Assembly: GCF_014905095.1 (NCBI RefSeq)
Contig: NZ_CP041165.1
Span: forward strand, 620,001-684,000
Source of the DNA: Sulfurimonas marina
Lineage (GTDB): Bacteria > Campylobacterota > Campylobacteria > Campylobacterales > Sulfurimonadaceae
DNA: 64,000 nt
Reading direction: 5' to 3'
Both the position numbers and the translations under genes were made by a program. Of this stretch, positions 1 through 64,000 are shown in pieces. How positions within the stretch are numbered: position 1 is the stretch's first letter; every line of letters begins with the position of its first letter. The notes under the pieces are model-generated. The model made no database searches. It saw nothing but the letters and a program-made list of their open reading frames with translations, and had not been told where the DNA came from.

Positions 1-815
1 AAGATCCATTTACTCTTATGCGTATGATTGAAACTAATATTTTTAATACAGATAAAACACTTCAACAGTCAATTGAACATGGAACAAAAAAGTATTTTTG
101 TGTAAGTACAGATAAAGCTGCAAATCCTGTAAATATGATGGGTGCTAGTAAAAGAATTATGGAAATGTTTGTGATGAGAAAATCAAAACAAATAGATGTT
201 TCAATGGCTCGTTTTGCAAACGTGGCTTTTAGTGATGGCTCACTTTTACATGGTTTTAATCAAAGAATACAAAAACAACAACCTATAGTAGCTCCAAGTG
301 ATATTAAACGATATTTTGTAACACCTCAAGAAAGTGGTGAACTTTGTTTAATGAGCTGTATTTTTGGAGATAATAGAGATATTTTTTTCCCAAAATTAAG
401 TGAAAACCTGCATCTGATAACTTTTTCTGATATTGCTATAAAATATTTAGAAGATTTAGGTTATGAACCTTATTTGTGCAAAAATGAAGACGAAGCGAGA
501 GAATTAGCAAAAACATTGCCTAAACAAGGTAAATGGCCTTGTTTATTCACAGCAAGTGATACTACTGGCGAAAAAGATTTTGAAGAGTTTTTTACAGACA
601 AAGAGATCTTAGATATGGATAAGTTTGAAAATCTTGGAATTATTAAAAATGAAGCTATTTATGATGAAGAGAAACTAAATAGCTTTAAAGAAGTAATTAA
701 TCAATTTAGACTGAATCTTTCATGGTCTAAAAATGATATTGTTAAAGAGTTTTTTAAACTAATTCCAGATTTTGGACATAAAGAAACAGGTAAATATTTA
801 GATGGGAAAATGTAG
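1..815 (+). CDS. Nucleotide-sugar 4,6-dehydratase (LegB/FlaA1/CapD type), 3' part only
   Basis: The reading frame is open to the left edge (it reads DPFTLMRMIETN across the first bases), so the true start lies outside the window. The visible part has the extended-SDR active-site region STDKAANPVNMMGASK, with the MGxSK arrangement of UDP-GlcNAc 4,6-dehydratases such as PseB/FlaA1, followed by a long C-terminal region ending HKETGKYLDGKM. Such enzymes oxidise and dehydrate NDP-GlcNAc to the 4-keto-6-deoxy sugar, the first step towards legionaminic acid. The legC-legF operon 8 kb downstream suggests a LegB role. The stop abuts the rmlA start. Whether the substrate is UDP- or GDP-linked cannot be told from sequence. 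Confidence 0.8.
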   Translation, partial: DPFTLMRMIETNIFNTDKTLQQSIEHGTKKYFCVSTDKAANPVNMMGASKRIMEMFVMRKSKQIDVSMARFANVAFSDGSLLHGFNQRIQKQQPIVAPSDIKRYFVTPQESGELCLMSCIFGDNRDIFFPKLSENLHLITFSDIAIKYLEDLGYEPYLCKNEDEARELAKTLPKQGKWPCLFTASDTTGEKDFEEFFTDKEILDMDKFENLGIIKNEAIYDEEKLNSFKEVINQFRLNLSWSKNDIVKEFFKLIPDFGHKETGKYLDGKM

Positions 816-1691
816 ATGAAAGGGATTATATTAGCAGGCGGAAGTGGTACAAGATTATATCCTATAACAAGAAGTATAAGTAAGCAGTTACTTCCAATAT
901 ATGATAAGCCGATGATATATTATCCTCTTTCAGTACTTATGTTAGCTGGTATCAAAGAGATACTTATCATATCAACTCCTGAAGACTTACCTAAATTTGA
1001 AGAACTTCTTGGAGATGGTGATGACTGGGGTGTAAAGTTAGAGTATAAAGTTCAAGCATCACCTGATGGACTTGCTCAAGCATTTATTTTGGGTGAAGAG
1101 TTTATAGGTGATGACAATGTTTGCTTGATACTTGGTGATAATATTTTTTACGGAAGTGGATTAATTACTATGGTGCAAAAAGCTGCATCTTTAAAAGAAG
1201 GTGCTATTATATTTGGATATCAAGTTAAAGATCCTGAAAGATTTGGTGTAGTAGAGTTTGATAATAATAAAAGTGCCATAAGTATAGAGGAAAAACCCAA
1301 AAATCCTAAATCAAACTTTGCAGTTACAGGATTGTACTTTTACGATAATGATGTAGTGAAAATAGCAAAAAATGTAAAACCATCTCATCGAGGAGAATTA
1401 GAGATTACAACGGTAAATCAAGAGTACCTTAATAGAAAAAAGTTAAAGGTTGAACTTCTAGGTCGAGGATTTGCATGGCTAGATACTGGAACTCATGATA
1501 GTCTTATAGAAGCTGGACAATTTGTACAAACGATAGAACATAGACAGGGATATAAAATAGCTTGTTTAGAAGAAATTGCTTATAATAATGGATGGATAGA
1601 TAAAGATAAAATTCTTGAAATTGCAAAGCCGTTATCTAAAAATGGATATGGTCAATATCTTTATGACCTTGTAAAGGAAAATGATGTTTAG
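816..1691 (+). CDS. rmlA: Glucose-1-phosphate thymidylyltransferase RmlA
   Basis: A 291-residue enzyme of normal family length that makes dTDP-glucose from dTTP and glucose-1-phosphate in the cytoplasm. The N-terminus carries the nucleotidyltransferase signature [25 protein letters not shown], and LGDNIFYG and [20 protein letters not shown] are typical RmlA blocks. The gene starts directly after the preceding stop and overlaps rmlB by 11 bases, so the three are probably co-transcribed. rmlC and rmlD are not in the window, so the dTDP sugar is probably routed to WecE (6038-7174) rather than rhamnose, unless those genes lie elsewhere. Confidence 0.95.
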
Positions 1692-2721
1692 TAACAATAA
1701 TAAAACAATTTTACTAACAGGATGTGCCGGCTTTATCGGCTCAAACTTTATACCTTACTTTTTAGAAAAATATCCGGATTACAATTTAATCAACCTAGAT
1801 CTCTTAACATATGCAGGAAACTTGGAAAACCTGGAAGAGTGTGAAGAGAATCCTAGATATAAGTTTATAAAAGGAGATATCTGCAACCGTGAACTTGTAG
1901 AATTCATATTTTCTGAATATGATATTCAAGGTGTTATCCACTTTGCAGCAGAATCTCATGTTGACAACTCCATTAAAAACCCCGGAGTGTTTGTAGAGAC
2001 AAATGTAAATGGTACTTTTACACTTTTAGATGTAGCATATAAATACTGGATGGAAAAACCATTCACTTACAAAGAAAAATATAATAAGTGCAGATTCCAC
2101 CATATCTCAACAGATGAAGTATATGGAACACTGAGTGATGATCCTAACGATCTTTTCACAGAAGAGACACCGTACTCTCCAAACTCTCCATACTCAGCTT
2201 CTAAAGCCAGTTCAGATATGTTCGTAAGAAGCTATCAAGAGACTTACGGGCTCAATACTGTGATCACAAACTGCTCAAATAACTACGGTCCGAAACAACA
2301 TGATGAGAAACTAATCCCTACTATTATCAGAAAAGCACTAGCAAATGAACCAATCCCAATTTATGGTGACGGTAAAAACATCCGTGACTGGTTATATGTA
2401 CTTGATCATTGTAAAGGTATAGACTTAGTGTACCATACAGGTAAAGAAGCAAATGTGTATAATATCGGTGGACGTAATGAGAGAACAAACCTTCAGATAG
2501 TAGATCGTATCTGTAGTATTTTAGATGAGAAAGTTCCACAGGCTAACGGTAAAAGTTATAAAGAACTGATCACTTTCGTAGAAGACAGAGCAGGACATGA
2601 CAGACGTTATGCAATTGATGCTACAAAACTAGAGAATGAACTTGGCTGGAAAGCTGATGAGAACTTTGATACAGGTATTGTAAAAACTGTTAGATGGTAT
2701 TTGAAACAATATAATATATAA
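1681..2721 (+). CDS. rmlB: dTDP-glucose 4,6-dehydratase RmlB
   Basis: A 346-residue extended short-chain dehydrogenase. The NAD-binding motif [11 protein letters not shown] is at about residues 14-24, STDEVYG supplies the catalytic acid region, and the YSASKASSD block supplies the catalytic Tyr and Lys. It converts dTDP-glucose to dTDP-4-keto-6-deoxyglucose. The start overlaps the rmlA stop; two adjacent ATG codons (1681, 1684) are both possible. By eye its base composition is closer to the core genes than to the more AT-rich genes on either side, which hints that the locus is a mosaic. Confidence 0.95.
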
Positions 2722-2962
2722 TTTTATATATTGTTAGATTAGGAAATTTAACAAAGTTTTTTTTAATATTGTGAATCATAACTATGAATTATAAAGAAAA
2801 ACAAAGAAAATTTTTGAAATTTCTAAAGTAAATGAAAGTGGAGGATTATATTTAATCAAGAAAATGAATAAAACTGATAAATTTATAATCTTTAAGATTT
2901 ATAACATTTGAAAAATATTTGGAGCTTTTAGATTAGAACAAAGATAGGAGATATAGTAAAGA
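2722..2962 (+). other. AT-rich spacer within the glycan island
   Basis: These 241 bases hold no convincing gene. One frame stays open for about 38 codons (roughly 2797-2911) but has no start codon with a ribosome-binding site and resembles nothing I recognise. An AGGAGAT-like ribosome-binding site at about 2947-2953 serves the next gene. The spacer separates rmlAB from the modification block, and a promoter for the latter probably lies here. Confidence 0.5.
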
Positions 2963-3625
2963 ATGAAAAAATTAATAATTTTTGGTATAGGTGAGCAAGC
3001 GGAAATGGCTTATTATTATTTCCAAAATGACAGTTCTTATGAAGTGGTAGCTTTCACTGTAGACAAAGAATATATAAGAGATAAAGAAGTTTTGTTTGAT
3101 TTACCTATTGAGAAATTTGAAAATATAGAAGAAAAGTATTCTATAGAAGAATATGAGCTATTTATTGCTATAGGCTATAATAAAATTAATAAAACAAGAA
3201 CGGAAAAATATTTAGCTTGTAAAGATAAAGGTTATAAAATAGCTTCATACATAAGTTCAAAAGCATCTATTTTTACAGATAAAATTGGAGAAAATGCTTT
3301 TATCTTAGAAGACAATACTATTCAGCCATATGTTCAAATTGGAAATAATGTAACTCTTTGGAGTGGAAATCATATAGGTCATCATAGTGTAATACAAGAT
3401 AATTGTTTTATTACATCACATGTTGTAATTTCTGGTGCTTGTAATATTGGTCAAAATACTTTTATAGGTGTTAATGCAACTCTCAGAGACCATATTAAAA
3501 TAGGGCAATTTAATGTGATAGGAGCTGCTGCAGTAATACTTGGTAATACAGAAGATAATAAGGTGTATATGGCAACAGCTACAGAAGTCTCAAGAGTACC
3601 TAGTAATAGATTAAGAGGAATATGA
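2963..3625 (+). CDS. NeuD/PglD-type sugar acyltransferase (left-handed beta-helix)
   Basis: A 220-residue protein with an N-terminal Rossmann-like segment (KKLIIFGIGEQAEMAYYYF) and a C-terminal hexapeptide-repeat domain from about residue 95 (IGENAFI, IGNNVTL, IGQNTFI, IGQFNVIGAAAVI). This is the layout of acyl-CoA-dependent sugar N- or O-acyltransferases such as NeuD and PglD. His residues in the coil GNHIGHHSVI are candidates for the catalytic base. Its four-base overlap with the dioxygenase gene and its place upstream of wecE make dTDP-Fuc4N the likeliest substrate, which is inference. It is distinct from the second NeuD-type gene at 9447. Confidence 0.8.
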   Translation: MKKLIIFGIGEQAEMAYYYFQNDSSYEVVAFTVDKEYIRDKEVLFDLPIEKFENIEEKYSIEEYELFIAIGYNKINKTRTEKYLACKDKGYKIASYISSKASIFTDKIGENAFILEDNTIQPYVQIGNNVTLWSGNHIGHHSVIQDNCFITSHVVISGACNIGQNTFIGVNATLRDHIKIGQFNVIGAAAVILGNTEDNKVYMATATEVSRVPSNRLRGI

Positions 3626-4440
3626 AGTTGAAAGATAATTTTTATGGAAAACTTACACAGATCGAGTGTAATAGTGATATAGATTTATATGTTGAAGAAA
3701 TAAAGAATGATGGATTTGCAATTATTGAAAATGTATTAACTCAAGAAGAATTGAATATTTATAGAGAAAAAATTGATGTAGTATACAAACAACAAGAGAT
3801 AGATTTTGGACTTGATAAATTAAACTCTATTAAAGAAAAAAACATGTGTAGAATGCCTTTAAAATATGATGATTATTTTATCAATATAGTAACAAATAAG
3901 ACTGTTTTAGATGTGGTTAGAAAATTTTTAGGTGATTTTTTTATTTTGAATCTTCAAAATGCAATCATAAATATTCCAAATGAGGAACATCATCAAAGTT
4001 CATGGCATAGAGATTTGCCTTATCAGAACTATGTTATTTCTAACCCTTTGTCAATCAATGCACTTTTTTGTATAGATGATTTTTCTATTGAGACAGGGGG
4101 AACTATTGTAGTTCCTTATACTCATAAAACTGAAGTTTTGCCATCAGATAAATATATTGAAAAACATGCTGTAACAGCTGTAGCAAAAGCAGGATCTGTT
4201 ATAGTTTTTGATTCTATGCTTTTTCATAAAGCAGGATATAACTCATCAAATAATATAAGAAGAGCAGTAAACCAACAATATCAAATACCACTTTTAAAAC
4301 AGTTTTATAATTTTCCAAAAGCTTTGAATGGTAAATTTTCAAAGGATAAGTTTTTAGCTCAACTACTAGGTTATACTTCCCAAGTTCCTTTAGATGATAT
4401 TGAATGGCGAAATGAACGAATAAAAAGGATGTCAAAATGA
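3622..4440 (+). CDS. Phytanoyl-CoA dioxygenase (PhyH)-family Fe(II)/2-oxoglutarate oxygenase
   Basis: A 272-residue protein with the double-stranded beta-helix features of PhyH enzymes: the iron ligands H129 and D131 in SWHRDLP, a distal His at H202 in FHKAGYN, and Arg at 213/214 (NIRRAVNQQY) placed to bind 2-oxoglutarate. It also has the typical ETGGTIVVPYTHK loop. Such enzymes hydroxylate small molecules or acyl groups. Four-base overlaps at both ends tie it to the acyltransferase and the glycosidase-like gene, so it probably oxidises an acyl donor or the sugar attached to dTDP. The substrate is not predictable from sequence. Confidence 0.8.
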   Translation: MKLKDNFYGKLTQIECNSDIDLYVEEIKNDGFAIIENVLTQEELNIYREKIDVVYKQQEIDFGLDKLNSIKEKNMCRMPLKYDDYFINIVTNKTVLDVVRKFLGDFFILNLQNAIINIPNEEHHQSSWHRDLPYQNYVISNPLSINALFCIDDFSIETGGTIVVPYTHKTEVLPSDKYIEKHAVTAVAKAGSVIVFDSMLFHKAGYNSSNNIRRAVNQQYQIPLLKQFYNFPKALNGKFSKDKFLAQLLGYTSQVPLDDIEWRNERIKRMSK

Positions 4441-5342
4441 ATTGGAAGAAATTAGGACAAATTTTTATTTGTAGTCCAATTGATGAATATTTAATATCAC
4501 ATGCTTCGAATCCATTAGCAGTACATTTACAAGATGATATATACAGAATATTCTTTAGTGGAAGAGATAAAAATAATAAATCATCTGTTGGGTATGTTGA
4601 TATAGATATCATCAAGCAATTAGTAATTTGTATGTGTGAAAAAGTAGTTGTAAAGTATGGAAAAGAAGATAGTTTTTACTCTCATGGTATAAGTATAGGG
4701 AATATGTATAAAGTAGATAATAAAAACTATATTCAATTCATGGCATGGCAAATTCGTAATGGTGGTCATTGGAGAGGAGATATCGGAAGGCTTGAAGTTA
4801 GCGAAGACTTTACGAGCTTAGAACTTAATCCTAATAATGTCTACATTGGGTGTAATAATGAGGACCCTATAAGCCTTTCTTATTCTTGGATAATGCAAGA
4901 TGAAGAAATTTATAAAATGTGGTATGGTTCAACGATAGATTGGTCCAGTGAAAATGGAGAAATGATTCATGTAATTAAATACGCTACTTCTAAGGATGGA
5001 GAAAAATGGGAACGGCATGGATTGGCAATACCTTACGAACTAGGTGTTGCTCAAGCTTTTTCAAGACCTACTGTTATCAAAGATAAAGAAGGTTATCATA
5101 TGTGGTTTTCTTATCGCTCTGGTAACGGCATAAAATATAGGATAGGATATGCTCATAGTAATGATGGCTTAAGGTGGGATAGAAAACAAAATTCTGGGAT
5201 TGATGTTAGTGAAAATGGTTGGGACTCTGAAATGATATGTTATCCATTTGTATTTGATCACAAAGATAAAAGATATATGCTTTACAACGGTAATGACTAT
5301 GGTAAAACTGGCTTTGGATTAGCTGTGTTGGAGGATGAATGA
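4437..5342 (+). CDS. Five-bladed beta-propeller glycosidase-like protein (GH32/43/68/130-like)
   Basis: A 301-residue protein without a signal peptide. It contains repeated propeller-type strands such as YRIFFSGRDKNNKSSVGYVDI, YKMWYGSTIDW, YHMWFSYRSG and YRIGYAHSNDGLRWDR. The recurring pattern of aromatic-rich strand followed by 'SxDGxxW' is typical of the GH32/43/68/130 superfamily. Proteins of this type often sit inside surface-polysaccharide loci. Lack of an export signal suggests a cytoplasmic role on a sugar intermediate rather than polymer degradation. It overlaps its neighbours by four bases on each side. I could not assign the catalytic acids, so enzymatic activity is not certain. Confidence 0.65.
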   Translation: MNWKKLGQIFICSPIDEYLISHASNPLAVHLQDDIYRIFFSGRDKNNKSSVGYVDIDIIKQLVICMCEKVVVKYGKEDSFYSHGISIGNMYKVDNKNYIQFMAWQIRNGGHWRGDIGRLEVSEDFTSLELNPNNVYIGCNNEDPISLSYSWIMQDEEIYKMWYGSTIDWSSENGEMIHVIKYATSKDGEKWERHGLAIPYELGVAQAFSRPTVIKDKEGYHMWFSYRSGNGIKYRIGYAHSNDGLRWDRKQNSGIDVSENGWDSEMICYPFVFDHKDKRYMLYNGNDYGKTGFGLAVLEDE

Positions 5343-6034
5343 AAAAAATAGCAATACTACAATCTAACTATATCCCTTGGAAAGGTTATTTTGACCTTAT
5401 TAATATGGTAGATGAATTTATACTTTATGATGATATGCAATACACAAGAAGAGATTGGCGAAATAGAAATAAGATAAAAACACATCAAGGTTTGAAATGG
5501 TTAACAATCCCAGTGGAAGTTAAAGGCAAATATTTTCAAAAAATAAATGAAACTAAGATAAATAATAAAGATTGGGCGAAAAATCACTGGCAGCAGATAA
5601 AACAGAACTATTCAAAAACACAATATTTTAAAGAATATAAGGACCTTTTTGAAGAGATATACTTGACATGTGATGAAGAGTATTTGAGTCAGATAAACTA
5701 TAAATTTATTAGTGTTATAAATGAGATCTTAGATATAAAAACAACAATAAGATGGTCAAGTGAATTTGAGTTGGTCGATGGACAAACAGAAAAATTGTTA
5801 GGCATTTGTAAAGATTGCAATGCAGATATTTATGTTAGTGGGCCTGCTGCAAAAGATTATTTTGATGAAGAACTGGCAAATAAAGAGAATATCCAAGTAG
5901 AATGGATGGACTATAGTGAGTATAAAGAATACGAACAGTTGCATCCACCTTTTGAACATGGTGTGAGTATTTTAGATTTAATATTCAACGAAGGAGTAAA
6001 TGCTACTAATTTTATGAAGAGTTTTAGAGAATAG
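5339..6034 (+). CDS. WbqC-like family protein
   Basis: A 231-residue protein beginning KKIAILQSNYIPWKGYFDLI and continuing with EFILYDDMQYTRRDWRNRNKIKT, the hallmark N-terminus of the WbqC family. Family members are widespread in O-antigen and capsule loci, next to aminotransferases that make 4-amino-4,6-dideoxy sugars, and are suspected to help install unusual N-acyl groups; the biochemistry is not settled. The gene overlaps the preceding one by four bases and ends three bases before wecE, so it belongs to the same operon. Confidence 0.85.
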   Translation: MKKIAILQSNYIPWKGYFDLINMVDEFILYDDMQYTRRDWRNRNKIKTHQGLKWLTIPVEVKGKYFQKINETKINNKDWAKNHWQQIKQNYSKTQYFKEYKDLFEEIYLTCDEEYLSQINYKFISVINEILDIKTTIRWSSEFELVDGQTEKLLGICKDCNADIYVSGPAAKDYFDEELANKENIQVEWMDYSEYKEYEQLHPPFEHGVSILDLIFNEGVNATNFMKSFRE

Positions 6035-6037
6035 TTT

Positions 6038-7174
6038 ATGGAAATAGGATTTAATAAAGCACCTTTTACAGGTAATGAAGAAAAATATATATTAGAGTCA
6101 ATAAATAGTGATAAAATCTCTGGAGACGGAGAGTTTACAAAAAAATGTCATAAATGGTTCGAAGAGAAACTACAATGTAAAAAAGCACTTTTAACTACAT
6201 CTTGTACACATGCATTGGAGATGGCTGCACTATTATTAAATATACAAGATGGTGATGAAGTAATTATGCCATCTTATACTTTTGTATCTACTGCAAACGC
6301 TTTTGTTCTTCGGGGAGCAAAAATAGTTTTTGTAGATATTCGTCCAGATACGATGAATATAGATGAAAGTAAGATTGAACAAGCCATAACAAATAAAACA
6401 AAGGTAATAGTTCCTGTACATTATGCTGGTGTTGGATGTGAAATGGACACTATTATGCACTTAGCAGAACAATATAATTTGTTTGTTGTTGAAGATGCAG
6501 CTCAAGGAATGATGAGTACTTATAAAGGTAAACCACTAGGAACGATAGGACATTTAGGAACATTTAGTTTTCATGAAACCAAAAACTATACTAGTGCTGG
6601 AGAAGGTGGATTACTGATTATTAATGATAATAGATTTAAAGAACGTGCTGAAATTATAAGAGAAAAAGGTACTAATAGAAGTCAATTTTTTAGAGGCATG
6701 GTTGATAAATATACATGGGTAGATATTGGTAGTAGTTATCTAATGAATGATGTAAGTGCAGCATATTTATGGGGAAATTTAGAATGTGTAGATGAAATAA
6801 ATCACAACAGACTGGAAAATTGGCAAATATATTTCAATGGCTTGAAAGAGTTAGAAACTAGAGGATTTATAAAGCTACCAATTATTCCGAAAGAATCTAT
6901 GCATAATGCACATATGTTTTACATAAAGGTACAGGATTTGAAGACAAGAACAGCTCTTTTAGACTACTTAAAACAACATGATGTCTTGGCGGTTTTTCAT
7001 TACATTCCACTTCATTCATCTCCTGCTGGAAGGAAGTTTGGTGATTTTATAGGTAGAGATGAATTTACTACGAAAGAAAGTGAATTGTTGATTAGACTGC
7101 CATTGTTTTATAATATAAAGCACAGTTCTGTTCAATATGTAATAACGAAAGTTAGAAATTTTTTTGGAGATTAA
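6038..7174 (+). CDS. wecE: dTDP-4-amino-4,6-dideoxygalactose transaminase WecE (RffA)
   Basis: A 378-residue PLP-dependent sugar aminotransferase (DegT/DnrJ/EryC1 class) that reads very like E. coli WecE across its length: EVIMPSYTFVSTANAFVLRGAKIVFVD, VVEDAAQGMMSTYKG, FSFHETKNYT with the PLP-binding Lys, and REKGTNRSQFFRG. It aminates dTDP-4-keto-6-deoxyglucose, the RmlB product, to dTDP-Fuc4N. That gives rmlA and rmlB upstream a clear purpose. It lies three bases after the WbqC gene and abuts the next gene. Confidence 0.93.
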   Translation: MEIGFNKAPFTGNEEKYILESINSDKISGDGEFTKKCHKWFEEKLQCKKALLTTSCTHALEMAALLLNIQDGDEVIMPSYTFVSTANAFVLRGAKIVFVDIRPDTMNIDESKIEQAITNKTKVIVPVHYAGVGCEMDTIMHLAEQYNLFVVEDAAQGMMSTYKGKPLGTIGHLGTFSFHETKNYTSAGEGGLLIINDNRFKERAEIIREKGTNRSQFFRGMVDKYTWVDIGSSYLMNDVSAAYLWGNLECVDEINHNRLENWQIYFNGLKELETRGFIKLPIIPKESMHNAHMFYIKVQDLKTRTALLDYLKQHDVLAVFHYIPLHSSPAGRKFGDFIGRDEFTTKESELLIRLPLFYNIKHSSVQYVITKVRNFFGD

Positions 7175-8299
7175 ATGAAACAAAAAGACTTTAAAAAGAA
7201 GCATGTCTTTTGCATTGTAGATAATGATACTTTTTCCTACTTGATTATTGACTCTCTTATTAATAAATTAGGATTGGAAGATGTTGATATTAAAGTTTTA
7301 GTATTTCCTTCTGGAAGTATTTTAAATACAAATTATAAAAGATTGCCAAAAATTGAATATATTGAGTATGACTCAAAGTTACTTCTTTATATGGAAGAAG
7401 TAAAGTCTTTTACATTCATATCATTAAATAATTGGAATGTACCTATAATTAAAGAGATTTTTGATTTAAAAAAAGAACTTCTAGATAAAGTATATATCTA
7501 TATAACTGATGATGAACTTGATAGATGGCAAAAAAATATTAATAAATATGGCATATTAACAAAGGAAACTAACAATCATATTTCAGAAGATTTATTGTTT
7601 TTACTTCCTAAATTAAAAAACTTTATTGCTCCTAAATATTATTACTATGATAAGATAACAAAAATCCTTAATCGAAATAACATTAGTGTAATAGATTCAT
7701 CTGGAATCTTTGAAATTTTACTTACAAAAGATTCCAATAATTTATTTACTGTAATTAATGAGATGGAAAATACAAAATTTTCAGGCAAACAGATTATGAT
7801 TGGTACAAAAACAAATGTATTTTCTGTACGAGAAATCATTAAAGTTATTAATTCATTTCGTTCTATAAATATATATCAAGAATATAGCTTTATTGTAATG
7901 TTGACATTGAAGAAAAGAATATATCTTGATATGTATCTTTTTTATTTACAGTTTTTCAAAAAAATTAAAGTGAAAATAAATTACTTTTCTCAAATGACGC
8001 CTTTCTTATATAATGTTTTATTGGCTTCTAATTCACATCTTATTTTACAGCCAAGAGGTGGTGTGAGTAGTGCAAGACTTTTTGTAAAATGGGGTTGTGG
8101 TAGTTTGTGTACTGCAACAGGTTCTTCTAATTCAAATGTTTTTGAAAAAGTTTATAAAACAAAATGTATTTTTTTTGATAATTTAGAACATATTGCAAAA
8201 TCAATTGTAACGAGTGAAGTTGATATCGTCATGAATCAAGAAGCAGTAGAAAGTGAAGAATTGAGATCAATTGAATTTCTTAGAAAAGTTTATAATTAG
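7175..8299 (+). CDS. Putative glycosyltransferase, possibly Fuc4NAc-transferase-like
   Basis: A 374-residue, Lys/Ile/Asn-rich protein without a signal peptide or clear membrane helices. I do not recognise it with certainty. The C-terminal third (roughly residues 265-350) has the rhythm of a GT-B nucleotide-sugar domain: a hydrophobic stretch ending in ASNSHLILQPRGGVSSAR, then KWGCGSLCTATGSSNSNVFE. This loosely recalls WecF, the TDP-Fuc4NAc transferase of enterobacterial common antigen. Its position directly after wecE supports that, but the similarity is weak. It could be another family entirely. Confidence 0.45.
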   Translation: MKQKDFKKKHVFCIVDNDTFSYLIIDSLINKLGLEDVDIKVLVFPSGSILNTNYKRLPKIEYIEYDSKLLLYMEEVKSFTFISLNNWNVPIIKEIFDLKKELLDKVYIYITDDELDRWQKNINKYGILTKETNNHISEDLLFLLPKLKNFIAPKYYYYDKITKILNRNNISVIDSSGIFEILLTKDSNNLFTVINEMENTKFSGKQIMIGTKTNVFSVREIIKVINSFRSINIYQEYSFIVMLTLKKRIYLDMYLFYLQFFKKIKVKINYFSQMTPFLYNVLLASNSHLILQPRGGVSSARLFVKWGCGSLCTATGSSNSNVFEKVYKTKCIFFDNLEHIAKSIVTSEVDIVMNQEAVESEELRSIEFLRKVYN

Positions 8300-8310
8300 A
8301 GGGTTATATT

Positions 8311-9450
8311 ATGCAAAAGATCATTGATTTTATACAGTACACGTTTAATACAAAAGAATTTATACCTTTGCATGAACCAAGATTTCTAGGAAATGAAAAA
8401 AAGTATTTAAATGAATGTATTGATTCTACTTTCGTTTCAAGTGTAGGAAAGTATGTCGATACTTTTGAATCAGAATTTGCAAAATTTGTTGGTAGTAAAT
8501 ATGCAATAGCAACAGTAAATGGAACAGCGGCACTCCACATAGCACTTCTATTGGCTAATGTTACAAAAGAAGATGAGGTTATTACACAGCCGTTAACATT
8601 TATTGCAACATGTAATGCTATTAGTTATTGTGGTGCAGAACCTGTTTTTATAGATGTAGATTTAGATACAATGGGAATGAGCCCTGAATCTTTAAAAAAC
8701 TTTTTAGAAGAACATTGTGAATTAAAAGATAACCGTTGTATTAACAAAACTACACAAAAAGTTATAAAAGCATGTGTCCCTATGCATACATTTGGTCACG
8801 CTTGTAGAATTAGTGAAATACAAGAGATATGTGAGCAATGGTTTATTAATTTGGTTGAAGATAGTGCAGAAAGTTTAGGAAGCTATTATAAAGGGCAGCA
8901 TACGGGGACATTTGGAAAACTAGGTGCTTTTAGTTTTAATGGAAATAAAATTATTACATCGGGTGGAGGAGGAGTTATTGTTACAGATGACGAAGTACTT
9001 GCAAAACGGGCCAAGCATCTTACAACAACAGCAAAAATTCCACACCCGTTTGAATATGTACATGATGAGATAGGATATAACTATAGAATGCCTAATCTCA
9101 ATGCTGCTCTGTTAGTTGCACAGCTAGAACAACTAGAAAAATTTTTAGAATCAAAAAAGAAACTTGCATCAATATATGCAGAGTTCTTTTCTTCAAAAAA
9201 TAGTATTAAGTTTATTTCTGAACCAGTTGATTCGAGTTCTAATTATTGGCTGCAAGCTGTTATGATGAGTACAAAAGAAGAGAGAGATTCATTTTTAGAA
9301 TTTACTAATAATAATAGTGTAATGACACGACCAATATGGAAACTTATGAATGAACTTCAGATGTTTCAATCTTGTCAAACAGATGGACTAAAGAATGCAA
9401 AGTTTTTAGAAGAACGAATCGTTAATATCCCTAGTAGTGTACGAATATGA
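8311..9450 (+). CDS. legC: LegC-type sugar aminotransferase (legionaminic acid pathway)
   Basis: A 379-residue PLP aminotransferase of the DegT family. LegC features include FIPLHEPRFLGNEKKYLNECIDSTFVSSVG at the N-terminus, TVNGTAALHIALL, LVEDSAESLGSYYKG, FSFNGNKIITSGGGG with the PLP Lys, and the C-terminal NIPSSVRI. It installs the 4-amino group on the 4-keto-6-deoxy sugar made by the LegB-type dehydratase. It starts the tightest part of the island: every following junction up to 14935 overlaps or abuts. A GAGGGTT ribosome-binding site lies at about 8300-8306. Confidence 0.92.
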   Translation: MQKIIDFIQYTFNTKEFIPLHEPRFLGNEKKYLNECIDSTFVSSVGKYVDTFESEFAKFVGSKYAIATVNGTAALHIALLLANVTKEDEVITQPLTFIATCNAISYCGAEPVFIDVDLDTMGMSPESLKNFLEEHCELKDNRCINKTTQKVIKACVPMHTFGHACRISEIQEICEQWFINLVEDSAESLGSYYKGQHTGTFGKLGAFSFNGNKIITSGGGGVIVTDDEVLAKRAKHLTTTAKIPHPFEYVHDEIGYNYRMPNLNAALLVAQLEQLEKFLESKKKLASIYAEFFSSKNSIKFISEPVDSSSNYWLQAVMMSTKEERDSFLEFTNNNSVMTRPIWKLMNELQMFQSCQTDGLKNAKFLEERIVNIPSSVRI

Positions 9451-10025
9451 GTAGAGAAAAAATAGTGTTAATTGGCGGTGGAGGACATTGTCATAGTGTT
9501 ATTGATGTTATTGAACAAGAAAAAAAATATGATATTATTGGCATTGTTGACCAAAGGGATAACATAGGTAAAAAAGTTTTAGATTATGAGATAATTGGTT
9601 GTGATGATGATTTAGATAAAATATTTTTAACTTCTTCAAGAGCTGTTATAACAATAGGGCATATTGAATCAAATCAATTAAGAAAAAAACTCTATAAAAA
9701 GTTAAAAGCAATTGGTTTCTCACTACCTGTAGTAATTTCTCCTTTAGCCTATGTCTCTAATTATTCACAAATAGGAGAAGGGACAATTGTGATGCATCAT
9801 GCATTAATAAATGCTAATGTAAAAATTGGTAAAAACTGTATAATTAATACAAAAGCTTTAATTGAACATGATGTGATTATAGAAGATAATTGTCATATCT
9901 CAACAGCTAGTGTCTTAAATGGTGGCTGTCAAGTTAAAGAAAATACTTTTTATGGTAGTAATGCTGTTTCAAAACAAACAACAGTTATAGAAGGTTTTGT
10001 AAAAGCTGGGAGTGTAATTAAATGA
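9447..10025 (+). CDS. NeuD-family acetyltransferase (probable LegH function)
   Basis: A 192-residue protein with the N-terminal VLIGGGGHCHSVIDVIE nucleotide-fold motif typical of NeuD and PglD, then hexapeptide repeats (IGEGTIVMHHALI, IGKNCIINTKALIEHDV). The conserved His in IEHDV is the usual catalytic base. It would N-acetylate UDP-4-amino-4,6-dideoxy-GlcNAc to the diacetylbacillosamine-type intermediate between LegC and LegG. It overlaps legC and legI by four bases (ATGA), which implies coupled translation. In Campylobacter jejuni this step is made by a different gene, so the assignment rests on context. Confidence 0.85.
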   Translation: MSREKIVLIGGGGHCHSVIDVIEQEKKYDIIGIVDQRDNIGKKVLDYEIIGCDDDLDKIFLTSSRAVITIGHIESNQLRKKLYKKLKAIGFSLPVVISPLAYVSNYSQIGEGTIVMHHALINANVKIGKNCIINTKALIEHDVIIEDNCHISTASVLNGGCQVKENTFYGSNAVSKQTTVIEGFVKAGSVIK

Positions 10026-11020
10026 ATCATGTATTTATCATCGCAGAAGCAGGGGTAAACCATAACGGTTCCATAGAACTTGCTAAGAAACTTATAGATG
10101 TTGCAGTTGAAGCTGGAGCAGATGCTATTAAATTTCAAACATTTAAAACAGAAAACTTAGTAAGTAAAAATGCTAAAAAAGCACAATATCAAAAGCAAAC
10201 TACAGATAAAGATGAATCTCAGTTTGAGATGATCAAAAAATTGGAATTAAATGTAGACGCCCATACAGAGTTAATGACCTATTGTAAAAAGAAAAATATT
10301 ATGTTTTTATCTACACCTTTTGACCATGATAGCATAGAACTTTTAAATGACATGGGATTAGATATATTTAAAATTCCAAGTGGAGAGATTACAAATTTAC
10401 CATATTTAAGACATATAGGAAAACTAAATAAAAAAATTATCTTATCAACGGGTATGTCAACAATTGGTGAAATTGAAAATGCGTTGAATGTTTTAGAAAG
10501 TGCAGGAACACAAAAAGAGAGAATAACTATACTTCATGCAAATACGGAGTACCCTACGCCAATGCAAGATGTAAATCTCAAAGCAATGGTGACAATTGGA
10601 AAAACTTTTGATATACCTTATGGATATAGTGATCATACTTTAGGTATTGAGGTCCCCACAGCAGCAGTGGCAATGGGTGCGCAGTGTATAGAAAAACATT
10701 TTACTTTAGATAAAACGATGGAAGGACCTGACCATAAAGCTTCTTTAGAACCGGATGAGTTAAAGGCTATGGTAAAAGCTATTAGAAATATTGAAATAGC
10801 TCTTGGTAGTAGTGTAAAAAAACCAAGTATAAGTGAAAGTAAAAATATTGAAATTGCTAGAAAATCAATTGTTGCAAAAAAAGAGATTAAAGCAGGTGAG
10901 ACTTTTAGTGAAGATAATCTGGATATAAAACGACCTGGTAATGGGATCAGTCCAATGAGATGGGATGAGATTGTTGGTTTAACAGCACAGAAAGATTATT
11001 TGGAAGATGAATTGATATGA
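10022..11020 (+). CDS. legI: N,N'-diacetyllegionaminate synthase (NeuB family)
   Basis: A 332-residue NeuB-type enzyme with an N-terminal TIM barrel and a C-terminal antifreeze-like SAF domain. Signature blocks are FIIAEAGVNHNGSIELAKKLID, DAIKFQTFKTENLVS, KIPSGEITN, YGYSDHTLGIEVP, CIEKHFTLDKTMEGPDHKASLEP and the SAF segment AKKEIKAGETFSEDNLDIKRPG. It condenses phosphoenolpyruvate with a 6-deoxy-mannose-type diacetamido sugar to form the nonulosonic acid. LegC and LegG in the operon point to legionaminic rather than neuraminic or pseudaminic acid. Overlaps of four bases link it to both neighbours. Confidence 0.92.
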   Translation: MNHVFIIAEAGVNHNGSIELAKKLIDVAVEAGADAIKFQTFKTENLVSKNAKKAQYQKQTTDKDESQFEMIKKLELNVDAHTELMTYCKKKNIMFLSTPFDHDSIELLNDMGLDIFKIPSGEITNLPYLRHIGKLNKKIILSTGMSTIGEIENALNVLESAGTQKERITILHANTEYPTPMQDVNLKAMVTIGKTFDIPYGYSDHTLGIEVPTAAVAMGAQCIEKHFTLDKTMEGPDHKASLEPDELKAMVKAIRNIEIALGSSVKKPSISESKNIEIARKSIVAKKEIKAGETFSEDNLDIKRPGNGISPMRWDEIVGLTAQKDYLEDELI

Positions 11021-12174
11021 AAAAGATTTGTGTAGTTACTGGTACAAGAGCTGAATATGGACTGTTATATTGGTTGATCAAAGCTATAGAAATAGATACT
11101 GACTTAGAATTACAGTTAATTGTTACGGGAATGCATTTAAGTCCGGAATTTGGACTCACTTTTAAAGAGATAGAAAAAGAGTTTAAAGTTAATAAGAAGA
11201 TTGAGATACTATTATCATCAGATACCCCAATAGGTATTTCAAAATCGATGGGATTAGCACAAATTTCATTTGCTGAAACTTATGCTGATTTGAACCCGGA
11301 TCTTATTGTTGTGTTGGGTGATCGATATGAAATCTTAAGTGCAGCTGCTACAGCAATGATAGCACGAATTCCTATTGCACATTTGCATGGTGGAGAAATT
11401 ACTGAAGGGGCTTTTGATGATGCAATCAGGCACAGTATTACAAAGATGAGCCATTTACACTTTACAGCTACAGAGGAATATAAAAATAGAGTAATTCAAC
11501 TTGGTGAAAAACCTGAAAATGTTTTTAACGTTGGAGGCATGGGTATTGAGAATATTAAACGATTAAAGTTATTGTCAAAAGAAGAGTTTGAAAAGTCTAT
11601 AAACTTTCAGTTAAATAAACGAAATATATTAGTGACATTTCATCCTGTAACTTTAGAAAATGAAACAGCAGAGGAACAATTTAAAGAGTTGTTATCCGCT
11701 ATAGACGAACTTGATAATACAAATATTATTTTTACAAAGGCCAATAGCGATACAAATGGAAGAATTATTAATAGTATGATCGATGAATATGTTTCACAAC
11801 ATTCTACTAAATCAATAGCTTTTACATCAATGGGACAATTAAGATATTTAAGCACATTACAATATGTAGATGCAGTAGTTGGAAATAGCTCAAGTGGATT
11901 ATTGGAAGTTCCAAGTTTTCATAAAGGGACTATAAATATTGGTGAACGACAACAAGGTAGAATAAAAGCACAGAGTGTAATTGATTGTAAACCAAATAAA
12001 GAGAGTATTTTAAATGCTTTTATTCAATTAGAAAGTAAAGAGTTTCAAGATATATTACTTACTGTAAAAAATCCGTATGGTGATGGTATTGCGAGTGAAA
12101 AGATAATTAATATCTTAAAGCAAAAAGATTTAAAAAAACTATTAAAAAAATCATTTTATGATTTAGGTAAATAA
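11017..12174 (+). CDS. legG: Hydrolysing UDP-sugar 2-epimerase (NeuC/LegG family)
   Basis: A 385-residue protein of the hydrolysing UDP-GlcNAc 2-epimerase family. It starts KKICVVTGTRAEYGLLYWLI and carries VVLGDRYEILSAA, HLHGGEITEGAFDDAIRHSITKMSHLHF, TFHPVTLEN and VGNSSSGLLEVPSF, all standard for NeuC and LegG. It removes UDP and inverts C2 to give the manno-configured sugar used by LegI. It overlaps legI by four bases and its stop abuts the ptmE start. Context favours LegG over NeuC. Confidence 0.92.
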   Translation: MKKICVVTGTRAEYGLLYWLIKAIEIDTDLELQLIVTGMHLSPEFGLTFKEIEKEFKVNKKIEILLSSDTPIGISKSMGLAQISFAETYADLNPDLIVVLGDRYEILSAAATAMIARIPIAHLHGGEITEGAFDDAIRHSITKMSHLHFTATEEYKNRVIQLGEKPENVFNVGGMGIENIKRLKLLSKEEFEKSINFQLNKRNILVTFHPVTLENETAEEQFKELLSAIDELDNTNIIFTKANSDTNGRIINSMIDEYVSQHSTKSIAFTSMGQLRYLSTLQYVDAVVGNSSSGLLEVPSFHKGTINIGERQQGRIKAQSVIDCKPNKESILNAFIQLESKEFQDILLTVKNPYGDGIASEKIINILKQKDLKKLLKKSFYDLGK

Positions 12175-13221
12175 ATGAAAAACATAGACAGTTTAAAACT
12201 AAACATTAATTCAACTATAAAAGAAGCATTAGCAATTATAGATCAGGGAGCTTTACAAATAGCACTAGTAGTCGATGAACATGGTACATTGTTAGGAACA
12301 ATAACGGATGGTGACATACGTAGAGGATTGTTAAAGGGTTTAGAGCTTGATAGCTCTATAGAAACAATTATATATAAAACACCTACAATAGCAACTATCA
12401 GCGATACAAAAGAAGAAATATTAAAAGTGGCATTATTGAAAAAGCTACATCAAATTCCAATAGTTAATGCTGAGGGAAAAGTTGTCGGTCTTAAGGAAAT
12501 TGAAGAGCTTATCAAGCCGAAAACAAAGACAAACAAGGTTGTTTTAATGGTTGGTGGCTTAGGGACAAGACTACGTCCGCTTACTGAAAATGTTCCAAAA
12601 CCAATGTTAAAAGTAGGTGATAAACCTATATTAGAAACTATTGTAGAAAAGTTCGCAGAGTATGGGTATATTAATATTATTATGTGTGTAAATTATAAAT
12701 CACATATAATTCAAGACTATTTCGGTGATGGAAAAAAGTTTGGAGTAAATATCGAGTATGTTTTAGAAGAGCAAAGGATGGGTACAGCCGGTGCATTAAG
12801 TCTTTTAAAGGAAAAACCTACTGAACCGTTTTTTGTAATGAATGGTGATTTACTAACAAATGTAAATTTTGAACACCTTCATGATTATCATCTTTCTAAT
12901 AACGCATTGGCTACTATGTGTGTAAGGGAATATGATTTTCAAGTTCCTTACGGGGTTGTTAATATTGAAGAGAGTAAAATATTATCAATAGCAGAGAAAC
13001 CTGTACATAAATTTTTTGTGAGTGCAGGGATATATATGCTTTCTTCTGAAGTTTTAGAATATATTCCGAAAAACGAATTTTTTGATATGCCAACATTATT
13101 TGAAACATTAATAAGTAAAAATAAAAATGCTATCTCATTCCCTCTTCGAGAATATTGGCTTGATATTGGAAGAATTGAAGAATATAAAAAGGCCAATGAA
13201 GAGTACAATGAGGTATTTTAA
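12175..13221 (+). CDS. ptmE: PtmE-type CBS-domain sugar-phosphate nucleotidyltransferase
   Basis: A 348-residue two-domain protein. Residues of about 10-110 form a CBS pair (LVVDEHGTLLGTITDGDIRRGLL, PIVNAEGKVVGLKEIEEL). From about residue 120 there is a nucleotidyltransferase domain with MVGGLGTRLRPLTENVPKPMLKVGDKP and MNGDLLTNVNF. In C. jejuni PtmE activates glucosamine-1-phosphate with GTP, feeding a GDP-sugar route to legionaminic acid. Its presence suggests this organism may use GDP-linked rather than UDP-linked intermediates. It overlaps legF by one base (TAATG). Confidence 0.88.
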   Translation: MKNIDSLKLNINSTIKEALAIIDQGALQIALVVDEHGTLLGTITDGDIRRGLLKGLELDSSIETIIYKTPTIATISDTKEEILKVALLKKLHQIPIVNAEGKVVGLKEIEELIKPKTKTNKVVLMVGGLGTRLRPLTENVPKPMLKVGDKPILETIVEKFAEYGYINIIMCVNYKSHIIQDYFGDGKKFGVNIEYVLEEQRMGTAGALSLLKEKPTEPFFVMNGDLLTNVNFEHLHDYHLSNNALATMCVREYDFQVPYGVVNIEESKILSIAEKPVHKFFVSAGIYMLSSEVLEYIPKNEFFDMPTLFETLISKNKNAISFPLREYWLDIGRIEEYKKANEEYNEVF

Positions 13222-13910
13222 TGTTTTTAAATAAAACATATTTAGCAATAATACCTGCACGAGGAGGCAGTAAAAGGTTACCACGAAAAAATATTTTAGA
13301 TTTAAATGGAAAACCTCTTATTACTTGGACTATTGAAGCAGGTATGAAATCTAAGTATATTGATAAAGTAGTTGTTAGTAGTGATGATGATGAAATTTTA
13401 AATAAATCAAAAGAATATGGTTCGAAAACGATAAAAAGACCTAATGAATTAGCTACTGATACATCTACAACTTTTGATACTATAAAACATACTATAGAAA
13501 ACATGGAAGAGTATGATTATATAGTTTTACTTCAACCTACTAGTCCACTTAGGAATGAAAAGCATATAGATGAGGCTATAAAACTTTTAGAAGAGAAACA
13601 AGCTGATGCCGTGATCAGTGTTTGTGAATTAGACCATAGCCTCCTTTGGAGCAATACTTTACCAGAAGATAAAAATATGAGTAATTTTTTAAGAAATGAA
13701 GTGAATAATAAAAGAAGTCAGGATTTAGAAATATACTATAGAATAAATGGTGCTCTTTATATCTGTAAAACAGAAAAGCTTTTAGAAAATAAAGGTTTTT
13801 TTCTAAAAGAAAATATTTTTTCATATATTATGGAAAGAAAATACTCTATTGATATAGATGAAAAGATAGATTTTCAAATTGCACAGTTATTTATGAAGGA
13901 AATTGTATGA
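13221..13910 (+). CDS. legF: CMP-legionaminic acid synthetase (NeuA/PtmB family)
   Basis: A 229-residue cytidylyltransferase. The nucleotide-binding start IIPARGGSKRLPRKNILDLNGKPLI and the block YIVLLQPTSPLRNEKHIDEAI are characteristic of CMP-nonulosonate synthetases. It activates legionaminic acid with CTP, giving the donor for a transferase. It overlaps ptmE by one base and the next gene by four, so the donor-forming enzyme and the likely transferase are translationally linked. Confidence 0.92.
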   Translation: MFLNKTYLAIIPARGGSKRLPRKNILDLNGKPLITWTIEAGMKSKYIDKVVVSSDDDEILNKSKEYGSKTIKRPNELATDTSTTFDTIKHTIENMEEYDYIVLLQPTSPLRNEKHIDEAIKLLEEKQADAVISVCELDHSLLWSNTLPEDKNMSNFLRNEVNNKRSQDLEIYYRINGALYICKTEKLLENKGFFLKENIFSYIMERKYSIDIDEKIDFQIAQLFMKEIV

Positions 13911-14935
13911 AGAAACATAGTTTATCTATTGTAGCTTCACCTTTACAGCTACTTAATGCTATGGAGGCTGTAAACTCTTTTTCAACTAACGAAAATATAT
14001 TGTTATTAATGTACAACTCCTCTTTAAATAAGACAGATTTTCAACAAAAAATCAACCTACTCAACAAAGAAGAGTGGGATAAAATAATTTATTATGATTT
14101 AGCTAAAATAAGGAAGAAAAAACGTTTCTTTGAACAGGTGAAATTAATAAAAGAGCTAAAAAAAGACAAATATGATTATTTATTTGTTGGAGATTTAGGA
14201 ACTATACAACAGGCTTTAATGGCTAATTTAACTACGAAGAATATATATTTAATAGATGATGGAACATTGACACTTTCAACTTATGATGTATTAAAAGATA
14301 AAAATTTTTTTCATAAGTTTTCTTTCTCAAAGAAACTAAAATTATTACGATATTTATTGGCAAATTTAAAGTTTAGAATCAAACAAGATATCAATTTCTT
14401 TACTATTTATAATTTAGAACCTTTACCTCATATAAGCATTAAAAAACATGATTTTTCTCATTTAAAGAATGCTAAACTGAAGTTATGTGAACAAAGTAAC
14501 GATATTTATATCTTAGGTCAGAAACTAGTTGAGGTTGGTTTTATCGAAAAAGAAAAATATCTAGAGTATTTGGAAAAAATAATTAAGAGATTATTGATAG
14601 AATATACGGGAAATATTATATATATACCTCATAGAGCTGAAATAATAACAGACGATTATAAAGAGTTAGAGAATGAACGCTTTTCGATAAAGAATGACAT
14701 TTCAGAAGGTCCTATTGAGATCTTTCTTCTTAAAAATGGGATATATCCATCAGTAATAGTTTCTTTTTTTTCATCTGCATTGTTTAATTTAAAGAAAATT
14801 TTTCATGAATCAACAGTACTTGCGGTCAAGATTGATAGAAATGATTTAAAAGTGCAGAATGATAGATTAGAAACTATTAATAGAAGTTATAGCCTTTTGG
14901 AAAATGCAGGTGTTGTTATTGAGAATTTTGAATAG
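13907..14935 (+). CDS. Sialyltransferase-like glycosyltransferase, candidate legionaminyltransferase
   Basis: A 342-residue protein whose layout fits bacterial sialyl- and polysialyltransferases (GT52 and polyST-like). It opens with LSIVASPLQLLNAMEAVNSF, has an acidic [DE][DE]G motif in NIYLIDDGT at about residue 120, an HP-like site in IIYIPHRAE, and a Ser pair near the C-terminus in VSFFSSALF; these are the three short motifs shared by the superfamily. Four-base overlap with legF argues strongly that it uses CMP-legionaminic acid. The acceptor is unknown. The 112 bases downstream are AT-rich with no clear terminator. Confidence 0.7.
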   Translation: MKKHSLSIVASPLQLLNAMEAVNSFSTNENILLLMYNSSLNKTDFQQKINLLNKEEWDKIIYYDLAKIRKKKRFFEQVKLIKELKKDKYDYLFVGDLGTIQQALMANLTTKNIYLIDDGTLTLSTYDVLKDKNFFHKFSFSKKLKLLRYLLANLKFRIKQDINFFTIYNLEPLPHISIKKHDFSHLKNAKLKLCEQSNDIYILGQKLVEVGFIEKEKYLEYLEKIIKRLLIEYTGNIIYIPHRAEIITDDYKELENERFSIKNDISEGPIEIFLLKNGIYPSVIVSFFSSALFNLKKIFHESTVLAVKIDRNDLKVQNDRLETINRSYSLLENAGVVIENFE

Positions 14936-15047
14936 AATTATTTTTTAAATAGAATATGATTATAATATTATTTAATTGTTGTTAATATATAAAAAATAAG
15001 ATTAAGAGGATATAATTTCTTAAAAATATTTTAGTATTGGTATACGT

Positions 15048-15983
15048 ATGGAAGAGAAAAAAGTACCGTTTTTATCTATAGTTGCTCCTTGTTACAATGA
15101 AGAAGCTGTTGTTGATATATTTTTAGAAAAAATGTTTTATATTTTAGAAAAGTTAGATAAAACATTTGAAATTGTTTTTGTAAATGATGGAAGTAAAGAC
15201 AATACATTAGAAGTTTTAAAAGCGAAATCAAAAGAGTATTCAGAAGTAAGAGTTATTAACCTTTCTAGAAACTTTGGGAAAGAAGCAGCTCTTACTGCAG
15301 GGATAGATGCAAGTCTTGGAGAGACGGTTGTACCAATCGATGTTGATCTTCAGGACCCGCCGGAACTTATTTTAGACTTTGTAAAAAAATATGAAGAGGG
15401 GTACGATGTGGTAGTTGGTAAACGTGCTGATCGTACAACTGATTCTGCAGCAAAAAGAGTGAGTGCAGAGCTTTTTTATAAGATGCATAATAAAATCTCA
15501 CACATCGAGATCCCTCACAATGTCGGTGATTATAGACTTATGTCAAGACGAGTTGTGGATGAGTTGAAAAAACTTCCGGAAACGCAACGTTTTATGAAAG
15601 GGATCTTCGCTTGGCTTGGGTTTAAAACTGCCGTTGTAGAGTATAAAAGAGAATCTCGTGCAGCCGGTGAAACAAGCTTTAACGGTTGGAAGTTATGGAA
15701 CTTTGCACTTGACGGTATTACAAGTTTTTCAACTGCACCGCTTCGTGTTTGGCTTTATGTTGGGATAGTGCTGGCATTTATCGCATTCTTATACGGTTCG
15801 TGGATAATTTTAAAAACATTGATTTTTGGTATTGACACTCCAGGGTATGCATCAATGATTACAGTTGTCCTTTTCTTAGGCGGTATTCAGTTGATGGGGA
15901 TCGGTATTTTAGGCGAGTATATTGGAAGAATCTATCTTGAATCTAAAAACAGACCTATTTACATTGTGGAGAACGAGTATTAA
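15048..15983 (+). CDS. GtrB-like polyprenyl-phosphate glycosyltransferase (GT2)
   Basis: A 311-residue GT2 enzyme of the GtrB/ArnC/DPM1 type. It has SIVAPCYNEEAVVDIFL, FVNDGSKDNTLEVL, the NFGKEAALTAGIDASLGETVVPIDVDLQDPPE block with the metal-binding acids, and RFMKGIFAWLG. Two membrane helices close the protein (about residues 235-257 and 268-290). It transfers a sugar from a nucleotide donor to undecaprenyl phosphate on the cytoplasmic face. The GtrA gene overlaps its end and a polytopic transferase follows, the layout of a three-component glycan-modification cassette. Confidence 0.88.
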   Translation: MEEKKVPFLSIVAPCYNEEAVVDIFLEKMFYILEKLDKTFEIVFVNDGSKDNTLEVLKAKSKEYSEVRVINLSRNFGKEAALTAGIDASLGETVVPIDVDLQDPPELILDFVKKYEEGYDVVVGKRADRTTDSAAKRVSAELFYKMHNKISHIEIPHNVGDYRLMSRRVVDELKKLPETQRFMKGIFAWLGFKTAVVEYKRESRAAGETSFNGWKLWNFALDGITSFSTAPLRVWLYVGIVLAFIAFLYGSWIILKTLIFGIDTPGYASMITVVLFLGGIQLMGIGILGEYIGRIYLESKNRPIYIVENEY

Positions 15984-16350
15984 ATCTCATATTATTCAGC
16001 TAAGTAAATACGGTATCTTCGGTATTATTGCAACGCTTATTCATTTAGGTGTTGCATCTGGAGTCATATACTTTTTTCAAGCCGGTGTATTTATAGCTAA
16101 TTCAATAGCATTTTTTACTGCTTTTATGTTCTCATATATTTTTCAAACTTTATTTGTTTTTACTACAAGTTTTCAACTCAAAAAGCTTTTTCGTTTTTTC
16201 CTCGTACAGTATGGAACATTTTTATTTTCATATATACTCTCAAATATTATAGAACTTTCAAATGCTTATTTACATACTGCATTGATAGTAGTTATAATGC
16301 CATTAGTGACTTTCATCATACATAAATTTTGGACTTTTAAAGAGTTATAG
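15964..16350 (+). CDS. GtrA-family membrane protein
   Basis: About 129 residues, almost entirely four membrane helices, beginning KSHIIQLSKYGIFGIIATLIHLGVASGVIYFF and closing with FIIHKFWTFKEL, the standard GtrA ending. GtrA proteins are thought to flip the polyprenyl-linked sugar made by GtrB. The start is uncertain: no ATG is available, so TTG at 15964 or TTG at 15922 must be used. The first gives a normal GtrA N-terminus and a 20-base overlap with the gtrB-like gene; the second adds 14 residues. Confidence 0.82.
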   Translation: MWRTSIKSHIIQLSKYGIFGIIATLIHLGVASGVIYFFQAGVFIANSIAFFTAFMFSYIFQTLFVFTTSFQLKKLFRFFLVQYGTFLFSYILSNIIELSNAYLHTALIVVIMPLVTFIIHKFWTFKEL

Positions 16351-16358
16351 GAGTAGAT

Positions 16359-17657
16359 TTGTATTTAGAAAAAAAATTTCATACTGTACAGTTTTTACTG
16401 TTGGCATTAGGATTATTTCTTTCATTTTTTTATGCCCAGCACCAAATATTAACAGGTGATCAGACGCAGATGCTCTATAAAGGGTATATGGGTGCGTATA
16501 TGGGTGAGTGGATCTCTTATGGAAATGCTGCGAGTGTTGTTGGAAACGTTCCCGGGTCTATGATCTCTTATGTTGTCGGACTTCCTGTATTGCTGTATGA
16601 TTCACCTTGGTCTCCGATGGTGTTTTTAATTCTTTTACATTTGGCTTCTTATTTTCTTTTAGACAATGTGATCAAAGATGTTTTTAAAACAGATATCCGT
16701 TTAGTATTTTTGGTGATCTATTGGCTCAATCCTTGGTTTTTATTTGAAAATATTCTCTATAATCCATCGTATCTATTCTTCTTCTCGGCATTACATATCT
16801 GGAGTGCATATAAACAAAAAGATCAGAGTTCGTTTCTTTATTCTGCTTTACATGTGATCGCAATAGGATTGGCATTACAGTTTCATTACTCGTGGCTTAT
16901 TCTCTCAATTCTTTCTCTTTATTTAGTGTATAGAAATATTGTGAAAGTAAATTGGTATGGAGTATTTTTTGGCGGAGCAATAATCATAATATCTCTTATC
17001 CCTTATGCGATCGAGTACCTGGACAACAAAGAGATCCGGGTGAATCAAAATGCAAAAGATTCGGGACGTTACATAGGTTGGGGCGGTGTTCATGTATACC
17101 CCGTTCTCAAAGCTATACTTTATTGGCTAAGATATGATTCTTTCATCTTCCCAAATAAATTGATAAACAGTGCCCATTTTGACTGGCTTGGTATCTCTGC
17201 AACATTACAAACAGTACTCGTGTATTTGTATAAAGCGATTGTTTTTACAATTGGGGCTGCGAGTATCTACATAGCTTTTAAAGCGAATCAACTGTTTTAT
17301 AAAACGATGAAATCAAAAGTATTTAAACGAAGTTTGTCTGTTGATTCAAAAGAGGAATGGCTTTTACTTTATGTCTTTGGTGCACTTTTTGGTGTGTTTA
17401 TAAGTGCGATCCTCTCACCGATTGTATTTGGGTATTGGCATCTTATTATTGTATTTCCATTTGCGATTATGCCGTTTTTAGTTTATTTTAAATCATACAG
17501 TGAAAAGTATTTAAATAAGTTTGTGATTTTCATCACGATATACTTTATTGTTGTAAATTTCATCGGAGCGATTGACAGTAGAAAGTTCTCAATAGAGAAA
17601 GATTATGCAAATGATGTTAAAGAGTATGTGGCAAAGACTATAAAAAATCCTTCGTGA
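16359..17657 (+). CDS. Polytopic GT-C type glycosyltransferase, third component of a gtr cassette
   Basis: A 432-residue integral membrane protein with about ten hydrophobic helices and large periplasmic loops. Acidic and aromatic residues cluster in the first loop (HQILTGDQTQMLYKGYMGAYMGEW), as in GT-C transferases using polyprenyl-phosphate sugars. Following gtrB- and gtrA-like genes, it is best read as the serotype-type Gtr enzyme that decorates a glycan in the periplasm. The start is TTG at 16359 with GGAG at 16350-16353. Its 3' end overlaps the convergent heptosyltransferase-like gene by 20 bases. Confidence 0.68.
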   Translation: MYLEKKFHTVQFLLLALGLFLSFFYAQHQILTGDQTQMLYKGYMGAYMGEWISYGNAASVVGNVPGSMISYVVGLPVLLYDSPWSPMVFLILLHLASYFLLDNVIKDVFKTDIRLVFLVIYWLNPWFLFENILYNPSYLFFFSALHIWSAYKQKDQSSFLYSALHVIAIGLALQFHYSWLILSILSLYLVYRNIVKVNWYGVFFGGAIIIISLIPYAIEYLDNKEIRVNQNAKDSGRYIGWGGVHVYPVLKAILYWLRYDSFIFPNKLINSAHFDWLGISATLQTVLVYLYKAIVFTIGAASIYIAFKANQLFYKTMKSKVFKRSLSVDSKEEWLLLYVFGALFGVFISAILSPIVFGYWHLIIVFPFAIMPFLVYFKSYSEKYLNKFVIFITIYFIVVNFIGAIDSRKFSIEKDYANDVKEYVAKTIKNPS

Positions 17658-17669
17658 TTTTTGCCACAT
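17626..17669. terminator. Shared inverted repeat at the ends of two convergent genes
   Basis: A perfect 10-base inverted repeat, ATGTGGCAAA (17626-17635) with TTTGCCACAT (17660-17669), encloses the stops of both convergent genes (17638-17640 on minus, 17655-17657 on plus). Inside, AAAAATC (17643-17649) and GATTTTT (17656-17662) can pair around a CTTCGT loop and give U-rich arms in both directions. A bidirectional terminator is the likely role. Confidence 0.6.
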
Positions 17670-18702
17670 CGTCAATAGATAGGTTTTCAATATCTATTGT
17701 TTTATTTTCTTCACCTAAAGCACCGTACACTTCTACACTTGTTTTATTGAAAAATGCAAGTACTTTTGCTTGTGCGGCAACTGCAAGGTGCATAGGTCCT
17801 GTATCTGCACTTACATAAAGATTACATTTTTGAAAGAATGCACCTAGTACTCTTAGATCCCTATTCCCATAAGCTAGAACTTTGTCATTGAGTTTTTCAG
17901 GAATATCTGGTGAAAGAATATCTATAAATGTGATGTTGTTGTCAAGTTCTGATACTTTATCAATCCACTCACTCCACCAAGCATCACTGATTTTTTTATC
18001 AAATCTTGCATTTCTAAAAATTGTAATGATTTTTCTATCTTTTGCAATATTATTTTCTTGCAAAAGTGTTTGAAGATCATTGTCTGCTAGATTGAGCTCA
18101 TTTTCTGTCAGCTTGATATCCAGATTTGGTTGAAGAGTTGGAATAGGAATATTAAAAAAGCGTAAAAACTCTAAAGTTTCTAAGCCCATATGTTTATAAG
18201 CTTTTTCTCCTCTTTCTTGGACGTGTGTAAAGTCAGCCCAGAGTTTATCACTGTAAAAACTTGCCTTTGCTTTTGATTTGACAAGGGCTGAAACGATTTG
18301 AGAACTTGTTGAGCCCCCTGAAATATTTAAAGTGATATCGTAGTTTTTTTTACGTGTTTGTTTGATGTATCTAAACAGCTCTAATGGATGTAGTAAGAGT
18401 TTTCTTGGAATATCGATCACCTGATCTACATTAGGAAGTGGTTCAAGAATTTTACCTGCAAGTTTCATCCCTACGATAATATCTATTTTTGCATCTGGAA
18501 TTTGTTTATTAAGCTCATTGATTAAAGGTGTTAAAAACAGAAGATTACCGATACGGTAGTTTGGACGGATGATCAAAATATTTTTGATTTCATCTTTATT
18601 TACAGTTGTCTGTTGGTTTTTCTTTGAGGAAAAGAGTGATAAGAAACCGTTGAGAATACTTGAGATTTTCTTTCTTATTATTACGTGTAAAGGGTATTTC
18701 AT
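17638..18702 (-). CDS. Glycosyltransferase family 9 protein (heptosyltransferase-like)
   Basis: A 354-residue GT-B enzyme of the ADP-heptose:LPS heptosyltransferase family. The N-terminal block IKNILIIRPNYRIGNLLFLTPLINEL and the C-terminal YVSADTGPMHLAVAAQAKVLAFF are the two family hallmarks (the DTGPMH motif contacts the donor). It probably adds a sugar to the lipopolysaccharide core. Convergent transcription separates it from the gtr cassette. A TATAAT hexamer on its strand at 18726-18721 is a likely -10 element; no strong ribosome-binding site precedes the ATG. Confidence 0.87.
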   Translation of the reverse strand: MKYPLHVIIRKKISSILNGFLSLFSSKKNQQTTVNKDEIKNILIIRPNYRIGNLLFLTPLINELNKQIPDAKIDIIVGMKLAGKILEPLPNVDQVIDIPRKLLLHPLELFRYIKQTRKKNYDITLNISGGSTSSQIVSALVKSKAKASFYSDKLWADFTHVQERGEKAYKHMGLETLEFLRFFNIPIPTLQPNLDIKLTENELNLADNDLQTLLQENNIAKDRKIITIFRNARFDKKISDAWWSEWIDKVSELDNNITFIDILSPDIPEKLNDKVLAYGNRDLRVLGAFFQKCNLYVSADTGPMHLAVAAQAKVLAFFNKTSVEVYGALGEENKTIDIENLSIDDVAKITKDFL

Positions 18703-18789
18703 AGTTCGCTTTTTTGTGCAATTATAACAAATTAACTTTTAACTTGGATAGTTAGTGTAAAATATCGTTATTAGTTACGGAGAAAATAT

Positions 18790-20502
18790 TTGAAAGAGAT
18801 TATTAAAAGATTTTGGCCCTATATAAAAGAGTATAAATTTCATTATATTATGGTGTTTTTTGCAGGATTGTTGATTATTGGTGCAACTGCTGGAAATGCA
18901 CATATTATGAAACCTTTAATGGATGATATGTTTATTGAGAAAAAAGAGGAGATGCTTTATCTTATTCCTCTTGGACTTATAGGAATTTATCTTACAAAAG
19001 CGGTTGGAAAATATATTCAAACTGTATTTATGGAGTATATCGGGCAAAGTATCATCACGCGATTCCGTGAGATCCTTTTAGAGAAGATGATATCTATGGA
19101 TATGGCATATCTCTATCGAAATAGAAGCGGTGAACTAATCTCTAGAATTACCAATGATATTGCCCGTATTCAATTCTTTGTCTCCAATATGCTACCTGAT
19201 ATGTTCCGTGATCTTTTAGCTGTGATCGCACTTGTTGGCTATGTGATATGGCTAAATCCTATGCTCGCATTTTATGCACTTGTAGTTGTCCCGGTTGTTA
19301 TTCTTCCTATTATGTCACTCGCTAAAAAACTTAAAAAGTATTCTCACCGTTCACAGGCAAAAAATGCCGACGTAGTAACTCGTTTAACAGAGGTTTTTAA
19401 TAACTCTGAAGTGATTAAAGCAAATGCAACGGAGAAATTTGAAGTGGGGCGTTTTAGTGAACATAACTGGCAGTTTTTTAAGATCAATATGAAAGCTATT
19501 TATGTCGGTGCAATAGTCTCACCTATTTTAGAAATTGTCGGTGTTTGTGGACTAGCGGCAGTTATTTATATCGGTGGACGTGAAGTGTATGATGGCAATA
19601 TGACAGTAGGGGAGTTTACTGCATTTATCACTGCTATTATTTTAGTATTTGAACCGATCCGCAAACTTGGTGGGACCTATTCGAAGATTCAGGATGCACT
19701 AGCGGCAAGTGAGCGTGTTTTTGAGGTATTGGATGAAGATACTAAAATTGTAAACGGTACAAAAATCTTAGAAGATGATATCCATACGGTTGAATTTAAA
19801 GATGTTTCACTTATGTATGAGGGCTCTTATGCACTTGATAGTGTCAATATTACGATCAAAGAGGGTGAAAACATTGCTCTTGTAGGTGACAGCGGTGGCG
19901 GAAAATCTACTTTTATCTCTATGCTGCTCCGTTTTTACGATCCGGATAACGGTATTGTAAAAATTAATGGTGAAGATATTAAAAACTATGATCTGAAATC
20001 TTTAAAACACCACATATCTTTTGTAACTCAAAGAATCTATATTTTTCAAGACAGCTTAGCGGCAAATGTTGCTTACGGTGAAGAAAATATCGATGAGAAA
20101 AAAGTTTTAAAAGCGTTAGAATTAGCTGATGCTCTTACTTTTGTAAATGAGCTTGAAGATGGGATACACACTATGATGAGTGAAGCTGGAACTAACCTTT
20201 CTGGTGGACAGCGTCAGCGTATAGCGATAGCTCGTGCAATCTATAAACATTCATCTTTAATTCTTTTCGATGAAGCAACATCGGCACTTGATAATGAAAC
20301 GGAAAAAAGAATTCAAGCTGCACTGAATGAGTATACGAAAGATAAAATTACGATCACAATTGCTCACAGACTCTCTACAATTGAGCATGCCGATAAAATT
20401 TTAGTGATGCAAAAAGGAAAAATTGTAGCGCACGGTACACATCAGGAACTTTTAGAAAACTCAGATGTTTATCAGAGGTTGTCTGGAGAGATGAAACAGT
20501 AG
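18790..20502 (+). CDS. msbA: MsbA-type lipid A / lipid-linked export ABC transporter
   Basis: A 570-residue half-transporter: six membrane helices in the first 300 residues, then an ABC domain with Walker A GDSGGGKST, signature LSGGQRQRIAIARAI and Walker B LILFDEATSALD. Domain order and length fit MsbA, which flips lipid A-core across the inner membrane. The start is TTG at 18790 with CGGAG at 18778-18782; TAAAAT at 18758-18763 is a candidate -10. Its closeness to glycan genes fits an envelope role, although related lipid-linked glycan flippases cannot be excluded. Confidence 0.88.
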   Translation: MKEIIKRFWPYIKEYKFHYIMVFFAGLLIIGATAGNAHIMKPLMDDMFIEKKEEMLYLIPLGLIGIYLTKAVGKYIQTVFMEYIGQSIITRFREILLEKMISMDMAYLYRNRSGELISRITNDIARIQFFVSNMLPDMFRDLLAVIALVGYVIWLNPMLAFYALVVVPVVILPIMSLAKKLKKYSHRSQAKNADVVTRLTEVFNNSEVIKANATEKFEVGRFSEHNWQFFKINMKAIYVGAIVSPILEIVGVCGLAAVIYIGGREVYDGNMTVGEFTAFITAIILVFEPIRKLGGTYSKIQDALAASERVFEVLDEDTKIVNGTKILEDDIHTVEFKDVSLMYEGSYALDSVNITIKEGENIALVGDSGGGKSTFISMLLRFYDPDNGIVKINGEDIKNYDLKSLKHHISFVTQRIYIFQDSLAANVAYGEENIDEKKVLKALELADALTFVNELEDGIHTMMSEAGTNLSGGQRQRIAIARAIYKHSSLILFDEATSALDNETEKRIQAALNEYTKDKITITIAHRLSTIEHADKILVMQKGKIVAHGTHQELLENSDVYQRLSGEMKQ

Positions 20503-20511
20503 TTAATAAAT

Positions 20512-20532
20512 ATATACTTTATATGTTTTTTT
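20512..20532 (+). terminator. Short A/T hairpin with T-tract after msbA
   Basis: ATATA (20512-20516), loop CTT, TATAT (20520-20524), then G and seven T (20526-20532). The stem is weak but the T-tract makes it a plausible factor-independent terminator. It lies directly upstream of the next gene's -10 element. Confidence 0.5.
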
Positions 20533-20534
20533 GC

Positions 20535-20540
20535 TATAAT
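20535..20540 (+). promoter_or_regulatory. Candidate -10 element (TATAAT) for the HD-GYP regulator
   Basis: A consensus TATAAT preceded by a T-rich run, as in Campylobacterota sigma-70 promoters. It lies 24 bases before the chosen ATG at 20564 and only 8 bases before the in-frame ATG at 20543, which supports the downstream start. Confidence 0.55.
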
Positions 20541-20563
20541 TTATGGCAATAAGAGGTGATCTA

Positions 20564-21613
20564 ATGGAGTTAGTTTATAATATTTTAATTGTAGACGATA
20601 TCAGCGATAATATTAAAGTAGCTATGAATATTCTCAAAGAGAATAACTATAATTTCTCCTTCGCTCTAAATGGCAAAGAAGCTTTGGATGTTGTAACAAC
20701 TAAAAAGTTTGACCTTATTTTGTTAGATATTATGATGCCTGAAATGAATGGATATGAAGTATGTAAACAATTAAAGGCTGATCCTCGTACACAAGATATT
20801 CCCGTTATCTTTCTTACTGCAAAAGCTGATGTCGATTCTATTACTGAAGGGCTAAAACTCGGTGCTGTAGATTATATTACAAAACCTTTCCATTCAGAAG
20901 AACTAATCGCAAGAGTTACAACCCATTTAGAGTTGTATCATGCAAAAGAAGTTTTAAAACAAAATAACCTTGACCTTAACGTAAAAATTGTAGAACGTGA
21001 AAAAAGATATTTGAGTGAACTTGAACAAACACAAAAAGAGATAATCTATCTTTTAACGGAACTCATGGAATCAACTTCAGATGAAACAGGAAGGCACATT
21101 AAAAGAGTTGCAGATGCTTCAAAACTTTTAGCAACGCTTCACGGTGCACTCAGTGAAGAGGAGATAAATGATGTTTACTTCGCTTCACCGCTTCACGATA
21201 TCGGAAAAGTAACTATCCCCCATGAAGTATTGAATAAGCCTGGTCGTTACACTGAAGAAGAGTTTAAAATTATGCAGGAACACACCACGAATGCGCATAA
21301 ATTTTTACAACATTCTCAAAGAAGATTGATCAAAGCAGGGGACATTATTGCCCACCAACACCATGAAAAATGGGATGGAACAGGGTATCCCCAAGGTCTT
21401 GTAGGGGAGAAAATTCATATCTATGCAAGGATTGTTGCTATTGCCGATGTATTGGATGCTTTGACACATAAGCGGGTTTACAAAGATGCCTGGAGTTTTG
21501 AAGAGGTAGTTAAATATATTACAGATCGTAAAGGAAAACAGTTTGATCCGTATCTGACCGAACTGTTTGAAAATAACATAGAAAGTTTCAGAGCAATTGT
21601 AGAAGAAGAGTAA
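20564..21613 (+). CDS. Response regulator with HD-GYP c-di-GMP phosphodiesterase domain
   Basis: About 349 residues from ATG 20564, chosen over an in-frame ATG at 20543 because AAGAGGTGA (20551-20559) is correctly spaced for it. Residues of about 5-120 are a receiver (NILIVDDISDN, LILLDIMMPEMNG with the phospho-accepting Asp, KPF Lys). A short coiled linker leads to an HD-GYP domain with the His-Asp pair in SPLHDIGKVTIP (H211/D212) and HHEKWDGTGYPQG. It should hydrolyse c-di-GMP under phosphorylation control. The next gene, a hybrid kinase, starts inside its stop codon (TAATG), so the two are a likely partner pair. Confidence 0.92.
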   Translation: MELVYNILIVDDISDNIKVAMNILKENNYNFSFALNGKEALDVVTTKKFDLILLDIMMPEMNGYEVCKQLKADPRTQDIPVIFLTAKADVDSITEGLKLGAVDYITKPFHSEELIARVTTHLELYHAKEVLKQNNLDLNVKIVEREKRYLSELEQTQKEIIYLLTELMESTSDETGRHIKRVADASKLLATLHGALSEEEINDVYFASPLHDIGKVTIPHEVLNKPGRYTEEEFKIMQEHTTNAHKFLQHSQRRLIKAGDIIAHQHHEKWDGTGYPQGLVGEKIHIYARIVAIADVLDALTHKRVYKDAWSFEEVVKYITDRKGKQFDPYLTELFENNIESFRAIVEEE

Positions 21614-24600
21614 TGAAGCTGTTCTTTCAAATTTACATTCTGTTTGTTGTATTATCTACACAAATATGGGCTAATGTAGTTTTTACCCAAGAAGAGAAAG
21701 AGTATATAAAAGAACATCCGATCGTAATATTGGGGAGTGATTATAGATGGCCCCCTTTTGATTTTGTTGATGCACACAATCGGCATAGCGGTTTATCTGA
21801 AGACTTTATTCGTCTGATAGAGAAGAAAAGCGGTTTAAAGTTTCGTATAAAGTCTGAGGTATGGGCAAAAACACTTCAAAATGCAAAAGAAAAAAAATAT
21901 GATGGACTTGTATGTGCCGTAAAAACAGAAGATAGAAAAAAGTATTTTAAATTTACAACACCCTATTTGAATGTACCTATGGTTGTTATTACACAGAACG
22001 GTAAAAATATCCATACGATTAAGGACCTTAAAGGAAAAACAGTCTCGATAAATAGATCTTCTTATATACATGAATGGCTACAAGAAAAATATCCGCAAAT
22101 TAAAATTATTCCATCCTCTTCAAATGAGGAGTCCTTAGAATGGGTTTCACTAGGTAAAGCTGATGCTTATATAGGTAATCTTGCAGTTGGAACTTACATA
22201 ATCAATAAAAATATTTTAAACAATTTACACATTGTCGAGAAGCTCAAAGAGTTTAGTACTTCTGTAAGTATTGCTATTGATAAAGACAACGTAACCTTGT
22301 TTAACATTATCCAAAAATCTGTTGCAGATGTAGAAGAAAATGAGATGCAGGCTATAAAATCAAAATGGAGCAAAAGTGCTGATTTTACGGGAAGAAGTTT
22401 ACTGAACTTAACAAAAAAAGAACAAGCATGGATCAAAGAGCACAGTACTATCCATTATGTAATTGATAATTTTTGGGAACCTGTAGAGTTTCTTTCAAAA
22501 AATGATCAAAAATATTCAGGGATAGCAAGTAGTTATATGGAACTAATCGTACAAAAAACAGGTTTAAATTTTGTTAGAATCCCTACAAAAGAGTGGTCAC
22601 AAAGTGTTGAGGCTATCAACTCAAGAAAAGCTGATCTCTACACATGTGTAGCCAAAACACCTTCAAGAGAAAAGGTAGTAAACTTTACAAAGCCTTATAT
22701 CGATATGCCTTTGGTTTTTGTAGCAAAGCAAAATAGTGAGTTTATTACGGATATACAGCAGTTAAACGATAAAAAAGTTGTTCTGGTGAAAGGGTATGCC
22801 ATAAATGAACTTTTGAGAAAAGAACATCCCCAGATCACCTATGTTGAGGTTGATAATCTTACACAAGCTTTTAAAGCCATTGTAAACTCTAAAGCAAATG
22901 TCTATATCGATCTCTTGCCCATAGCAAGCAACTATATACAAAAAAAAGGTTTTTCAAACTTAAAAATATCAGGGATTACTCCGTACAATCTTAAGTTCCG
23001 TATGGCTTTACGAAATGACTGGGATCCTTTAGGAATAGAGATCTTTAATAAGGCAATAGACTCTATTACACCTGAAGAGAAAAACAGAATATATAACAAA
23101 TGGGTAGATGTAAAGTATGATAAACAGATCGATTATACCACTATTTTAGAGATAGTCGGAGTTCTGTTAGTTCTGATCCTTGCATCATTGTTTTGGAATA
23201 GAAAGCTCTCTTTGGAGGTAGGAAAGAGAAGAGAAGCACAAGAGAAGTTAAAAGAACTCAATAAAAAACTGATAGAAGCGATGAATGAAGCAAATAGTGC
23301 AAATGAAGCAAAATCGAGTTTTCTCTCAAACATGAGTCATGAGATCCGAACTCCAATGAACTCTATCTTAGGTTTTACTGAACTTTTAGATGAGCAGATC
23401 GAAGATAAAAAACTAAAATCATTTATTAAAACAATCCGTACATCTGGACAAACTTTACTGGTACTCATTAACGATATTTTAGACCTCTCGAAAATAGAGT
23501 CTGGGAAAATGGAGATTGTAAAGAAAAAAACAGATCTGCATCAAGTGCTACAAGAGAGTGTGGGGCTTTTCAGATTACAGGCGGAACAAAAGGGACTCGC
23601 TCTAGAGCTTCAGCTAGAGAAAGAGTTTCCTGAAGCACTTATAGTTGATGGAGTCCGTTTAAAGCAGGTTCTAATCAATTTGCTCGGAAATGCTATGAAG
23701 TTTACCGATAATGGCTTTGTAAAAGTAAATGCAGATGTAGAGCCAGTAGAGGGACATTTAAGTAAAATTAATCTTATTATTCGAGTGAGTGATAGTGGAG
23801 TTGGCATTAAAAAAGAGGCTCAGGAAAAGATCTTCAATCTGTTTGAACAGCAGGAGAATCAAGATGTTAAAAAGTACGGTGGTACCGGATTAGGTCTTTC
23901 CATTTGTAGAAAACTTGCACTTTTAATGGATGGAACTTTAGAGGTTGAGAGTGAAGTTGGCAAAGGCTCAACTTTTATTTTGATACTAAAAAACATTCCA
24001 ATTGCATCTATGGGAAATGAAGAACTTGAAGATGAAGAAGATTTAAATATAGGTAATATTGAGTTTAATGAAGCGACAATATTAGTTGCCGATGACGTAG
24101 CCGAAAACAGACTGCTGGTAAAAGAGAGTTTCTCAGGGACTAAGATTAAGATAGTTGAAGCAGTTGATGGTGAAGATGCCTTGCAAAAAGTAAAAGAGAA
24201 TAAAATCGATTTAATTTTTATGGATATTCGCATGCCGAAACTTGACGGCTACAGCGCTACACGGATGATCAAAGAGGAGTTTGATATTCCAGTTGTCGCA
24301 CTCACTGCATCTATTATGCAAAGTGATATAGAGAAATTAAAAGAGCAGCGTTTCGATGATTATTTAAGAAAACCGGTAGCAAAAAAAGAGCTATATTTGG
24401 TAGTTTCTAAATATTTGAGTCATACGAATCAACTTTCAAAAGAAAAAGAGATAGAGGTTTCTTCATCGCAAAATGAGCAGGAGATCGCAAGTTTTATTAA
24501 AAAAGTTCCTAAAGAAGTTATAAAGTTATTTGAAGATGCAAAAACTACAAACGACCTCTCTTTAATAGAAAGTTTTGCTAAGCGTTTAGAGGAGGAAGCA

Positions 24601-24723
24601 CATAAACTTGAAATGAGTTTTATGGAAGAGTTTGCAAAAGATTTACGTGAAAAAGTTGAGTTGTTTGAGATCGAAGAGTTAAAGCAGATGATGCAGCAAT
24701 TTGAGAAGATTATAGAAGGGTAG
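21613..24723 (+). CDS. Hybrid histidine kinase with two periplasmic solute-binding sensor domains
   Basis: A 1036-residue protein: signal peptide (about 1-20), two tandem SBP_bac_3-type (PBPb) domains (about 28-260 and 268-500; both open with a PIVILGSDYRWPPFDF- or HSTIHYVIDNFWEPVEF-type strand), one membrane helix (about 510-530), a HisKA domain with H576 in SNMSHEIRTPMN, an HATPase_c domain (DSGVGIKKEA, GGTGLGLSI), and a receiver with D871 in IFMDIRMPKLDG. The last 100 residues are helical and Glu-rich but lack a clear Hpt His. It is EvgS/BvgS-like in layout, so it probably senses a small ligand in the periplasm and signals to the HD-GYP regulator it overlaps by one base. Confidence 0.92.
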   Translation: MKLFFQIYILFVVLSTQIWANVVFTQEEKEYIKEHPIVILGSDYRWPPFDFVDAHNRHSGLSEDFIRLIEKKSGLKFRIKSEVWAKTLQNAKEKKYDGLVCAVKTEDRKKYFKFTTPYLNVPMVVITQNGKNIHTIKDLKGKTVSINRSSYIHEWLQEKYPQIKIIPSSSNEESLEWVSLGKADAYIGNLAVGTYIINKNILNNLHIVEKLKEFSTSVSIAIDKDNVTLFNIIQKSVADVEENEMQAIKSKWSKSADFTGRSLLNLTKKEQAWIKEHSTIHYVIDNFWEPVEFLSKNDQKYSGIASSYMELIVQKTGLNFVRIPTKEWSQSVEAINSRKADLYTCVAKTPSREKVVNFTKPYIDMPLVFVAKQNSEFITDIQQLNDKKVVLVKGYAINELLRKEHPQITYVEVDNLTQAFKAIVNSKANVYIDLLPIASNYIQKKGFSNLKISGITPYNLKFRMALRNDWDPLGIEIFNKAIDSITPEEKNRIYNKWVDVKYDKQIDYTTILEIVGVLLVLILASLFWNRKLSLEVGKRREAQEKLKELNKKLIEAMNEANSANEAKSSFLSNMSHEIRTPMNSILGFTELLDEQIEDKKLKSFIKTIRTSGQTLLVLINDILDLSKIESGKMEIVKKKTDLHQVLQESVGLFRLQAEQKGLALELQLEKEFPEALIVDGVRLKQVLINLLGNAMKFTDNGFVKVNADVEPVEGHLSKINLIIRVSDSGVGIKKEAQEKIFNLFEQQENQDVKKYGGTGLGLSICRKLALLMDGTLEVESEVGKGSTFILILKNIPIASMGNEELEDEEDLNIGNIEFNEATILVADDVAENRLLVKESFSGTKIKIVEAVDGEDALQKVKENKIDLIFMDIRMPKLDGYSATRMIKEEFDIPVVALTASIMQSDIEKLKEQRFDDYLRKPVAKKELYLVVSKYLSHTNQLSKEKEIEVSSSQNEQEIASFIKKVPKEVIKLFEDAKTTNDLSLIESFAKRLEEEAHKLEMSFMEEFAKDLREKVELFEIEELKQMMQQFEKIIEG

Positions 24724-24732
24724 AGTTTTATT

Positions 24733-24755
24733 TAATAGGTTTATTAGTCTTTTTT
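24733..24755 (+). terminator. Weak A/T hairpin with T-tract after the hybrid kinase
   Basis: TAATA (24733-24737), loop GGTT, TATTA (24742-24746), then GTCTTTTTT. It lies ten bases after the kinase stop. The stem is all A/T, so efficiency is doubtful. Confidence 0.4.
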
Positions 24756-24787
24756 GGAGATAATCGCGGATAAATTACCGTTTTCGA

Positions 24788-24844
24788 AAGGCAAAAATAA
24801 GAGGACAAATCCTCCCTGCGGTCTGAGCCTCTTATTTTTACCTT
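24788..24844. promoter_or_regulatory. Long inverted repeat with an alternative inner hairpin upstream of hemN
   Basis: Arms of 17 bases (24788-24804 and 24828-24844) pair with a single C/A mismatch. The 5' arm ends in GAGG, and that segment can instead form a perfect local hairpin, GAGGA-CAAA-TCCTC (24801-24814), so the two structures compete. The element ends 38 bases before the hemN ATG. A possible -10 (TATACA, 24854-24859) lies between it and hemN, so it is either a leader element or a structure upstream of the promoter. A bidirectional terminator is another reading, because the arms contain AAAAATAA and TTATTTTT. Confidence 0.5.
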
Positions 24845-24882
24845 CCAAAAACTTATACAAAGATGAAACTAGAGGGGAAGAA

Positions 24883-26253
24883 ATGTCATTAGACTTTGCA
24901 AAATTTATAAAATACTCAAAACCGGGACCGAGATATACTTCGTATCCGACAGCTTTGGAGTTTAGCGATAGTTTTGGTTACGATGAGTATATTAAAAAGT
25001 TGGAAAATCAAGATGACTCTCGCCCTTTAAGTTTGTACTTCCACCTCCCGTTTTGTAAAAATGCATGTTATTTTTGTGGATGTAATGTTGTCTTTACTTC
25101 TAAAGAGGAGAAGATGCTGCGCTACATCGAGTACTTAAAGCGTGAACTACAGATCCTCTCAAAGCATCTTAATATGAAACGTGAAGTGATTCAGATGCAC
25201 TTTGGAGGCGGTACGCCTACATTTTTCTCTGCGGAACAATTAAAAGTAGTAATCGACGAGATTAAATCATACTTTCCAAATTTTACAGATGATGCCGAGA
25301 TCTCATGTGAGATAGACCCTCGCCATATCGATGAAGATCAGATGCGTGTAATGAGTGAAGCTGGATTTAACCGTGTGAGTTTCGGTATTCAGGATTTCAA
25401 CGAAAAAGTGCAAGTAGCCGTACACCGTGTTCAGCCCTATAATATTACGAAAAATGCAATGGATTTGGCACGTAAATACAATATGGTCTCTGTAAATGTA
25501 GACCTAATCTATGGACTACCTTTTCAAAACTTAGAGACTTTCAAAGAGACATTGGAACTTTCACTTACATTAAATCCGGATAGATTCGCGGTATTTAACT
25601 ATGCTCATGTGCCTTGGCTGAAAAAGACTATGCGTAAAATAGATGAAACGACACTCCCTCAGCCGGATGAAAAACTTCAAATTATGCAATATACGATCGA
25701 TTACCTGACAAGTCACGGCTATAAAATGGTTGGAATGGATCACTTCGCAAAACCTGAAGATGAGCTTTTCCAGGCTATTGAGAAAGGGGAGCTTCATAGA
25801 AACTTCCAGGGCTACACTACTAAAGGTGGGGCAGATTTAATAGGTGTTGGATTAACATCTATCGGTGAAGGGGTTGATTATTACGCACAGAATCATAAAG
25901 ATATGAAACTTTATGAAGAAGCGATCGATGCAGGAAAACTTCCTTTTGAACGCGGTGTAATGTTAAATGAAGATGATATGATCCGCCAGTACGTGATCAT
26001 GGAGCTTATGAGTAACTTTAAACTTGATATAAAACGCTTTGAATCTGAGTTCAATATCAACTTCAAAGAGTATTTTAAAGATGCCTTAGAAGAACTACAA
26101 AGATTTGCTTCTGAAGATCTTATAACGATAGATGATGATAAAATTGCATGTTCTCAAACGGGAACATTACTGATCAGAAATATTGCAATGCCGTTTGATG
26201 CATATATGCATCAACATGCGGGCAGTAAAAAAACTTTTTCAAAAACGGTGTAG
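24883..26253 (+). CDS. hemN: Oxygen-independent coproporphyrinogen III oxidase HemN
   Basis: A 456-residue radical SAM enzyme of haem synthesis. YSKPGPRYTSYPTA at the N-terminus and the Fe-S motif CKNACYFCGCN are specific for HemN. Further blocks are MHFGGGTPTFFS, EIDPRHID and GFNRVSFGIQDFNEKVQ. It oxidatively decarboxylates two propionates of coproporphyrinogen III without oxygen. I chose ATG 24883 because AGAGGGGA (24871-24878) precedes it and the protein then begins normally; an in-frame ATG at 24754 would add 43 residues translated from the inverted repeat. The Fe-S gene follows after three bases. Confidence 0.93.
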   Translation: MSLDFAKFIKYSKPGPRYTSYPTALEFSDSFGYDEYIKKLENQDDSRPLSLYFHLPFCKNACYFCGCNVVFTSKEEKMLRYIEYLKRELQILSKHLNMKREVIQMHFGGGTPTFFSAEQLKVVIDEIKSYFPNFTDDAEISCEIDPRHIDEDQMRVMSEAGFNRVSFGIQDFNEKVQVAVHRVQPYNITKNAMDLARKYNMVSVNVDLIYGLPFQNLETFKETLELSLTLNPDRFAVFNYAHVPWLKKTMRKIDETTLPQPDEKLQIMQYTIDYLTSHGYKMVGMDHFAKPEDELFQAIEKGELHRNFQGYTTKGGADLIGVGLTSIGEGVDYYAQNHKDMKLYEEAIDAGKLPFERGVMLNEDDMIRQYVIMELMSNFKLDIKRFESEFNINFKEYFKDALEELQRFASEDLITIDDDKIACSQTGTLLIRNIAMPFDAYMHQHAGSKKTFSKTV

Positions 26254-26256
26254 AGT

Positions 26257-27549
26257 GTGAGTGTAGATAAAAAATTAGACGAGATATTTAATTTCGACAA
26301 AACTGCTGATGATTGTGTTAAGTGCGGGAAGTGTATCCCTGTTTGTACAATCCATAAAGTAAATGCTGATGAGGTAACATCACCTCGTGGTTTCATCGAT
26401 CTTTTAGGTGCGTATAAACGCGGGCATTTAGAACTTGATAAAACTGCAAAAGATATATTTGAGAGTTGTTTTCTTTGTACAAACTGTGTAGATGTTTGTC
26501 CAAAATCACTTCCAACTGATATGGTGATCGAACAAGCTCGTGCAGATATAGCACAAAAATTTGGTATTGCATGGTATAAAAAACTTTTCTTTTTACTGTT
26601 ACGTCACCGTTGGTTAAACGATCTCGCTTTTAAACTCGGTTGGGCATTTCAAACATGTGGGTTTAAAATCAAATCAGATATAGACTCTATGAAGTCGCGT
26701 TTCAATCTACCGATGTTAAAAGTTGATAGACTTTTACCTAGTTTACGAAAAACATCATTTTTAAACGCGTACCCTGAAAACATCGATAACGGCGGTAAAA
26801 GAAAAGTAGCTATATTTATCGGGTGTCTAGCAAACTATAACTATAGATCTATAGGGGATTCACTTTTAGAGATTTTAGATGTGTTAGAGATCGATGCATT
26901 CTTGGCCAAAGATCAGAAGTGCTGTGGAGCTCCTGCATACTTCACTGGAGATTTCGATACGGTCGATTATAATGCAAAACACAATATCAGATACTTTGAG
27001 TCTTTAGGTGATGATATAGAAGCTATCATCGTTCCTGAAGCTACTTGTAGTGCAATGCTAAAAATTGACTACGAGCACTTTTTTCACGATCAGCCTGATT
27101 GGAAAGCACGTGCTAAATCTGTAATGTCTAAAGTATATATGGCTACTGAATGGCTCCAAAATCATACAGATCTAGAGAAAATTTTAGAAGAGAAAAAACA
27201 AAATACAAGAATTGTAACTTATCACGATCCGTGTCATGCGAGAAAGATGCAGGGTGTGTATCAAGAACCTAGAAACCTGATCTCTAAAAATTATAAAATT
27301 GTGGAGATGAGTGATCCAAATGCATGTTGTGGTTTCGGTGGTATTACGATGCAGACTGAAAAACATCATTTTGCAAAAGCTGCGGGTGCTCCAAAAGCTG
27401 CTATGATTGAAAAAACGGGTGCAGATGTTGTTAGTGCCGAGTGTAGTGCATGTCGTATGCAGATCAATGCCTCTATGGATTATTCAGGAAATGAAAAAAC
27501 TGTATTTAAAAACCCTATTGAACTGATCGCTGAGGCTCTGAAAAAATAA
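26257..27549 (+). CDS. GlpC/GlcF-like (Fe-S)-binding oxidoreductase subunit
   Basis: A 430-residue protein with two 4Fe-4S motifs near the N-terminus (CVKCGKCIPVCTIHK and CFLCTNCVDVCPKSLP) and two CCG-type cysteine domains (CCGAPAYF at about residue 220, CCGFGGITMQ at about 350). This is the architecture of GlpC, GlcF and LutA-type electron-transfer subunits. No flavin-binding dehydrogenase partner is adjacent, so the electron donor is unclear. The start is GTG at 26257. Its stop overlaps the lgt ATG (TAATG). Confidence 0.85.
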   Translation: MSVDKKLDEIFNFDKTADDCVKCGKCIPVCTIHKVNADEVTSPRGFIDLLGAYKRGHLELDKTAKDIFESCFLCTNCVDVCPKSLPTDMVIEQARADIAQKFGIAWYKKLFFLLLRHRWLNDLAFKLGWAFQTCGFKIKSDIDSMKSRFNLPMLKVDRLLPSLRKTSFLNAYPENIDNGGKRKVAIFIGCLANYNYRSIGDSLLEILDVLEIDAFLAKDQKCCGAPAYFTGDFDTVDYNAKHNIRYFESLGDDIEAIIVPEATCSAMLKIDYEHFFHDQPDWKARAKSVMSKVYMATEWLQNHTDLEKILEEKKQNTRIVTYHDPCHARKMQGVYQEPRNLISKNYKIVEMSDPNACCGFGGITMQTEKHHFAKAAGAPKAAMIEKTGADVVSAECSACRMQINASMDYSGNEKTVFKNPIELIAEALKK

Positions 27550-28322
27550 TGGAACATCTCATCTGGAGTGTTGATCCGGTAGCACTCTCTCTTGGAGGGA
27601 TGCAGGTATATTGGTACGGGATACTTTTTGCCGCTGCAATCCTTGTCGGTCTAGAGATAATGAAATGGATATACAAAAAAGAGAATAAAGAGCTTCAAGA
27701 GCTTGATAGTATGTTTTTGTATGTAGTGATTGGGATCGTAATTGGTGCGAGACTCGGTCACTGTCTGTTTTATGAACCTGATTACTATTTAGCACATCCA
27801 ATAGAGATACTTTATGTTTGGAAAGGCGGTTTAGCTTCTCACGGTGGAGGTCTTGGTGCGCTTTTAGGTATCTATCTTTACAAGAGAAAACACTCACTAA
27901 ACCTCTTATGGTTTTTAGATAAAATTGCCATCCCTACGGCTTTCTTTGCATTTTTCGTCCGTATGGGTAATTTGATGAACTCTGAAATTTTGGGAAAAGT
28001 GAGTGATGTATCTTGGGCAATCGTATTTAGCAGAGTTGATAAGCTTCCTCGCCATCCTGCACAACTATACGAAGCACTCTCTTATCTTTTGATCGGACTT
28101 GTACTCTTTAGCATATATATAAAATTTCGCGATAAGTTGAAAGATGGATTTTTATTTGGTCTGTTTTTAACACTTGTTTTTATTGTAAGATTTTTAGTGG
28201 AATTTGTAAAAGAGAGACAAGCTGATTATGCTGCAGATATGCTACTTTCAACCGGACAACTCTTAAGTATACCGTTTATTGTATTGGGAGTTTACCTGAT
28301 GCTGAGAAGTTGTAAAAAGTGA
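27549..28322 (+). CDS. lgt: Prolipoprotein diacylglyceryl transferase
   Basis: A 257-residue protein with seven membrane helices. It transfers diacylglycerol from phosphatidylglycerol to the lipobox Cys of prolipoproteins in the inner membrane. Diagnostic segments are GARLGHCLFYEPDYY, GGLASHGGGLGALLG, FVRMGNLMNSE (the Lgt signature region) and RHPAQLYEAL. It overlaps the Fe-S gene by one base and the DUF1294 gene by four. Confidence 0.93.
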   Translation: MEHLIWSVDPVALSLGGMQVYWYGILFAAAILVGLEIMKWIYKKENKELQELDSMFLYVVIGIVIGARLGHCLFYEPDYYLAHPIEILYVWKGGLASHGGGLGALLGIYLYKRKHSLNLLWFLDKIAIPTAFFAFFVRMGNLMNSEILGKVSDVSWAIVFSRVDKLPRHPAQLYEALSYLLIGLVLFSIYIKFRDKLKDGFLFGLFLTLVFIVRFLVEFVKERQADYAADMLLSTGQLLSIPFIVLGVYLMLRSCKK

Positions 28323-28606
28323 TCAAAGAGGTACTCTTTGTCTACTTTATCTTTATAAATATACTCGCTTTTTTGATCTATAGTTTTGATAAGTATCGCT
28401 CTATAAAAACGAAAGCATCCCGAATAAGCGAGAGAGAACTTCATGTCTTTTCATTGTTGGGCGGTTTCTTGGGCGCTACGCTCGCAATGGCCCTTTTTCG
28501 ACACAAAGTGAGTAAAAACACATTTTTATATAAACACATAACTATAATGTTAGTGTGGATTAGTGGAGTTGGTTACTTTTTCTTACGAGAGCTTTTCTCT
28601 TTATGA
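28319..28606 (+). CDS. DUF1294 small membrane protein
   Basis: A 95-residue protein with about three membrane helices and the DUF1294 pattern YSFDKYRSIKTKASRISERELHVFSLLGGFLGA followed by RHKVSKNTFL. The function of the family is unknown. GTG start at 28319, overlapping lgt by four bases, suggests coupled translation. Its last 34 bases overlap the convergent DUF2062 gene. Confidence 0.82.
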   Translation: MIKEVLFVYFIFINILAFLIYSFDKYRSIKTKASRISERELHVFSLLGGFLGATLAMALFRHKVSKNTFLYKHITIMLVWISGVGYFFLRELFSL

Positions 28607-29058
28607 ACCGAACTTCTCCAGAAATGGTTCACTACAAAATATCCAACTGTTGAACCGATAACAGAATACAGAGCAGTCCCGAAATAAAGAGGGATAAAGA
28701 TATCGTCTATATTTTCTGAAAACCATTCAAGTGTCAGCTCAACAGGCTTTGGTTCTATCCCTAAAATATATGAACCTGTTAAATACTCTATATAGTACAT
28801 TGGGGGCATTGTAAAAGGATTACTTAACCAACACATTGCAAGTGCAATTGGGACATTAAAGCGAAAGAAAGGGACAAATAAAAGCACGGCAGCCATCTGC
28901 ATAGGCATGGGGATAAAGGCTATAAACAGTCCTAGAAAAACTCCTCGGGAGATCATTTTTCTATTGCCTGAAAGGTATTCAGGCGGGATTTTATATTTTT
29001 TTATAAAGTCGTTTAATTTTTTATTTTTCGTTGTTTTTTTGAGCGTTTTTCTGAGCAT
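28573..29058 (-). CDS. DUF2062 membrane protein
   Basis: A 161-residue protein with the DUF2062 core: SRGVFLGLFIAFIPMPMQMAAVLLFVPFFRFNVPIALAMCWLSNPFTMPPMYY. It has two to three membrane helices and basic tails at both ends (RKTLKKTTKNKK and EKSSRKKK). The family's function is undefined; members often sit in envelope loci. The gene converges on DUF1294. Confidence 0.82.
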   Translation of the reverse strand: MLRKTLKKTTKNKKLNDFIKKYKIPPEYLSGNRKMISRGVFLGLFIAFIPMPMQMAAVLLFVPFFRFNVPIALAMCWLSNPFTMPPMYYIEYLTGSYILGIEPKPVELTLEWFSENIDDIFIPLYFGTALYSVIGSTVGYFVVNHFWRSSVHKEKSSRKKK

Positions 29059-29099
29059 ATAGTTAAACTTATAATTTTTGTTTAATTATACTCAGATTT

Positions 29100-31148
29100 T
29101 TATAATTTTTCTTTAGGTTTTTCTATAAAATAACCTTGAGATTTATCAACGCCTAACTCTTTAAGTTTTCTTTCAATATCTTCATTTTCAACAAACTCAC
29201 CAATCGTCTTGATATTCATCTCTTTTGCAAACGAAACTATGATAGAAGTGATAAGTGCCGACTTTTTGTCATGGACTATATTTTTAATGATGCTACCATC
29301 AATTTTTATGTAGTCGGCTTGCAGTTTCATAAGGTACTCAAAGTTCGAGTATCCTGTACCGAAGTCATCTATAGAGATTTTCGCTCCATATGATTTTACA
29401 TCATTTATAAACTGTTCAATTACTTCAAATTTTTCAATACTTTCAGTCTCAACTATTTCAAATGAGACTTGCGGTCCTACGTTGTATTTTTGCAGTGCAT
29501 TGATAATAAACTTGTTAATTTCAGGATCGAGTATATCTTCTATTGTAATATTTACTGAAAAGTGAAACTTTTTATCTTTGAAATACTCAAAACTTTTATT
29601 AATCACGATCTTTGTTAAGTCTTTATAGAGTTTTGACTTTTTGGCAATCTCTAAAAATTGTTGTGGAGGGACAACATTCCCCTTCTCATCAAGTAGTCTA
29701 ATAAGTGTTTCATACTTGAATATGGTATCTGTTTTATTGTCTTTGATCGCTTGATAATATAAAACCACTCTATTGTGTTTTATAGCCTCTTTTATCTCTT
29801 TGACCCATTTAAGATTGTTCTCATACTCTTTATTGAGAGAGATAGAATCTGAATAAAGTACAATGTGCTTTCCGTTTCGTTTTGCAGATTTTAAAGCCAT
29901 ACTTGATGATTCTAAAAGAGACTTATTGTCTTCCAGGGAAATTCCTACAGAGATACCAAGGCTTATCTCCTGTCCTTCTATTGTTATAGGTCTTTCATGA
30001 AGGTATTGGATAAGATTTGTGATATTGTTCTGTAAAACTACAGGATCACGCTCTTCGGAGAGAATAACAAATTCATCGCCACCGAGTCTGTAAAGATCAC
30101 AGCTCTCTCGTTGTTCGAGTACTTCAAGTAAAAACTTGCTAAACTTTATAAGTACTTTATCTCCAAAAGCCTCGCCGTAAAGATTGTTGATCTGGCTGAA
30201 TTTATCTAAATTTATAAGCACCAATGAGTGTTGAACATTCTCATTTTTATCTCTAAAAAGTGCTTTTCTGTTTTTGAGACCTGTTAAAGTGTCTGTGTAA
30301 AGTAGTTTTGTGAGTGTTTCCTGCTTTTGTATAATCTCTGTAATATCGTAACGGATTGCAATAAACTCTACTATATTGTTATCTTTATCCAATATCGGTG
30401 AAATAGCAGTCTCTACCCAGTATGTTGAACCATCTTTTGCTTGATTTCTGAGTTGGCCGTGCCACGTACGCTTCTCTAAAATAGTATTCCAAATCTCTTT
30501 ATATACACTTGGATCAGTTTCCGGATGGCGTACTATATTGTGTTTAGCACCTAGTGCTTCATCTGCATTGTATTTTGAAATTTTGTAAAAGTTCTCATTT
30601 GCAAAAGTGATGTTTCCATCAAGGTCAGTCTTGGTAACAACAAGGTTTGTATCGATTGTTGTTTTATAACTTTGTAAAAAAGAGATATTGTTATTTACAT
30701 CGGTTTTTGTTTGATTTATAAAATATTTTAAAAGTATATATATTCCTGAGAGTACAGCAGAAGTATTTATTAGAAATAGAAACTCTTTTAAAGTGTAAGT
30801 AATAGTTCGCTTTGCCAGAATAGGTTCAAGTAAAACAGAAAGGCTTAGAAGAACTAAAAATGCCATGAGCCAGTAAAAGGGCTCTTTTTTCTCTGTATAG
30901 AGTAAGGCCATAATAGGTGATAAAAATGCCCAAATCATAGTATTACTACCATTTTCAAAGCCGCCTAAATTCCACATCATAATGAATGGAAGTAAGAGCA
31001 TTAAAATCATTTGGACTCTTATAAGGGTATTTTCTTTACGAGTTTTTTTGTAAATTAAAAGAGTTACAACTGAGGCAATGAGATAAAACAGTGTAATACT
31101 AGCTGCAAAAACTTGATCAAAATATAAATTGACAATCGACCAGATCAA
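29100..31148 (-). CDS. Membrane PAS-GGDEF-EAL c-di-GMP turnover protein
   Basis: A 682-residue protein with about five N-terminal membrane helices (1-165), a PAS/PAC unit (about 165-275; FANENFYKISKYNADEALG, GQLRNQAKDGSTYWVETAISP), a GGDEF domain with intact GGDEF at 356-360, and an EAL domain. The EAL signature reads ETL in FKYETLIRLL, keeping the metal-binding Glu; DDFGTGYSNFEYL and DYIKIDGSIIKN are conserved. It may both make and degrade c-di-GMP, or sense GTP and hydrolyse c-di-GMP. It stands as a single gene; its promoter lies in 31149-31355. Confidence 0.9.
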   Translation of the reverse strand: MIWSIVNLYFDQVFAASITLFYLIASVVTLLIYKKTRKENTLIRVQMILMLLLPFIMMWNLGGFENGSNTMIWAFLSPIMALLYTEKKEPFYWLMAFLVLLSLSVLLEPILAKRTITYTLKEFLFLINTSAVLSGIYILLKYFINQTKTDVNNNISFLQSYKTTIDTNLVVTKTDLDGNITFANENFYKISKYNADEALGAKHNIVRHPETDPSVYKEIWNTILEKRTWHGQLRNQAKDGSTYWVETAISPILDKDNNIVEFIAIRYDITEIIQKQETLTKLLYTDTLTGLKNRKALFRDKNENVQHSLVLINLDKFSQINNLYGEAFGDKVLIKFSKFLLEVLEQRESCDLYRLGGDEFVILSEERDPVVLQNNITNLIQYLHERPITIEGQEISLGISVGISLEDNKSLLESSSMALKSAKRNGKHIVLYSDSISLNKEYENNLKWVKEIKEAIKHNRVVLYYQAIKDNKTDTIFKYETLIRLLDEKGNVVPPQQFLEIAKKSKLYKDLTKIVINKSFEYFKDKKFHFSVNITIEDILDPEINKFIINALQKYNVGPQVSFEIVETESIEKFEVIEQFINDVKSYGAKISIDDFGTGYSNFEYLMKLQADYIKIDGSIIKNIVHDKKSALITSIIVSFAKEMNIKTIGEFVENEDIERKLKELGVDKSQGYFIEKPKEKL

Positions 31149-31355
31149 AGCAAACGGTAATATAAATTTTATAAGAGTGATGATAGAAATATTATGATGA
31201 GTGTTTAAAATTGTATTACCTTTTTATTGGAACTTATATCTTGTAAATTATATCACAAATCTATCACTTTTTACTTGTTAGAAGATACTAAAGTATTATT
31301 ATGTTAAAATATTATAAAAGATATATCTATGTCATGTCAATAAAAAAGGTAAAAA

Positions 31356-32639
31356 ATGTCATTTGAAAAACTAGGAGTTTTTAAGCCTCTGTTAGATGCT
31401 ATAAACGATCTTGGGTATACTGAACCAACAATAATACAACAAAGAGCTATCCCATTAGTTTTACAAAAGAAAGATCTTTTTGCAACAGCACAAACGGGAA
31501 CTGGAAAAACGGCAGCATTTGCACTTCCATTGCTCCAAAAATTAAGAAAAAAAGATACAAGCAAGGGTGTCCGCGCAGTTATCGTCTCTCCGACAAGAGA
31601 GTTAAGTGTACAGATTTATGAAGATATTACAGCGTATTCAAAATATATGGATATTAAATGTGAAGCTATCATTAGTGGAAAAGATATCGTTAAGCAGATT
31701 GCAAAACTAAAAGGTGGGGCTGAAGTGATCGTGGCAACTCCGGGACGTTTGTTGGAGTTAACACAAAACGGTCTTAAACTCGATGATGTTGAAGTTTTTG
31801 TTCTTGATGAAGCCGATCGTATGCTGGATATGGGTTTTAGCAAAGATATTAAAGCTATCCATCCACTGCTTCCTAAAAGACATCAGACACTTCTGTTCTC
31901 GGCAACATTTTCAGAAAAAGTAAGAAAATTATCAAAACTGATTCTTACATCTCCCGCTTTTATTGAAACGGCTAAGAAAAATACAACGGTAGATACGATC
32001 AATCAGGTTGCTTATCTTGTTGATGCAAATAGAAAAGCCGAACTGTTAGCGTACTTGATAGGCTCAAGAAACTATCCTCAAGTACTTGTATTTACAAGAA
32101 CAAAAGCAAGTGCAGATATTTTAGGCGAAGAGCTTGAAAAAGATGGTCTCAAAACTGGTGTAATTCACGGCGATAAAACAAAAGCAAACCGTCTTAAAAC
32201 TTTAAAGCAGTTTATGGAAGGGAAGTTCCGTGTACTGGTTGCCACAGATATAGCTTCTCGTGGGCTTGATATTGAAGAACTCCCATATGTAATTAACTAT
32301 GAACTGCCATCTATTCCGGAAGATTATGTACACCGTGTAGGTCGTACAGGTCGTGCAGGGCGTGAAGGGGAGGCTATATCTTTACTTGATGTATATGAAA
32401 AGTATGAAATTCGTGATATTGAAAAGCTGATCGGTCAAAAGATTGATAAAGAGACAGTTGAAGGTTTTGAGCCTGACCCAAACATTAGAAGAAAAGATAT
32501 TGATGAAGTCAAACTAAAATCTGAGCATAAAAAGCAAGAGAAACGTTTTGTAAAAACAAAAAAAGAGGCTGTAAAAACAACAGCTACATCTCTTAAACGT
32601 GCAAAGAAAAGAAAAACTACAAAAAGAGATCCACGCTAA
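31356..32639 (+). CDS. DEAD-box RNA helicase, RhlE-like
   Basis: A 427-residue protein with the DEAD-box motifs in order: Q motif (PTIIQQRAIP), motif I AQTGTGKT, Ia SPTRELSVQI, II DEAD, III SAT, IV VFTRTKASAD, V ATDIASRGLDI and VI HRVGRTGRAGREG. A Lys/Arg-rich tail of about 40 residues probably binds RNA. Length and tail resemble RhlE. AAAAGGT just before ATG 31356 is the ribosome-binding site. The TruC-like gene follows without a gap. Confidence 0.92.
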   Translation: MSFEKLGVFKPLLDAINDLGYTEPTIIQQRAIPLVLQKKDLFATAQTGTGKTAAFALPLLQKLRKKDTSKGVRAVIVSPTRELSVQIYEDITAYSKYMDIKCEAIISGKDIVKQIAKLKGGAEVIVATPGRLLELTQNGLKLDDVEVFVLDEADRMLDMGFSKDIKAIHPLLPKRHQTLLFSATFSEKVRKLSKLILTSPAFIETAKKNTTVDTINQVAYLVDANRKAELLAYLIGSRNYPQVLVFTRTKASADILGEELEKDGLKTGVIHGDKTKANRLKTLKQFMEGKFRVLVATDIASRGLDIEELPYVINYELPSIPEDYVHRVGRTGRAGREGEAISLLDVYEKYEIRDIEKLIGQKIDKETVEGFEPDPNIRRKDIDEVKLKSEHKKQEKRFVKTKKEAVKTTATSLKRAKKRKTTKRDPR

Positions 32640-33374
32640 TTGTTTAAAGACTATACTTTAGAGATTTTATATCAAGATGAGCATCTTGTAGCTATAAATA
32701 AGCCCAGCGGGCTTTTGGTTCACAAGTCTATGATCGATAGACACGAGATCTATTACGCGATGAAGATGTTACGTGATCAAATAGGGCAATGGGTTTATCC
32801 GATCCACCGTCTTGATAAACCTACAAGCGGAGTACTACTCTTTGCCTTAGATAAAGAGAGTGCTCGCCTTTTAAATGAACAGTTCCGAGAACGTTCTCCT
32901 CAAAAAACTTACATAGCAGTAGTCCGTGGTTATCTAGAAGACGGTGTTATCGACTATCCGCTCAAAGAGAAGCTGGATAAGATTGCAGATAAGGATGCAA
33001 AAGAGGATAAAGAGGCACAAGAGGCGATTACGGAGTATAAAGCTCTTGATCAAATAGAGCTGCAAGTTAGTGTCGGGAAGTATGATACTGTTCGCTACTC
33101 TTTAGTAGAACTACATCCACAAACAGGTCGAAAACATCAACTCCGTCGCCATATGAAACATATTTCTCATCATATTTTGGGAGATACGAAATATGGACGA
33201 GGTGAGCATAACAAGTTTATCCGAAAAGAATACAATGTGCATAGATTATTATTGCATTGCTGCTCTTTGCAATTTGTGCACCCTTATAGTGGAGAAGTAA
33301 TCACTTTAAAAGCAGATTTAGATGATACATTTACAAATTTACTAAAAGAATTTAATTGGAGTATAAATGAGTAA
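32640..33374 (+). CDS. RluA-family tRNA pseudouridine synthase (TruC-like)
   Basis: A 244-residue synthase with the catalytic motif HRLDKPTSGVLLFALDKESARLL; the Asp attacks uridine. EILYQDEHLVAINKPSGLLVHKS and HPQTGRKHQLRRHMKHI are also typical. Length and the absence of an S4 domain favour TruC (tRNA U65) over the rRNA enzymes. The start is TTG at 32640, directly after the helicase stop; it overlaps pepN by eight bases. Confidence 0.85.
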   Translation: MFKDYTLEILYQDEHLVAINKPSGLLVHKSMIDRHEIYYAMKMLRDQIGQWVYPIHRLDKPTSGVLLFALDKESARLLNEQFRERSPQKTYIAVVRGYLEDGVIDYPLKEKLDKIADKDAKEDKEAQEAITEYKALDQIELQVSVGKYDTVRYSLVELHPQTGRKHQLRRHMKHISHHILGDTKYGRGEHNKFIRKEYNVHRLLLHCCSLQFVHPYSGEVITLKADLDDTFTNLLKEFNWSINE

Positions 33375-35928
33375 CGAAGTACAAGAGATATTTTTAAAAG
33401 ATTATAAAAAACCGAGTTTTACTATTGAGAGTGTAAATCTTACATTTGAGCTTTTTGAAGAGGAAACTAATGTAACAAATATTATGAAGTTTGAAAAGCT
33501 TGATGAAAGTGCAGACCTTGTTTTAGATGCACAGGAACTGGAGCTTAAAGAGGTGGTTCTTGACGGTGAGGTACTTGGAAGTGATCGTTATACACATGAT
33601 GAGGAAACGCTTACTATTTCAAATGTACCACAGGAGTTTACTCTAGAGATCAGAAACAGAATCTATCCGCAAAAAAATACGGAACTAGAAGGTCTTTATA
33701 AATCTGGAGATATCTTCTGTACACAGTGTGAGCCTGAAGGGTTCCGTAGAATTACACCGTACCTCGATCGTCCCGATGTAATGAGTATTTTTACAACGAC
33801 TGTAATTGCAGATCAGAAGAAGTACCCGATCCTTTTAGCAAATGGAAACAAGGTCCATTGTCATGAAAGTTTTAACACACGTCACGGGGTAACTTGGCAC
33901 GATCCACATCCAAAACCTTCATATCTTTTTGCCCTTGTAGCAGGAGATTTAGACTTTATAACAGACAGTTTTGTAACTGCCAGCGGGAATGATGTTGAGC
34001 TAAATATTTATGTAGATAAAGGCAATAGCGATAAAGCAGACCACGCAATGAAAAGTTTAATCAATGCTATGAAGTGGGATGAGGAAAAATACGGTCGTGA
34101 GTATGACCTTGATATCTATAATATCGTTGCCGTAGATAGTTTTAATATGGGAGCTATGGAGAATAAAGGGTTAAATATATTTAATTCTGCATATGTACTT
34201 GCAGATGCAGATACTGCAACAGATGCAAACTTTATGGGAATTGAATCGGTGATCGCACATGAGTATTTTCATAACTGGACCGGAAACAGAATTACGTGTA
34301 GAAACTGGTTTCAGCTTACACTAAAAGAGGGACTTACTGTATTTCGTGATCAGTGTTTCTCGGCAGATATGAACTCTAGTGAAGTACAACGCATACAAGA
34401 TGTGAAAGCGTTAAGAGAGCGTCAGTTTGTAGAAGATGCATCTCCTACGGCTCATCCGATTCAGCCAAAGTCATATATCTCTATGAATAACTTCTATACT
34501 GCAACGGTATACGAAAAAGGTGCTGAAGTTATCAGAATGCTTCATACTCTTTTAGGTGAAGAGAACTATAGAAAAGCGACAGACCTTTATTTTGAAACGT
34601 TTGACGGTCAAGCGGTAAGGACAGATGACTTTTTATGGGCTATGAAAGAATATGGAGAGTTTGATCTGGAGCATTTTAAACTATGGTACGATCAAAGCGG
34701 GACACCAAGTTTGGAAGTGGAAGAGAACTATGCAGATGGCAAATATACTTTAACATTGACACAAAACGTTCCAAATAAAGTAGATGGTTCTTTGCAAAAA
34801 GCTATGTACTTTCCATTAAAGATTGCTCTTATGGACAAAACAGGTGCAGTAGCCGAGGAGAAAATGCTTATTATCTCAAAAGAGAGTGAGTCTTTTATGT
34901 TCGAGGGTTTTGAAGAGAAACCGGTTCTCTCAATTAACAGAGATTTCTCAGCACCTGTTATCATCAAACACCAAGATGTTGATTTCGCATTTTTAATGCA
35001 GCATGATACAAACAGTTTTACAAAGTATGAAGCTGCACAAGAGTTTGCTATCTCTATACTTTTTAAACTTATGGAAGATATTGAGAGTGACATAAGTGAA
35101 TACTTAGAAGCTTTTGGAGCTCTGTTGGAGTTAGATACTGATCTTTCATATAAAGCACTTTTACTTGAGCTTCCATCAATCTCTACACTGATGCAAAAAC
35201 AAGATGTGGTAGATTTTGAACCATTATATAAGGCAAAAGATAAACTCTCTTATGAAGTTGCTAAAAAGTATGAGGCGAAATTGTTAAAACTTTATTTTCA
35301 AAACCATGAACCTCTAAATAGCGCTCTCGATAGTAAAAGCATTGCTAAACGTGCATTGAAAAACAGAGTGCTATCTCTTTTAAGTGCTTTAGAGTCAAAA
35401 GAGATAGCTGCTGTAGCTAAAGAACAGTATGAACACTCGTTAACCATGACAGATAGAATTACAGCACTTGATGTTTTAGAGTCAATTGATGCAGAGTTAA
35501 GTGAAATAGCTTTTAATGACTTTTATAACAGGTACAAAAACAACACACTTGTAATGAATAAATATTTTGCACTTTTAGCAGCTTCACCGAGAGAGGGTGT
35601 ACTTGATCGAGTGATGGCACTGCAAAATGATGAGGTGTATGATGAAAAAGTTCCAAATCTTGTACGCTCATTAATAGGTGTTTTTGCAAGAAACTATAAA
35701 TACTTTCATGCTAAAGACGGATATGGGTATAAATTTTTAAGTGATAAGATTATTGAGATAGATAAAATTAATCCTCAGATGGCCTCAGCTCTTTCAGGTG
35801 CATTTAAAATCTACCCAAAAATGATTGAATCTAACAAAAAATTGATGAAAGCGACGTTAGAATGTATCGTTTCTACACAAGGAATATCAAAAAATACATT
35901 TGAGATTGTGAGTAAAATTTTAAAGTAA
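33367..35928 (+). CDS. pepN: Aminopeptidase N (M1 family)
   Basis: An 853-residue zinc metallopeptidase. The substrate-recognition motif GAMENKG and the zinc-binding HEYFHNWTGNRITCRNW (H298, E299, H302, with Glu further on) are intact, and the C-terminal half has the four-helix DUF3458/PepN layout. It removes N-terminal residues from peptides in the cytoplasm. Length fits bacterial PepN (about 850-880). It overlaps the pseudouridine synthase by eight bases. The 170 bases downstream are AT-rich, without a clear terminator, and contain the sqr promoter region. Confidence 0.93.
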   Translation: MSNEVQEIFLKDYKKPSFTIESVNLTFELFEEETNVTNIMKFEKLDESADLVLDAQELELKEVVLDGEVLGSDRYTHDEETLTISNVPQEFTLEIRNRIYPQKNTELEGLYKSGDIFCTQCEPEGFRRITPYLDRPDVMSIFTTTVIADQKKYPILLANGNKVHCHESFNTRHGVTWHDPHPKPSYLFALVAGDLDFITDSFVTASGNDVELNIYVDKGNSDKADHAMKSLINAMKWDEEKYGREYDLDIYNIVAVDSFNMGAMENKGLNIFNSAYVLADADTATDANFMGIESVIAHEYFHNWTGNRITCRNWFQLTLKEGLTVFRDQCFSADMNSSEVQRIQDVKALRERQFVEDASPTAHPIQPKSYISMNNFYTATVYEKGAEVIRMLHTLLGEENYRKATDLYFETFDGQAVRTDDFLWAMKEYGEFDLEHFKLWYDQSGTPSLEVEENYADGKYTLTLTQNVPNKVDGSLQKAMYFPLKIALMDKTGAVAEEKMLIISKESESFMFEGFEEKPVLSINRDFSAPVIIKHQDVDFAFLMQHDTNSFTKYEAAQEFAISILFKLMEDIESDISEYLEAFGALLELDTDLSYKALLLELPSISTLMQKQDVVDFEPLYKAKDKLSYEVAKKYEAKLLKLYFQNHEPLNSALDSKSIAKRALKNRVLSLLSALESKEIAAVAKEQYEHSLTMTDRITALDVLESIDAELSEIAFNDFYNRYKNNTLVMNKYFALLAASPREGVLDRVMALQNDEVYDEKVPNLVRSLIGVFARNYKYFHAKDGYGYKFLSDKIIEIDKINPQMASALSGAFKIYPKMIESNKKLMKATLECIVSTQGISKNTFEIVSKILK

Positions 35929-36098
35929 AATAAGTTTTTCAAATTAATAATACTTCATCAGTGCCATACTTTCGGAATTTAAAAAAAATTATGTAGAGTA
36001 TAACTTTACGATATAGAAAAAATTAAGCTTTTTATTGTGATAATAATGTGATTTTATTCTGTTAAAGTTGTATTAGAACTTATTAAAAGGGAAGGTTT

Positions 36099-37568
36099 AT
36101 GGCAAGATTAGTCGTACTAGGTGGTGGTGTTTCAGGTCATACTGCAGCTACATTCGCCGCAAAATGGTTAGGTTCAGCACACGAGGTTGTGGTTGTGACT
36201 CCAAATGCAAAATGGAACTGGATTCCGTCAAACATTTGGGTTGGTGTTGGTGAGATGTCAAAAGAGGAAGTAACTTTTGAATTAGCACCGGTTTATGCAA
36301 AGGCGGGTATCACATATAAGCAAGCAAAAGCTGTTTCTATCAACCCTGAAGGAAGCGAAACAAGTGATAAGCCATTTGTAACTGTTGAATATACAGGACA
36401 AGATAAAGTTGGTCAGTCTGAAGATGTAGAGTATGATTATATAATCAATGCTACTGGTCCAAAACTTAACTTTGGAGCAACTCCGGGTCTTGGTGAGGGA
36501 AGTGAGATTGGAGAGCATACAGTATCTGTATGTACGGCAGATCATGCAGTTCATGCATCTGAAGAACTGGCAAAATGTATCGAAAAGATGAAAAACGGTG
36601 AGCGTCAAAAGTTCTTAATCGGAACAGGTCACGGTTTATGTACATGTCAAGGTGCTGCATTTGAATATATTTTCAATATTGAGCATGAGTTAAATAAAGC
36701 CGGTGTTCGTGATATGGCAGATATGAAGTGGATCTCAAACGAGTCATTCTTAGGTGACTTTGGAATGGGTGGACTTCATATGAAAGTTGGCGGTTATGTA
36801 GTAAGTTCTAAACTTTTCGCTGAATCATTATATGCTGAAAGAGGTGTTGAATGGTTAATTGGTGCACACGTATCAAACATTGAAAGTGGAAAACTTGACT
36901 ATGAACTTCTTGATGGAAGCACTGGTGAAGAAGAGTTTGACTTTGCAATGCTTATCCCACCGTTTGCAGGTGTAGGACTAAAAGCATACAACAAAGCTGG
37001 TGAAGATATTACAGATGTAGTATTTGCTCCAAACGGATTTATGAAAGTTGATGCTGATTATACTGCTAAGCCTTATGCTGAGTGGAAAGCAAGTGACTGG
37101 CCAAGAACTTACCAAAACCCTACATATCCAAATATGTTTGCTGCTGGTATCGCATTTGCGCCACCACACCTTATTTCTCAGCCTATGAGTTCTCCAAATG
37201 GAACTCCGATCAATCCAACTCCACCAAGAACTGGTATGCCTGCAGGTATCATCGGTAAAGCGGTAGCACACTCTGTATGTGACCTTATCACTAAAGGTGA
37301 AGGTGCTCACTTACATGAAGCTTCTATGGCTGAAATGGGTGCAGCTTGTGTTGCATCAGCTGGTAAAGGTTGGTTTGACGGACAAGCAGCTGCTATGACT
37401 GTTTATCCTGTTGTTCCTGACTTTGAAAAATATCCTGGAACAGGACGTGATACAGACTATACGTTTGGTGAAATTGGTCTTGCAGGTCACTGGATTAAAC
37501 ATATTCTTCACTATATGTTTATTTACAAAGCGAAGCTCAATCCGGGCTGGACAATGATCCCAGAATAA
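36099..37568 (+). CDS. sqr: Sulfide:quinone oxidoreductase
   Basis: A 489-residue two-dinucleotide-binding flavoprotein. The FAD motif VVLGGGVSGHTAATFAA opens the protein; YDYIINATGPKLNFGATPGL is the second glycine-rich region. Candidate redox cysteines are C145, C181 and C183 (GHGLCTCQGAA), and the C-terminus has an amphipathic, membrane-associating segment (HILHYMFIYKAKL). It would pass electrons from sulfide to menaquinone. The sqr subtype cannot be set by eye. A very strong AAGGGAAGG ribosome-binding site precedes it and the codon usage is that of a well expressed gene. A flavocytochrome-c-like role is the main alternative. Confidence 0.8.
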   Translation: MARLVVLGGGVSGHTAATFAAKWLGSAHEVVVVTPNAKWNWIPSNIWVGVGEMSKEEVTFELAPVYAKAGITYKQAKAVSINPEGSETSDKPFVTVEYTGQDKVGQSEDVEYDYIINATGPKLNFGATPGLGEGSEIGEHTVSVCTADHAVHASEELAKCIEKMKNGERQKFLIGTGHGLCTCQGAAFEYIFNIEHELNKAGVRDMADMKWISNESFLGDFGMGGLHMKVGGYVVSSKLFAESLYAERGVEWLIGAHVSNIESGKLDYELLDGSTGEEEFDFAMLIPPFAGVGLKAYNKAGEDITDVVFAPNGFMKVDADYTAKPYAEWKASDWPRTYQNPTYPNMFAAGIAFAPPHLISQPMSSPNGTPINPTPPRTGMPAGIIGKAVAHSVCDLITKGEGAHLHEASMAEMGAACVASAGKGWFDGQAAAMTVYPVVPDFEKYPGTGRDTDYTFGEIGLAGHWIKHILHYMFIYKAKLNPGWTMIPE

Positions 37569-37583
37569 TAGAAGGAGTATAGA

Positions 37584-37745
37584 ATGAAACATGAAGAAAA
37601 AAACTTTGGAAAAAGTAGAGACTTTAACTTAACTATGATTCCCGGTAAGTTTGCAAGAGCTATGAGAACATGTGTTATTTATCAGTTTCTTAGGTTTTTA
37701 GTTATCAATATTAAGATGCTAATTGTAGTGAGCAAAAGTCACTAA
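37584..37745 (+). CDS. Small membrane-associated protein downstream of sqr (53 residues)
   Basis: An ORF too short for usual length cut-offs, with a strong ribosome-binding site GAAGGAG (37571-37577) seven bases before its ATG and only 15 bases after the sqr stop. The first half is polar (MKHEEKNFGKSRDFNLTM); the second half is hydrophobic and basic (CVIYQFLRFLVINIKMLIVV), able to form one membrane helix. It ends just before a perfect 12-bp hairpin. I do not recognise it. Its place suggests a membrane anchor or stability factor for SQR, which is inference. Confidence 0.6.
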   Translation: MKHEEKNFGKSRDFNLTMIPGKFARAMRTCVIYQFLRFLVINIKMLIVVSKSH

Positions 37746-37750
37746 ATATT

Positions 37751-37782
37751 TGCTATCTAAGCTATATTTGGCTTAGATAGCA
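37751..37782 (+). terminator. Perfect 12-bp hairpin after sqr and its small ORF
   Basis: TGCTATCTAAGC (37751-37762) pairs perfectly with GCTTAGATAGCA (37771-37782) around TATATTTG. No T-tract follows, so it may act as a 3' stabiliser or a factor-dependent stop rather than a classical terminator. Confidence 0.6.
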
Positions 37783-37804
37783 GTTGAAAATTTAAAAGTT
37801 AAAG

Positions 37805-38617
37805 ATGGTAAAAGAGTTAATAAAATATCCAACTCCGCTGAGTGTTGAGTATGGAATCAATGTACGTGTATTTGATGAGAAATTATTTTCCTTAATAGAT
37901 GATCTTAAAGATACTATAAATGAAAATAATTTAAAGGCGTTATCTGCTTTTCAAATAGGAAGTTATTTAAATGTAATCGTTTTAAAAAATGAAGATGGTA
38001 GTTTTTTAGAACTTATAAATCCTAAAGTGATCGCTCACAGCGGTGAAGTTACTACTCAAGAGAAAACAACATATTATGATGATTTAAGTGCCAATGTAGT
38101 GCGCCATGAAAAGATAAGTGTTATATATCAAAACAGAGCAGGTGAAAACCAAGTTTTAAAAGCTGAAGATGATTTAGCAATTACACTGCAGAGAAAAATT
38201 GACTATACTTTTGGTTCGACTTTTTTAAATAAGCTCTCAAAAGAGGAAAAGAAAAGATTTGAAGAAAGTTTGGAATTTGGTTCTGATATAGGGTATGAGA
38301 ACTATTGTCCTACAACGTTTTTCAAAGATAAAATTATAAAATTTATTAATATTACTATCGCTTTACTTTTTTTCGTTTTTTTAATATCATTCTTTATAGA
38401 AGATAAGAAAATATTATCTGATGTTTGGCAATATGAACTATATACATCTTATTTTATAGGGATAGTTACTCTTATATACATCGTTTACGGTAGATATGAA
38501 GGGTTAAAATATAAAACATGTACAAGTTGTCAAATAGGTAATATTTTAGGAACGGCATTTATCGCAATGGTAAAACTATCTGCAGTGATGACACTTTCTT
38601 ATATCTTCGTAAAATAA
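37805..38617 (+). CDS. Degenerate peptide deformylase fused to a membrane domain
   Basis: A 270-residue protein. Residues 1-150 follow the peptide deformylase fold from end to end: YPTPLSVEYGINV, a GLAAxQ-like NLKALSAFQIG at 42-52, LELINPKVIAHSGEV, and a QHExDH-like LQRKIDYTFGSTFLNKLS at 128-145. All catalytic residues are gone: the HExxH motif reads R130-K131-I-D-Y134, and the EGCLS Cys is absent (YYDDLS). From about residue 178 there are three membrane helices and a CTSC pair. It cannot be an active deformylase; a binding or sensor role is possible. A hybrid kinase starts 13 bases downstream and probably shares its transcript. Confidence 0.75.
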   Translation: MVKELIKYPTPLSVEYGINVRVFDEKLFSLIDDLKDTINENNLKALSAFQIGSYLNVIVLKNEDGSFLELINPKVIAHSGEVTTQEKTTYYDDLSANVVRHEKISVIYQNRAGENQVLKAEDDLAITLQRKIDYTFGSTFLNKLSKEEKKRFEESLEFGSDIGYENYCPTTFFKDKIIKFINITIALLFFVFLISFFIEDKKILSDVWQYELYTSYFIGIVTLIYIVYGRYEGLKYKTCTSCQIGNILGTAFIAMVKLSAVMTLSYIFVK

Positions 38618-38630
38618 AGATATTAAAGAA

Positions 38631-40922
38631 ATGGATATGCCTGAAAATATTCAATCACTACATAAATGTAAAGACAAGTTTTCTGAGTCAAAGTATAATA
38701 TATTGCAACAATGGGTTGCATATGAAACTCCTACAGAGATTTTACAACTTCACGAAATAGATAAAGACTATTTTATTGAAACATACGGGAGTGGTGTATT
38801 TGACTACTTTATGGGTGTAATCTCCGGAGAAGTACAAATAGGAAACTGTCCTGTTATGCAGGATTTCTTAGCTTACTTAAAAAACAGAGAGATCAGTGCT
38901 GATGAGCTTTTTGAGCTGTGCAGTCACTTTAGACGCTCAATGATCGATTTCTCTTACGATGCTAAGATTAATTCGAAAGAGGTTTTCGATTCAATCTCTT
39001 ATATTTTTGACCAAAACTTCCGCGGTATATTAAAATACTATACAGATGTGATTTTTCAAAAACTTGTTGATGCAAGGCAAGAAGCTCTTGTCGCTTCACA
39101 GGCAAAAGAGTATTTCTTATCGAACATGTCACATGAGATACGAACACCGTTAAACGCAGTCCTCGGCTTTGTAAATTTGCTCTTAGAGGATGAGCTTCCC
39201 AAAAAACATAGAAACTATTTAGACATTATATTAAACAGCGGAGAGAACCTTTTAAGTATTATTAACGATATTTTGGACTTTTCAAAACTTAGAAGTGGAG
39301 AGTTCCATATTGAACCAAAAGTGTTCTTTTTGCATGATGAGATCTCGCATACAATGGAGTTGTTTGTTGCAAGTGCGAAGATGAAAAATATTACGATCAC
39401 TTCATTTATAGATCCAAAAATACCACTTCAGTTAGAAGGGGATATATTAAGAATAAAACAAATACTCTCTAACTTTTTAAGTAATGCTATTAAGTTTACA
39501 CCTGTAGACGGACATATTCATATAGAAGCGAACTGTAGAGACAAGGTCTTAAAAATTTCTGTTGAAGATAACGGTATAGGAATCTCTCAAGAGGATAAAG
39601 AGAATATCTTTTTAGCCTTTGGACAGGCTCAGTTTGCAAAAGAGAGTAGAAGTGACGGAACAGGACTTGGACTCTCCATATCATGTCAGTTAGCAGAGCT
39701 TATGGGTGGAGATGTCGGAGTAGAATCGGAAATGGACGAGGGAAGTCGTTTTTGGATGGAGATCCCGGTTGACATTCATACTGACCAGCACCTCTTTTTT
39801 GAAGAGGTGGAGAAACTTAAAAACTTTAAAATTGCTGTATATGCAAAAAATTATTCTCTTAACTATAAACACAAATCATTTATTAACTATGCCGAGGTTT
39901 TTAATATGGATATCGCTATAGTTAACTCTTTAGACCTGGAATACGACATATGTATATTTTTACATGAAGAGTTAATTTCAGAAGAGATGAGTAAGATTAT
40001 AAAGTCTGATAAAAAGTTTATTAGTATCGTTTCTCAAGAGTGTGACATATATGATAATTATATGCATGTAAATACTATCTCTTTCCCTCTATATTGTGAA
40101 AAACTAAAAGTCGCTTTTGAGGAGCTCTTATATCCTCAGGAATACCTAGAACACAGAAAGAAAATCTCTAAACACTTTAAAGGGAAAATTTTAGTAGCTG
40201 AGGATAATGAGGCTAATCAGGAACTCATCAAAATAATACTTTCAAAATACGGACTAGAGTTTGATATTGTAAATAATGGGCTTGATGCTATAGAGTTGTA
40301 CAAAATCAATCATTATGACCTTATTTTGATGGATGAGCAGATGCCAAAAATGGATGGCACGCAAGCGGTTGAAAAGATAAGAGAGTTTGAAAAAGAAAAC
40401 TCTTTAGAGCATACACCTATATCAGCACTTACGGCAAATGTTTTAAAAGGTGCAAGAGAAAAAGGGCTTCTCCATGGATATGATGCATTTTTAGGAAAAC
40501 CTATAGTATTAAAAGATTTAGAAAATCTTTTTGATACATTTTTAGAACCCGATTATACTCATTTATCATCAGAGACAAGCAATAGGGTACCTGATGTCAA
40601 GATAGTTGGTTTAGACTCCAAAGCGCTGACAAAAGAGTTGATGTTAAGTATTGATGAATTAACAATGTTACTCGATCTCTTTGTTAGTAAAATGCAGCAG
40701 GTTCTCCCGGAACTACAAGAGGCTATAAAAGACAAAGATTTTTATACGATAGCAAAAAAAGCGCATAATATTAAAGGTTCTAGTGGTAACTTTAGAATAG
40801 AGTTCTTACAAAAGACAGCAAGTGAAATGGAAGAGATGGCAAAAAAGGAAGATGCTTCATATGATTATGAAGAGAATTTCATAAAAATAAAAGAAGCCAT
40901 AGAAGCGATAAAAATTTTATAA
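38631..40922 (+). CDS. Soluble hybrid histidine kinase with receiver and Hpt domains
   Basis: A 763-residue protein with no membrane helix. Residues 1-145 form a helical sensor region I cannot name with certainty (VAYETPTEILQLHEIDKDYF, GNCPVMQDFLAYL). Then come HisKA (H168 in SNMSHEIRTPLN), HATPase_c (DNGIGISQED, GTGLGLSI), a degenerate receiver-like segment (about 385-500), a true receiver with Asp at about 568 (LILMDEQMPKMDG) and an Hpt domain with His at about 711 (KKAHNIKGSSGNF). The complete relay implies a separate output regulator; the convergent OmpR-type gene is the nearest candidate. The upstream membrane pseudo-deformylase may supply input. Confidence 0.88.
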   Translation: MDMPENIQSLHKCKDKFSESKYNILQQWVAYETPTEILQLHEIDKDYFIETYGSGVFDYFMGVISGEVQIGNCPVMQDFLAYLKNREISADELFELCSHFRRSMIDFSYDAKINSKEVFDSISYIFDQNFRGILKYYTDVIFQKLVDARQEALVASQAKEYFLSNMSHEIRTPLNAVLGFVNLLLEDELPKKHRNYLDIILNSGENLLSIINDILDFSKLRSGEFHIEPKVFFLHDEISHTMELFVASAKMKNITITSFIDPKIPLQLEGDILRIKQILSNFLSNAIKFTPVDGHIHIEANCRDKVLKISVEDNGIGISQEDKENIFLAFGQAQFAKESRSDGTGLGLSISCQLAELMGGDVGVESEMDEGSRFWMEIPVDIHTDQHLFFEEVEKLKNFKIAVYAKNYSLNYKHKSFINYAEVFNMDIAIVNSLDLEYDICIFLHEELISEEMSKIIKSDKKFISIVSQECDIYDNYMHVNTISFPLYCEKLKVAFEELLYPQEYLEHRKKISKHFKGKILVAEDNEANQELIKIILSKYGLEFDIVNNGLDAIELYKINHYDLILMDEQMPKMDGTQAVEKIREFEKENSLEHTPISALTANVLKGAREKGLLHGYDAFLGKPIVLKDLENLFDTFLEPDYTHLSSETSNRVPDVKIVGLDSKALTKELMLSIDELTMLLDLFVSKMQQVLPELQEAIKDKDFYTIAKKAHNIKGSSGNFRIEFLQKTASEMEEMAKKEDASYDYEENFIKIKEAIEAIKIL

Positions 40923-40926
40923 AATT
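40913..40926. terminator. A/T palindrome over the stop of the hybrid kinase
   Basis: The 14-base perfect palindrome AATTTTATAAAATT includes the kinase stop (40920-40922) and lies four bases from the convergent regulator's stop. It is all A/T, so the hairpin is weak, but it matches the pattern at other convergent ends here. Confidence 0.35.
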
Positions 40927-40929
40927 GTT

Positions 40930-41682
40930 TTACTCTTCAATATAATAGCCGATTCCGGAAGCATTTTTAATGATATCAGTTTCAAGCTTGTTTCTTAGTC
41001 TCCAGACAAGCGTACGGACACTGTTTTCTGTAGCACCTTTATCTTCCCATACATAGTTAACAGCTTGTTCAAACGTTACAACAGAACCGAGCTGTGCAAC
41101 TAAAAGTCTTAAAAATGCGTTTTCTTTTTTTGTAAGCTTTAATTTTTTGCCTTGATAAAATGTTTCACAGATACTAATATCAAGGTGATAGTTGTCTCCA
41201 AAAGGGACAATAGGCTCATCAGAAGAGCGTTTTGCATAAAGCATCTTTTCGAGATTCATTTTATCGACTTTAAGTGTATCGATATCGTTTTTTCTCTCAT
41301 TCTCTACCTGGAATTTAAACAGAGCCATTTGAATGGTAGCATGAAGTGAATTTGGGTCAAAAGGTTTTACTATATATCCATAAGGTTCTGTAACCTTTGC
41401 TCTTGTAATGATTTCATCATCCGTGTAAGAAGTGAGGTAGATAAATGGAATGTTGTAATTTTCTTTTATATATTTGGCAAGTTCAATTCCATCATCGCTC
41501 TCTTGTAGAGAGATATCAATAATAACTACACTAGGACGATGAGTAGAAATTTTAATTTTTGCCTGTTCAATGTTATCACATACACCGACTACACTGTAGC
41601 CATGCTTTTGTAAAGATATGTTGAGATTAAGTGAAGTTATTTCATCATCTTCAACAACTAGTATTTTATCTTTAGTATTCAT
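40930..41682 (-). CDS. OmpR/PhoB-type response regulator
   Basis: A 250-residue regulator. The receiver (ILVVEDDEITSLNLN, VVIIDISLQESDDG with the phospho-accepting Asp, YIVKPFD) covers about residues 5-122. A linker leads to a C-terminal winged helix (LKLTKKENAFLRLLVAQLGSVV, VRTLVWRLRNKLE, GIGYYIEE). The linker is longer and more charged than usual. Convergent with the hybrid kinase (7 bases apart), it is a plausible partner. Confidence 0.9.
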   Translation of the reverse strand: MNTKDKILVVEDDEITSLNLNISLQKHGYSVVGVCDNIEQAKIKISTHRPSVVIIDISLQESDDGIELAKYIKENYNIPFIYLTSYTDDEIITRAKVTEPYGYIVKPFDPNSLHATIQMALFKFQVENERKNDIDTLKVDKMNLEKMLYAKRSSDEPIVPFGDNYHLDISICETFYQGKKLKLTKKENAFLRLLVAQLGSVVTFEQAVNYVWEDKGATENSVRTLVWRLRNKLETDIIKNASGIGYYIEE

Positions 41683-41818
41683 CTTTACACTTCCTATATC
41701 AAAAAAAAATGATTATTATGTGATAACACAATTTATAAAATTATAATATAACTTTTTTTTATTTACAATACTTAATCTAAATAAGTGTAAAATTTGTTAC
41801 AAAATGATACTAACAGAT

Positions 41819-41824
41819 TATAAT
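41819..41824 (+). promoter_or_regulatory. Candidate -10 element (TATAAT) for msrBA
   Basis: A consensus TATAAT 22 bases before the chosen ATG at 41846. The position rules out the in-frame ATG at 41804, which would lie upstream of the transcript start. Confidence 0.55.
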
Positions 41825-41845
41825 ATATTCTCAAAAGGATTGATA

Positions 41846-42772
41846 ATGCGCCTTTTTATGACGTTTTTATTGGTAGTATATACAAGTATTGCAGCTGCAA
41901 ACGAAGTAGAAAAATTACCGAAATTACAACTAAAACCTTTAACACAAAAAGAAAAATCAATAATAATTTATAAGGGTACGGAGAGACCTTTTAGTGGAAA
42001 ATATTATAATTTTGATCAAAATGGAACATATTATTGCAAACAATGCGGTGCAAAACTTTTTGACTCTACAGATAAGTTTCACAGTGGATGCGGTTGGCCA
42101 AGCTTTGACGATGCGATCGAAGGAGCTGTTAAAAAAGTAAAAGATGCTGACGGTAGAAGAGTGGAGATCTTATGTGCAAGATGTGGAGCACATCTTGGAC
42201 ATGTTTTTGAAGGGGAAGGGTTTACAGAGAAAAACAGAAGATATTGTGTTAATTCTATCTCTTTAGATTTTCAAAAAGCTACTCAGAGTACGATCAAAAA
42301 AGTATATTTTGCCGGAGGGTGTTTCTGGGGAGTAGAGTATTATCTTGAAAAACAAAAAGGGGTACTTAGTGTAGTGTCCGGTTATATGGGTGGAGAAAAG
42401 CCCAATCCAAGCTATAGAGACGTTTCTCGTGGAGATAGCGGCTATCTTGAGATCGTAGAAGTTACTTATGATTCAACTCAGGTTGACTATGAGACCTTGG
42501 CAAGACTATTTTTTGAGATCCACGATCCGACACAAAAAGATGGGCAAGGACCAGATATTGGCAAGCAGTACCGTTCGGCTATTTTTGTCTCAAATAAAAA
42601 GGAGAGAAAAATAGTGCAAAAATTGATCAATCTTTTAGAGTTAAAAGGGTATGATGTCGCTACAACTATTCGAGATAAAAAAGAGTTTTATGAGGCTGAA
42701 AAGTATCATCAAGACTATTATGACAGAAAAGGGAAAAAACCGTATTGTCACGGTTATGTAAAAAGATTTTAA
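41846..42772 (+). CDS. msrBA: Exported MsrB-MsrA fusion, peptide methionine sulfoxide reductase
   Basis: About 308 residues from ATG 41846, chosen because AAAAGGA (41833-41839) precedes it and the product then starts with a signal peptide (MRLFMTFLLVVYTSIAAANE). The first half is MsrB, with zinc-binding cysteines (YYCKQCGAKLF, CARCGAHLGHVF) and the catalytic RYCVNSISL. The second half is MsrA, with the catalytic Cys in FAGGCFWGVEYYLE. Together they reduce both stereoisomers of methionine sulfoxide. The signal sequence points to repair of periplasmic proteins, recalling Neisseria PilB, but with MsrB first. Confidence 0.9.
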   Translation: MRLFMTFLLVVYTSIAAANEVEKLPKLQLKPLTQKEKSIIIYKGTERPFSGKYYNFDQNGTYYCKQCGAKLFDSTDKFHSGCGWPSFDDAIEGAVKKVKDADGRRVEILCARCGAHLGHVFEGEGFTEKNRRYCVNSISLDFQKATQSTIKKVYFAGGCFWGVEYYLEKQKGVLSVVSGYMGGEKPNPSYRDVSRGDSGYLEIVEVTYDSTQVDYETLARLFFEIHDPTQKDGQGPDIGKQYRSAIFVSNKKERKIVQKLINLLELKGYDVATTIRDKKEFYEAEKYHQDYYDRKGKKPYCHGYVKRF

Positions 42773-42784
42773 AAGGTAGAATAA

Positions 42785-42994
42785 TTGATAGAATATGTTT
42801 TAATGGATGAGTATATAGAATTGTATAAACTGATCAAACTTTTAGACTTGGTAGACAGCGGAGCTGAAGCTAAACAACTCGTAGCTCATGAGTATGTATT
42901 TAGAAACGGTGAGCTTGAAACAAGAAAAAGAGCGAAGATTGTTAAAGGTGATATTTTAACGATCGGTGATGAAGTGACTATAAAAGTTGTATAA
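42785..42994 (+). CDS. Small S4-domain RNA-binding protein
   Basis: A 69-residue protein of the YbcJ/S4-like type: YIELYKLIKLLDLVDSGAEAKQLVAHEYVFRNGELETRKRAKIVKGD. The Leu/Val pattern and the RKRAKIxxGD element are typical of the S4 fold that binds structured RNA. The start is TTG at 42785 with AAAGGTAG (42774-42781) ahead; ATG at 42803 would remove six residues. Its stop lies inside an inverted repeat shared with the convergent DUF445 gene. Confidence 0.8.
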   Translation: MIEYVLMDEYIELYKLIKLLDLVDSGAEAKQLVAHEYVFRNGELETRKRAKIVKGDILTIGDEVTIKVV

Positions 42995-43005
42995 ACTTTT
43001 ATAGT
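42977..43005. terminator. Perfect 12-bp hairpin holding the stops of two convergent genes
   Basis: ACTATAAAAGTT (42977-42988) pairs perfectly with AACTTTTATAGT (42994-43005) around GTATA. The hairpin contains the stop of the S4 gene (42992-42994) and that of the DUF445 gene (42999-43001, minus). It is a likely bidirectional terminator. Confidence 0.65.
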
Positions 43006-43727
43006 ACAAAAGAACTGATAAGCCCTATAACTCCTCCAAAAACTCCACCCCATACAACAAGCCACTCAAGATGTTCACGTATCAGCTTTTGAACAAGCTC
43101 TTTTACCATTTGCGGTGTAAGTTCATTGAGCCTTGTATCGATCACTATTTCAATAGAGTTTAAAATATCTTCGTTTAACGATGAATTTTGAAGATGTTTA
43201 TCAAGTGTTTGTGCAAAACTCTCAGAAGAGACAATCGTAATTATTGCCGATTTTAGTTTGTTTGTAAAAGGTTCACGAAGCCCCTCCAAGGCTTTTTCTC
43301 CTCCAAACATACCAAGCATACCGCCAAAAGGTGAGTCCATTACAGTCTTTGTGAGTGCATCATATGCAGGTGAAAAATCACTCTCCTCAATGATTGGAGT
43401 TAAATCAATCTTCTTTTCCTCATTTTGAAAAAAGTTTTCTAACTGCTCTTTTGTAAAGAACTGCTCCATTAAAAGCTCTTTTATAGCAAGTTTGAATGCT
43501 TCAAAATGGAGTGGAATTACCCCTGAACCATAGAGAAAAGGTACCTTTTCAAAAAGCATATGAACTGCCAGTTGATTGGTAACGGCACCTGAGAGTGCAA
43601 AAAGACCCGTAAAGAGTAAACCTGAAGAGAGAAGAGGTTCTAAACCCGGGGCAAATGATAATGCGATTAATACTATTGCAGAGATGTTGGTTATAAAACT
43701 TTTATTTAATATCAAATTATTCTCCAA
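42999..43727 (-). CDS. DUF445 membrane protein
   Basis: A 242-residue protein with two N-terminal membrane helices, the DUF445 core (TGLFALSGAVTNQLAVHMLFEKVPFLYGSGVIPLHFEAFK), a long helical middle and a C-terminal helix (LVVWGGVFGGVIGLISSFVL). The family (YheB-like) has no settled function. It is a single gene divergent from the next unknown gene. Confidence 0.82.
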   Translation of the reverse strand: MENNLILNKSFITNISAIVLIALSFAPGLEPLLSSGLLFTGLFALSGAVTNQLAVHMLFEKVPFLYGSGVIPLHFEAFKLAIKELLMEQFFTKEQLENFFQNEEKKIDLTPIIEESDFSPAYDALTKTVMDSPFGGMLGMFGGEKALEGLREPFTNKLKSAIITIVSSESFAQTLDKHLQNSSLNEDILNSIEIVIDTRLNELTPQMVKELVQKLIREHLEWLVVWGGVFGGVIGLISSFVL

Positions 43728-43782
43728 ATTTTTGGGTAATTATATATAAAAATAGTATTATTACAAAAAAAATGAGGCTGAT

Positions 43783-44256
43783 ATGAAAGAGGAAACATAT
43801 AGATTATTTGAAGCAGCTACACTTGAGGAGATCGTATCTGCGATCATTGCAGAGTTAGATACAAGAAATGAGTCTCCTTTTTGGAAAGAGAAGGTTGGAC
43901 CGTTTACAAGTGCGGTTTTATCGGTACTTATTCCTTTAAGAGATAAGGGGATTTTATTTGATCCGCAAGGTGCAAAAAAAGAGGTCTTAACACCTGAATT
44001 GTTTTTAGAATGGAGTGACTTTGTGTCATTAAAGATGTTGGTATTTACTATAGCAAAATCAAATGAAGCGAATCAACTACTTAGAACAAAACTAAGTGAA
44101 GAGGATTGTAAAAAATATATTCCAATCGATCTTGAAACACTTGGAACTTACTTGAGTAAATATAGTGTGAACTTAGAAAATGAAGCACTTGATTTTCCAA
44201 TAGCGAACTACAACCTACACCAAGGTGTGAGTAACGTTATAAAATCATTACTATAG
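43783..44256 (+). CDS. Conserved-looking protein of unknown function
   Basis: A 157-residue acidic, soluble and mostly helical protein without a signal peptide. Notable segments are FWKEKVGPFTSAVLSVLIPLRDKG and LTPELFLEWSDFVSLKMLVF. I do not recognise a family. A stretch GAGGCTGAT lies just before ATG 43783. The stop codon forms the base of a factor-independent terminator, so it is a single-gene unit. Confidence 0.7.
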   Translation: MKEETYRLFEAATLEEIVSAIIAELDTRNESPFWKEKVGPFTSAVLSVLIPLRDKGILFDPQGAKKEVLTPELFLEWSDFVSLKMLVFTIAKSNEANQLLRTKLSEEDCKKYIPIDLETLGTYLSKYSVNLENEALDFPIANYNLHQGVSNVIKSLL

Positions 44257-44278
44257 GGAGAGTTTACTCCCCTTTTTT
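44256..44278 (+). terminator. Factor-independent terminator starting in the stop codon
   Basis: GGGAG (44256-44260), loop AGTTTA, CTCCC (44267-44271), then C and six T. The last base of the upstream TAG is the first base of the stem. This is the most classical terminator in the window. Confidence 0.8.
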
Positions 44279-44298
44279 GAAGTTTGTACAAAATAGGC

Positions 44299-44304
44299 TA
44301 TAAT
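44299..44304 (+). promoter_or_regulatory. Candidate -10 element (TATAAT) for sodB
   Basis: Consensus TATAAT 32 bases upstream of the sodB ATG and just after the preceding terminator. No convincing -35 box is visible, which is usual for this phylum. Confidence 0.55.
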
Positions 44305-44335
44305 GATTCTAAGAGATACATTGTGGAGGTCTATT

Positions 44336-45022
44336 ATGAAACATTCACTACCGGCTTTACCGTATAAATCAGATGCTCTAGAACCTTTTTTATCGGAGCA
44401 AACACTTCTTTTCCATCATAAAAAACATCATGCAGGATATGTCAATAAGCTAAATAGTTTGATCGAGGGTACTGAGTACGAAACGATGAGTTTAGAGCAT
44501 ATTATTTTGCAGTCTGAGGGTGCCGTTTTTAATAATGCGGCACAGATATTCAACCATAACTTTTATTGGAATTGTCTTTCTCCCGTAAAAACAACACCTT
44601 CAGATCCACTTGCTAAAAAGATATCTGATGTTTTTGGCAGTATGCAAAAGTTTAAAGAGGAATTTTTAAATGCTGCAGTTGGAAATTTCGGCTCGGGATG
44701 GACATGGTTGATCATGGACCAGCATGAACATTTAAGAATCGTAAATACGTCCAATGCCAACACACCTATCGTTCATTCCCAAACCCCGCTTCTAACTTGT
44801 GATGTATGGGAACATGCATATTATCTTGATTATAAAAATGAACGTCTAAAGTACCTTGAAGGTTTTTGGGAACATATAAATTGGGATAACGTTTCAAAAG
44901 TATATGCAGATAAAGAGCATTTGAATGTGATTGGTCTTGCAGGGGTTGTAAATAACGATCCTGATGACCCTATGTCTGATTATTTGGATGAATTACAACA
45001 TCAAGAAGAGACCTCTTCTTGA
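44336..45022 (+). CDS. sodB: Iron superoxide dismutase
   Basis: A 228-residue enzyme; ATG 44336 is chosen because TGGAGGT (44324-44330) precedes it, while the in-frame ATG at 44303 overlaps the -10 element. Metal ligands are in LLFHHKKHHAGYVN, FNHNFYWNC, and CDVWEHAYYLDY. It dismutates superoxide in the cytoplasm. The tail (about 25 residues after INWDNVSKVYADKEH, ending DDPMSDYLDELQHQEETSS) is longer than in typical SodB and acidic. The final codons form a perfect palindrome with the stop. Confidence 0.93.
   Translation: MKHSLPALPYKSDALEPFLSEQTLLFHHKKHHAGYVNKLNSLIEGTEYETMSLEHIILQSEGAVFNNAAQIFNHNFYWNCLSPVKTTPSDPLAKKISDVFGSMQKFKEEFLNAAVGNFGSGWTWLIMDQHEHLRIVNTSNANTPIVHSQTPLLTCDVWEHAYYLDYKNERLKYLEGFWEHINWDNVSKVYADKEHLNVIGLAGVVNNDPDDPMSDYLDELQHQEETSS
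45001..45022. terminator. Perfect 22-base palindrome including the sodB stop
   Basis: Ten bases (TCAAGAAGAG) are followed by AC and their exact reverse complement (CTCTTCTTGA), whose last three bases are the sodB stop. The convergent small gene ends five bases further on. No T-tract follows, so a role in transcript end formation is inferred. Confidence 0.5.
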
Positions 45023-45026
45023 GTTG

Positions 45027-45143
45027 TTAATAAAAGATGAGATACAAAAATCCCCATAATAAGAAGATAAGGAAACCCAACACTGCAAAAGTAATCACTA
45101 CGCGCAGTGTAAAATGAAATAAGAACTTAAAAAAGTTTTTCAT
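45027..45143 (-). CDS. 38-residue single-helix membrane protein coupled to the rhodanese gene
   Basis: A small ORF whose ATG (45143-45141) overlaps the rhodanese TGA in an ATGA junction, the classical sign of translational coupling; no ribosome-binding site of its own is needed. The product is a basic, aromatic N-terminus (MKNFFKFLFHFTLR) followed by one long hydrophobic helix (VVITFAVLGFLIFLLWGFLYLIFY). I do not recognise it. A membrane anchor or small regulatory peptide is possible. Confidence 0.55.
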   Translation of the reverse strand: MKNFFKFLFHFTLRVVITFAVLGFLIFLLWGFLYLIFY

Positions 45144-45538
45144 TTTTTATATGGATATGTTATAAGTTTTAACCCTCTTGTAGCATAATCCATCCCACCT
45201 TGAAGGTTGATCACTTTATAGCCTAATTTTTGAGACATCCATGGACCTACTATTGATGTACGGCTTCCCGTATGGCAAATAATTGCAAAAGGTTTTGACG
45301 TATCAACTTTAGCATTGAGCTCTTTTAAAAACTTGTCTATATTATATCCCCCACGCTGATCGAAAAACATAATAGGAATAGCACCTTTTAATAGACCTGT
45401 TTCTCTCCATTCAGGTGGAGTTCTGATATCTACGATAGGTGTTTTAGAATCAAGTAATTTTTTAGTAATGTACTCACTTTTGTACTCAGCAAATAAAGGG
45501 AGTGTAAGAAGAGCTATAAATAAGAAAATTCTTTTCAA
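45140..45538 (-). CDS. Exported rhodanese-domain protein
   Basis: About 132 residues from TTG 45538, chosen because GGAG (45549-45546) lies seven bases ahead and the product then starts with a signal peptide (KRIFLFIALLTLPLFA). A longer in-frame ATG would include the upstream promoter. The single rhodanese domain has IVDIRTPPEWRETGLLKGA and the active-site loop CHTGSRTS. It may carry persulfide sulfur in the periplasm, in keeping with sulfide oxidation. It is divergent from the next gene with overlapping promoters. Confidence 0.85.
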   Translation of the reverse strand: MKRIFLFIALLTLPLFAEYKSEYITKKLLDSKTPIVDIRTPPEWRETGLLKGAIPIMFFDQRGGYNIDKFLKELNAKVDTSKPFAIICHTGSRTSIVGPWMSQKLGYKVINLQGGMDYATRGLKLITYPYKK

Positions 45539-45561
45539 TTTTTTTCTCCAAAATAAAATTG

Positions 45562-45571
45562 TATAATTATA
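45562..45571. promoter_or_regulatory. Overlapping divergent -10 elements (TATAATTATA)
   Basis: One ten-base palindrome offers TATAAT on the plus strand (45562-45567) for the gene at 45597 and TATAAT on the minus strand (45571-45566) for the rhodanese. The two promoters would exclude one another. Confidence 0.5.
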
Positions 45572-45596
45572 ACTACTTAACACAAATAGGAATACA

Positions 45597-45968
45597 ATGG
45601 CAGCCTCTAAAAAAGCGATAGACAATGCAAATAGACTACGGTATATAAGAGCATTGGAACGATTTCATAAAAGTATCAATTCATATCTTGCAAACTCTGA
45701 TGATTTATCAAAAGAGAAGTTTGTAAAAAAAGTTGATAACGGACTCAAGCTTTTAAATCGAGTTGAAGAGGTACAGCTTTATAAAGGTGAACTGCAAGAT
45801 CTGCAAACATTGGTAAAAAAGATAATTGCCTATAAAGATAGTGATGCAGATATTGAAAAAATTAAAGAAGAGATTACCTATGCTTCAAATCAGTTAGATA
45901 AAAGTAAAAATGCCAGACGTTATAAAAAAGATAAGCATTCCCAGTCAAAATATAAAGACTGGGAATAG
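45597..45968 (+). CDS. Small basic coiled-coil protein, unknown function
   Basis: A 123-residue, strongly charged, helical protein (ANRLRYIRALERFHKSINSYL, KFVKKVDNGLKLLNRVEEV, IEKIKEEITYASNQLDKSKN) ending in a basic tail (ARRYKKDKHSQSKYKDWE). No family recognised. It has its own -10 and an AGGAA ribosome-binding site (45588-45592). Its last ten codons form half of a perfect hairpin. Confidence 0.72.
   Translation: MAASKKAIDNANRLRYIRALERFHKSINSYLANSDDLSKEKFVKKVDNGLKLLNRVEEVQLYKGELQDLQTLVKKIIAYKDSDADIEKIKEEITYASNQLDKSKNARRYKKDKHSQSKYKDWE
45937..45966. terminator. Perfect 10-bp hairpin in the 3' end of a small gene
   Basis: ATTCCCAGTC (45937-45946) pairs with GACTGGGAAT (45957-45966) around AAAATATAAA. 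It reaches the first base of the stop codon. On the minus strand it is followed by GCTTATCTTTTTT, so it probably terminates the convergent chemoreceptor gene and sits wholly inside the coding region of its neighbour. Confidence 0.6.
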
Positions 45969-45984
45969 AGAAAAAATTTGAGGT

Positions 45985-47916
45985 TTACGCCTCTATCTCA
46001 TTTACATCTTTCCCATGTGCTTCGATAAGCATGCTATCGAGTAGATCAAATAGTTCATGCGATGCACTTTCCATTTTCTCAAAGTTCTCTATAATAGTTT
46101 GTTCGTGATCTAGCACTGCTTTTTCTGGATTTGGCATCTCAACATAGTGAAGGTTTACATTCGCTTTATCGTGAACTATTGCATGAACAGGTTCAGATTT
46201 TTTGTAAGACGCCGTATAGTTAAATCTACGTTTTCCTTCATTATCATGCCATTTACCTAAGTTACATTCATGATGTGTTGTAGGGTTCAGAGTTTTGGTC
46301 AGTGTCATTAGAGAGTTGTAAGCACGTGCTTTATAAAGGATATGATCGATTTTAGCAAGTACTATAAAGATACTATTTTCCATATGGTAAGACTGATCAA
46401 CAATTTTTGAAGAGTTAGAGCTTAACTCTACTAATGTATCTTCAAACTGTTCGATTTTTTCAGTTGACTCATCTACTGTTACTTTCATAGCTTCAGAGCT
46501 TTCCTGAATCTCATTCATACCTTGTTGTAAAGATTTGATAGATACTGAGATCTCGCTAGTAGCTTTATGAGTACGTTCAGCCAGTTTTCTTACTTCATCG
46601 GCAACAACTGCGAATCCACGACCGTGTTCCCCCGCACGAGCAGCTTCAATAGCTGCATTAAGTGCAAGAAGATTTGTCTGATCTGCAATATCTGTAATAA
46701 GGTCAATAACTGTAGTAATACTGCTTGTTTGAGAAGCTAACTCTTCGATACTTCCGTTATTTGTAGTAACTTGTTGATGAAGTGTATGTAAGTCTTCAAC
46801 TACTGCAGTGATATTGTCACGTGAATCATTTGCTAAATTAGATGCGTTTTTCGTTGATGAAGTTACAGCTTTTAAGTTCTCTATATTTGTTTGTAGGTTT
46901 GTTTGGATAAGACTTAATGACTCTGTAACCTGAGTACTTTTCACACTTAGTTTAGAGTTCAGAGCATCACGTTTTCCTTTTTGGTGCTGTTCTTTCATAA
47001 AGTCGATACTTTGCGAAACACTGTCTATAGCTAAAATAAACTCACCTTTAAGACCTTCAGAAGAGATAGGTTTTGAGAAATCACCTTTTGATGCATTTGT
47101 GATTGTTATATTGATTTCACTGATAAGTTTCTCAACATGATCTAACAGTTCAGCCAGATGACTTCCCATAATACCCAGTTCTGTTTTGTCGTCTGCAGCA
47201 ATGTTACACTTGTGTGAGAAATCACCGTTTGCCGAATATGTAATTAAATCGGTAAATGTTTCTATACCAGAAGTGATCGATTTTCTTATAAATACAGCTG
47301 CAACCAGTACAACTAAACCGACAAAAATCCCTGCGATAAAGACAAAATATTTGTAAAAAGATATTTTTGTCTGCATATCTGTTGAATCTTTATCTAATGC
47401 ATCTTGTCTGAGTTTTGCAAGCTCTTTAAAATATTTTCTAGATTTTTCTGCATAAGGTGTTAAATTTTGTCTATATTTTTCATAGATTTCAGCTTTAGAA
47501 TTTTTAATCTCTTCAGGAGTCAGTGAAGAAACCATCTTATATGCATTGTTTAAAAATAAAAGTGTTGAATCTTTTGCTTTTACAGATAACTCATAAGAAC
47601 TGTCATTTTCTAAAAGTGTATCTAGTTCTTCAAAATCTTTTTTGATATTATCGATAGTCGTACGTAGTTTTTCCAGATCTTTTTCACGATCACCTCCAAG
47701 CATAACAGCTCTATCTGTTCTACTTACATAGTTCATGTTTTTTTCTATTTTAAGTGTTAATAAACCAGCTTTTAAAGAACTCTTGTGTAGTTTTTCATAG
47801 TCACTGTCTATATCGCTCATAGCAAAAAATACAAATGCTGTTGCAGCTAAAATTGCAAATGTTGCTATAGCAATAAGGTAGTTCATTTTCTGATTAATAC
47901 TTAAACTTTTGAACAT
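45985..47916 (-). CDS. Methyl-accepting chemotaxis protein with C-terminal CZB zinc-binding domain
   Basis: A 643-residue receptor: helix 1 (about 12-30), a helical-bundle periplasmic sensor (about 32-185), helix 2 (about 190-212), HAMP, and the signalling tip around [36 protein letters not shown]. The C-terminal 120 residues form a CZB domain: [18 protein letters not shown] supplies the HxxxxLGKW signature and a Cys, with further His in [10 protein letters not shown] and DHE. CZB domains bind zinc and in some proteins respond to hypochlorous acid or zinc. It is a single gene, convergent with 45597. Confidence 0.92.
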
Positions 47917-48074
47917 ATTAATTCCACCTTTTTACGTTTATTGTCGCTATTCTATCACATAGAGGTCGATTCTTAGATTAAAAGAGCTTTAATTTTCAAA
48001 AAAAAATCTCTTTTGTGATACAATTACCAGCATAAAAAATATTAATAAACATTTACTAATTCAAGGGTGGAATA

Positions 48075-49430
48075 ATGAGCTTTGCTGAGACAGAGATAAA
48101 CAAATTTAAAAAGTCTAACAGTACGGGAAATAATGTCTTTTATCAAGCTATGGAGGAGGTTATATACTCTATAGCTCCGTTATTGGAGTCTGATGGCAGA
48201 TACTCACAACATGCAATTTTGGAACGTTTGGTAGTCCCAGATAGAATCATACAGTTTAAAGTAACATGGCTTGATGATAATAATCAAGTTCGGGTAAACA
48301 CAGGTTATCGTGTGCAATTTAATAATGCATTAGGGCCTTATAAAGGGGGACTTCGTTTTCATCCAACGGTGAATGAAGATGTTTTAAAGTTCTTGGGATT
48401 TGAGCAGATTTTAAAAAACTCTTTAACAGGTTTACCGATAGGTGGAGCTAAAGGTGGAAGTGACTTTGATCCAAAAGGAAAAAGCGACTCTGAAATTATG
48501 AAGTTTTGTAAATCATTTATGATTGAGCTTCATAAATATATTGGACCGCGTATGGATGTACCGGCAGGAGATATCGGTGTAGGTACTCGTGAAATTGGTT
48601 ATCTTTTTGGAGAGTATAAAAAGATCACCTCTACATATGAAGGTGTACTAACAGGGAAACCGTTCTTTTTCGGAGGTTCTTTAATGCGTCCAGAAGCAAC
48701 GGGTTACGGTGCAGTTTACTTTACGGAAACAATGTTAGAGATGGAGAATAAAGAGCCTTTAAAAGGTCAAATATGTACAGTGAGCGGAGCAGGAAATGTT
48801 GCACTGCACGCAATTGAGAAGCTATATGACATCGGTGCAGTTCCTGTAAGTTGTTCAGATTCAAGCGGAACTATTTACGATTCTAGAGGGGTTGATCTAG
48901 AGCTTTTAAAAGAGATTAAATTGGAGAAACGTCTCTCTTTAGAAAAATATTTAGAAACGCACTCTGAAGCGAAATATATTCCTGTTGATGAATATCCGGA
49001 AGGTGGTCATGCAGTTTGGGATATCCCTTGTTATGCGGCATTCCCTTGTGCTACACAAAATGAACTTACTGCAGTTGATGCTAAAAACCTGATAGAAAAT
49101 GGTTGTATAAGTGTTACAGAAGGCGCAAATATGCCTTCGACTCCCGAAGCTATAGAGCTTTTACAGTCACATAAACTTTGTTTTGCTCCTGCAAAAGCTG
49201 CAAATGCCGGCGGAGTAGTTGTAAGTGAATTTGAGATGAGTCAAAACGCCTCAATGAGTAAATGGAGTTTTGAAAAAGTGGATAACAAACTCAAAGATAC
49301 GATGCAGATGATCTGTAAAAGGGTAGCTCTTACTGCTAAAGATTACGGCGTTGAGGGGAACTATGTTGACGGTGCTAACATCGCAGGGTTTAAAAAAGTT
49401 GCTGATGCGATGATCGCAGAGGGGATCTAG
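48075..49430 (+). CDS. gdhA: NADP-dependent glutamate dehydrogenase
   Basis: A 451-residue enzyme that aminates 2-oxoglutarate to glutamate. Diagnostic blocks are NALGPYKGGLRFHPTVN, LTGLPIGGAKGGSDFDPKGKS with catalytic Lys residues, PAGDIGVGTREIGYLFGEYK, RPEATGYGAVYF and CTVSGAGNVALHA in the Rossmann domain. Hexameric bacterial GdhA has the same length. TACAAT at 48019-48024 is a candidate -10. The MscS-like gene starts nine bases downstream. Confidence 0.94.
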   Translation: MSFAETEINKFKKSNSTGNNVFYQAMEEVIYSIAPLLESDGRYSQHAILERLVVPDRIIQFKVTWLDDNNQVRVNTGYRVQFNNALGPYKGGLRFHPTVNEDVLKFLGFEQILKNSLTGLPIGGAKGGSDFDPKGKSDSEIMKFCKSFMIELHKYIGPRMDVPAGDIGVGTREIGYLFGEYKKITSTYEGVLTGKPFFFGGSLMRPEATGYGAVYFTETMLEMENKEPLKGQICTVSGAGNVALHAIEKLYDIGAVPVSCSDSSGTIYDSRGVDLELLKEIKLEKRLSLEKYLETHSEAKYIPVDEYPEGGHAVWDIPCYAAFPCATQNELTAVDAKNLIENGCISVTEGANMPSTPEAIELLQSHKLCFAPAKAANAGGVVVSEFEMSQNASMSKWSFEKVDNKLKDTMQMICKRVALTAKDYGVEGNYVDGANIAGFKKVADAMIAEGI

Positions 49431-49439
49431 GTAGAGCGA

Positions 49440-51245
49440 ATGAAGAAAACACTGTTTTTATTTTTAGTCATTTTTTCGAGTAGTTTATTTGCTACATCTT
49501 ATTCTAATTTTATAGATGCACAACTACAAAACTATTATAAAATGAATGAGCACAATATATCTGAAGAGGAAATACAACAGGTATTACAAGATGAAAATAG
49601 ACTTTATAACAATGTTTTAACAACGTTGCTGGTTGATAGAAACAAATATATAAAAGAGTTCGCGAAATATGAGCAAAAGATTTTTTCATTACAAAAGATC
49701 ATTACAATTAATAAGCGTGCTGGAAATAGCACAGCAGTTCTCAGAGATGAAGTACGGTTAAAATCGTATCAGATCTTACGCTCTCAAGGCAAAATGTTAA
49801 AAGATATTCTGTACGCTTTAAATAAACCAGACCTTGAGTCGTTTGAAAATCAATTAACTACACTGGTTAATCAAAATCAAGCAGAGATCTTAAAAATTGA
49901 CGATACCAACTATAAAGAGTATTTATCTTGGACAGCAGATTCAAATGTGGTTGTCGATCTTCAGGCAAATGTTAAAGAGTATTATGCACTTTTAGAGTTA
50001 AATAGAGATATTATAGTTTATCTTTACCGTCTTAAAGAGAAAATGTACGGATTGAATAAATATGAGAAATATCATTTAATAGAAGTGGTATATACTTTAG
50101 ACTCTTTAGAATTTTTTCAACCTGTAAATGAGCTACTTGAAAAATATGGTTTAGATGTTACTAAACTATTCATGATGATTGTTTTGAGCATTTTTGTATA
50201 TACTTTACGAAAAGTTGCTTTATTTGCACTGCGAAATATTATGTTACATATTGAATATTTGAAAGAGTACTCTGAACGTATTGTTGTAAAACTTATTAAA
50301 CCTATCGATAGTCTCTTTATTGTTATCAACATCAACTTATTAATATACCTTTATAATAATTTTAGTTCGATTGATTATTTAACAAGAGGGTTTAATATTA
50401 TCTATAGTTTTTATGCAACCTACATCCTCTATATAATAGTAAACAGGGTTGCAACGATTAAACTCCGTTCTATAGATACGACAAGTAAAAATATCAAAAA
50501 AGACATAATTAACGTAAGTATTAAGATTATTAACTTCGTAATCCTAATTATAGGTATCTTGCTTGCACTCTATTTTGCCGGAGTTGACTTAACAACTGTT
50601 CTTTCAGGACTAGGTATCGGTGGTTTTGCATTAGCATTTGCAGCTAAAGATACAATATCTAACTTTTTTGGAACTGTATCGATTTTATTCTCAGATGTGT
50701 TCTCACAAGGGGACTGGATCGCTGTAGACAATAAAGAGGGTGTTGTTGTTGAGATTGGTCTTAGAGTTACTACGCTCAGAACATTTGACAATGCACTTAT
50801 CGCTATACCAAACGGCACATTTGCTTCAAAGGATGTTAAAAACTGGAATAAGCGTAAAGTTGGAAGACGAATAAAGATGAATATCGGTGTGAAGTACAGT
50901 TCAAAATCAGATGATATTAAAAGGGCAGTTGCACAGATTAAAGAGATGCTGTTAGCACATCCAGATATAGCTACGCCAAATACAAAGTATGAATACAAAA
51001 AAGAGGATATGACAAAGCTTGTTTCTAAAGATGATTTAGAAGGTGTGAAAACTAATCTACTCGTCTATTTGGATCAGTTTTCAGCTTCGAGTATAGATAT
51101 CTTAATATATTGTTTTTCTAAGTCTGTAATGTGGGAAGATTGGTTGAAAACTAAAGAAGATGTGATGCATAAAATTATGAAGATACTTGAGGAAAACTCC
51201 TTAGAATTCGCGTTTCCATCGCTCTCTGTATATCAAGAAAAATAA
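49440..51245 (+). CDS. Large MscS-family mechanosensitive channel
   Basis: A 601-residue protein: signal peptide (about 1-18), a helical periplasmic region (about 20-235), four to five membrane helices, and the MscS pore segment with Gly/Ala pattern DLTTVLSGLGIGGFALAFAAKDTISNFFGTVSILFSDVFSQGDWI. The beta domain follows (VVVEIGLRVTTLRTFDNALIAIPNGTFASKDVKNW). Length fits the MscK/YnaI-like extended subtypes rather than MscS itself. It lies nine bases after gdhA; osmotic control of glutamate pools could explain the pairing, but that is inference. Confidence 0.87.
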   Translation: MKKTLFLFLVIFSSSLFATSYSNFIDAQLQNYYKMNEHNISEEEIQQVLQDENRLYNNVLTTLLVDRNKYIKEFAKYEQKIFSLQKIITINKRAGNSTAVLRDEVRLKSYQILRSQGKMLKDILYALNKPDLESFENQLTTLVNQNQAEILKIDDTNYKEYLSWTADSNVVVDLQANVKEYYALLELNRDIIVYLYRLKEKMYGLNKYEKYHLIEVVYTLDSLEFFQPVNELLEKYGLDVTKLFMMIVLSIFVYTLRKVALFALRNIMLHIEYLKEYSERIVVKLIKPIDSLFIVININLLIYLYNNFSSIDYLTRGFNIIYSFYATYILYIIVNRVATIKLRSIDTTSKNIKKDIINVSIKIINFVILIIGILLALYFAGVDLTTVLSGLGIGGFALAFAAKDTISNFFGTVSILFSDVFSQGDWIAVDNKEGVVVEIGLRVTTLRTFDNALIAIPNGTFASKDVKNWNKRKVGRRIKMNIGVKYSSKSDDIKRAVAQIKEMLLAHPDIATPNTKYEYKKEDMTKLVSKDDLEGVKTNLLVYLDQFSASSIDILIYCFSKSVMWEDWLKTKEDVMHKIMKILEENSLEFAFPSLSVYQEK

Positions 51246-51259
51246 ATAATCTTTATTTT
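51239..51259 (+). terminator. A/T hairpin over the MscS-like stop codon
   Basis: AAAATAAA (51239-51246), loop TAATC, TTTATTTT (51252-51259). The stop codon (51243-51245) lies in the 5' arm and the 3' arm is itself T-rich. Confidence 0.45.
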
Positions 51260-51312
51260 AGTATTTTATGATAAAATCTCCAATTCGAAAATTTATTAGC
51301 TAAAGAGAATTT

Positions 51313-51930
51313 ATGGAAGAAACACAAGCAAGAATAAATATTTATGCTTTATTATCACGTATATTACTACAAGAATTAGATCTTGAGACTCTTAACATCA
51401 TCAAAAATGATGAAAATATTTTAGAGTTTTTCCCGGTTTTAAAAGAGTGGGAACCATTCAATACTATGGATGAAAAAACGCTTCTGGATGAGCATATTAA
51501 TCCTGATTTTGTAAACCTGTCTATTTTACACTTGATCCCTTATGAAACGTTTTACACACGTGAAGATCAAATGATAGAAACGGGCGGTGCAAACCCGGTA
51601 ACTGATATGTATAGTGCTTATGACTTTATGGTTGACTATGAAACTGCACGTACTGTTTCATCTGATCATATCGGTGTAGAGTTAGAGTTTATGCATCATC
51701 TTGCAAAAGCAGAACTAAAAGCGATTGAAGAGGGTGATGAAGAAGCAGTAGCTGAGCTTAGACGTGTACAGCATGACTTTTTAAACAAGCACCTTATTAA
51801 ATGGGCACCGATGTACTTAATCAATATGAAGTATGAATCAAGAACACCGCTTTATTATGAAGCTGCAGATATGGCTTTAGAGTTTATCTTAAGTGATAAC
51901 GAATACTTAACAAAAGAGACGCACGCATAG
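51313..51930 (+). CDS. TorD/DmsD-family molybdoenzyme chaperone
   Basis: A 205-residue all-helical protein with the family pattern: short N-terminal helices (ARINIYALLSRILLQELD), PYETFYTREDQM, and VSSDHIGVELEFMHHLAKAE followed by the FLNKHLIKWAPMY segment. Such chaperones bind Tat signal peptides of molybdopterin enzymes and help insert the cofactor. No such enzyme lies in the window, so the client is remote. The ferredoxin-like gene starts after one base. Confidence 0.85.
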   Translation: MEETQARINIYALLSRILLQELDLETLNIIKNDENILEFFPVLKEWEPFNTMDEKTLLDEHINPDFVNLSILHLIPYETFYTREDQMIETGGANPVTDMYSAYDFMVDYETARTVSSDHIGVELEFMHHLAKAELKAIEEGDEEAVAELRRVQHDFLNKHLIKWAPMYLINMKYESRTPLYYEAADMALEFILSDNEYLTKETHA

Positions 51931-51931
51931 T

Positions 51932-53032
51932 ATGATTAACTTAAATGCAGGTTTATGTGTTCGCTCGCTGAGTATAGATAGTGAGTGCGATAGATGTGAA
52001 GTGGTATGTCCGACTAATGCTATAGTTGTACAAAAGGGCAAGGCACTTCCTGCGATCAACTTTTCAGAATGTGTAACGTGTGGAGCTTGCGGGGCAGTAT
52101 GTCCAAGTGAAGCACTTACATTAGATGAGTTTTCTCCAACGGATTTTTTCTTTGATTTTGTACAGGAAAAAGATCCTCTTTTATCGTGTCGTAAAAACGT
52201 TCCATGTATAGCAGCACTGAGTGTTGAGCATATCATCTCTCTAGCAGTGCTTAAAAAAGAACTTGTATTTGATATGGGGCATTGTAGTGAATGTGAAATT
52301 GCCTCTACATGTAAGGCACAGATAGAAGCAAACTTTGAAGAAGCTACATATATCCTAGAAGCGATGGAGAGTGATGCCCTCATCTCCATGGAAGATGTTA
52401 AGTATGAAAATGCTGAACAAAATACAGCTGATCGTAGAGAGTTTTTAAACTCGTTAAACCTGAAAAATGTTGCTAAGGCAAGAAAGTCTTTTGAAGATGA
52501 GGTGCAAAAAGCAACTGATGAACTAGTGGAGCATAATCTGCAAAAAACAGATATTGCACTTTTAAAGAAAAAAATCATTCCGGAAAAAAGAAAGATCTTT
52601 TTTACTGCGATTAAAAGAGCGCCAAAACCTTCACAGTTTCATATAATCGATGCAACAGAAGTTAGTTTTACTTCTCAGAAGTTGATGGATGAAGAGGCTT
52701 GTACAGCATGTCAAATGTGTTATAGAGTTTGTCCTACGGGTGCACTGAGTTCTGATGTTAAAAACTCTAAGATCGACTTTGATCCATTTTTGTGTATTAA
52801 GTGTCATATATGTCATGATGTATGTGCCCCTGATGCAATAACACTTTCAAGCTCTTATAAAGTAAAAGAGTTTTTTGAACCTGAAGTGGTAAACCTTATC
52901 GGTTTTAATGTAAAAAGATGTAATGAATGTAATGTGATCTTTAGTACGACAGGTGATGAAAAACTGTGTTACAGATGTAAATGTGAAGATGAAGAAGCCC
53001 GAGAATTATGGGGAATTACGGAGAAGTATTAG
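51932..53032 (+). CDS. Polyferredoxin-like protein with four 4Fe-4S motifs
   Basis: A 366-residue protein. Two ferredoxin motifs are near the N-terminus (CDRCEVVCPTNAI and CVTCGACGAVCPSEAL), two near the C-terminus (CTACQMCYRVCPTGAL and CIKCHICHDVCAPDAI), plus unusual extra cysteines (CSECEIASTC at about 126, CNECNVIF and CYRCKC at the end). The middle is a charged helical spacer of about 110 residues. No signal peptide, so probably cytoplasmic electron transfer or Fe-S delivery. It lies between TorD and the shikimate-dehydrogenase-like gene in one operon. Confidence 0.85.
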   Translation: MINLNAGLCVRSLSIDSECDRCEVVCPTNAIVVQKGKALPAINFSECVTCGACGAVCPSEALTLDEFSPTDFFFDFVQEKDPLLSCRKNVPCIAALSVEHIISLAVLKKELVFDMGHCSECEIASTCKAQIEANFEEATYILEAMESDALISMEDVKYENAEQNTADRREFLNSLNLKNVAKARKSFEDEVQKATDELVEHNLQKTDIALLKKKIIPEKRKIFFTAIKRAPKPSQFHIIDATEVSFTSQKLMDEEACTACQMCYRVCPTGALSSDVKNSKIDFDPFLCIKCHICHDVCAPDAITLSSSYKVKEFFEPEVVNLIGFNVKRCNECNVIFSTTGDEKLCYRCKCEDEEARELWGITEKY

Positions 53033-53036
53033 AATT

Positions 53037-53792
53037 ATGATGAATAATGACAATAAAATATCTAACCAAACAAAATTGTTTGGTTATATCGGTGAACATG
53101 CAGGGGTAAGTAGATTTTCTGCAATCATCAACAAGATGTTCAAAGAGAACAACGATGATGTGATGATGATCCCTATGAATATTCGCGAGGATGATCTTTA
53201 TTTTACTGTGAGTAATATGAAGCAATCTCATGTAAACGGTGCCGTAATCTCAAGCGAATATGTTACAGATGTCGTAGAGATAGTCGATAATGCATCATCG
53301 ATTGCAAAACGTAGTGGAATGTGTGACATTATCTACCGTGAAGGTGAAACACTTAGAGGTGATGTTTTCTCTATGCGCGTGCTAACGGAACATCTTAAAG
53401 ATTTATATGCTTCAAAAATTGCAATTATCGGTACAAACCATTATGCAAAAGCATTTTCTTTTTTAGCATGCGGATTTAACGTGAGCTATTTTAACGATAG
53501 TCTTGAAGAGCTTTTAGCTTTTACACAAGAGGTTGATATTAGTGATGCTGATATAAATAGAATTGCATCTGATTTAGAAGTTGATTTTTCAGATTTTGAT
53601 GCAGTATTGGATTTTTCAAGTATGAATGATCTCTCTATGATCAAGCAACTTGGAAAAAATAATTTTGATATGAAAAATACAAAGCAGTTCTCGGCACTTA
53701 AAAAACGTGCGGATGAACTTAATGGTTCATATACAAGTTATGATGATTTGTTAGATAAATTAACAAAAAAAGCGTATAGTTTAATTAAGTAA
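53037..53792 (+). CDS. Shikimate-dehydrogenase-like protein, divergent
   Basis: About 251 residues from ATG 53037, four bases after the ferredoxin stop with GGAG ahead; the upstream in-frame ATG at 52953 lies inside the ferredoxin gene and is less likely. KLFGYIGEHAGVSRFSAIINKMFKENN and NVNGAV-like spacing (KQSHVNGAVISSEY) recall the AroE substrate domain, and SKIAIIGTNHYAKAFSFLACGFNVSYF its NADP domain. The shikimate-binding SxS and catalytic Lys-Asp motifs are not clear, so it may not be an AroE enzyme. Its place in a TorD-ferredoxin operon suggests a redox or maturation role. Confidence 0.55.
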   Translation: MMNNDNKISNQTKLFGYIGEHAGVSRFSAIINKMFKENNDDVMMIPMNIREDDLYFTVSNMKQSHVNGAVISSEYVTDVVEIVDNASSIAKRSGMCDIIYREGETLRGDVFSMRVLTEHLKDLYASKIAIIGTNHYAKAFSFLACGFNVSYFNDSLEELLAFTQEVDISDADINRIASDLEVDFSDFDAVLDFSSMNDLSMIKQLGKNNFDMKNTKQFSALKKRADELNGSYTSYDDLLDKLTKKAYSLIK

Positions 53793-53802
53793 AGGAAAAA
53801 AC

Positions 53803-54309
53803 ATGAATCATGAAGATTTAGCTGATTTAAGAGCAGAATTTGACAAGTTTGTACAAGAGAAGTGTTCACTTGAACCTGAACAAAATGGTGCTCAAAATCC
53901 CGATATCGGAGATAAAGAGGATGAAGAACCTGTTCCACAGTTTGTTGATGCATTAACTGAAAAACTGTTAGCACCTGTAATTAGCGGTGTATATCTTTCA
54001 CGTTTAGATATCAAAAGAGTTGCAGAAGGGATTGATGAATCTCTTCCAATCAAAGAGCGTTTAAAAATGGTAAGAGCTCTTTTTAGACATACTACGTCAA
54101 AAGATTATTTAAGACAAGCGTTTGATGAGATCAATAAACATATCAACGGACGTATTTTAATCTATAATCAACTTGCAGAAGCGTTCCCTGCATCAAAAAC
54201 TGTATTTGAAGAGAATGTTGTAAAAGCTGAAAAAACAAAAAAGATGTTTGAGCAAATTATAGAAGATTTTGAAGAGATCGAACCGACTGACGATCCAATG
54301 TTTATATAA
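53803..54309 (+). CDS. Acidic protein of unknown function at the end of the TorD operon
   Basis: A 168-residue acidic helical protein (LADLRAEFDKFVQEK, an acidic linker DIGDKEDEEPVPQ, then LTEKLLAPVISGVYLSRLDIKRVAEGIDESLPIKERLKMVRALF). No signal peptide, no cysteine motif beyond one Cys, and no family recognised. AAAGGAAAAA just upstream is its ribosome-binding site, and it lies ten bases after the shikimate-dehydrogenase-like gene, so it shares that operon and probably its function. Confidence 0.7.
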   Translation: MNHEDLADLRAEFDKFVQEKCSLEPEQNGAQNPDIGDKEDEEPVPQFVDALTEKLLAPVISGVYLSRLDIKRVAEGIDESLPIKERLKMVRALFRHTTSKDYLRQAFDEINKHINGRILIYNQLAEAFPASKTVFEENVVKAEKTKKMFEQIIEDFEEIEPTDDPMFI

Positions 54310-54340
54310 GTAACAACTCTAGAAAAGAGTTGCTACTTGT
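54306..54340. terminator. Long hairpin covering the stops of two convergent genes
   Basis: A 15-bp stem with one A/C mismatch and one G-T pair (arms 54306-54320 and 54326-54340, loop AGAAA) contains the stop of the plus-strand gene (54307-54309) and the pgpA stop (54319-54321, minus). It is a probable bidirectional terminator. Confidence 0.65.
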
Positions 54341-54825
54341 AGCCATCCCTGCCAAAGCAGAGCAGAAGTGATTCCTGCTGCGAATCCTGCGATAATATCA
54401 TCACCCATAACTCCAATACCGCCTTTTGCTTCTCTATCGATTTTACCTATAATTGAAGGCTTTGTAATATCGAAATATCTAAAGAGTACGAATGAAAGTA
54501 GTGACTGGATTAGAAAACCGTTTTCAAGGTTTATAACTTCCGGCATAGCTACACTCATAGCCGGTGCTACTGAGAGTGCAAACCACATCCCTGCAAGTTC
54601 ATCGATTACAATCTTTTGATTGTCATGTATACCCGATTTTTCCTCATAACTGTTAATCGCTTTAATTGCTATTACTGAGATTAAAAGAGTAGCTAAAAAG
54701 AGTGTACTTGCTCCAAAATAGATAAGTATGAGCATACCTAACGGGAGTGATACCAGTGTACCGACAGTCCCGGGTGCTTTAGGAGAGAGTCCACTGTAAC
54801 CTAAGGTTAAAAAAAACCAATTCAT
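54319..54825 (-). CDS. pgpA: Phosphatidylglycerophosphatase A
   Basis: A 168-residue membrane enzyme that dephosphorylates phosphatidylglycerol phosphate. Family motifs are SGLSPKAPGTVGTLVSLPLG, QKIVIDELAGMWFAL and DREAKGGIGVMGDDIIAGFAAG. It is the last gene of the conserved ispDF - regulator - sat - pgpA run, also known in Campylobacter jejuni (Cj1607-Cj1610). Confidence 0.92.
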   Translation of the reverse strand: MNWFFLTLGYSGLSPKAPGTVGTLVSLPLGMLILIYFGASTLFLATLLISVIAIKAINSYEEKSGIHDNQKIVIDELAGMWFALSVAPAMSVAMPEVINLENGFLIQSLLSFVLFRYFDITKPSIIGKIDREAKGGIGVMGDDIIAGFAAGITSALLWQGWLQVATLF

Positions 54826-54833
54826 TAAATTCC

Positions 54834-56024
54834 TTATGTAAGTGAAGTTGTTTGATAAAGTTTCATCAGTTCAAGATAAAAATCTTTTTCCGTATGCTCT
54901 TCAAGAAGCCCTGTTACAGGGAATGTATCGTAGTAGAGTTTTTCAAGATTTTTAAATCGGTTGACAAACAGTTTCGATAATATAAACGAAGAGATCTCTT
55001 TTCTTATAAGTACCGCAGGCGGTAAAAGTCCATACTCAAGTATCTCTAAAATCGAATCTGCATGGTAAGAGATCTGGTGATGCTGTCCGTGAGGACATGT
55101 GTTTTTACTTACAAGTGTTCTACATTGATCGCAGTAAACATATTCACTTGCAACAGTAATATCTATATCGATTCCCATTACTCTGTCTACAATAGATTTA
55201 TTTGAATTACAATCATAAAACATTCCAAGTCCGGCATGGTTACGCCCGATTGTTAGTCTATTACATCCATAATTTTTTGCAACAATAGCATCAATGATGA
55301 TCTCATTATAGCCTGCAAAAATATAACTGTTTTCTAAAGGTACGATGATAACCTTACTTTTTGGAAGATAGTTGTTTATAAAGTACTCAAGTGCCTCTTT
55401 TCTAATATCAAAACTAAGGTTTGCATTATCGTAAGGCTTCAGTAAGAATATAACCAAAAGATCTGTATTCTCTAATGTTTGACGAATCAGTTTCTCATGT
55501 GCACGGTGAAGTGGGTTAGCTCCCATAACCAGTGAAGTTACATGTTTTGCACCGAGTAACTCTTTTGCTTTTTCAATACTCTCTTTAGATTCATTCGGTT
55601 TTTTGTTAATGATTTCATACTCACCGCATAAAGCAAAATTTCCAAGTCTTTTAAATGTAGTCATAACACCAGGATGTGAAGGATCATCTGTACCATAGAT
55701 TTGTTTAACACGCTCTTTTGGATCGATCGCAAAGAACTCTTCAACTATTAATGTTGCATACTCTTCACCGTCACAAAGTATTAGGACCTCTTCACCTTTT
55801 TTTAGTGACTTGATCACCTCTTCATTTTTTTTCCCTGATGGAGCTAAAATAAATGGGAAAGGGAAAGTTTTACCATCAATAAGTCCTGTACGCAGAACCT
55901 CTTTAGATTCAGCTTCATTCATTAGTTTTGTAACCGGTAGTAATAAACCGTCTTTTACCAACTCTAATGCTGAAGCAGCCTCTTTATCAATATATAGGGT
56001 TTTATTTTTTCTTGATGATGTCAT
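54834..56024 (-). CDS. sat: ATP sulfurylase (sulfate adenylyltransferase)
   Basis: A 396-residue protein of the homo-oligomeric ATP sulfurylase family. The nucleotide-binding HxxH is in GANPLHRAHEKLI, the second motif in IGRNHAGLGMFYD, and FFAIDPKERVKQIYGTDDPSHPGV is typical of the N-terminal half. A CDQCRTLVSKNTCPHG segment could bind a metal. It could run forwards (sulfate activation) or backwards (APS to sulfate and ATP in sulfur oxidation). Its start overlaps the 3' end of the regulator gene by 23 bases. Confidence 0.87.
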   Translation of the reverse strand: MTSSRKNKTLYIDKEAASALELVKDGLLLPVTKLMNEAESKEVLRTGLIDGKTFPFPFILAPSGKKNEEVIKSLKKGEEVLILCDGEEYATLIVEEFFAIDPKERVKQIYGTDDPSHPGVMTTFKRLGNFALCGEYEIINKKPNESKESIEKAKELLGAKHVTSLVMGANPLHRAHEKLIRQTLENTDLLVIFLLKPYDNANLSFDIRKEALEYFINNYLPKSKVIIVPLENSYIFAGYNEIIIDAIVAKNYGCNRLTIGRNHAGLGMFYDCNSNKSIVDRVMGIDIDITVASEYVYCDQCRTLVSKNTCPHGQHHQISYHADSILEILEYGLLPPAVLIRKEISSFILSKLFVNRFKNLEKLYYDTFPVTGLLEEHTEKDFYLELMKLYQTTSLT

Positions 56025-56889
56025 ATTTCTTACGTTTCTCCCATAAGCTTTTACGACTGATGCCTAGTTTTTTAGAAAGTTCAGTGTCAGGGTACTTATC
56101 TTGATAATTTAATACTATATATTTTACATAGTCTTCAATTGGGAGTATCTCATTCTTATCAAATACGTTACTCTCACTTTTTATCTCAATAATTCTGTGC
56201 TCAACTTCATCGATCTTATCTGTTGAAGATATGATCGCTTTTTTATCCGCTATCAGTTCACAAAAGTTTTTCTTATCAGTTTTCTTCAAAGCCTGATAAT
56301 CTATAAGATAAATTATACTGTTTTGTGGGAGGTTTTCGATCTCTGTTAACGCTTTTGGATCACTAAGTGTTACAAAATGTATAGGTAGGTTCTGTTGTTT
56401 AGCATATTCAAATGCAAAAGCATCTGCATATTTTTGAAAATTTGAAGAGATAAAGAGCGGAAGTTCCACATTTTCCAAAGAGATTTCATTTTTAGCATTT
56501 GCAAATGTATAGTCAAGATATTTTTCATATGCTAAATTACGCTTTTTCAATCTTTCATAATCTTGATAATGGTCTATCTTTCTTACAAGCTCTTCGATCA
56601 TAAAAGGTTTTAAAATATAATCTTTTGCTCCTGCACTTAACGGTTTAGAAACTGTATCGTTACTAATGTATGAAACCATTAAAATAACGATAGAGTTTTT
56701 AAATGTTTCAATAACAGGGTTAAAATCTTGACCATTGATATTGGTAGATAAAAGGACTACATCGTAATTATTGCCACGAATCGCATCTTTTGTTGATGTA
56801 CACATTTCACATACATGTCCAAGTTCACCTAGCTTTGTCGCTATACTTTGTGCTAAATATACTTCATTCTCTATAATTAATATCTTCAC
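56002..56889 (-). CDS. cemR: Atypical orphan response regulator, HP1021/Cj1608 (CemR) type
   Basis: A 295-residue regulator with an N-terminal receiver (about 1-105), a middle domain and a C-terminal Fis-like helix-turn-helix (DTELSKKLGISRKSLWEKRKKYDI). The receiver lacks its phospho-accepting Asp: the strand reads DVVLLSTNING with S48 at that place, and the acidic pocket reads IIENE instead of VVDDD; Lys94 is kept. This matches the orphan regulators HP1021 of Helicobacter and Cj1608/CemR of Campylobacter, which work without phosphorylation and control energy metabolism, redox response and oriC. C27 and C30 in the receiver are candidate redox residues. The ispDF neighbour agrees with those species. 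Confidence 0.88.
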   Translation of the reverse strand: MKILIIENEVYLAQSIATKLGELGHVCEMCTSTKDAIRGNNYDVVLLSTNINGQDFNPVIETFKNSIVILMVSYISNDTVSKPLSAGAKDYILKPFMIEELVRKIDHYQDYERLKKRNLAYEKYLDYTFANAKNEISLENVELPLFISSNFQKYADAFAFEYAKQQNLPIHFVTLSDPKALTEIENLPQNSIIYLIDYQALKKTDKKNFCELIADKKAIISSTDKIDEVEHRIIEIKSESNVFDKNEILPIEDYVKYIVLNYQDKYPDTELSKKLGISRKSLWEKRKKYDIIKKK

Positions 56890-56890
56890 T

Positions 56891-58009
56891 TTATATCTTC
56901 CAATTAAAATATTTTAAATTTGCATTTGACCAAACGCCAACACCTTCAGCTCTTCCTATAAATCCAAGCTTTTCAGTCGTTGTCGCTTTTACATTGATCT
57001 TAGACTTTTCAATTTTCATAACAGATGCAAGAGTTTCTCTCATCTTATCTTTATATGAACCTATACGTGGCTTTTGTGCCGCAATAGTGAGATCAACATT
57101 GACTATTACATAGCCAAAATTATTTATTTTTGTCACAACTCTTCTGAGTAACTCTTTAGAGTCTATCCCTTTATATTGATCATCATTATCTGGAAACATC
57201 ATTCCGATATCTCCCATTCCGGCAGCACCTAGCAGGGCATCTATAAGGGAATGTATCGCTACATCTCCATCACTATGTGCTTTGAATCCAAAATCGGAAT
57301 CGATTTTTACTCCGCCTAGCCACATTTCACCTTTATCATCAAAAGCATGAACATCAAACCCATTTCCAGTTAAAATATCATTTGATGGTGCTTCTAAACA
57401 CGGTATTTTGTTCAAGTCCTCAATATAAGTGATCTTATGTGTTTGTTCATCACCTAAAATGAGTTTTCTTGAACCTCCGTGTGCAACGATAGCACTACTT
57501 TCATCAGTAAACTCCTCTTCTGTTTCAAGAGCACTTCGTAAAACTTCTGTTTTTGAGAGTTGCGGTGTTTGTAAGCGTTTAACTTTATCTCTATCTATAG
57601 TAGCATTATCATATACTATAGTATCTGTCGCTTTAAGATAGGGAACAATACAATCTGCGTCAGTATGATTCTTAATAATGTTGTTTAAAAGTTCTTCACT
57701 TACACATGCTCTAGCAATATCACTTACTAAAACATATTCACTATCAACATGAGATAACGCATTCTTTAGTGATTGTTGTCTTGTTGTACCACCTACTACA
57801 AAATGGTATGAAGCATAATTTTTCATAAATGTAATATCTTCATCTGAAGCAACGATAATTATCTTTGAAAAATTTTGTGTTTTTTCAAAATTTTGTGCAA
57901 CATAGTACCATAACGGTTTATCTTCAATACGCAGCCATTGCTTTTTAACTTCCATCTCAAATCTGGTCGAGTTTCCAGCAGCAAGTAATACAAGTGTCAA
58001 GTTAGACAA
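56891..58009 (-). CDS. ispDF: Bifunctional IspD-IspF enzyme of the MEP isoprenoid pathway
   Basis: A 372-residue fusion. The IspD half (1 to about 210) has LVLLAAGNSTRFEMEVKKQWLRIEDKPLW for CTP binding and VLVSDIARACVSEELL. The IspF half has GNGFDVHAFDDKGEMWLGGVKI (metal ligands D and H), HSDGDVAIHSLIDALLGAAGMGDIG and TTTEKLGFIGRAEGVGV. It carries out two non-consecutive steps of isoprenoid precursor synthesis, a fusion usual in Campylobacterota. Only one base separates it from the regulator gene. Confidence 0.94.
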   Translation of the reverse strand: MSNLTLVLLAAGNSTRFEMEVKKQWLRIEDKPLWYYVAQNFEKTQNFSKIIIVASDEDITFMKNYASYHFVVGGTTRQQSLKNALSHVDSEYVLVSDIARACVSEELLNNIIKNHTDADCIVPYLKATDTIVYDNATIDRDKVKRLQTPQLSKTEVLRSALETEEEFTDESSAIVAHGGSRKLILGDEQTHKITYIEDLNKIPCLEAPSNDILTGNGFDVHAFDDKGEMWLGGVKIDSDFGFKAHSDGDVAIHSLIDALLGAAGMGDIGMMFPDNDDQYKGIDSKELLRRVVTKINNFGYVIVNVDLTIAAQKPRIGSYKDKMRETLASVMKIEKSKINVKATTTEKLGFIGRAEGVGVWSNANLKYFNWKI

Positions 58010-58152
58010 AAAGTCTCCTGATGTTTAAAAGTGTTACGAAATTATACAGATCAAAAACTTTTTAAATCTTAAAGTAGAAGATTATTCGATGGTTTTTACA
58101 TTTTTTTTTAGGTTAAATTAACTTTATTTGACTATATTTCCACTATATATAA

Positions 58153-59547
<1,395 letters not shown>

Positions 59548-59561
59548 GTAACTAAAATATC

Positions 59562-59703
59562 TGCCACAAACGTGGCACAAAGGCACAAAGTGCCGAGGGC
59601 TCTCCGCCGAGGAGAACTCAGCGTTAGCGTAGGCAAAGGAATTACTTCCTTTGGCGTATAAAAGGGAATAAAAAGGTTCCCTTAAATTTAATGAAATTAA
59701 ATT
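59562..59703 (+). repeat. Chain of six different small hairpins between thiC and mrp
   Basis: Within 142 bases six perfect stems follow each other: TGCCAC/GTGGCA (59562-59577), GGCAC/GTGCC (59582-59594), TCTCC/GGAGA (59601-59615), CAAAGGAA/TTCCTTTG (59634-59653), AAGGGAA/TTCCCTT (59662-59683) and AATTTAAT/ATTAAATT (59685-59703). Loops are 3-8 bases. The sequences are unrelated apart from a direct repeat GCCGAGG (59592-59598, 59606-59612) and AGCGT-T-AGCGT (59620-59630). G+C falls from the first to the last stem. The last stem ends just before the mrp ribosome-binding site (AAAGGAA, 59704-59710). Confidence 0.75.
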
Positions 59704-59716
59704 AAAGGAAAATAGA

Positions 59717-60892
59717 ATGACTGAAGAAATTGTAAAATCAGCACTTTCAAAAGTTATGTATCCGGGTTTTACTAAGGATATCGTGACTTTTGGTTTTGTA
59801 AAAGATATTGTAATTAACGGAAGTGATGTTAGCTTTACTGTTGATATCACTTCATCAGCTCCTGAAGTAGCACAACAAATTACTGATGAAGCTACTACAG
59901 AGCTAAAAAGAGCAGGTGCAGCAAATGTAAATGTAAACATTAAAGCGCCTGTAATGCCAAGAGAGTCTTCATCTCGTGGTAAAAACATCGCTCCACAAGT
60001 GAAAAACTTCCTAATGGTAAGTTCTGGTAAAGGTGGTGTGGGTAAATCTACTTCATCTGTAAACATTGCTGTATCATTAGCAAAAATGGGTAAAAAAGTT
60101 GGCCTTTTAGATGCAGATATCTATGGTCCAAACGTTCCTCGTATGCTTGGTGTATCTGATGTGAAACCTGAAGTAAACGGGAATAAAGTTCTTCCAATTA
60201 AAGCTTATGGTATCGAGATGATGTCTATGGGTTCACTTATGGAAGAGGGACAGTCTTTAATCTGGCGTGGTGCTATGATTATGAAGGCTATCGAGCAATT
60301 CTTACGTGACATTTTATGGTCAGAACTGGATGTATTAGTTATCGATATGCCACCGGGAACAGGTGATGCACAGCTTACTTTAGCGCAAAGTGTACCTGTA
60401 ACAGCCGGTTTAACTGTAACAACTCCACAGACTGTATCATTAGATGACTCTCGTCGTTCACTTGATATGTTCAAAAAACTTAACATTCCAATAGCGGGAA
60501 TCGTTGAGAATATGAGTGGATTCATTGCACCTGATACTGGTGTTGAGTACGATATTTTCGGTAAAGGGACTTCTGAGCCAATGGCAAAAGAGTTCGATAC
60601 TGAAGTAATTACTGAAGTACCAATCGAGCCAGCTATTAGAACTGGTGGTGATGAAGGGAAACCTGTAAGTTTTGTAGCACCTGAGAGTGAAAGTGCAAAA
60701 CGTTATATGAAAGCTGCTGAGTCTATCTGGGCTTTCATTGAAGATATCAATGAAAAAGGCGGTGTAGATAACGCTGCTGTTCAACCAACTACACCTCCAG
60801 GTGTAAGTGCATGTTCAACTGGCGGAGCTTCACAAGCTGCACCACAACAATCAAGTGGCGGAAGCTGCGGAACAGGATGTGGTTGTCACTAA
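59717..60892 (+). CDS. mrp: Mrp/ApbC-family Fe-S cluster carrier ATPase
   Basis: A 391-residue protein: N-terminal MIP18/DUF59 domain (about 1-85; SKVMYPGFTKDIVTFGFVKDI), then a deviant Walker A P-loop (SSGKGGVGKSTSSVNIA at about 103), LLDADIYGPNVPRMLG and IDMPPGTGDAQLT. Members carry 4Fe-4S clusters to apoproteins. The C-terminal extension is Ser/Gly/Gln-rich and ends with a Cys cluster (GGSCGTGCGCH), which could bind metal. The stop codon lies in the tetraloop of a hairpin. Confidence 0.93.
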   Translation: MTEEIVKSALSKVMYPGFTKDIVTFGFVKDIVINGSDVSFTVDITSSAPEVAQQITDEATTELKRAGAANVNVNIKAPVMPRESSSRGKNIAPQVKNFLMVSSGKGGVGKSTSSVNIAVSLAKMGKKVGLLDADIYGPNVPRMLGVSDVKPEVNGNKVLPIKAYGIEMMSMGSLMEEGQSLIWRGAMIMKAIEQFLRDILWSELDVLVIDMPPGTGDAQLTLAQSVPVTAGLTVTTPQTVSLDDSRRSLDMFKKLNIPIAGIVENMSGFIAPDTGVEYDIFGKGTSEPMAKEFDTEVITEVPIEPAIRTGGDEGKPVSFVAPESESAKRYMKAAESIWAFIEDINEKGGVDNAAVQPTTPPGVSACSTGGASQAAPQQSSGGSCGTGCGCH

Positions 60893-60904
60893 GGTGACAG
60901 CTAC
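60879..60904 (+). terminator. Hairpin with the mrp stop codon in its loop
   Basis: GTGGTTGTCAC (60879-60889) pairs with GTGACAGCTAC (60894-60904), 11 bp with two G-T pairs, around the loop TAAG, whose TAA is the mrp stop. A T-rich run (CTTTTTTCTTCTTTT) begins about ten bases later. Confidence 0.6.
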
Positions 60905-61042
60905 ATGCTACTACTTTTTTCTTCTTTTATATATAAATCAAAATATTGAAATCACAACTTTTTAATTTTCTAAAACAATACTTCTGTAATACTTTGTATG
61001 GGTAGGAAGTTAGTAAATGACTTTTGTTTATGGGAGATGGTA

Positions 61043-61082
61043 AACTGTTTTAAAGCAGTTAGAGAAAGAGAGAGGAGAGAGA
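61043..61082. other. Small palindrome and homopurine tract between mrp and the cyclase gene
   Basis: AACTG (61043-61047) and CAGTT (61056-61060) form a near-palindrome, followed by 22 purines and no pyrimidine except at the end (61061-61081, AG repeats such as GAGAGAGG). It lies directly downstream of the minus-strand cyclase stop. The rest of 60905-61042 is AT-rich with no gene that I can see. Confidence 0.5.
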
Positions 61083-62924
61083 TTAAAAATCTTCCCCTTT
61101 AAACATATCTGCTTGGAACTCTACTATTTTATTTCTACCTGTATTTTTTGCTTCATAAAGGGCAGTATCTGCAAACTTGATTGTTTTCCATATACTGTCA
61201 GCATCACTAGGATATTTTGCAATACCGATACTAATTGTTTTTTTCATTGTTTCACCCATACCAACTTCAAAAGTAAGTGCAGCAAACGACTGGTGGATCT
61301 TTTGGGCAACATTTAAAGCACCTTCAGACGTTGCGTTGTGAAGTAGTATTAAAAACTCTTCCCCACCATAACGTATCGCTAAATCAGCTTCTCTAATACT
61401 TTTTTTGAGAACATTAGCAAGCTCTACAATAACTTTATCACCTAGATCATGTCCGTATGTGTCATTTACCATTTTAAAGAAGTCAACATCAAGCATTAGT
61501 ACCGTATATGTTTCATCTTTACGGTTTGCTTGAGAGATTACCTGATCGATAAACTCTTCTAAAAATCTTCTATTGTATAAACCTGTCATCCCATCTCTTA
61601 AAGAGGTATCACGTAGTTTAGCTGTAAGAATTCTACTTTCAATTACAGGTTTTGCAGCTTCAAAGTAGTTTTTAATACTTGGTGTCATTGCATTTATTTG
61701 ACTTACTTCACTCTCATTTTTTGCAGCAATGTTAAGTACAATACTGTACTCATCATTAATACTAAATGGGATACAAACATAAAAACCATCTTGTTTATGA
61801 CATGCTTGACAAAGATCTATATACTCTGTAGAAATTACATCTGATTGTGTTCTAAATGCACGACATAGGTTCGCATTATGATTTACATGATCACTACACA
61901 TCGCTTTATCAGTTGATGAATAGATCAGCTTTCTCTCGTGAGAAGATTGATTAACCTGATAAAATGCAAATTCATGAATATCAAATTTATACTCTAGAGC
62001 ATCAATAATTCTTTTATATACAGTTTCTTTATCAATATCCAACTCTATGGTCTTTTTAAACTTATATATATCAGAAAGCTCACCTATAATAGATTTTGCT
62101 TCCTGCAGAGGATCTTTTGAAGCTACACACCCTTGAGGGATAAATGTAGAAAGATTGTACTTGATATTTCCAAATGTTTCTTGCATTTTGCTAAATAGAG
62201 TATTGAGCTGCTCTGCAATATGTCTTGCATCCCCTTTTACATTTGTAAAAAACTTGTGTGTAAAGTCACCGCTGTAAGCTTTTGTAATACCCTCTTGCAT
62301 ACTTGAGAAAAGTTTCATATACGGAGATACGTAATGATTTAGTAAAAAGAGTACGATTACAATAAATCCAAGGTTAATAGCAAGAATTTTTAGGATAGTT
62401 ACCATACCTGCATTACGCATGTTTGTAATGTCAAATTCCATACTGATAGCACCCAGTGTCTCACCTCTTTGTACATTGTGACATTGTAAACAGTTTGGTT
62501 GAGATGTGGTTGCTACATATGGAACTGAAACTCTTAAGATAATAGAATCCGTTCCCTCTTGAATAGTTTGAACTATTTTACCGCTTTGTAAAACCTCTTT
62601 ATCTATATCGTCACGAAGTGTTTCACTCTGGAAGCCTGCACCATATTGTTTTGTTACTTGAGGTGAACGTACAATCCAGAGTGATTTTACTTCACTATGG
62701 TTATTGGAGATTTGGTCTAAGAAATATTGACGTTTATCCATCATATCGTTTACCATATGAGCAGTCAAACCGTCTTTAACAATAGCAGCTGTCATAGTGG
62801 CTTTTTCGGTAGCACCTTTAATACTGTATTCTCTGAAGTTCAGAGATACATTTACTATTGTAGCAATAGCTAATGCCAGCAACATGATTGTAACTATAAA
62901 TAATAACTTAAACTTTGTTCCCAT
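61083..62924 (-). CDS. Diguanylate cyclase with periplasmic haem-type sensor and second CxxCH in a GAF-like domain
   Basis: A 613-residue protein: membrane helix (about 7-25), a periplasmic DUF3365/Tll0287-like sensor (about 30-175) with CLQCH at 145-149, a second helix (about 178-197), HAMP, a GAF-like domain (about 290-425) with CQACH at 372-376 and other Cys (343, 354, 384), and a GGDEF domain with GGEEF at 520-524. The I-site RxxD (READ) five residues before GGEEF is intact. It should make c-di-GMP. A haem bound at CLQCH would allow redox or gas sensing. It lies five bases downstream of glmS on the same strand. Confidence 0.88.
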   Translation of the reverse strand: MGTKFKLLFIVTIMLLALAIATIVNVSLNFREYSIKGATEKATMTAAIVKDGLTAHMVNDMMDKRQYFLDQISNNHSEVKSLWIVRSPQVTKQYGAGFQSETLRDDIDKEVLQSGKIVQTIQEGTDSIILRVSVPYVATTSQPNCLQCHNVQRGETLGAISMEFDITNMRNAGMVTILKILAINLGFIVIVLFLLNHYVSPYMKLFSSMQEGITKAYSGDFTHKFFTNVKGDARHIAEQLNTLFSKMQETFGNIKYNLSTFIPQGCVASKDPLQEAKSIIGELSDIYKFKKTIELDIDKETVYKRIIDALEYKFDIHEFAFYQVNQSSHERKLIYSSTDKAMCSDHVNHNANLCRAFRTQSDVISTEYIDLCQACHKQDGFYVCIPFSINDEYSIVLNIAAKNESEVSQINAMTPSIKNYFEAAKPVIESRILTAKLRDTSLRDGMTGLYNRRFLEEFIDQVISQANRKDETYTVLMLDVDFFKMVNDTYGHDLGDKVIVELANVLKKSIREADLAIRYGGEEFLILLHNATSEGALNVAQKIHQSFAALTFEVGMGETMKKTISIGIAKYPSDADSIWKTIKFADTALYEAKNTGRNKIVEFQADMFKGEDF

Positions 62925-62929
62925 ACAAT

Positions 62930-64000
62930 TTACTCCACTGTAACACTTTTTGCGAGGTTTCTAGGCATGTCTACATCATTACCTAATCTTATAGAAACCT
63001 CTAATGAAAGCAATTGTACCACAACCATCATCTCAAAAAACTCTAACATATAAGATTCGTGGTTTTTTGTGGCAATAAAGTCATCAGCCTTTTCAAATTG
63101 TAACGGACTGATAGCACAAATTGTTGAATCTCGTGCACTGAGTTCTTCAACATTGCTTTTTGATTTTTCATATAACATATGTTCAGGTAGTAGCGCAATT
63201 GTAAAAAGTTCAGGGTCTGCAAGGGCAATTGGACCGTGTTTCATCTCTCCGCTTGGGTAACCTTCTGCATGAAGATATGAGATCTCTTTTAATTTTAAAG
63301 CACCTTCAAGCGCTAATGGATAGAAAATATCTCTTCCTATAAAGAAGAATCCGTGTCCATGCAGATACCTTTTTGAAAGTCTTTTGATCTTTTCATGAAT
63401 CTCGTCGCGAACTTTTACTGCACCAGGGATTTGACGAATAAGCTCAATCTGTTTTATTATCTCCCCATTATCCATAGTGCTTCTAAGTTTTGCCAAATGA
63501 AGTGAGAGCATCCAAAAAATTGTAACTTGTGTAGCAAATGCTTTTGTTGATGCAACCCCTTTTTCAACACCGGCACGTGTTAAAATTGTTGCATCTGAAA
63601 GTCTTACCATAGAAGAGTTGTCAACATTACATATAGTAAGTGTTTTTAAACCGGCATTTTTCGCCATTTTTAATGTTTCTAACGTGTCTGCAGTTTCACC
63701 GCTTTGAGAGATTACAACAAAAAGAGTGTCTTTTGTCATGATAGGTTCACGGTATCTAAATTCACTAGCTATCTCTACAGAAGTTTTCACTCTTGCATAG
63801 CGCTCAAAAAGATATGATGCTGAAAGAGCAGCATGGTAACTTGTTCCACAAGCACAGAGCTTGATTTCATTAATTCCATTAAAGAGTTCCGGGTCTAACT
63901 CTTCAAAGATAATGTCATCAGTCCCAAGTCTTCCAAGTAAAGTATCTGTAATAACATTACTTTGTTCATAGATCTCTTTTTCCATAAAAAAGCGATAGCC
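62930..64000 (-). CDS. glmS: Glucosamine-fructose-6-phosphate aminotransferase GlmS, 3' part only
   Basis: About 357 codons are visible; the frame is open to the right edge (GYRFFMEKEIYEQ), so the N-terminal glutaminase domain lies outside. The two sugar isomerase (SIS) domains are present: CGTSYHAALSASYLFERY, VISQSGETADTLETLK, VEKGVASTKAFATQV and SGEMKHGPIALAD, and the C-terminus DMPRNLAKSVTVE is normal. It makes glucosamine-6-phosphate, the entry to UDP-GlcNAc and so to peptidoglycan, lipid A and the legionaminic acid pathway here. Confidence 0.93.
   Translation of the reverse strand, partial: GYRFFMEKEIYEQSNVITDTLLGRLGTDDIIFEELDPELFNGINEIKLCACGTSYHAALSASYLFERYARVKTSVEIASEFRYREPIMTKDTLFVVISQSGETADTLETLKMAKNAGLKTLTICNVDNSSMVRLSDATILTRAGVEKGVASTKAFATQVTIFWMLSLHLAKLRSTMDNGEIIKQIELIRQIPGAVKVRDEIHEKIKRLSKRYLHGHGFFFIGRDIFYPLALEGALKLKEISYLHAEGYPSGEMKHGPIALADPELFTIALLPEHMLYEKSKSNVEELSARDSTICAISPLQFEKADDFIATKNHESYMLEFFEMMVVVQLLSLEVSIRLGNDVDMPRNLAKSVTVE

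Follow-up and report, generated by a model that had tools for sequence, protein, structure and literature searches.

In peptide deformylases (PDFs; PF01327), such as the Helicobacter pylori enzyme (2ew5), the cysteine of the EGCLS motif and both histidines of the HExxH motif are the metal ligands, and the glutamate of HExxH is the catalytic residue. Inactive deformylase homologues of other kinds (type 3 forms) exist. Regulation of a protein kinase through binding by a protein of this fold has been described in Bacillus subtilis, where the minor peptide deformylase DefA inhibits the tyrosine kinase PtkA by binding in the context of oxidative stress, according to the excerpted text of PMC11194573. 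The protein described here has its fold and scaffold residues in common with the H. pylori PDF, but it lacks every metal ligand and the catalytic glutamate and adds a membrane domain with three invariant cysteines; unlike DefA it is dead and membrane-bound, and its steady genomic partner is a sulfide:quinone oxidoreductase (SQR). The SQR types of Sulfurimonas have been reviewed (PMC4584964, PMC7952632), and the flavoprotein at our locus belongs to the same SQR family; the portions of these two reviews available to us name no pseudo-deformylase or microprotein partner of SQR. Our literature search found no paper joining peptide deformylase with Sulfurimonas or with sulfide-quinone, and peptide deformylase, SQR and sulfide oxidation appear in unrelated contexts in the available portion of PMC8614886. 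Among the matches listed for dead or inactive deformylase, as represented by titles and the opening lines of abstracts, no membrane-anchored dead form is described. What is new in this pseudo-PDF is its anchor and its genomic partner, the fold being already known.

The window analyzed here is a stretch of 64,000 nucleotides from Sulfurimonas marina. The pseudo-PDF gene (37805-38617, + strand) starts with ATG and encodes 270 amino acids, the first 157 of which (37805..38275) make up the pseudo-deformylase domain as delimited by PF01327, conservation and predicted fold. The Pep_deformylase profile matches residues 3-149 with an E value of 6.2e-28 and a score of 97.8 bits, where the cut-off is 22.8, so the resemblance to PDF is far above chance, and the score against the NCBIfam peptide deformylase equivalog (TIGR00079) is 68.5 bits, short of its cut-off of 103.95. 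When aligned with the H. pylori PDF, EGCLS becomes EKTTY and QHEIDH becomes QRKIDY, such that the Cys, His, Glu and His of the active site are replaced by Thr88, Arg130, Lys131 and Tyr134. These comparisons bear out the initial annotation, which had assigned roughly 150 N-terminal residues to a deformylase domain with the Cys, both His and the Glu all replaced. The search for a genuine def gene that it had proposed located one in the source genome at G000:C1:2192379-2192834, away from the pseudo-PDF locus, which rules out that the pseudo-PDF is this gene relocated.

Conservation was counted in the 58 best-scoring loci from two genome searches made without any active-site pattern, which yielded 54 distinct proteins; this set was used because the contig scan behind our named-record set (80 of 162 relatives kept) included QRKIDY-like and CxSCQxGN-like patterns. 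It had been raised that a different alignment might restore the active site in relatives, yet none of the 54 proteins restores Cys88, His130, Glu131 or His134, and a misaligned intact active site is thereby ruled out. The replacements are themselves retained, with Thr88 present in 52, Arg130 in 51, Lys131 in 51 and Tyr134 in 50 of the 54, and so is the PDF scaffold, since Glu86, Arg100, Gln129, Asp133 and Gly137 occur in all 54 and Gln50 in 53. Across 78 close pairs, which have sequences in common, the median dN/dS is 0.078 in the PDF domain (maximum 0.197) and 0.11 in the membrane domain; the pseudo-PDF is under purifying selection. In a tree of 88 rows, all 62 pseudo-PDF rows fall on one side of a single branch (support 100/99), while EGCLS and HExxH are retained in all 18 def genes from genomes of the order and in the 8 viral PDFs included. 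The latter represent eight of nine PDF loci on viral contigs (L121 was left out), and the matches stop by residue 156 in eight of the nine and at residue 176 in one (L120). The tree contains long branches, that of L030 among them, and does not settle the position of the pseudo-PDF clade among deformylases. A decaying pseudogene is ruled out by the absence of internal stops in the full-length copies listed, the low dN/dS and the single clade. The protein is most simply explained as a pseudoenzyme, a PDF domain that lost its metal site once and gained a three-helix membrane anchor. The near fixation of the four replacements could also be accounted for if the protein were still an enzyme, performing a different, metal-free chemistry through Thr88, Arg130, Lys131 and Tyr134. 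However, Arg130 and Lys131 are each missing from three of the 54 rows, and we know of no metal-free enzyme with the PDF fold; we consider this explanation highly improbable.

Structure prediction, which the initial annotation had proposed for comparison with active deformylase, recovered the PDF fold. The AlphaFold2 model, built from 78 sequences (the window protein and 77 of the 80 named loci, with L087, L098 and L102 omitted), has a mean pLDDT of 83.5 and a pTM of 0.52, a value at which the arrangement of the domains relative to one another is not reliable. Deformylases head the Foldseek results, with 2ew5 at an E value of 1.6e-11, and structural alignment to this H. pylori PDF gives a Z score of 17.4 and an rmsd of 3.4 over 143 aligned residues (model residues 16-159). 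The C-terminal membrane domain (residues 158-270; 38276..38617, + strand) comprises a Cys168-Pro-Thr motif, three helices (173-195, 201-235 and 240-268) and a Cys239-x-Ser-Cys242-Gln-x-Gly-Asn246 motif before the last helix. Hydropathy agrees with the modeled helices, in keeping with the three membrane helices and CTSC pair (residues 239-242) that had been noticed at the outset; the third conserved cysteine, Cys168, had been overlooked. Cys168, Cys239, Cys242, Gln243 and Asn246 are invariant in the 54 pseudo-PDF relatives. Pfam has no match to this domain, and the single NCBIfam row lies far under its cut-off. When the domain was searched alone in 298 genomes of the phylum, matches came from 53, almost always within a pseudo-PDF, together with contig-edge fragments and a chance-like match of 25 residues in G237, in an ORF that we take to be RlmN-like. 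The exception is G177, which encodes a stand-alone relative of 98 amino acids behind SQR (L192:3551-3847, + strand) that keeps the CTGC motif and has lost CPT, so the membrane domain accompanies SQR even without the PDF domain. With respect to topology, the loop between the second and third helices, which holds CxSCQxGN, carries a mean of 1.72 Lys/Arg compared to 0.65 in the loop between the first and second. By the positive-inside rule this is weakly consistent with the PDF domain and the three conserved cysteines lying on the cytoplasmic face, though the segment preceding helix 1 carries no net positive charge (means of 2.41 Lys/Arg and 2.77 Asp/Glu) and the topology is therefore only suggested.

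The steady partner of the pseudo-PDF is the gene for a 489-residue flavoprotein of the SQR family (36099..37568, + strand), assigned through its best solved relative. That relative is the sulfide-quinone reductase 3hyv (E 2.3e-38), and cysteine falls on cysteine at CTA(D/E)HA, at the (T/S)CxG site and at the C-terminal (A/I)C(V/I)A; these are the three conserved SQR cysteines, Cys124, 156 and 347 in A. aeolicus. A search of the source genome with this SQR at E values up to 1e-5 returned no match besides itself. Upstream of it lies a large ORF (33367-35928, + strand) that reads as aminopeptidase N-like, and the cluster of this ORF comprises the window and 48 of the 80 named loci.

In a sample of 199 genomes of the order, taken from a larger group and scored for SQR orthologues at E values up to 1e-60, the pseudo-PDF is present in 64 and SQR in 113, and every one of the 64 pseudo-PDF genomes has SQR (two-by-two table 64, 0, 49, 86). 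The Fisher p value of 3.3e-21 is uncorrected for relatedness and, as the sampled genomes are related, overstates their independence. The two genes are adjacent and in the same direction in 49 of the 64 genomes, 206-574 bases apart. In the named-record set of 80 loci, mostly titled Sulfurimonas, SQR lies directly upstream of the pseudo-PDF in 59 of the 73 with enough upstream DNA, and 50 loci have SQR upstream and a hybrid kinase downstream together. Where loci of further families within the order were read, the arrangement SQR - pseudo-PDF is mostly kept, though not in most of family f7, in part of which the two genes are not adjacent. The initial annotation had proposed a search for orthologues and their neighbors; the orthologues were found, but the constant neighbor is SQR and not the kinase that it had emphasized. 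This steady partnership is what places the pseudo-PDF with the SQR module. The dependence is not mutual, since 49 of the 113 SQR genomes have no pseudo-PDF and SQR thus does not need it.

Fourteen named loci lack SQR and adjoin AhpD-like, DsrE-like, MerR, pirin, YceI, ribonucleotide reductase or other genes; the seven of these present in the tree all belong to one subclade (99/99) that represents a second pseudo-PDF paralogue. This paralogue is seen at L112:1713-4308 and also in L089, L105 and L196, with MerR, AhpD-like and, except in L089, DsrE-like genes beside it. Separately, L108, a metagenome-assembled genome titled Helicobacter pylori PMSS1, has a Sulfurimonas-like SQR and pseudo-PDF, and its title is probably wrong. 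That the second paralogue and most f7 copies lie elsewhere is what one would expect of a genomic hitch-hiker, carried with the sulfur-oxidation locus and unrelated in function to SQR. The co-occurrence in 64 of 64 genomes over eight sampled families, 49 of them with the genes adjacent, and the stand-alone membrane domain behind SQR in G177 speak against such a passenger, and we regard it as improbable.

Directly behind SQR lies an ORF for a 53-residue microprotein (37584-37745, + strand), identified from the reading frame and a profile search and absent from the initial annotation. By eye it has a good ribosome-binding sequence, and its C-terminal part is one hydrophobic stretch (Kyte-Doolittle peak 1.95) beside an Arg-Thr-Cys motif; neither Pfam nor NCBIfam gives a match. 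A profile built on 74 of the same 118 SQR loci against which it was run finds a homologue immediately following SQR in 117 of them; every hit is on the plus strand and the minus strand has none, and the sole miss (L211) has a similar but divergent stretch. The microprotein is a candidate for a general SQR accessory in the order, and no SQR-associated small protein of this kind is described in what the matches listed in our literature search present. Second SQR copies in G039 and G208 (L227 and L228) are followed by a variant microprotein, after which L227 encodes a membrane protein of five helices and a protein containing CxxC. Between the microprotein and the pseudo-PDF is a 12-bp inverted repeat (37751..37782), judged by counting stems against shuffles: 37 of 61 loci have a perfect stem of at least 8 bp shortly before the pseudo-PDF, whereas 40 shuffles gave 0.9 such loci on average and never more than 3. 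Many loci share the position of the hairpin but not its sequence, and the hairpin suggests separate expression of the microprotein and the pseudo-PDF.

The microprotein and SQR genes just upstream, and the almost complete conservation of the scaffold residues, would suit a nascent-chain chaperone or assembly factor. Such a factor would bind, in its dead cleft, the formyl-methionine terminus of SQR, of the microprotein or of some other membrane protein and help that protein to insert into the membrane or to assemble. In the portion of PMC5454389 available to us, the signal recognition particle is described as shielding membrane proteins from N-terminal processing, which speaks for this idea. 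Peptide binding by the cleft is putative, however, and an Arg and a Lys now occupy the places of a metal ligand and the catalytic Glu, and we consider a chaperone role rather improbable.

Downstream of the pseudo-PDF stop, after 13 bases exactly as first annotated, begins the neighbor characteristic of the window's family, a hybrid histidine kinase (38631..40922, + strand) with an N-terminal domain of its own followed by HisKA, HATPase, receiver and Hpt domains. Convergent to it is a response regulator with a Trans_reg_C output domain, assigned by Pfam (40930..41682, - strand). Further along, an ORF at 41804-42772 (+ strand) reads by eye as a fused methionine sulfoxide reductase that has a hydrophobic stretch at its N-terminus. 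The kinase directly follows the pseudo-PDF in 53 of the 74 named loci with enough downstream DNA, mostly with 20 bases or fewer between them, or with an overlap that arises from mechanical start choice. No orthologue of it stands beside the pseudo-PDF in the loci read from f4, f6, f7, f9, f17, f18 and f22, and a universal kinase partner is accordingly ruled out; one f9 locus (L164) has a different kinase-regulator pair upstream of SQR and on the other strand, 29% identical and without the input domain of the window's kinase. Conversely, orthologous kinases stand behind SQR with no pseudo-PDF between them in L199, L200 and L236 (input-domain identity 46-49%); two of these genomes (G204 and G124) have no pseudo-PDF, whereas the third carries one at another place. 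The link to the kinase is genuine, but only local, as the adjacency is confined, in the loci read, to the window's family.

The input domain of the kinase (38631-39080) is well conserved, with a mean column identity of 75% over the first 150 residues in 32 sequences, for which 31 of the 55 orthologues, those with a short input domain, were aligned. It has no Pfam match above cut-off, carries invariant Cys73 and Cys97, and is predicted to be all-helical (pLDDT 91.7). The folds nearest to this prediction are globins and RsbR-type globin-like domains, with a best Foldseek E value of 0.05 and, for 3zta, a Z score of 13.3 and rmsd of 2.7 over 127 aligned residues, within the range that helical models can reach by chance. 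As the kinase has its own sensor-like domain, the case for the pseudo-PDF as its only sensor is weakened. Together with the loci in which either gene occurs without the other beside it, this leaves unsupported the initial suggestion that the pseudo-PDF is specifically the sensor of the kinase. In its original form, with the pseudo-PDF sensing formyl-peptides or nascent N-termini and reporting them to the kinase, that suggestion draws on the retained scaffold and on the kinase adjacency in Sulfurimonas, but that link is limited to one family and the constant partner is SQR; we judge it very unlikely. A related but less specific possibility is that the main role of the pseudo-PDF is to dock at the membrane on the hybrid kinase, inhibiting or activating it in response to the redox or sulfide state, much as DefA acts on PtkA in the available text of PMC11194573. 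The frequency and tightness of the adjacency favor such a regulator, as does the hydropathy of the kinase, which has no membrane segment of its own (peak 1.23). With the kinase missing beside the pseudo-PDF in the other families read, with L199, L200 and L236 having the kinase behind SQR but no pseudo-PDF next to it, and with the conserved sensor-like domain that the kinase itself carries, this remains an unlikely, though serious, alternative.

The explanation that we favor, although with somewhat less than even confidence, is that the membrane-anchored pseudo-PDF has been kept as an accessory of the SQR module, where it serves or regulates SQR. As to mechanism, we infer that the PDF domain and the three cysteines would face the cytoplasm at the membrane surface, and that the former substrate cleft may hold a peptide rather than deformylate it, with an end of SQR, the microprotein or some further partner as the most natural candidates. 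Cys168, Cys239 and Cys242 could respond to sulfane sulfur or to the redox state arising in the vicinity of SQR. For the window's family, the state of such a membrane complex may be signaled to the kinase next to it and to the response regulator, and the kinase pair in Sulfurimonas is probably the output of the SQR/pseudo-PDF module. A bolder version, which we put forward as a doubtful proposal, is that SQR, the 53-residue membrane microprotein and the pseudo-PDF form a complex. In it, a dead fold that once processed N-termini would have become the subunit through which respiratory sulfide oxidation senses sulfane sulfur or redox state, and in Sulfurimonas a two-component system would be wired to it. 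We acknowledge that co-occurrence and gene order do not show contact, and that the non-adjacency in f7 and the second paralogue away from SQR mean that the partner of the pseudo-PDF could be something else.

Our findings describe a nearly universal processing enzyme that has been turned into a conserved membrane-bound pseudoenzyme, and they indicate two candidate SQR accessory proteins in sulfur-oxidizing bacteria of vents and sediments. This suggests that an old enzyme fold has been reused to serve or regulate sulfide oxidation.
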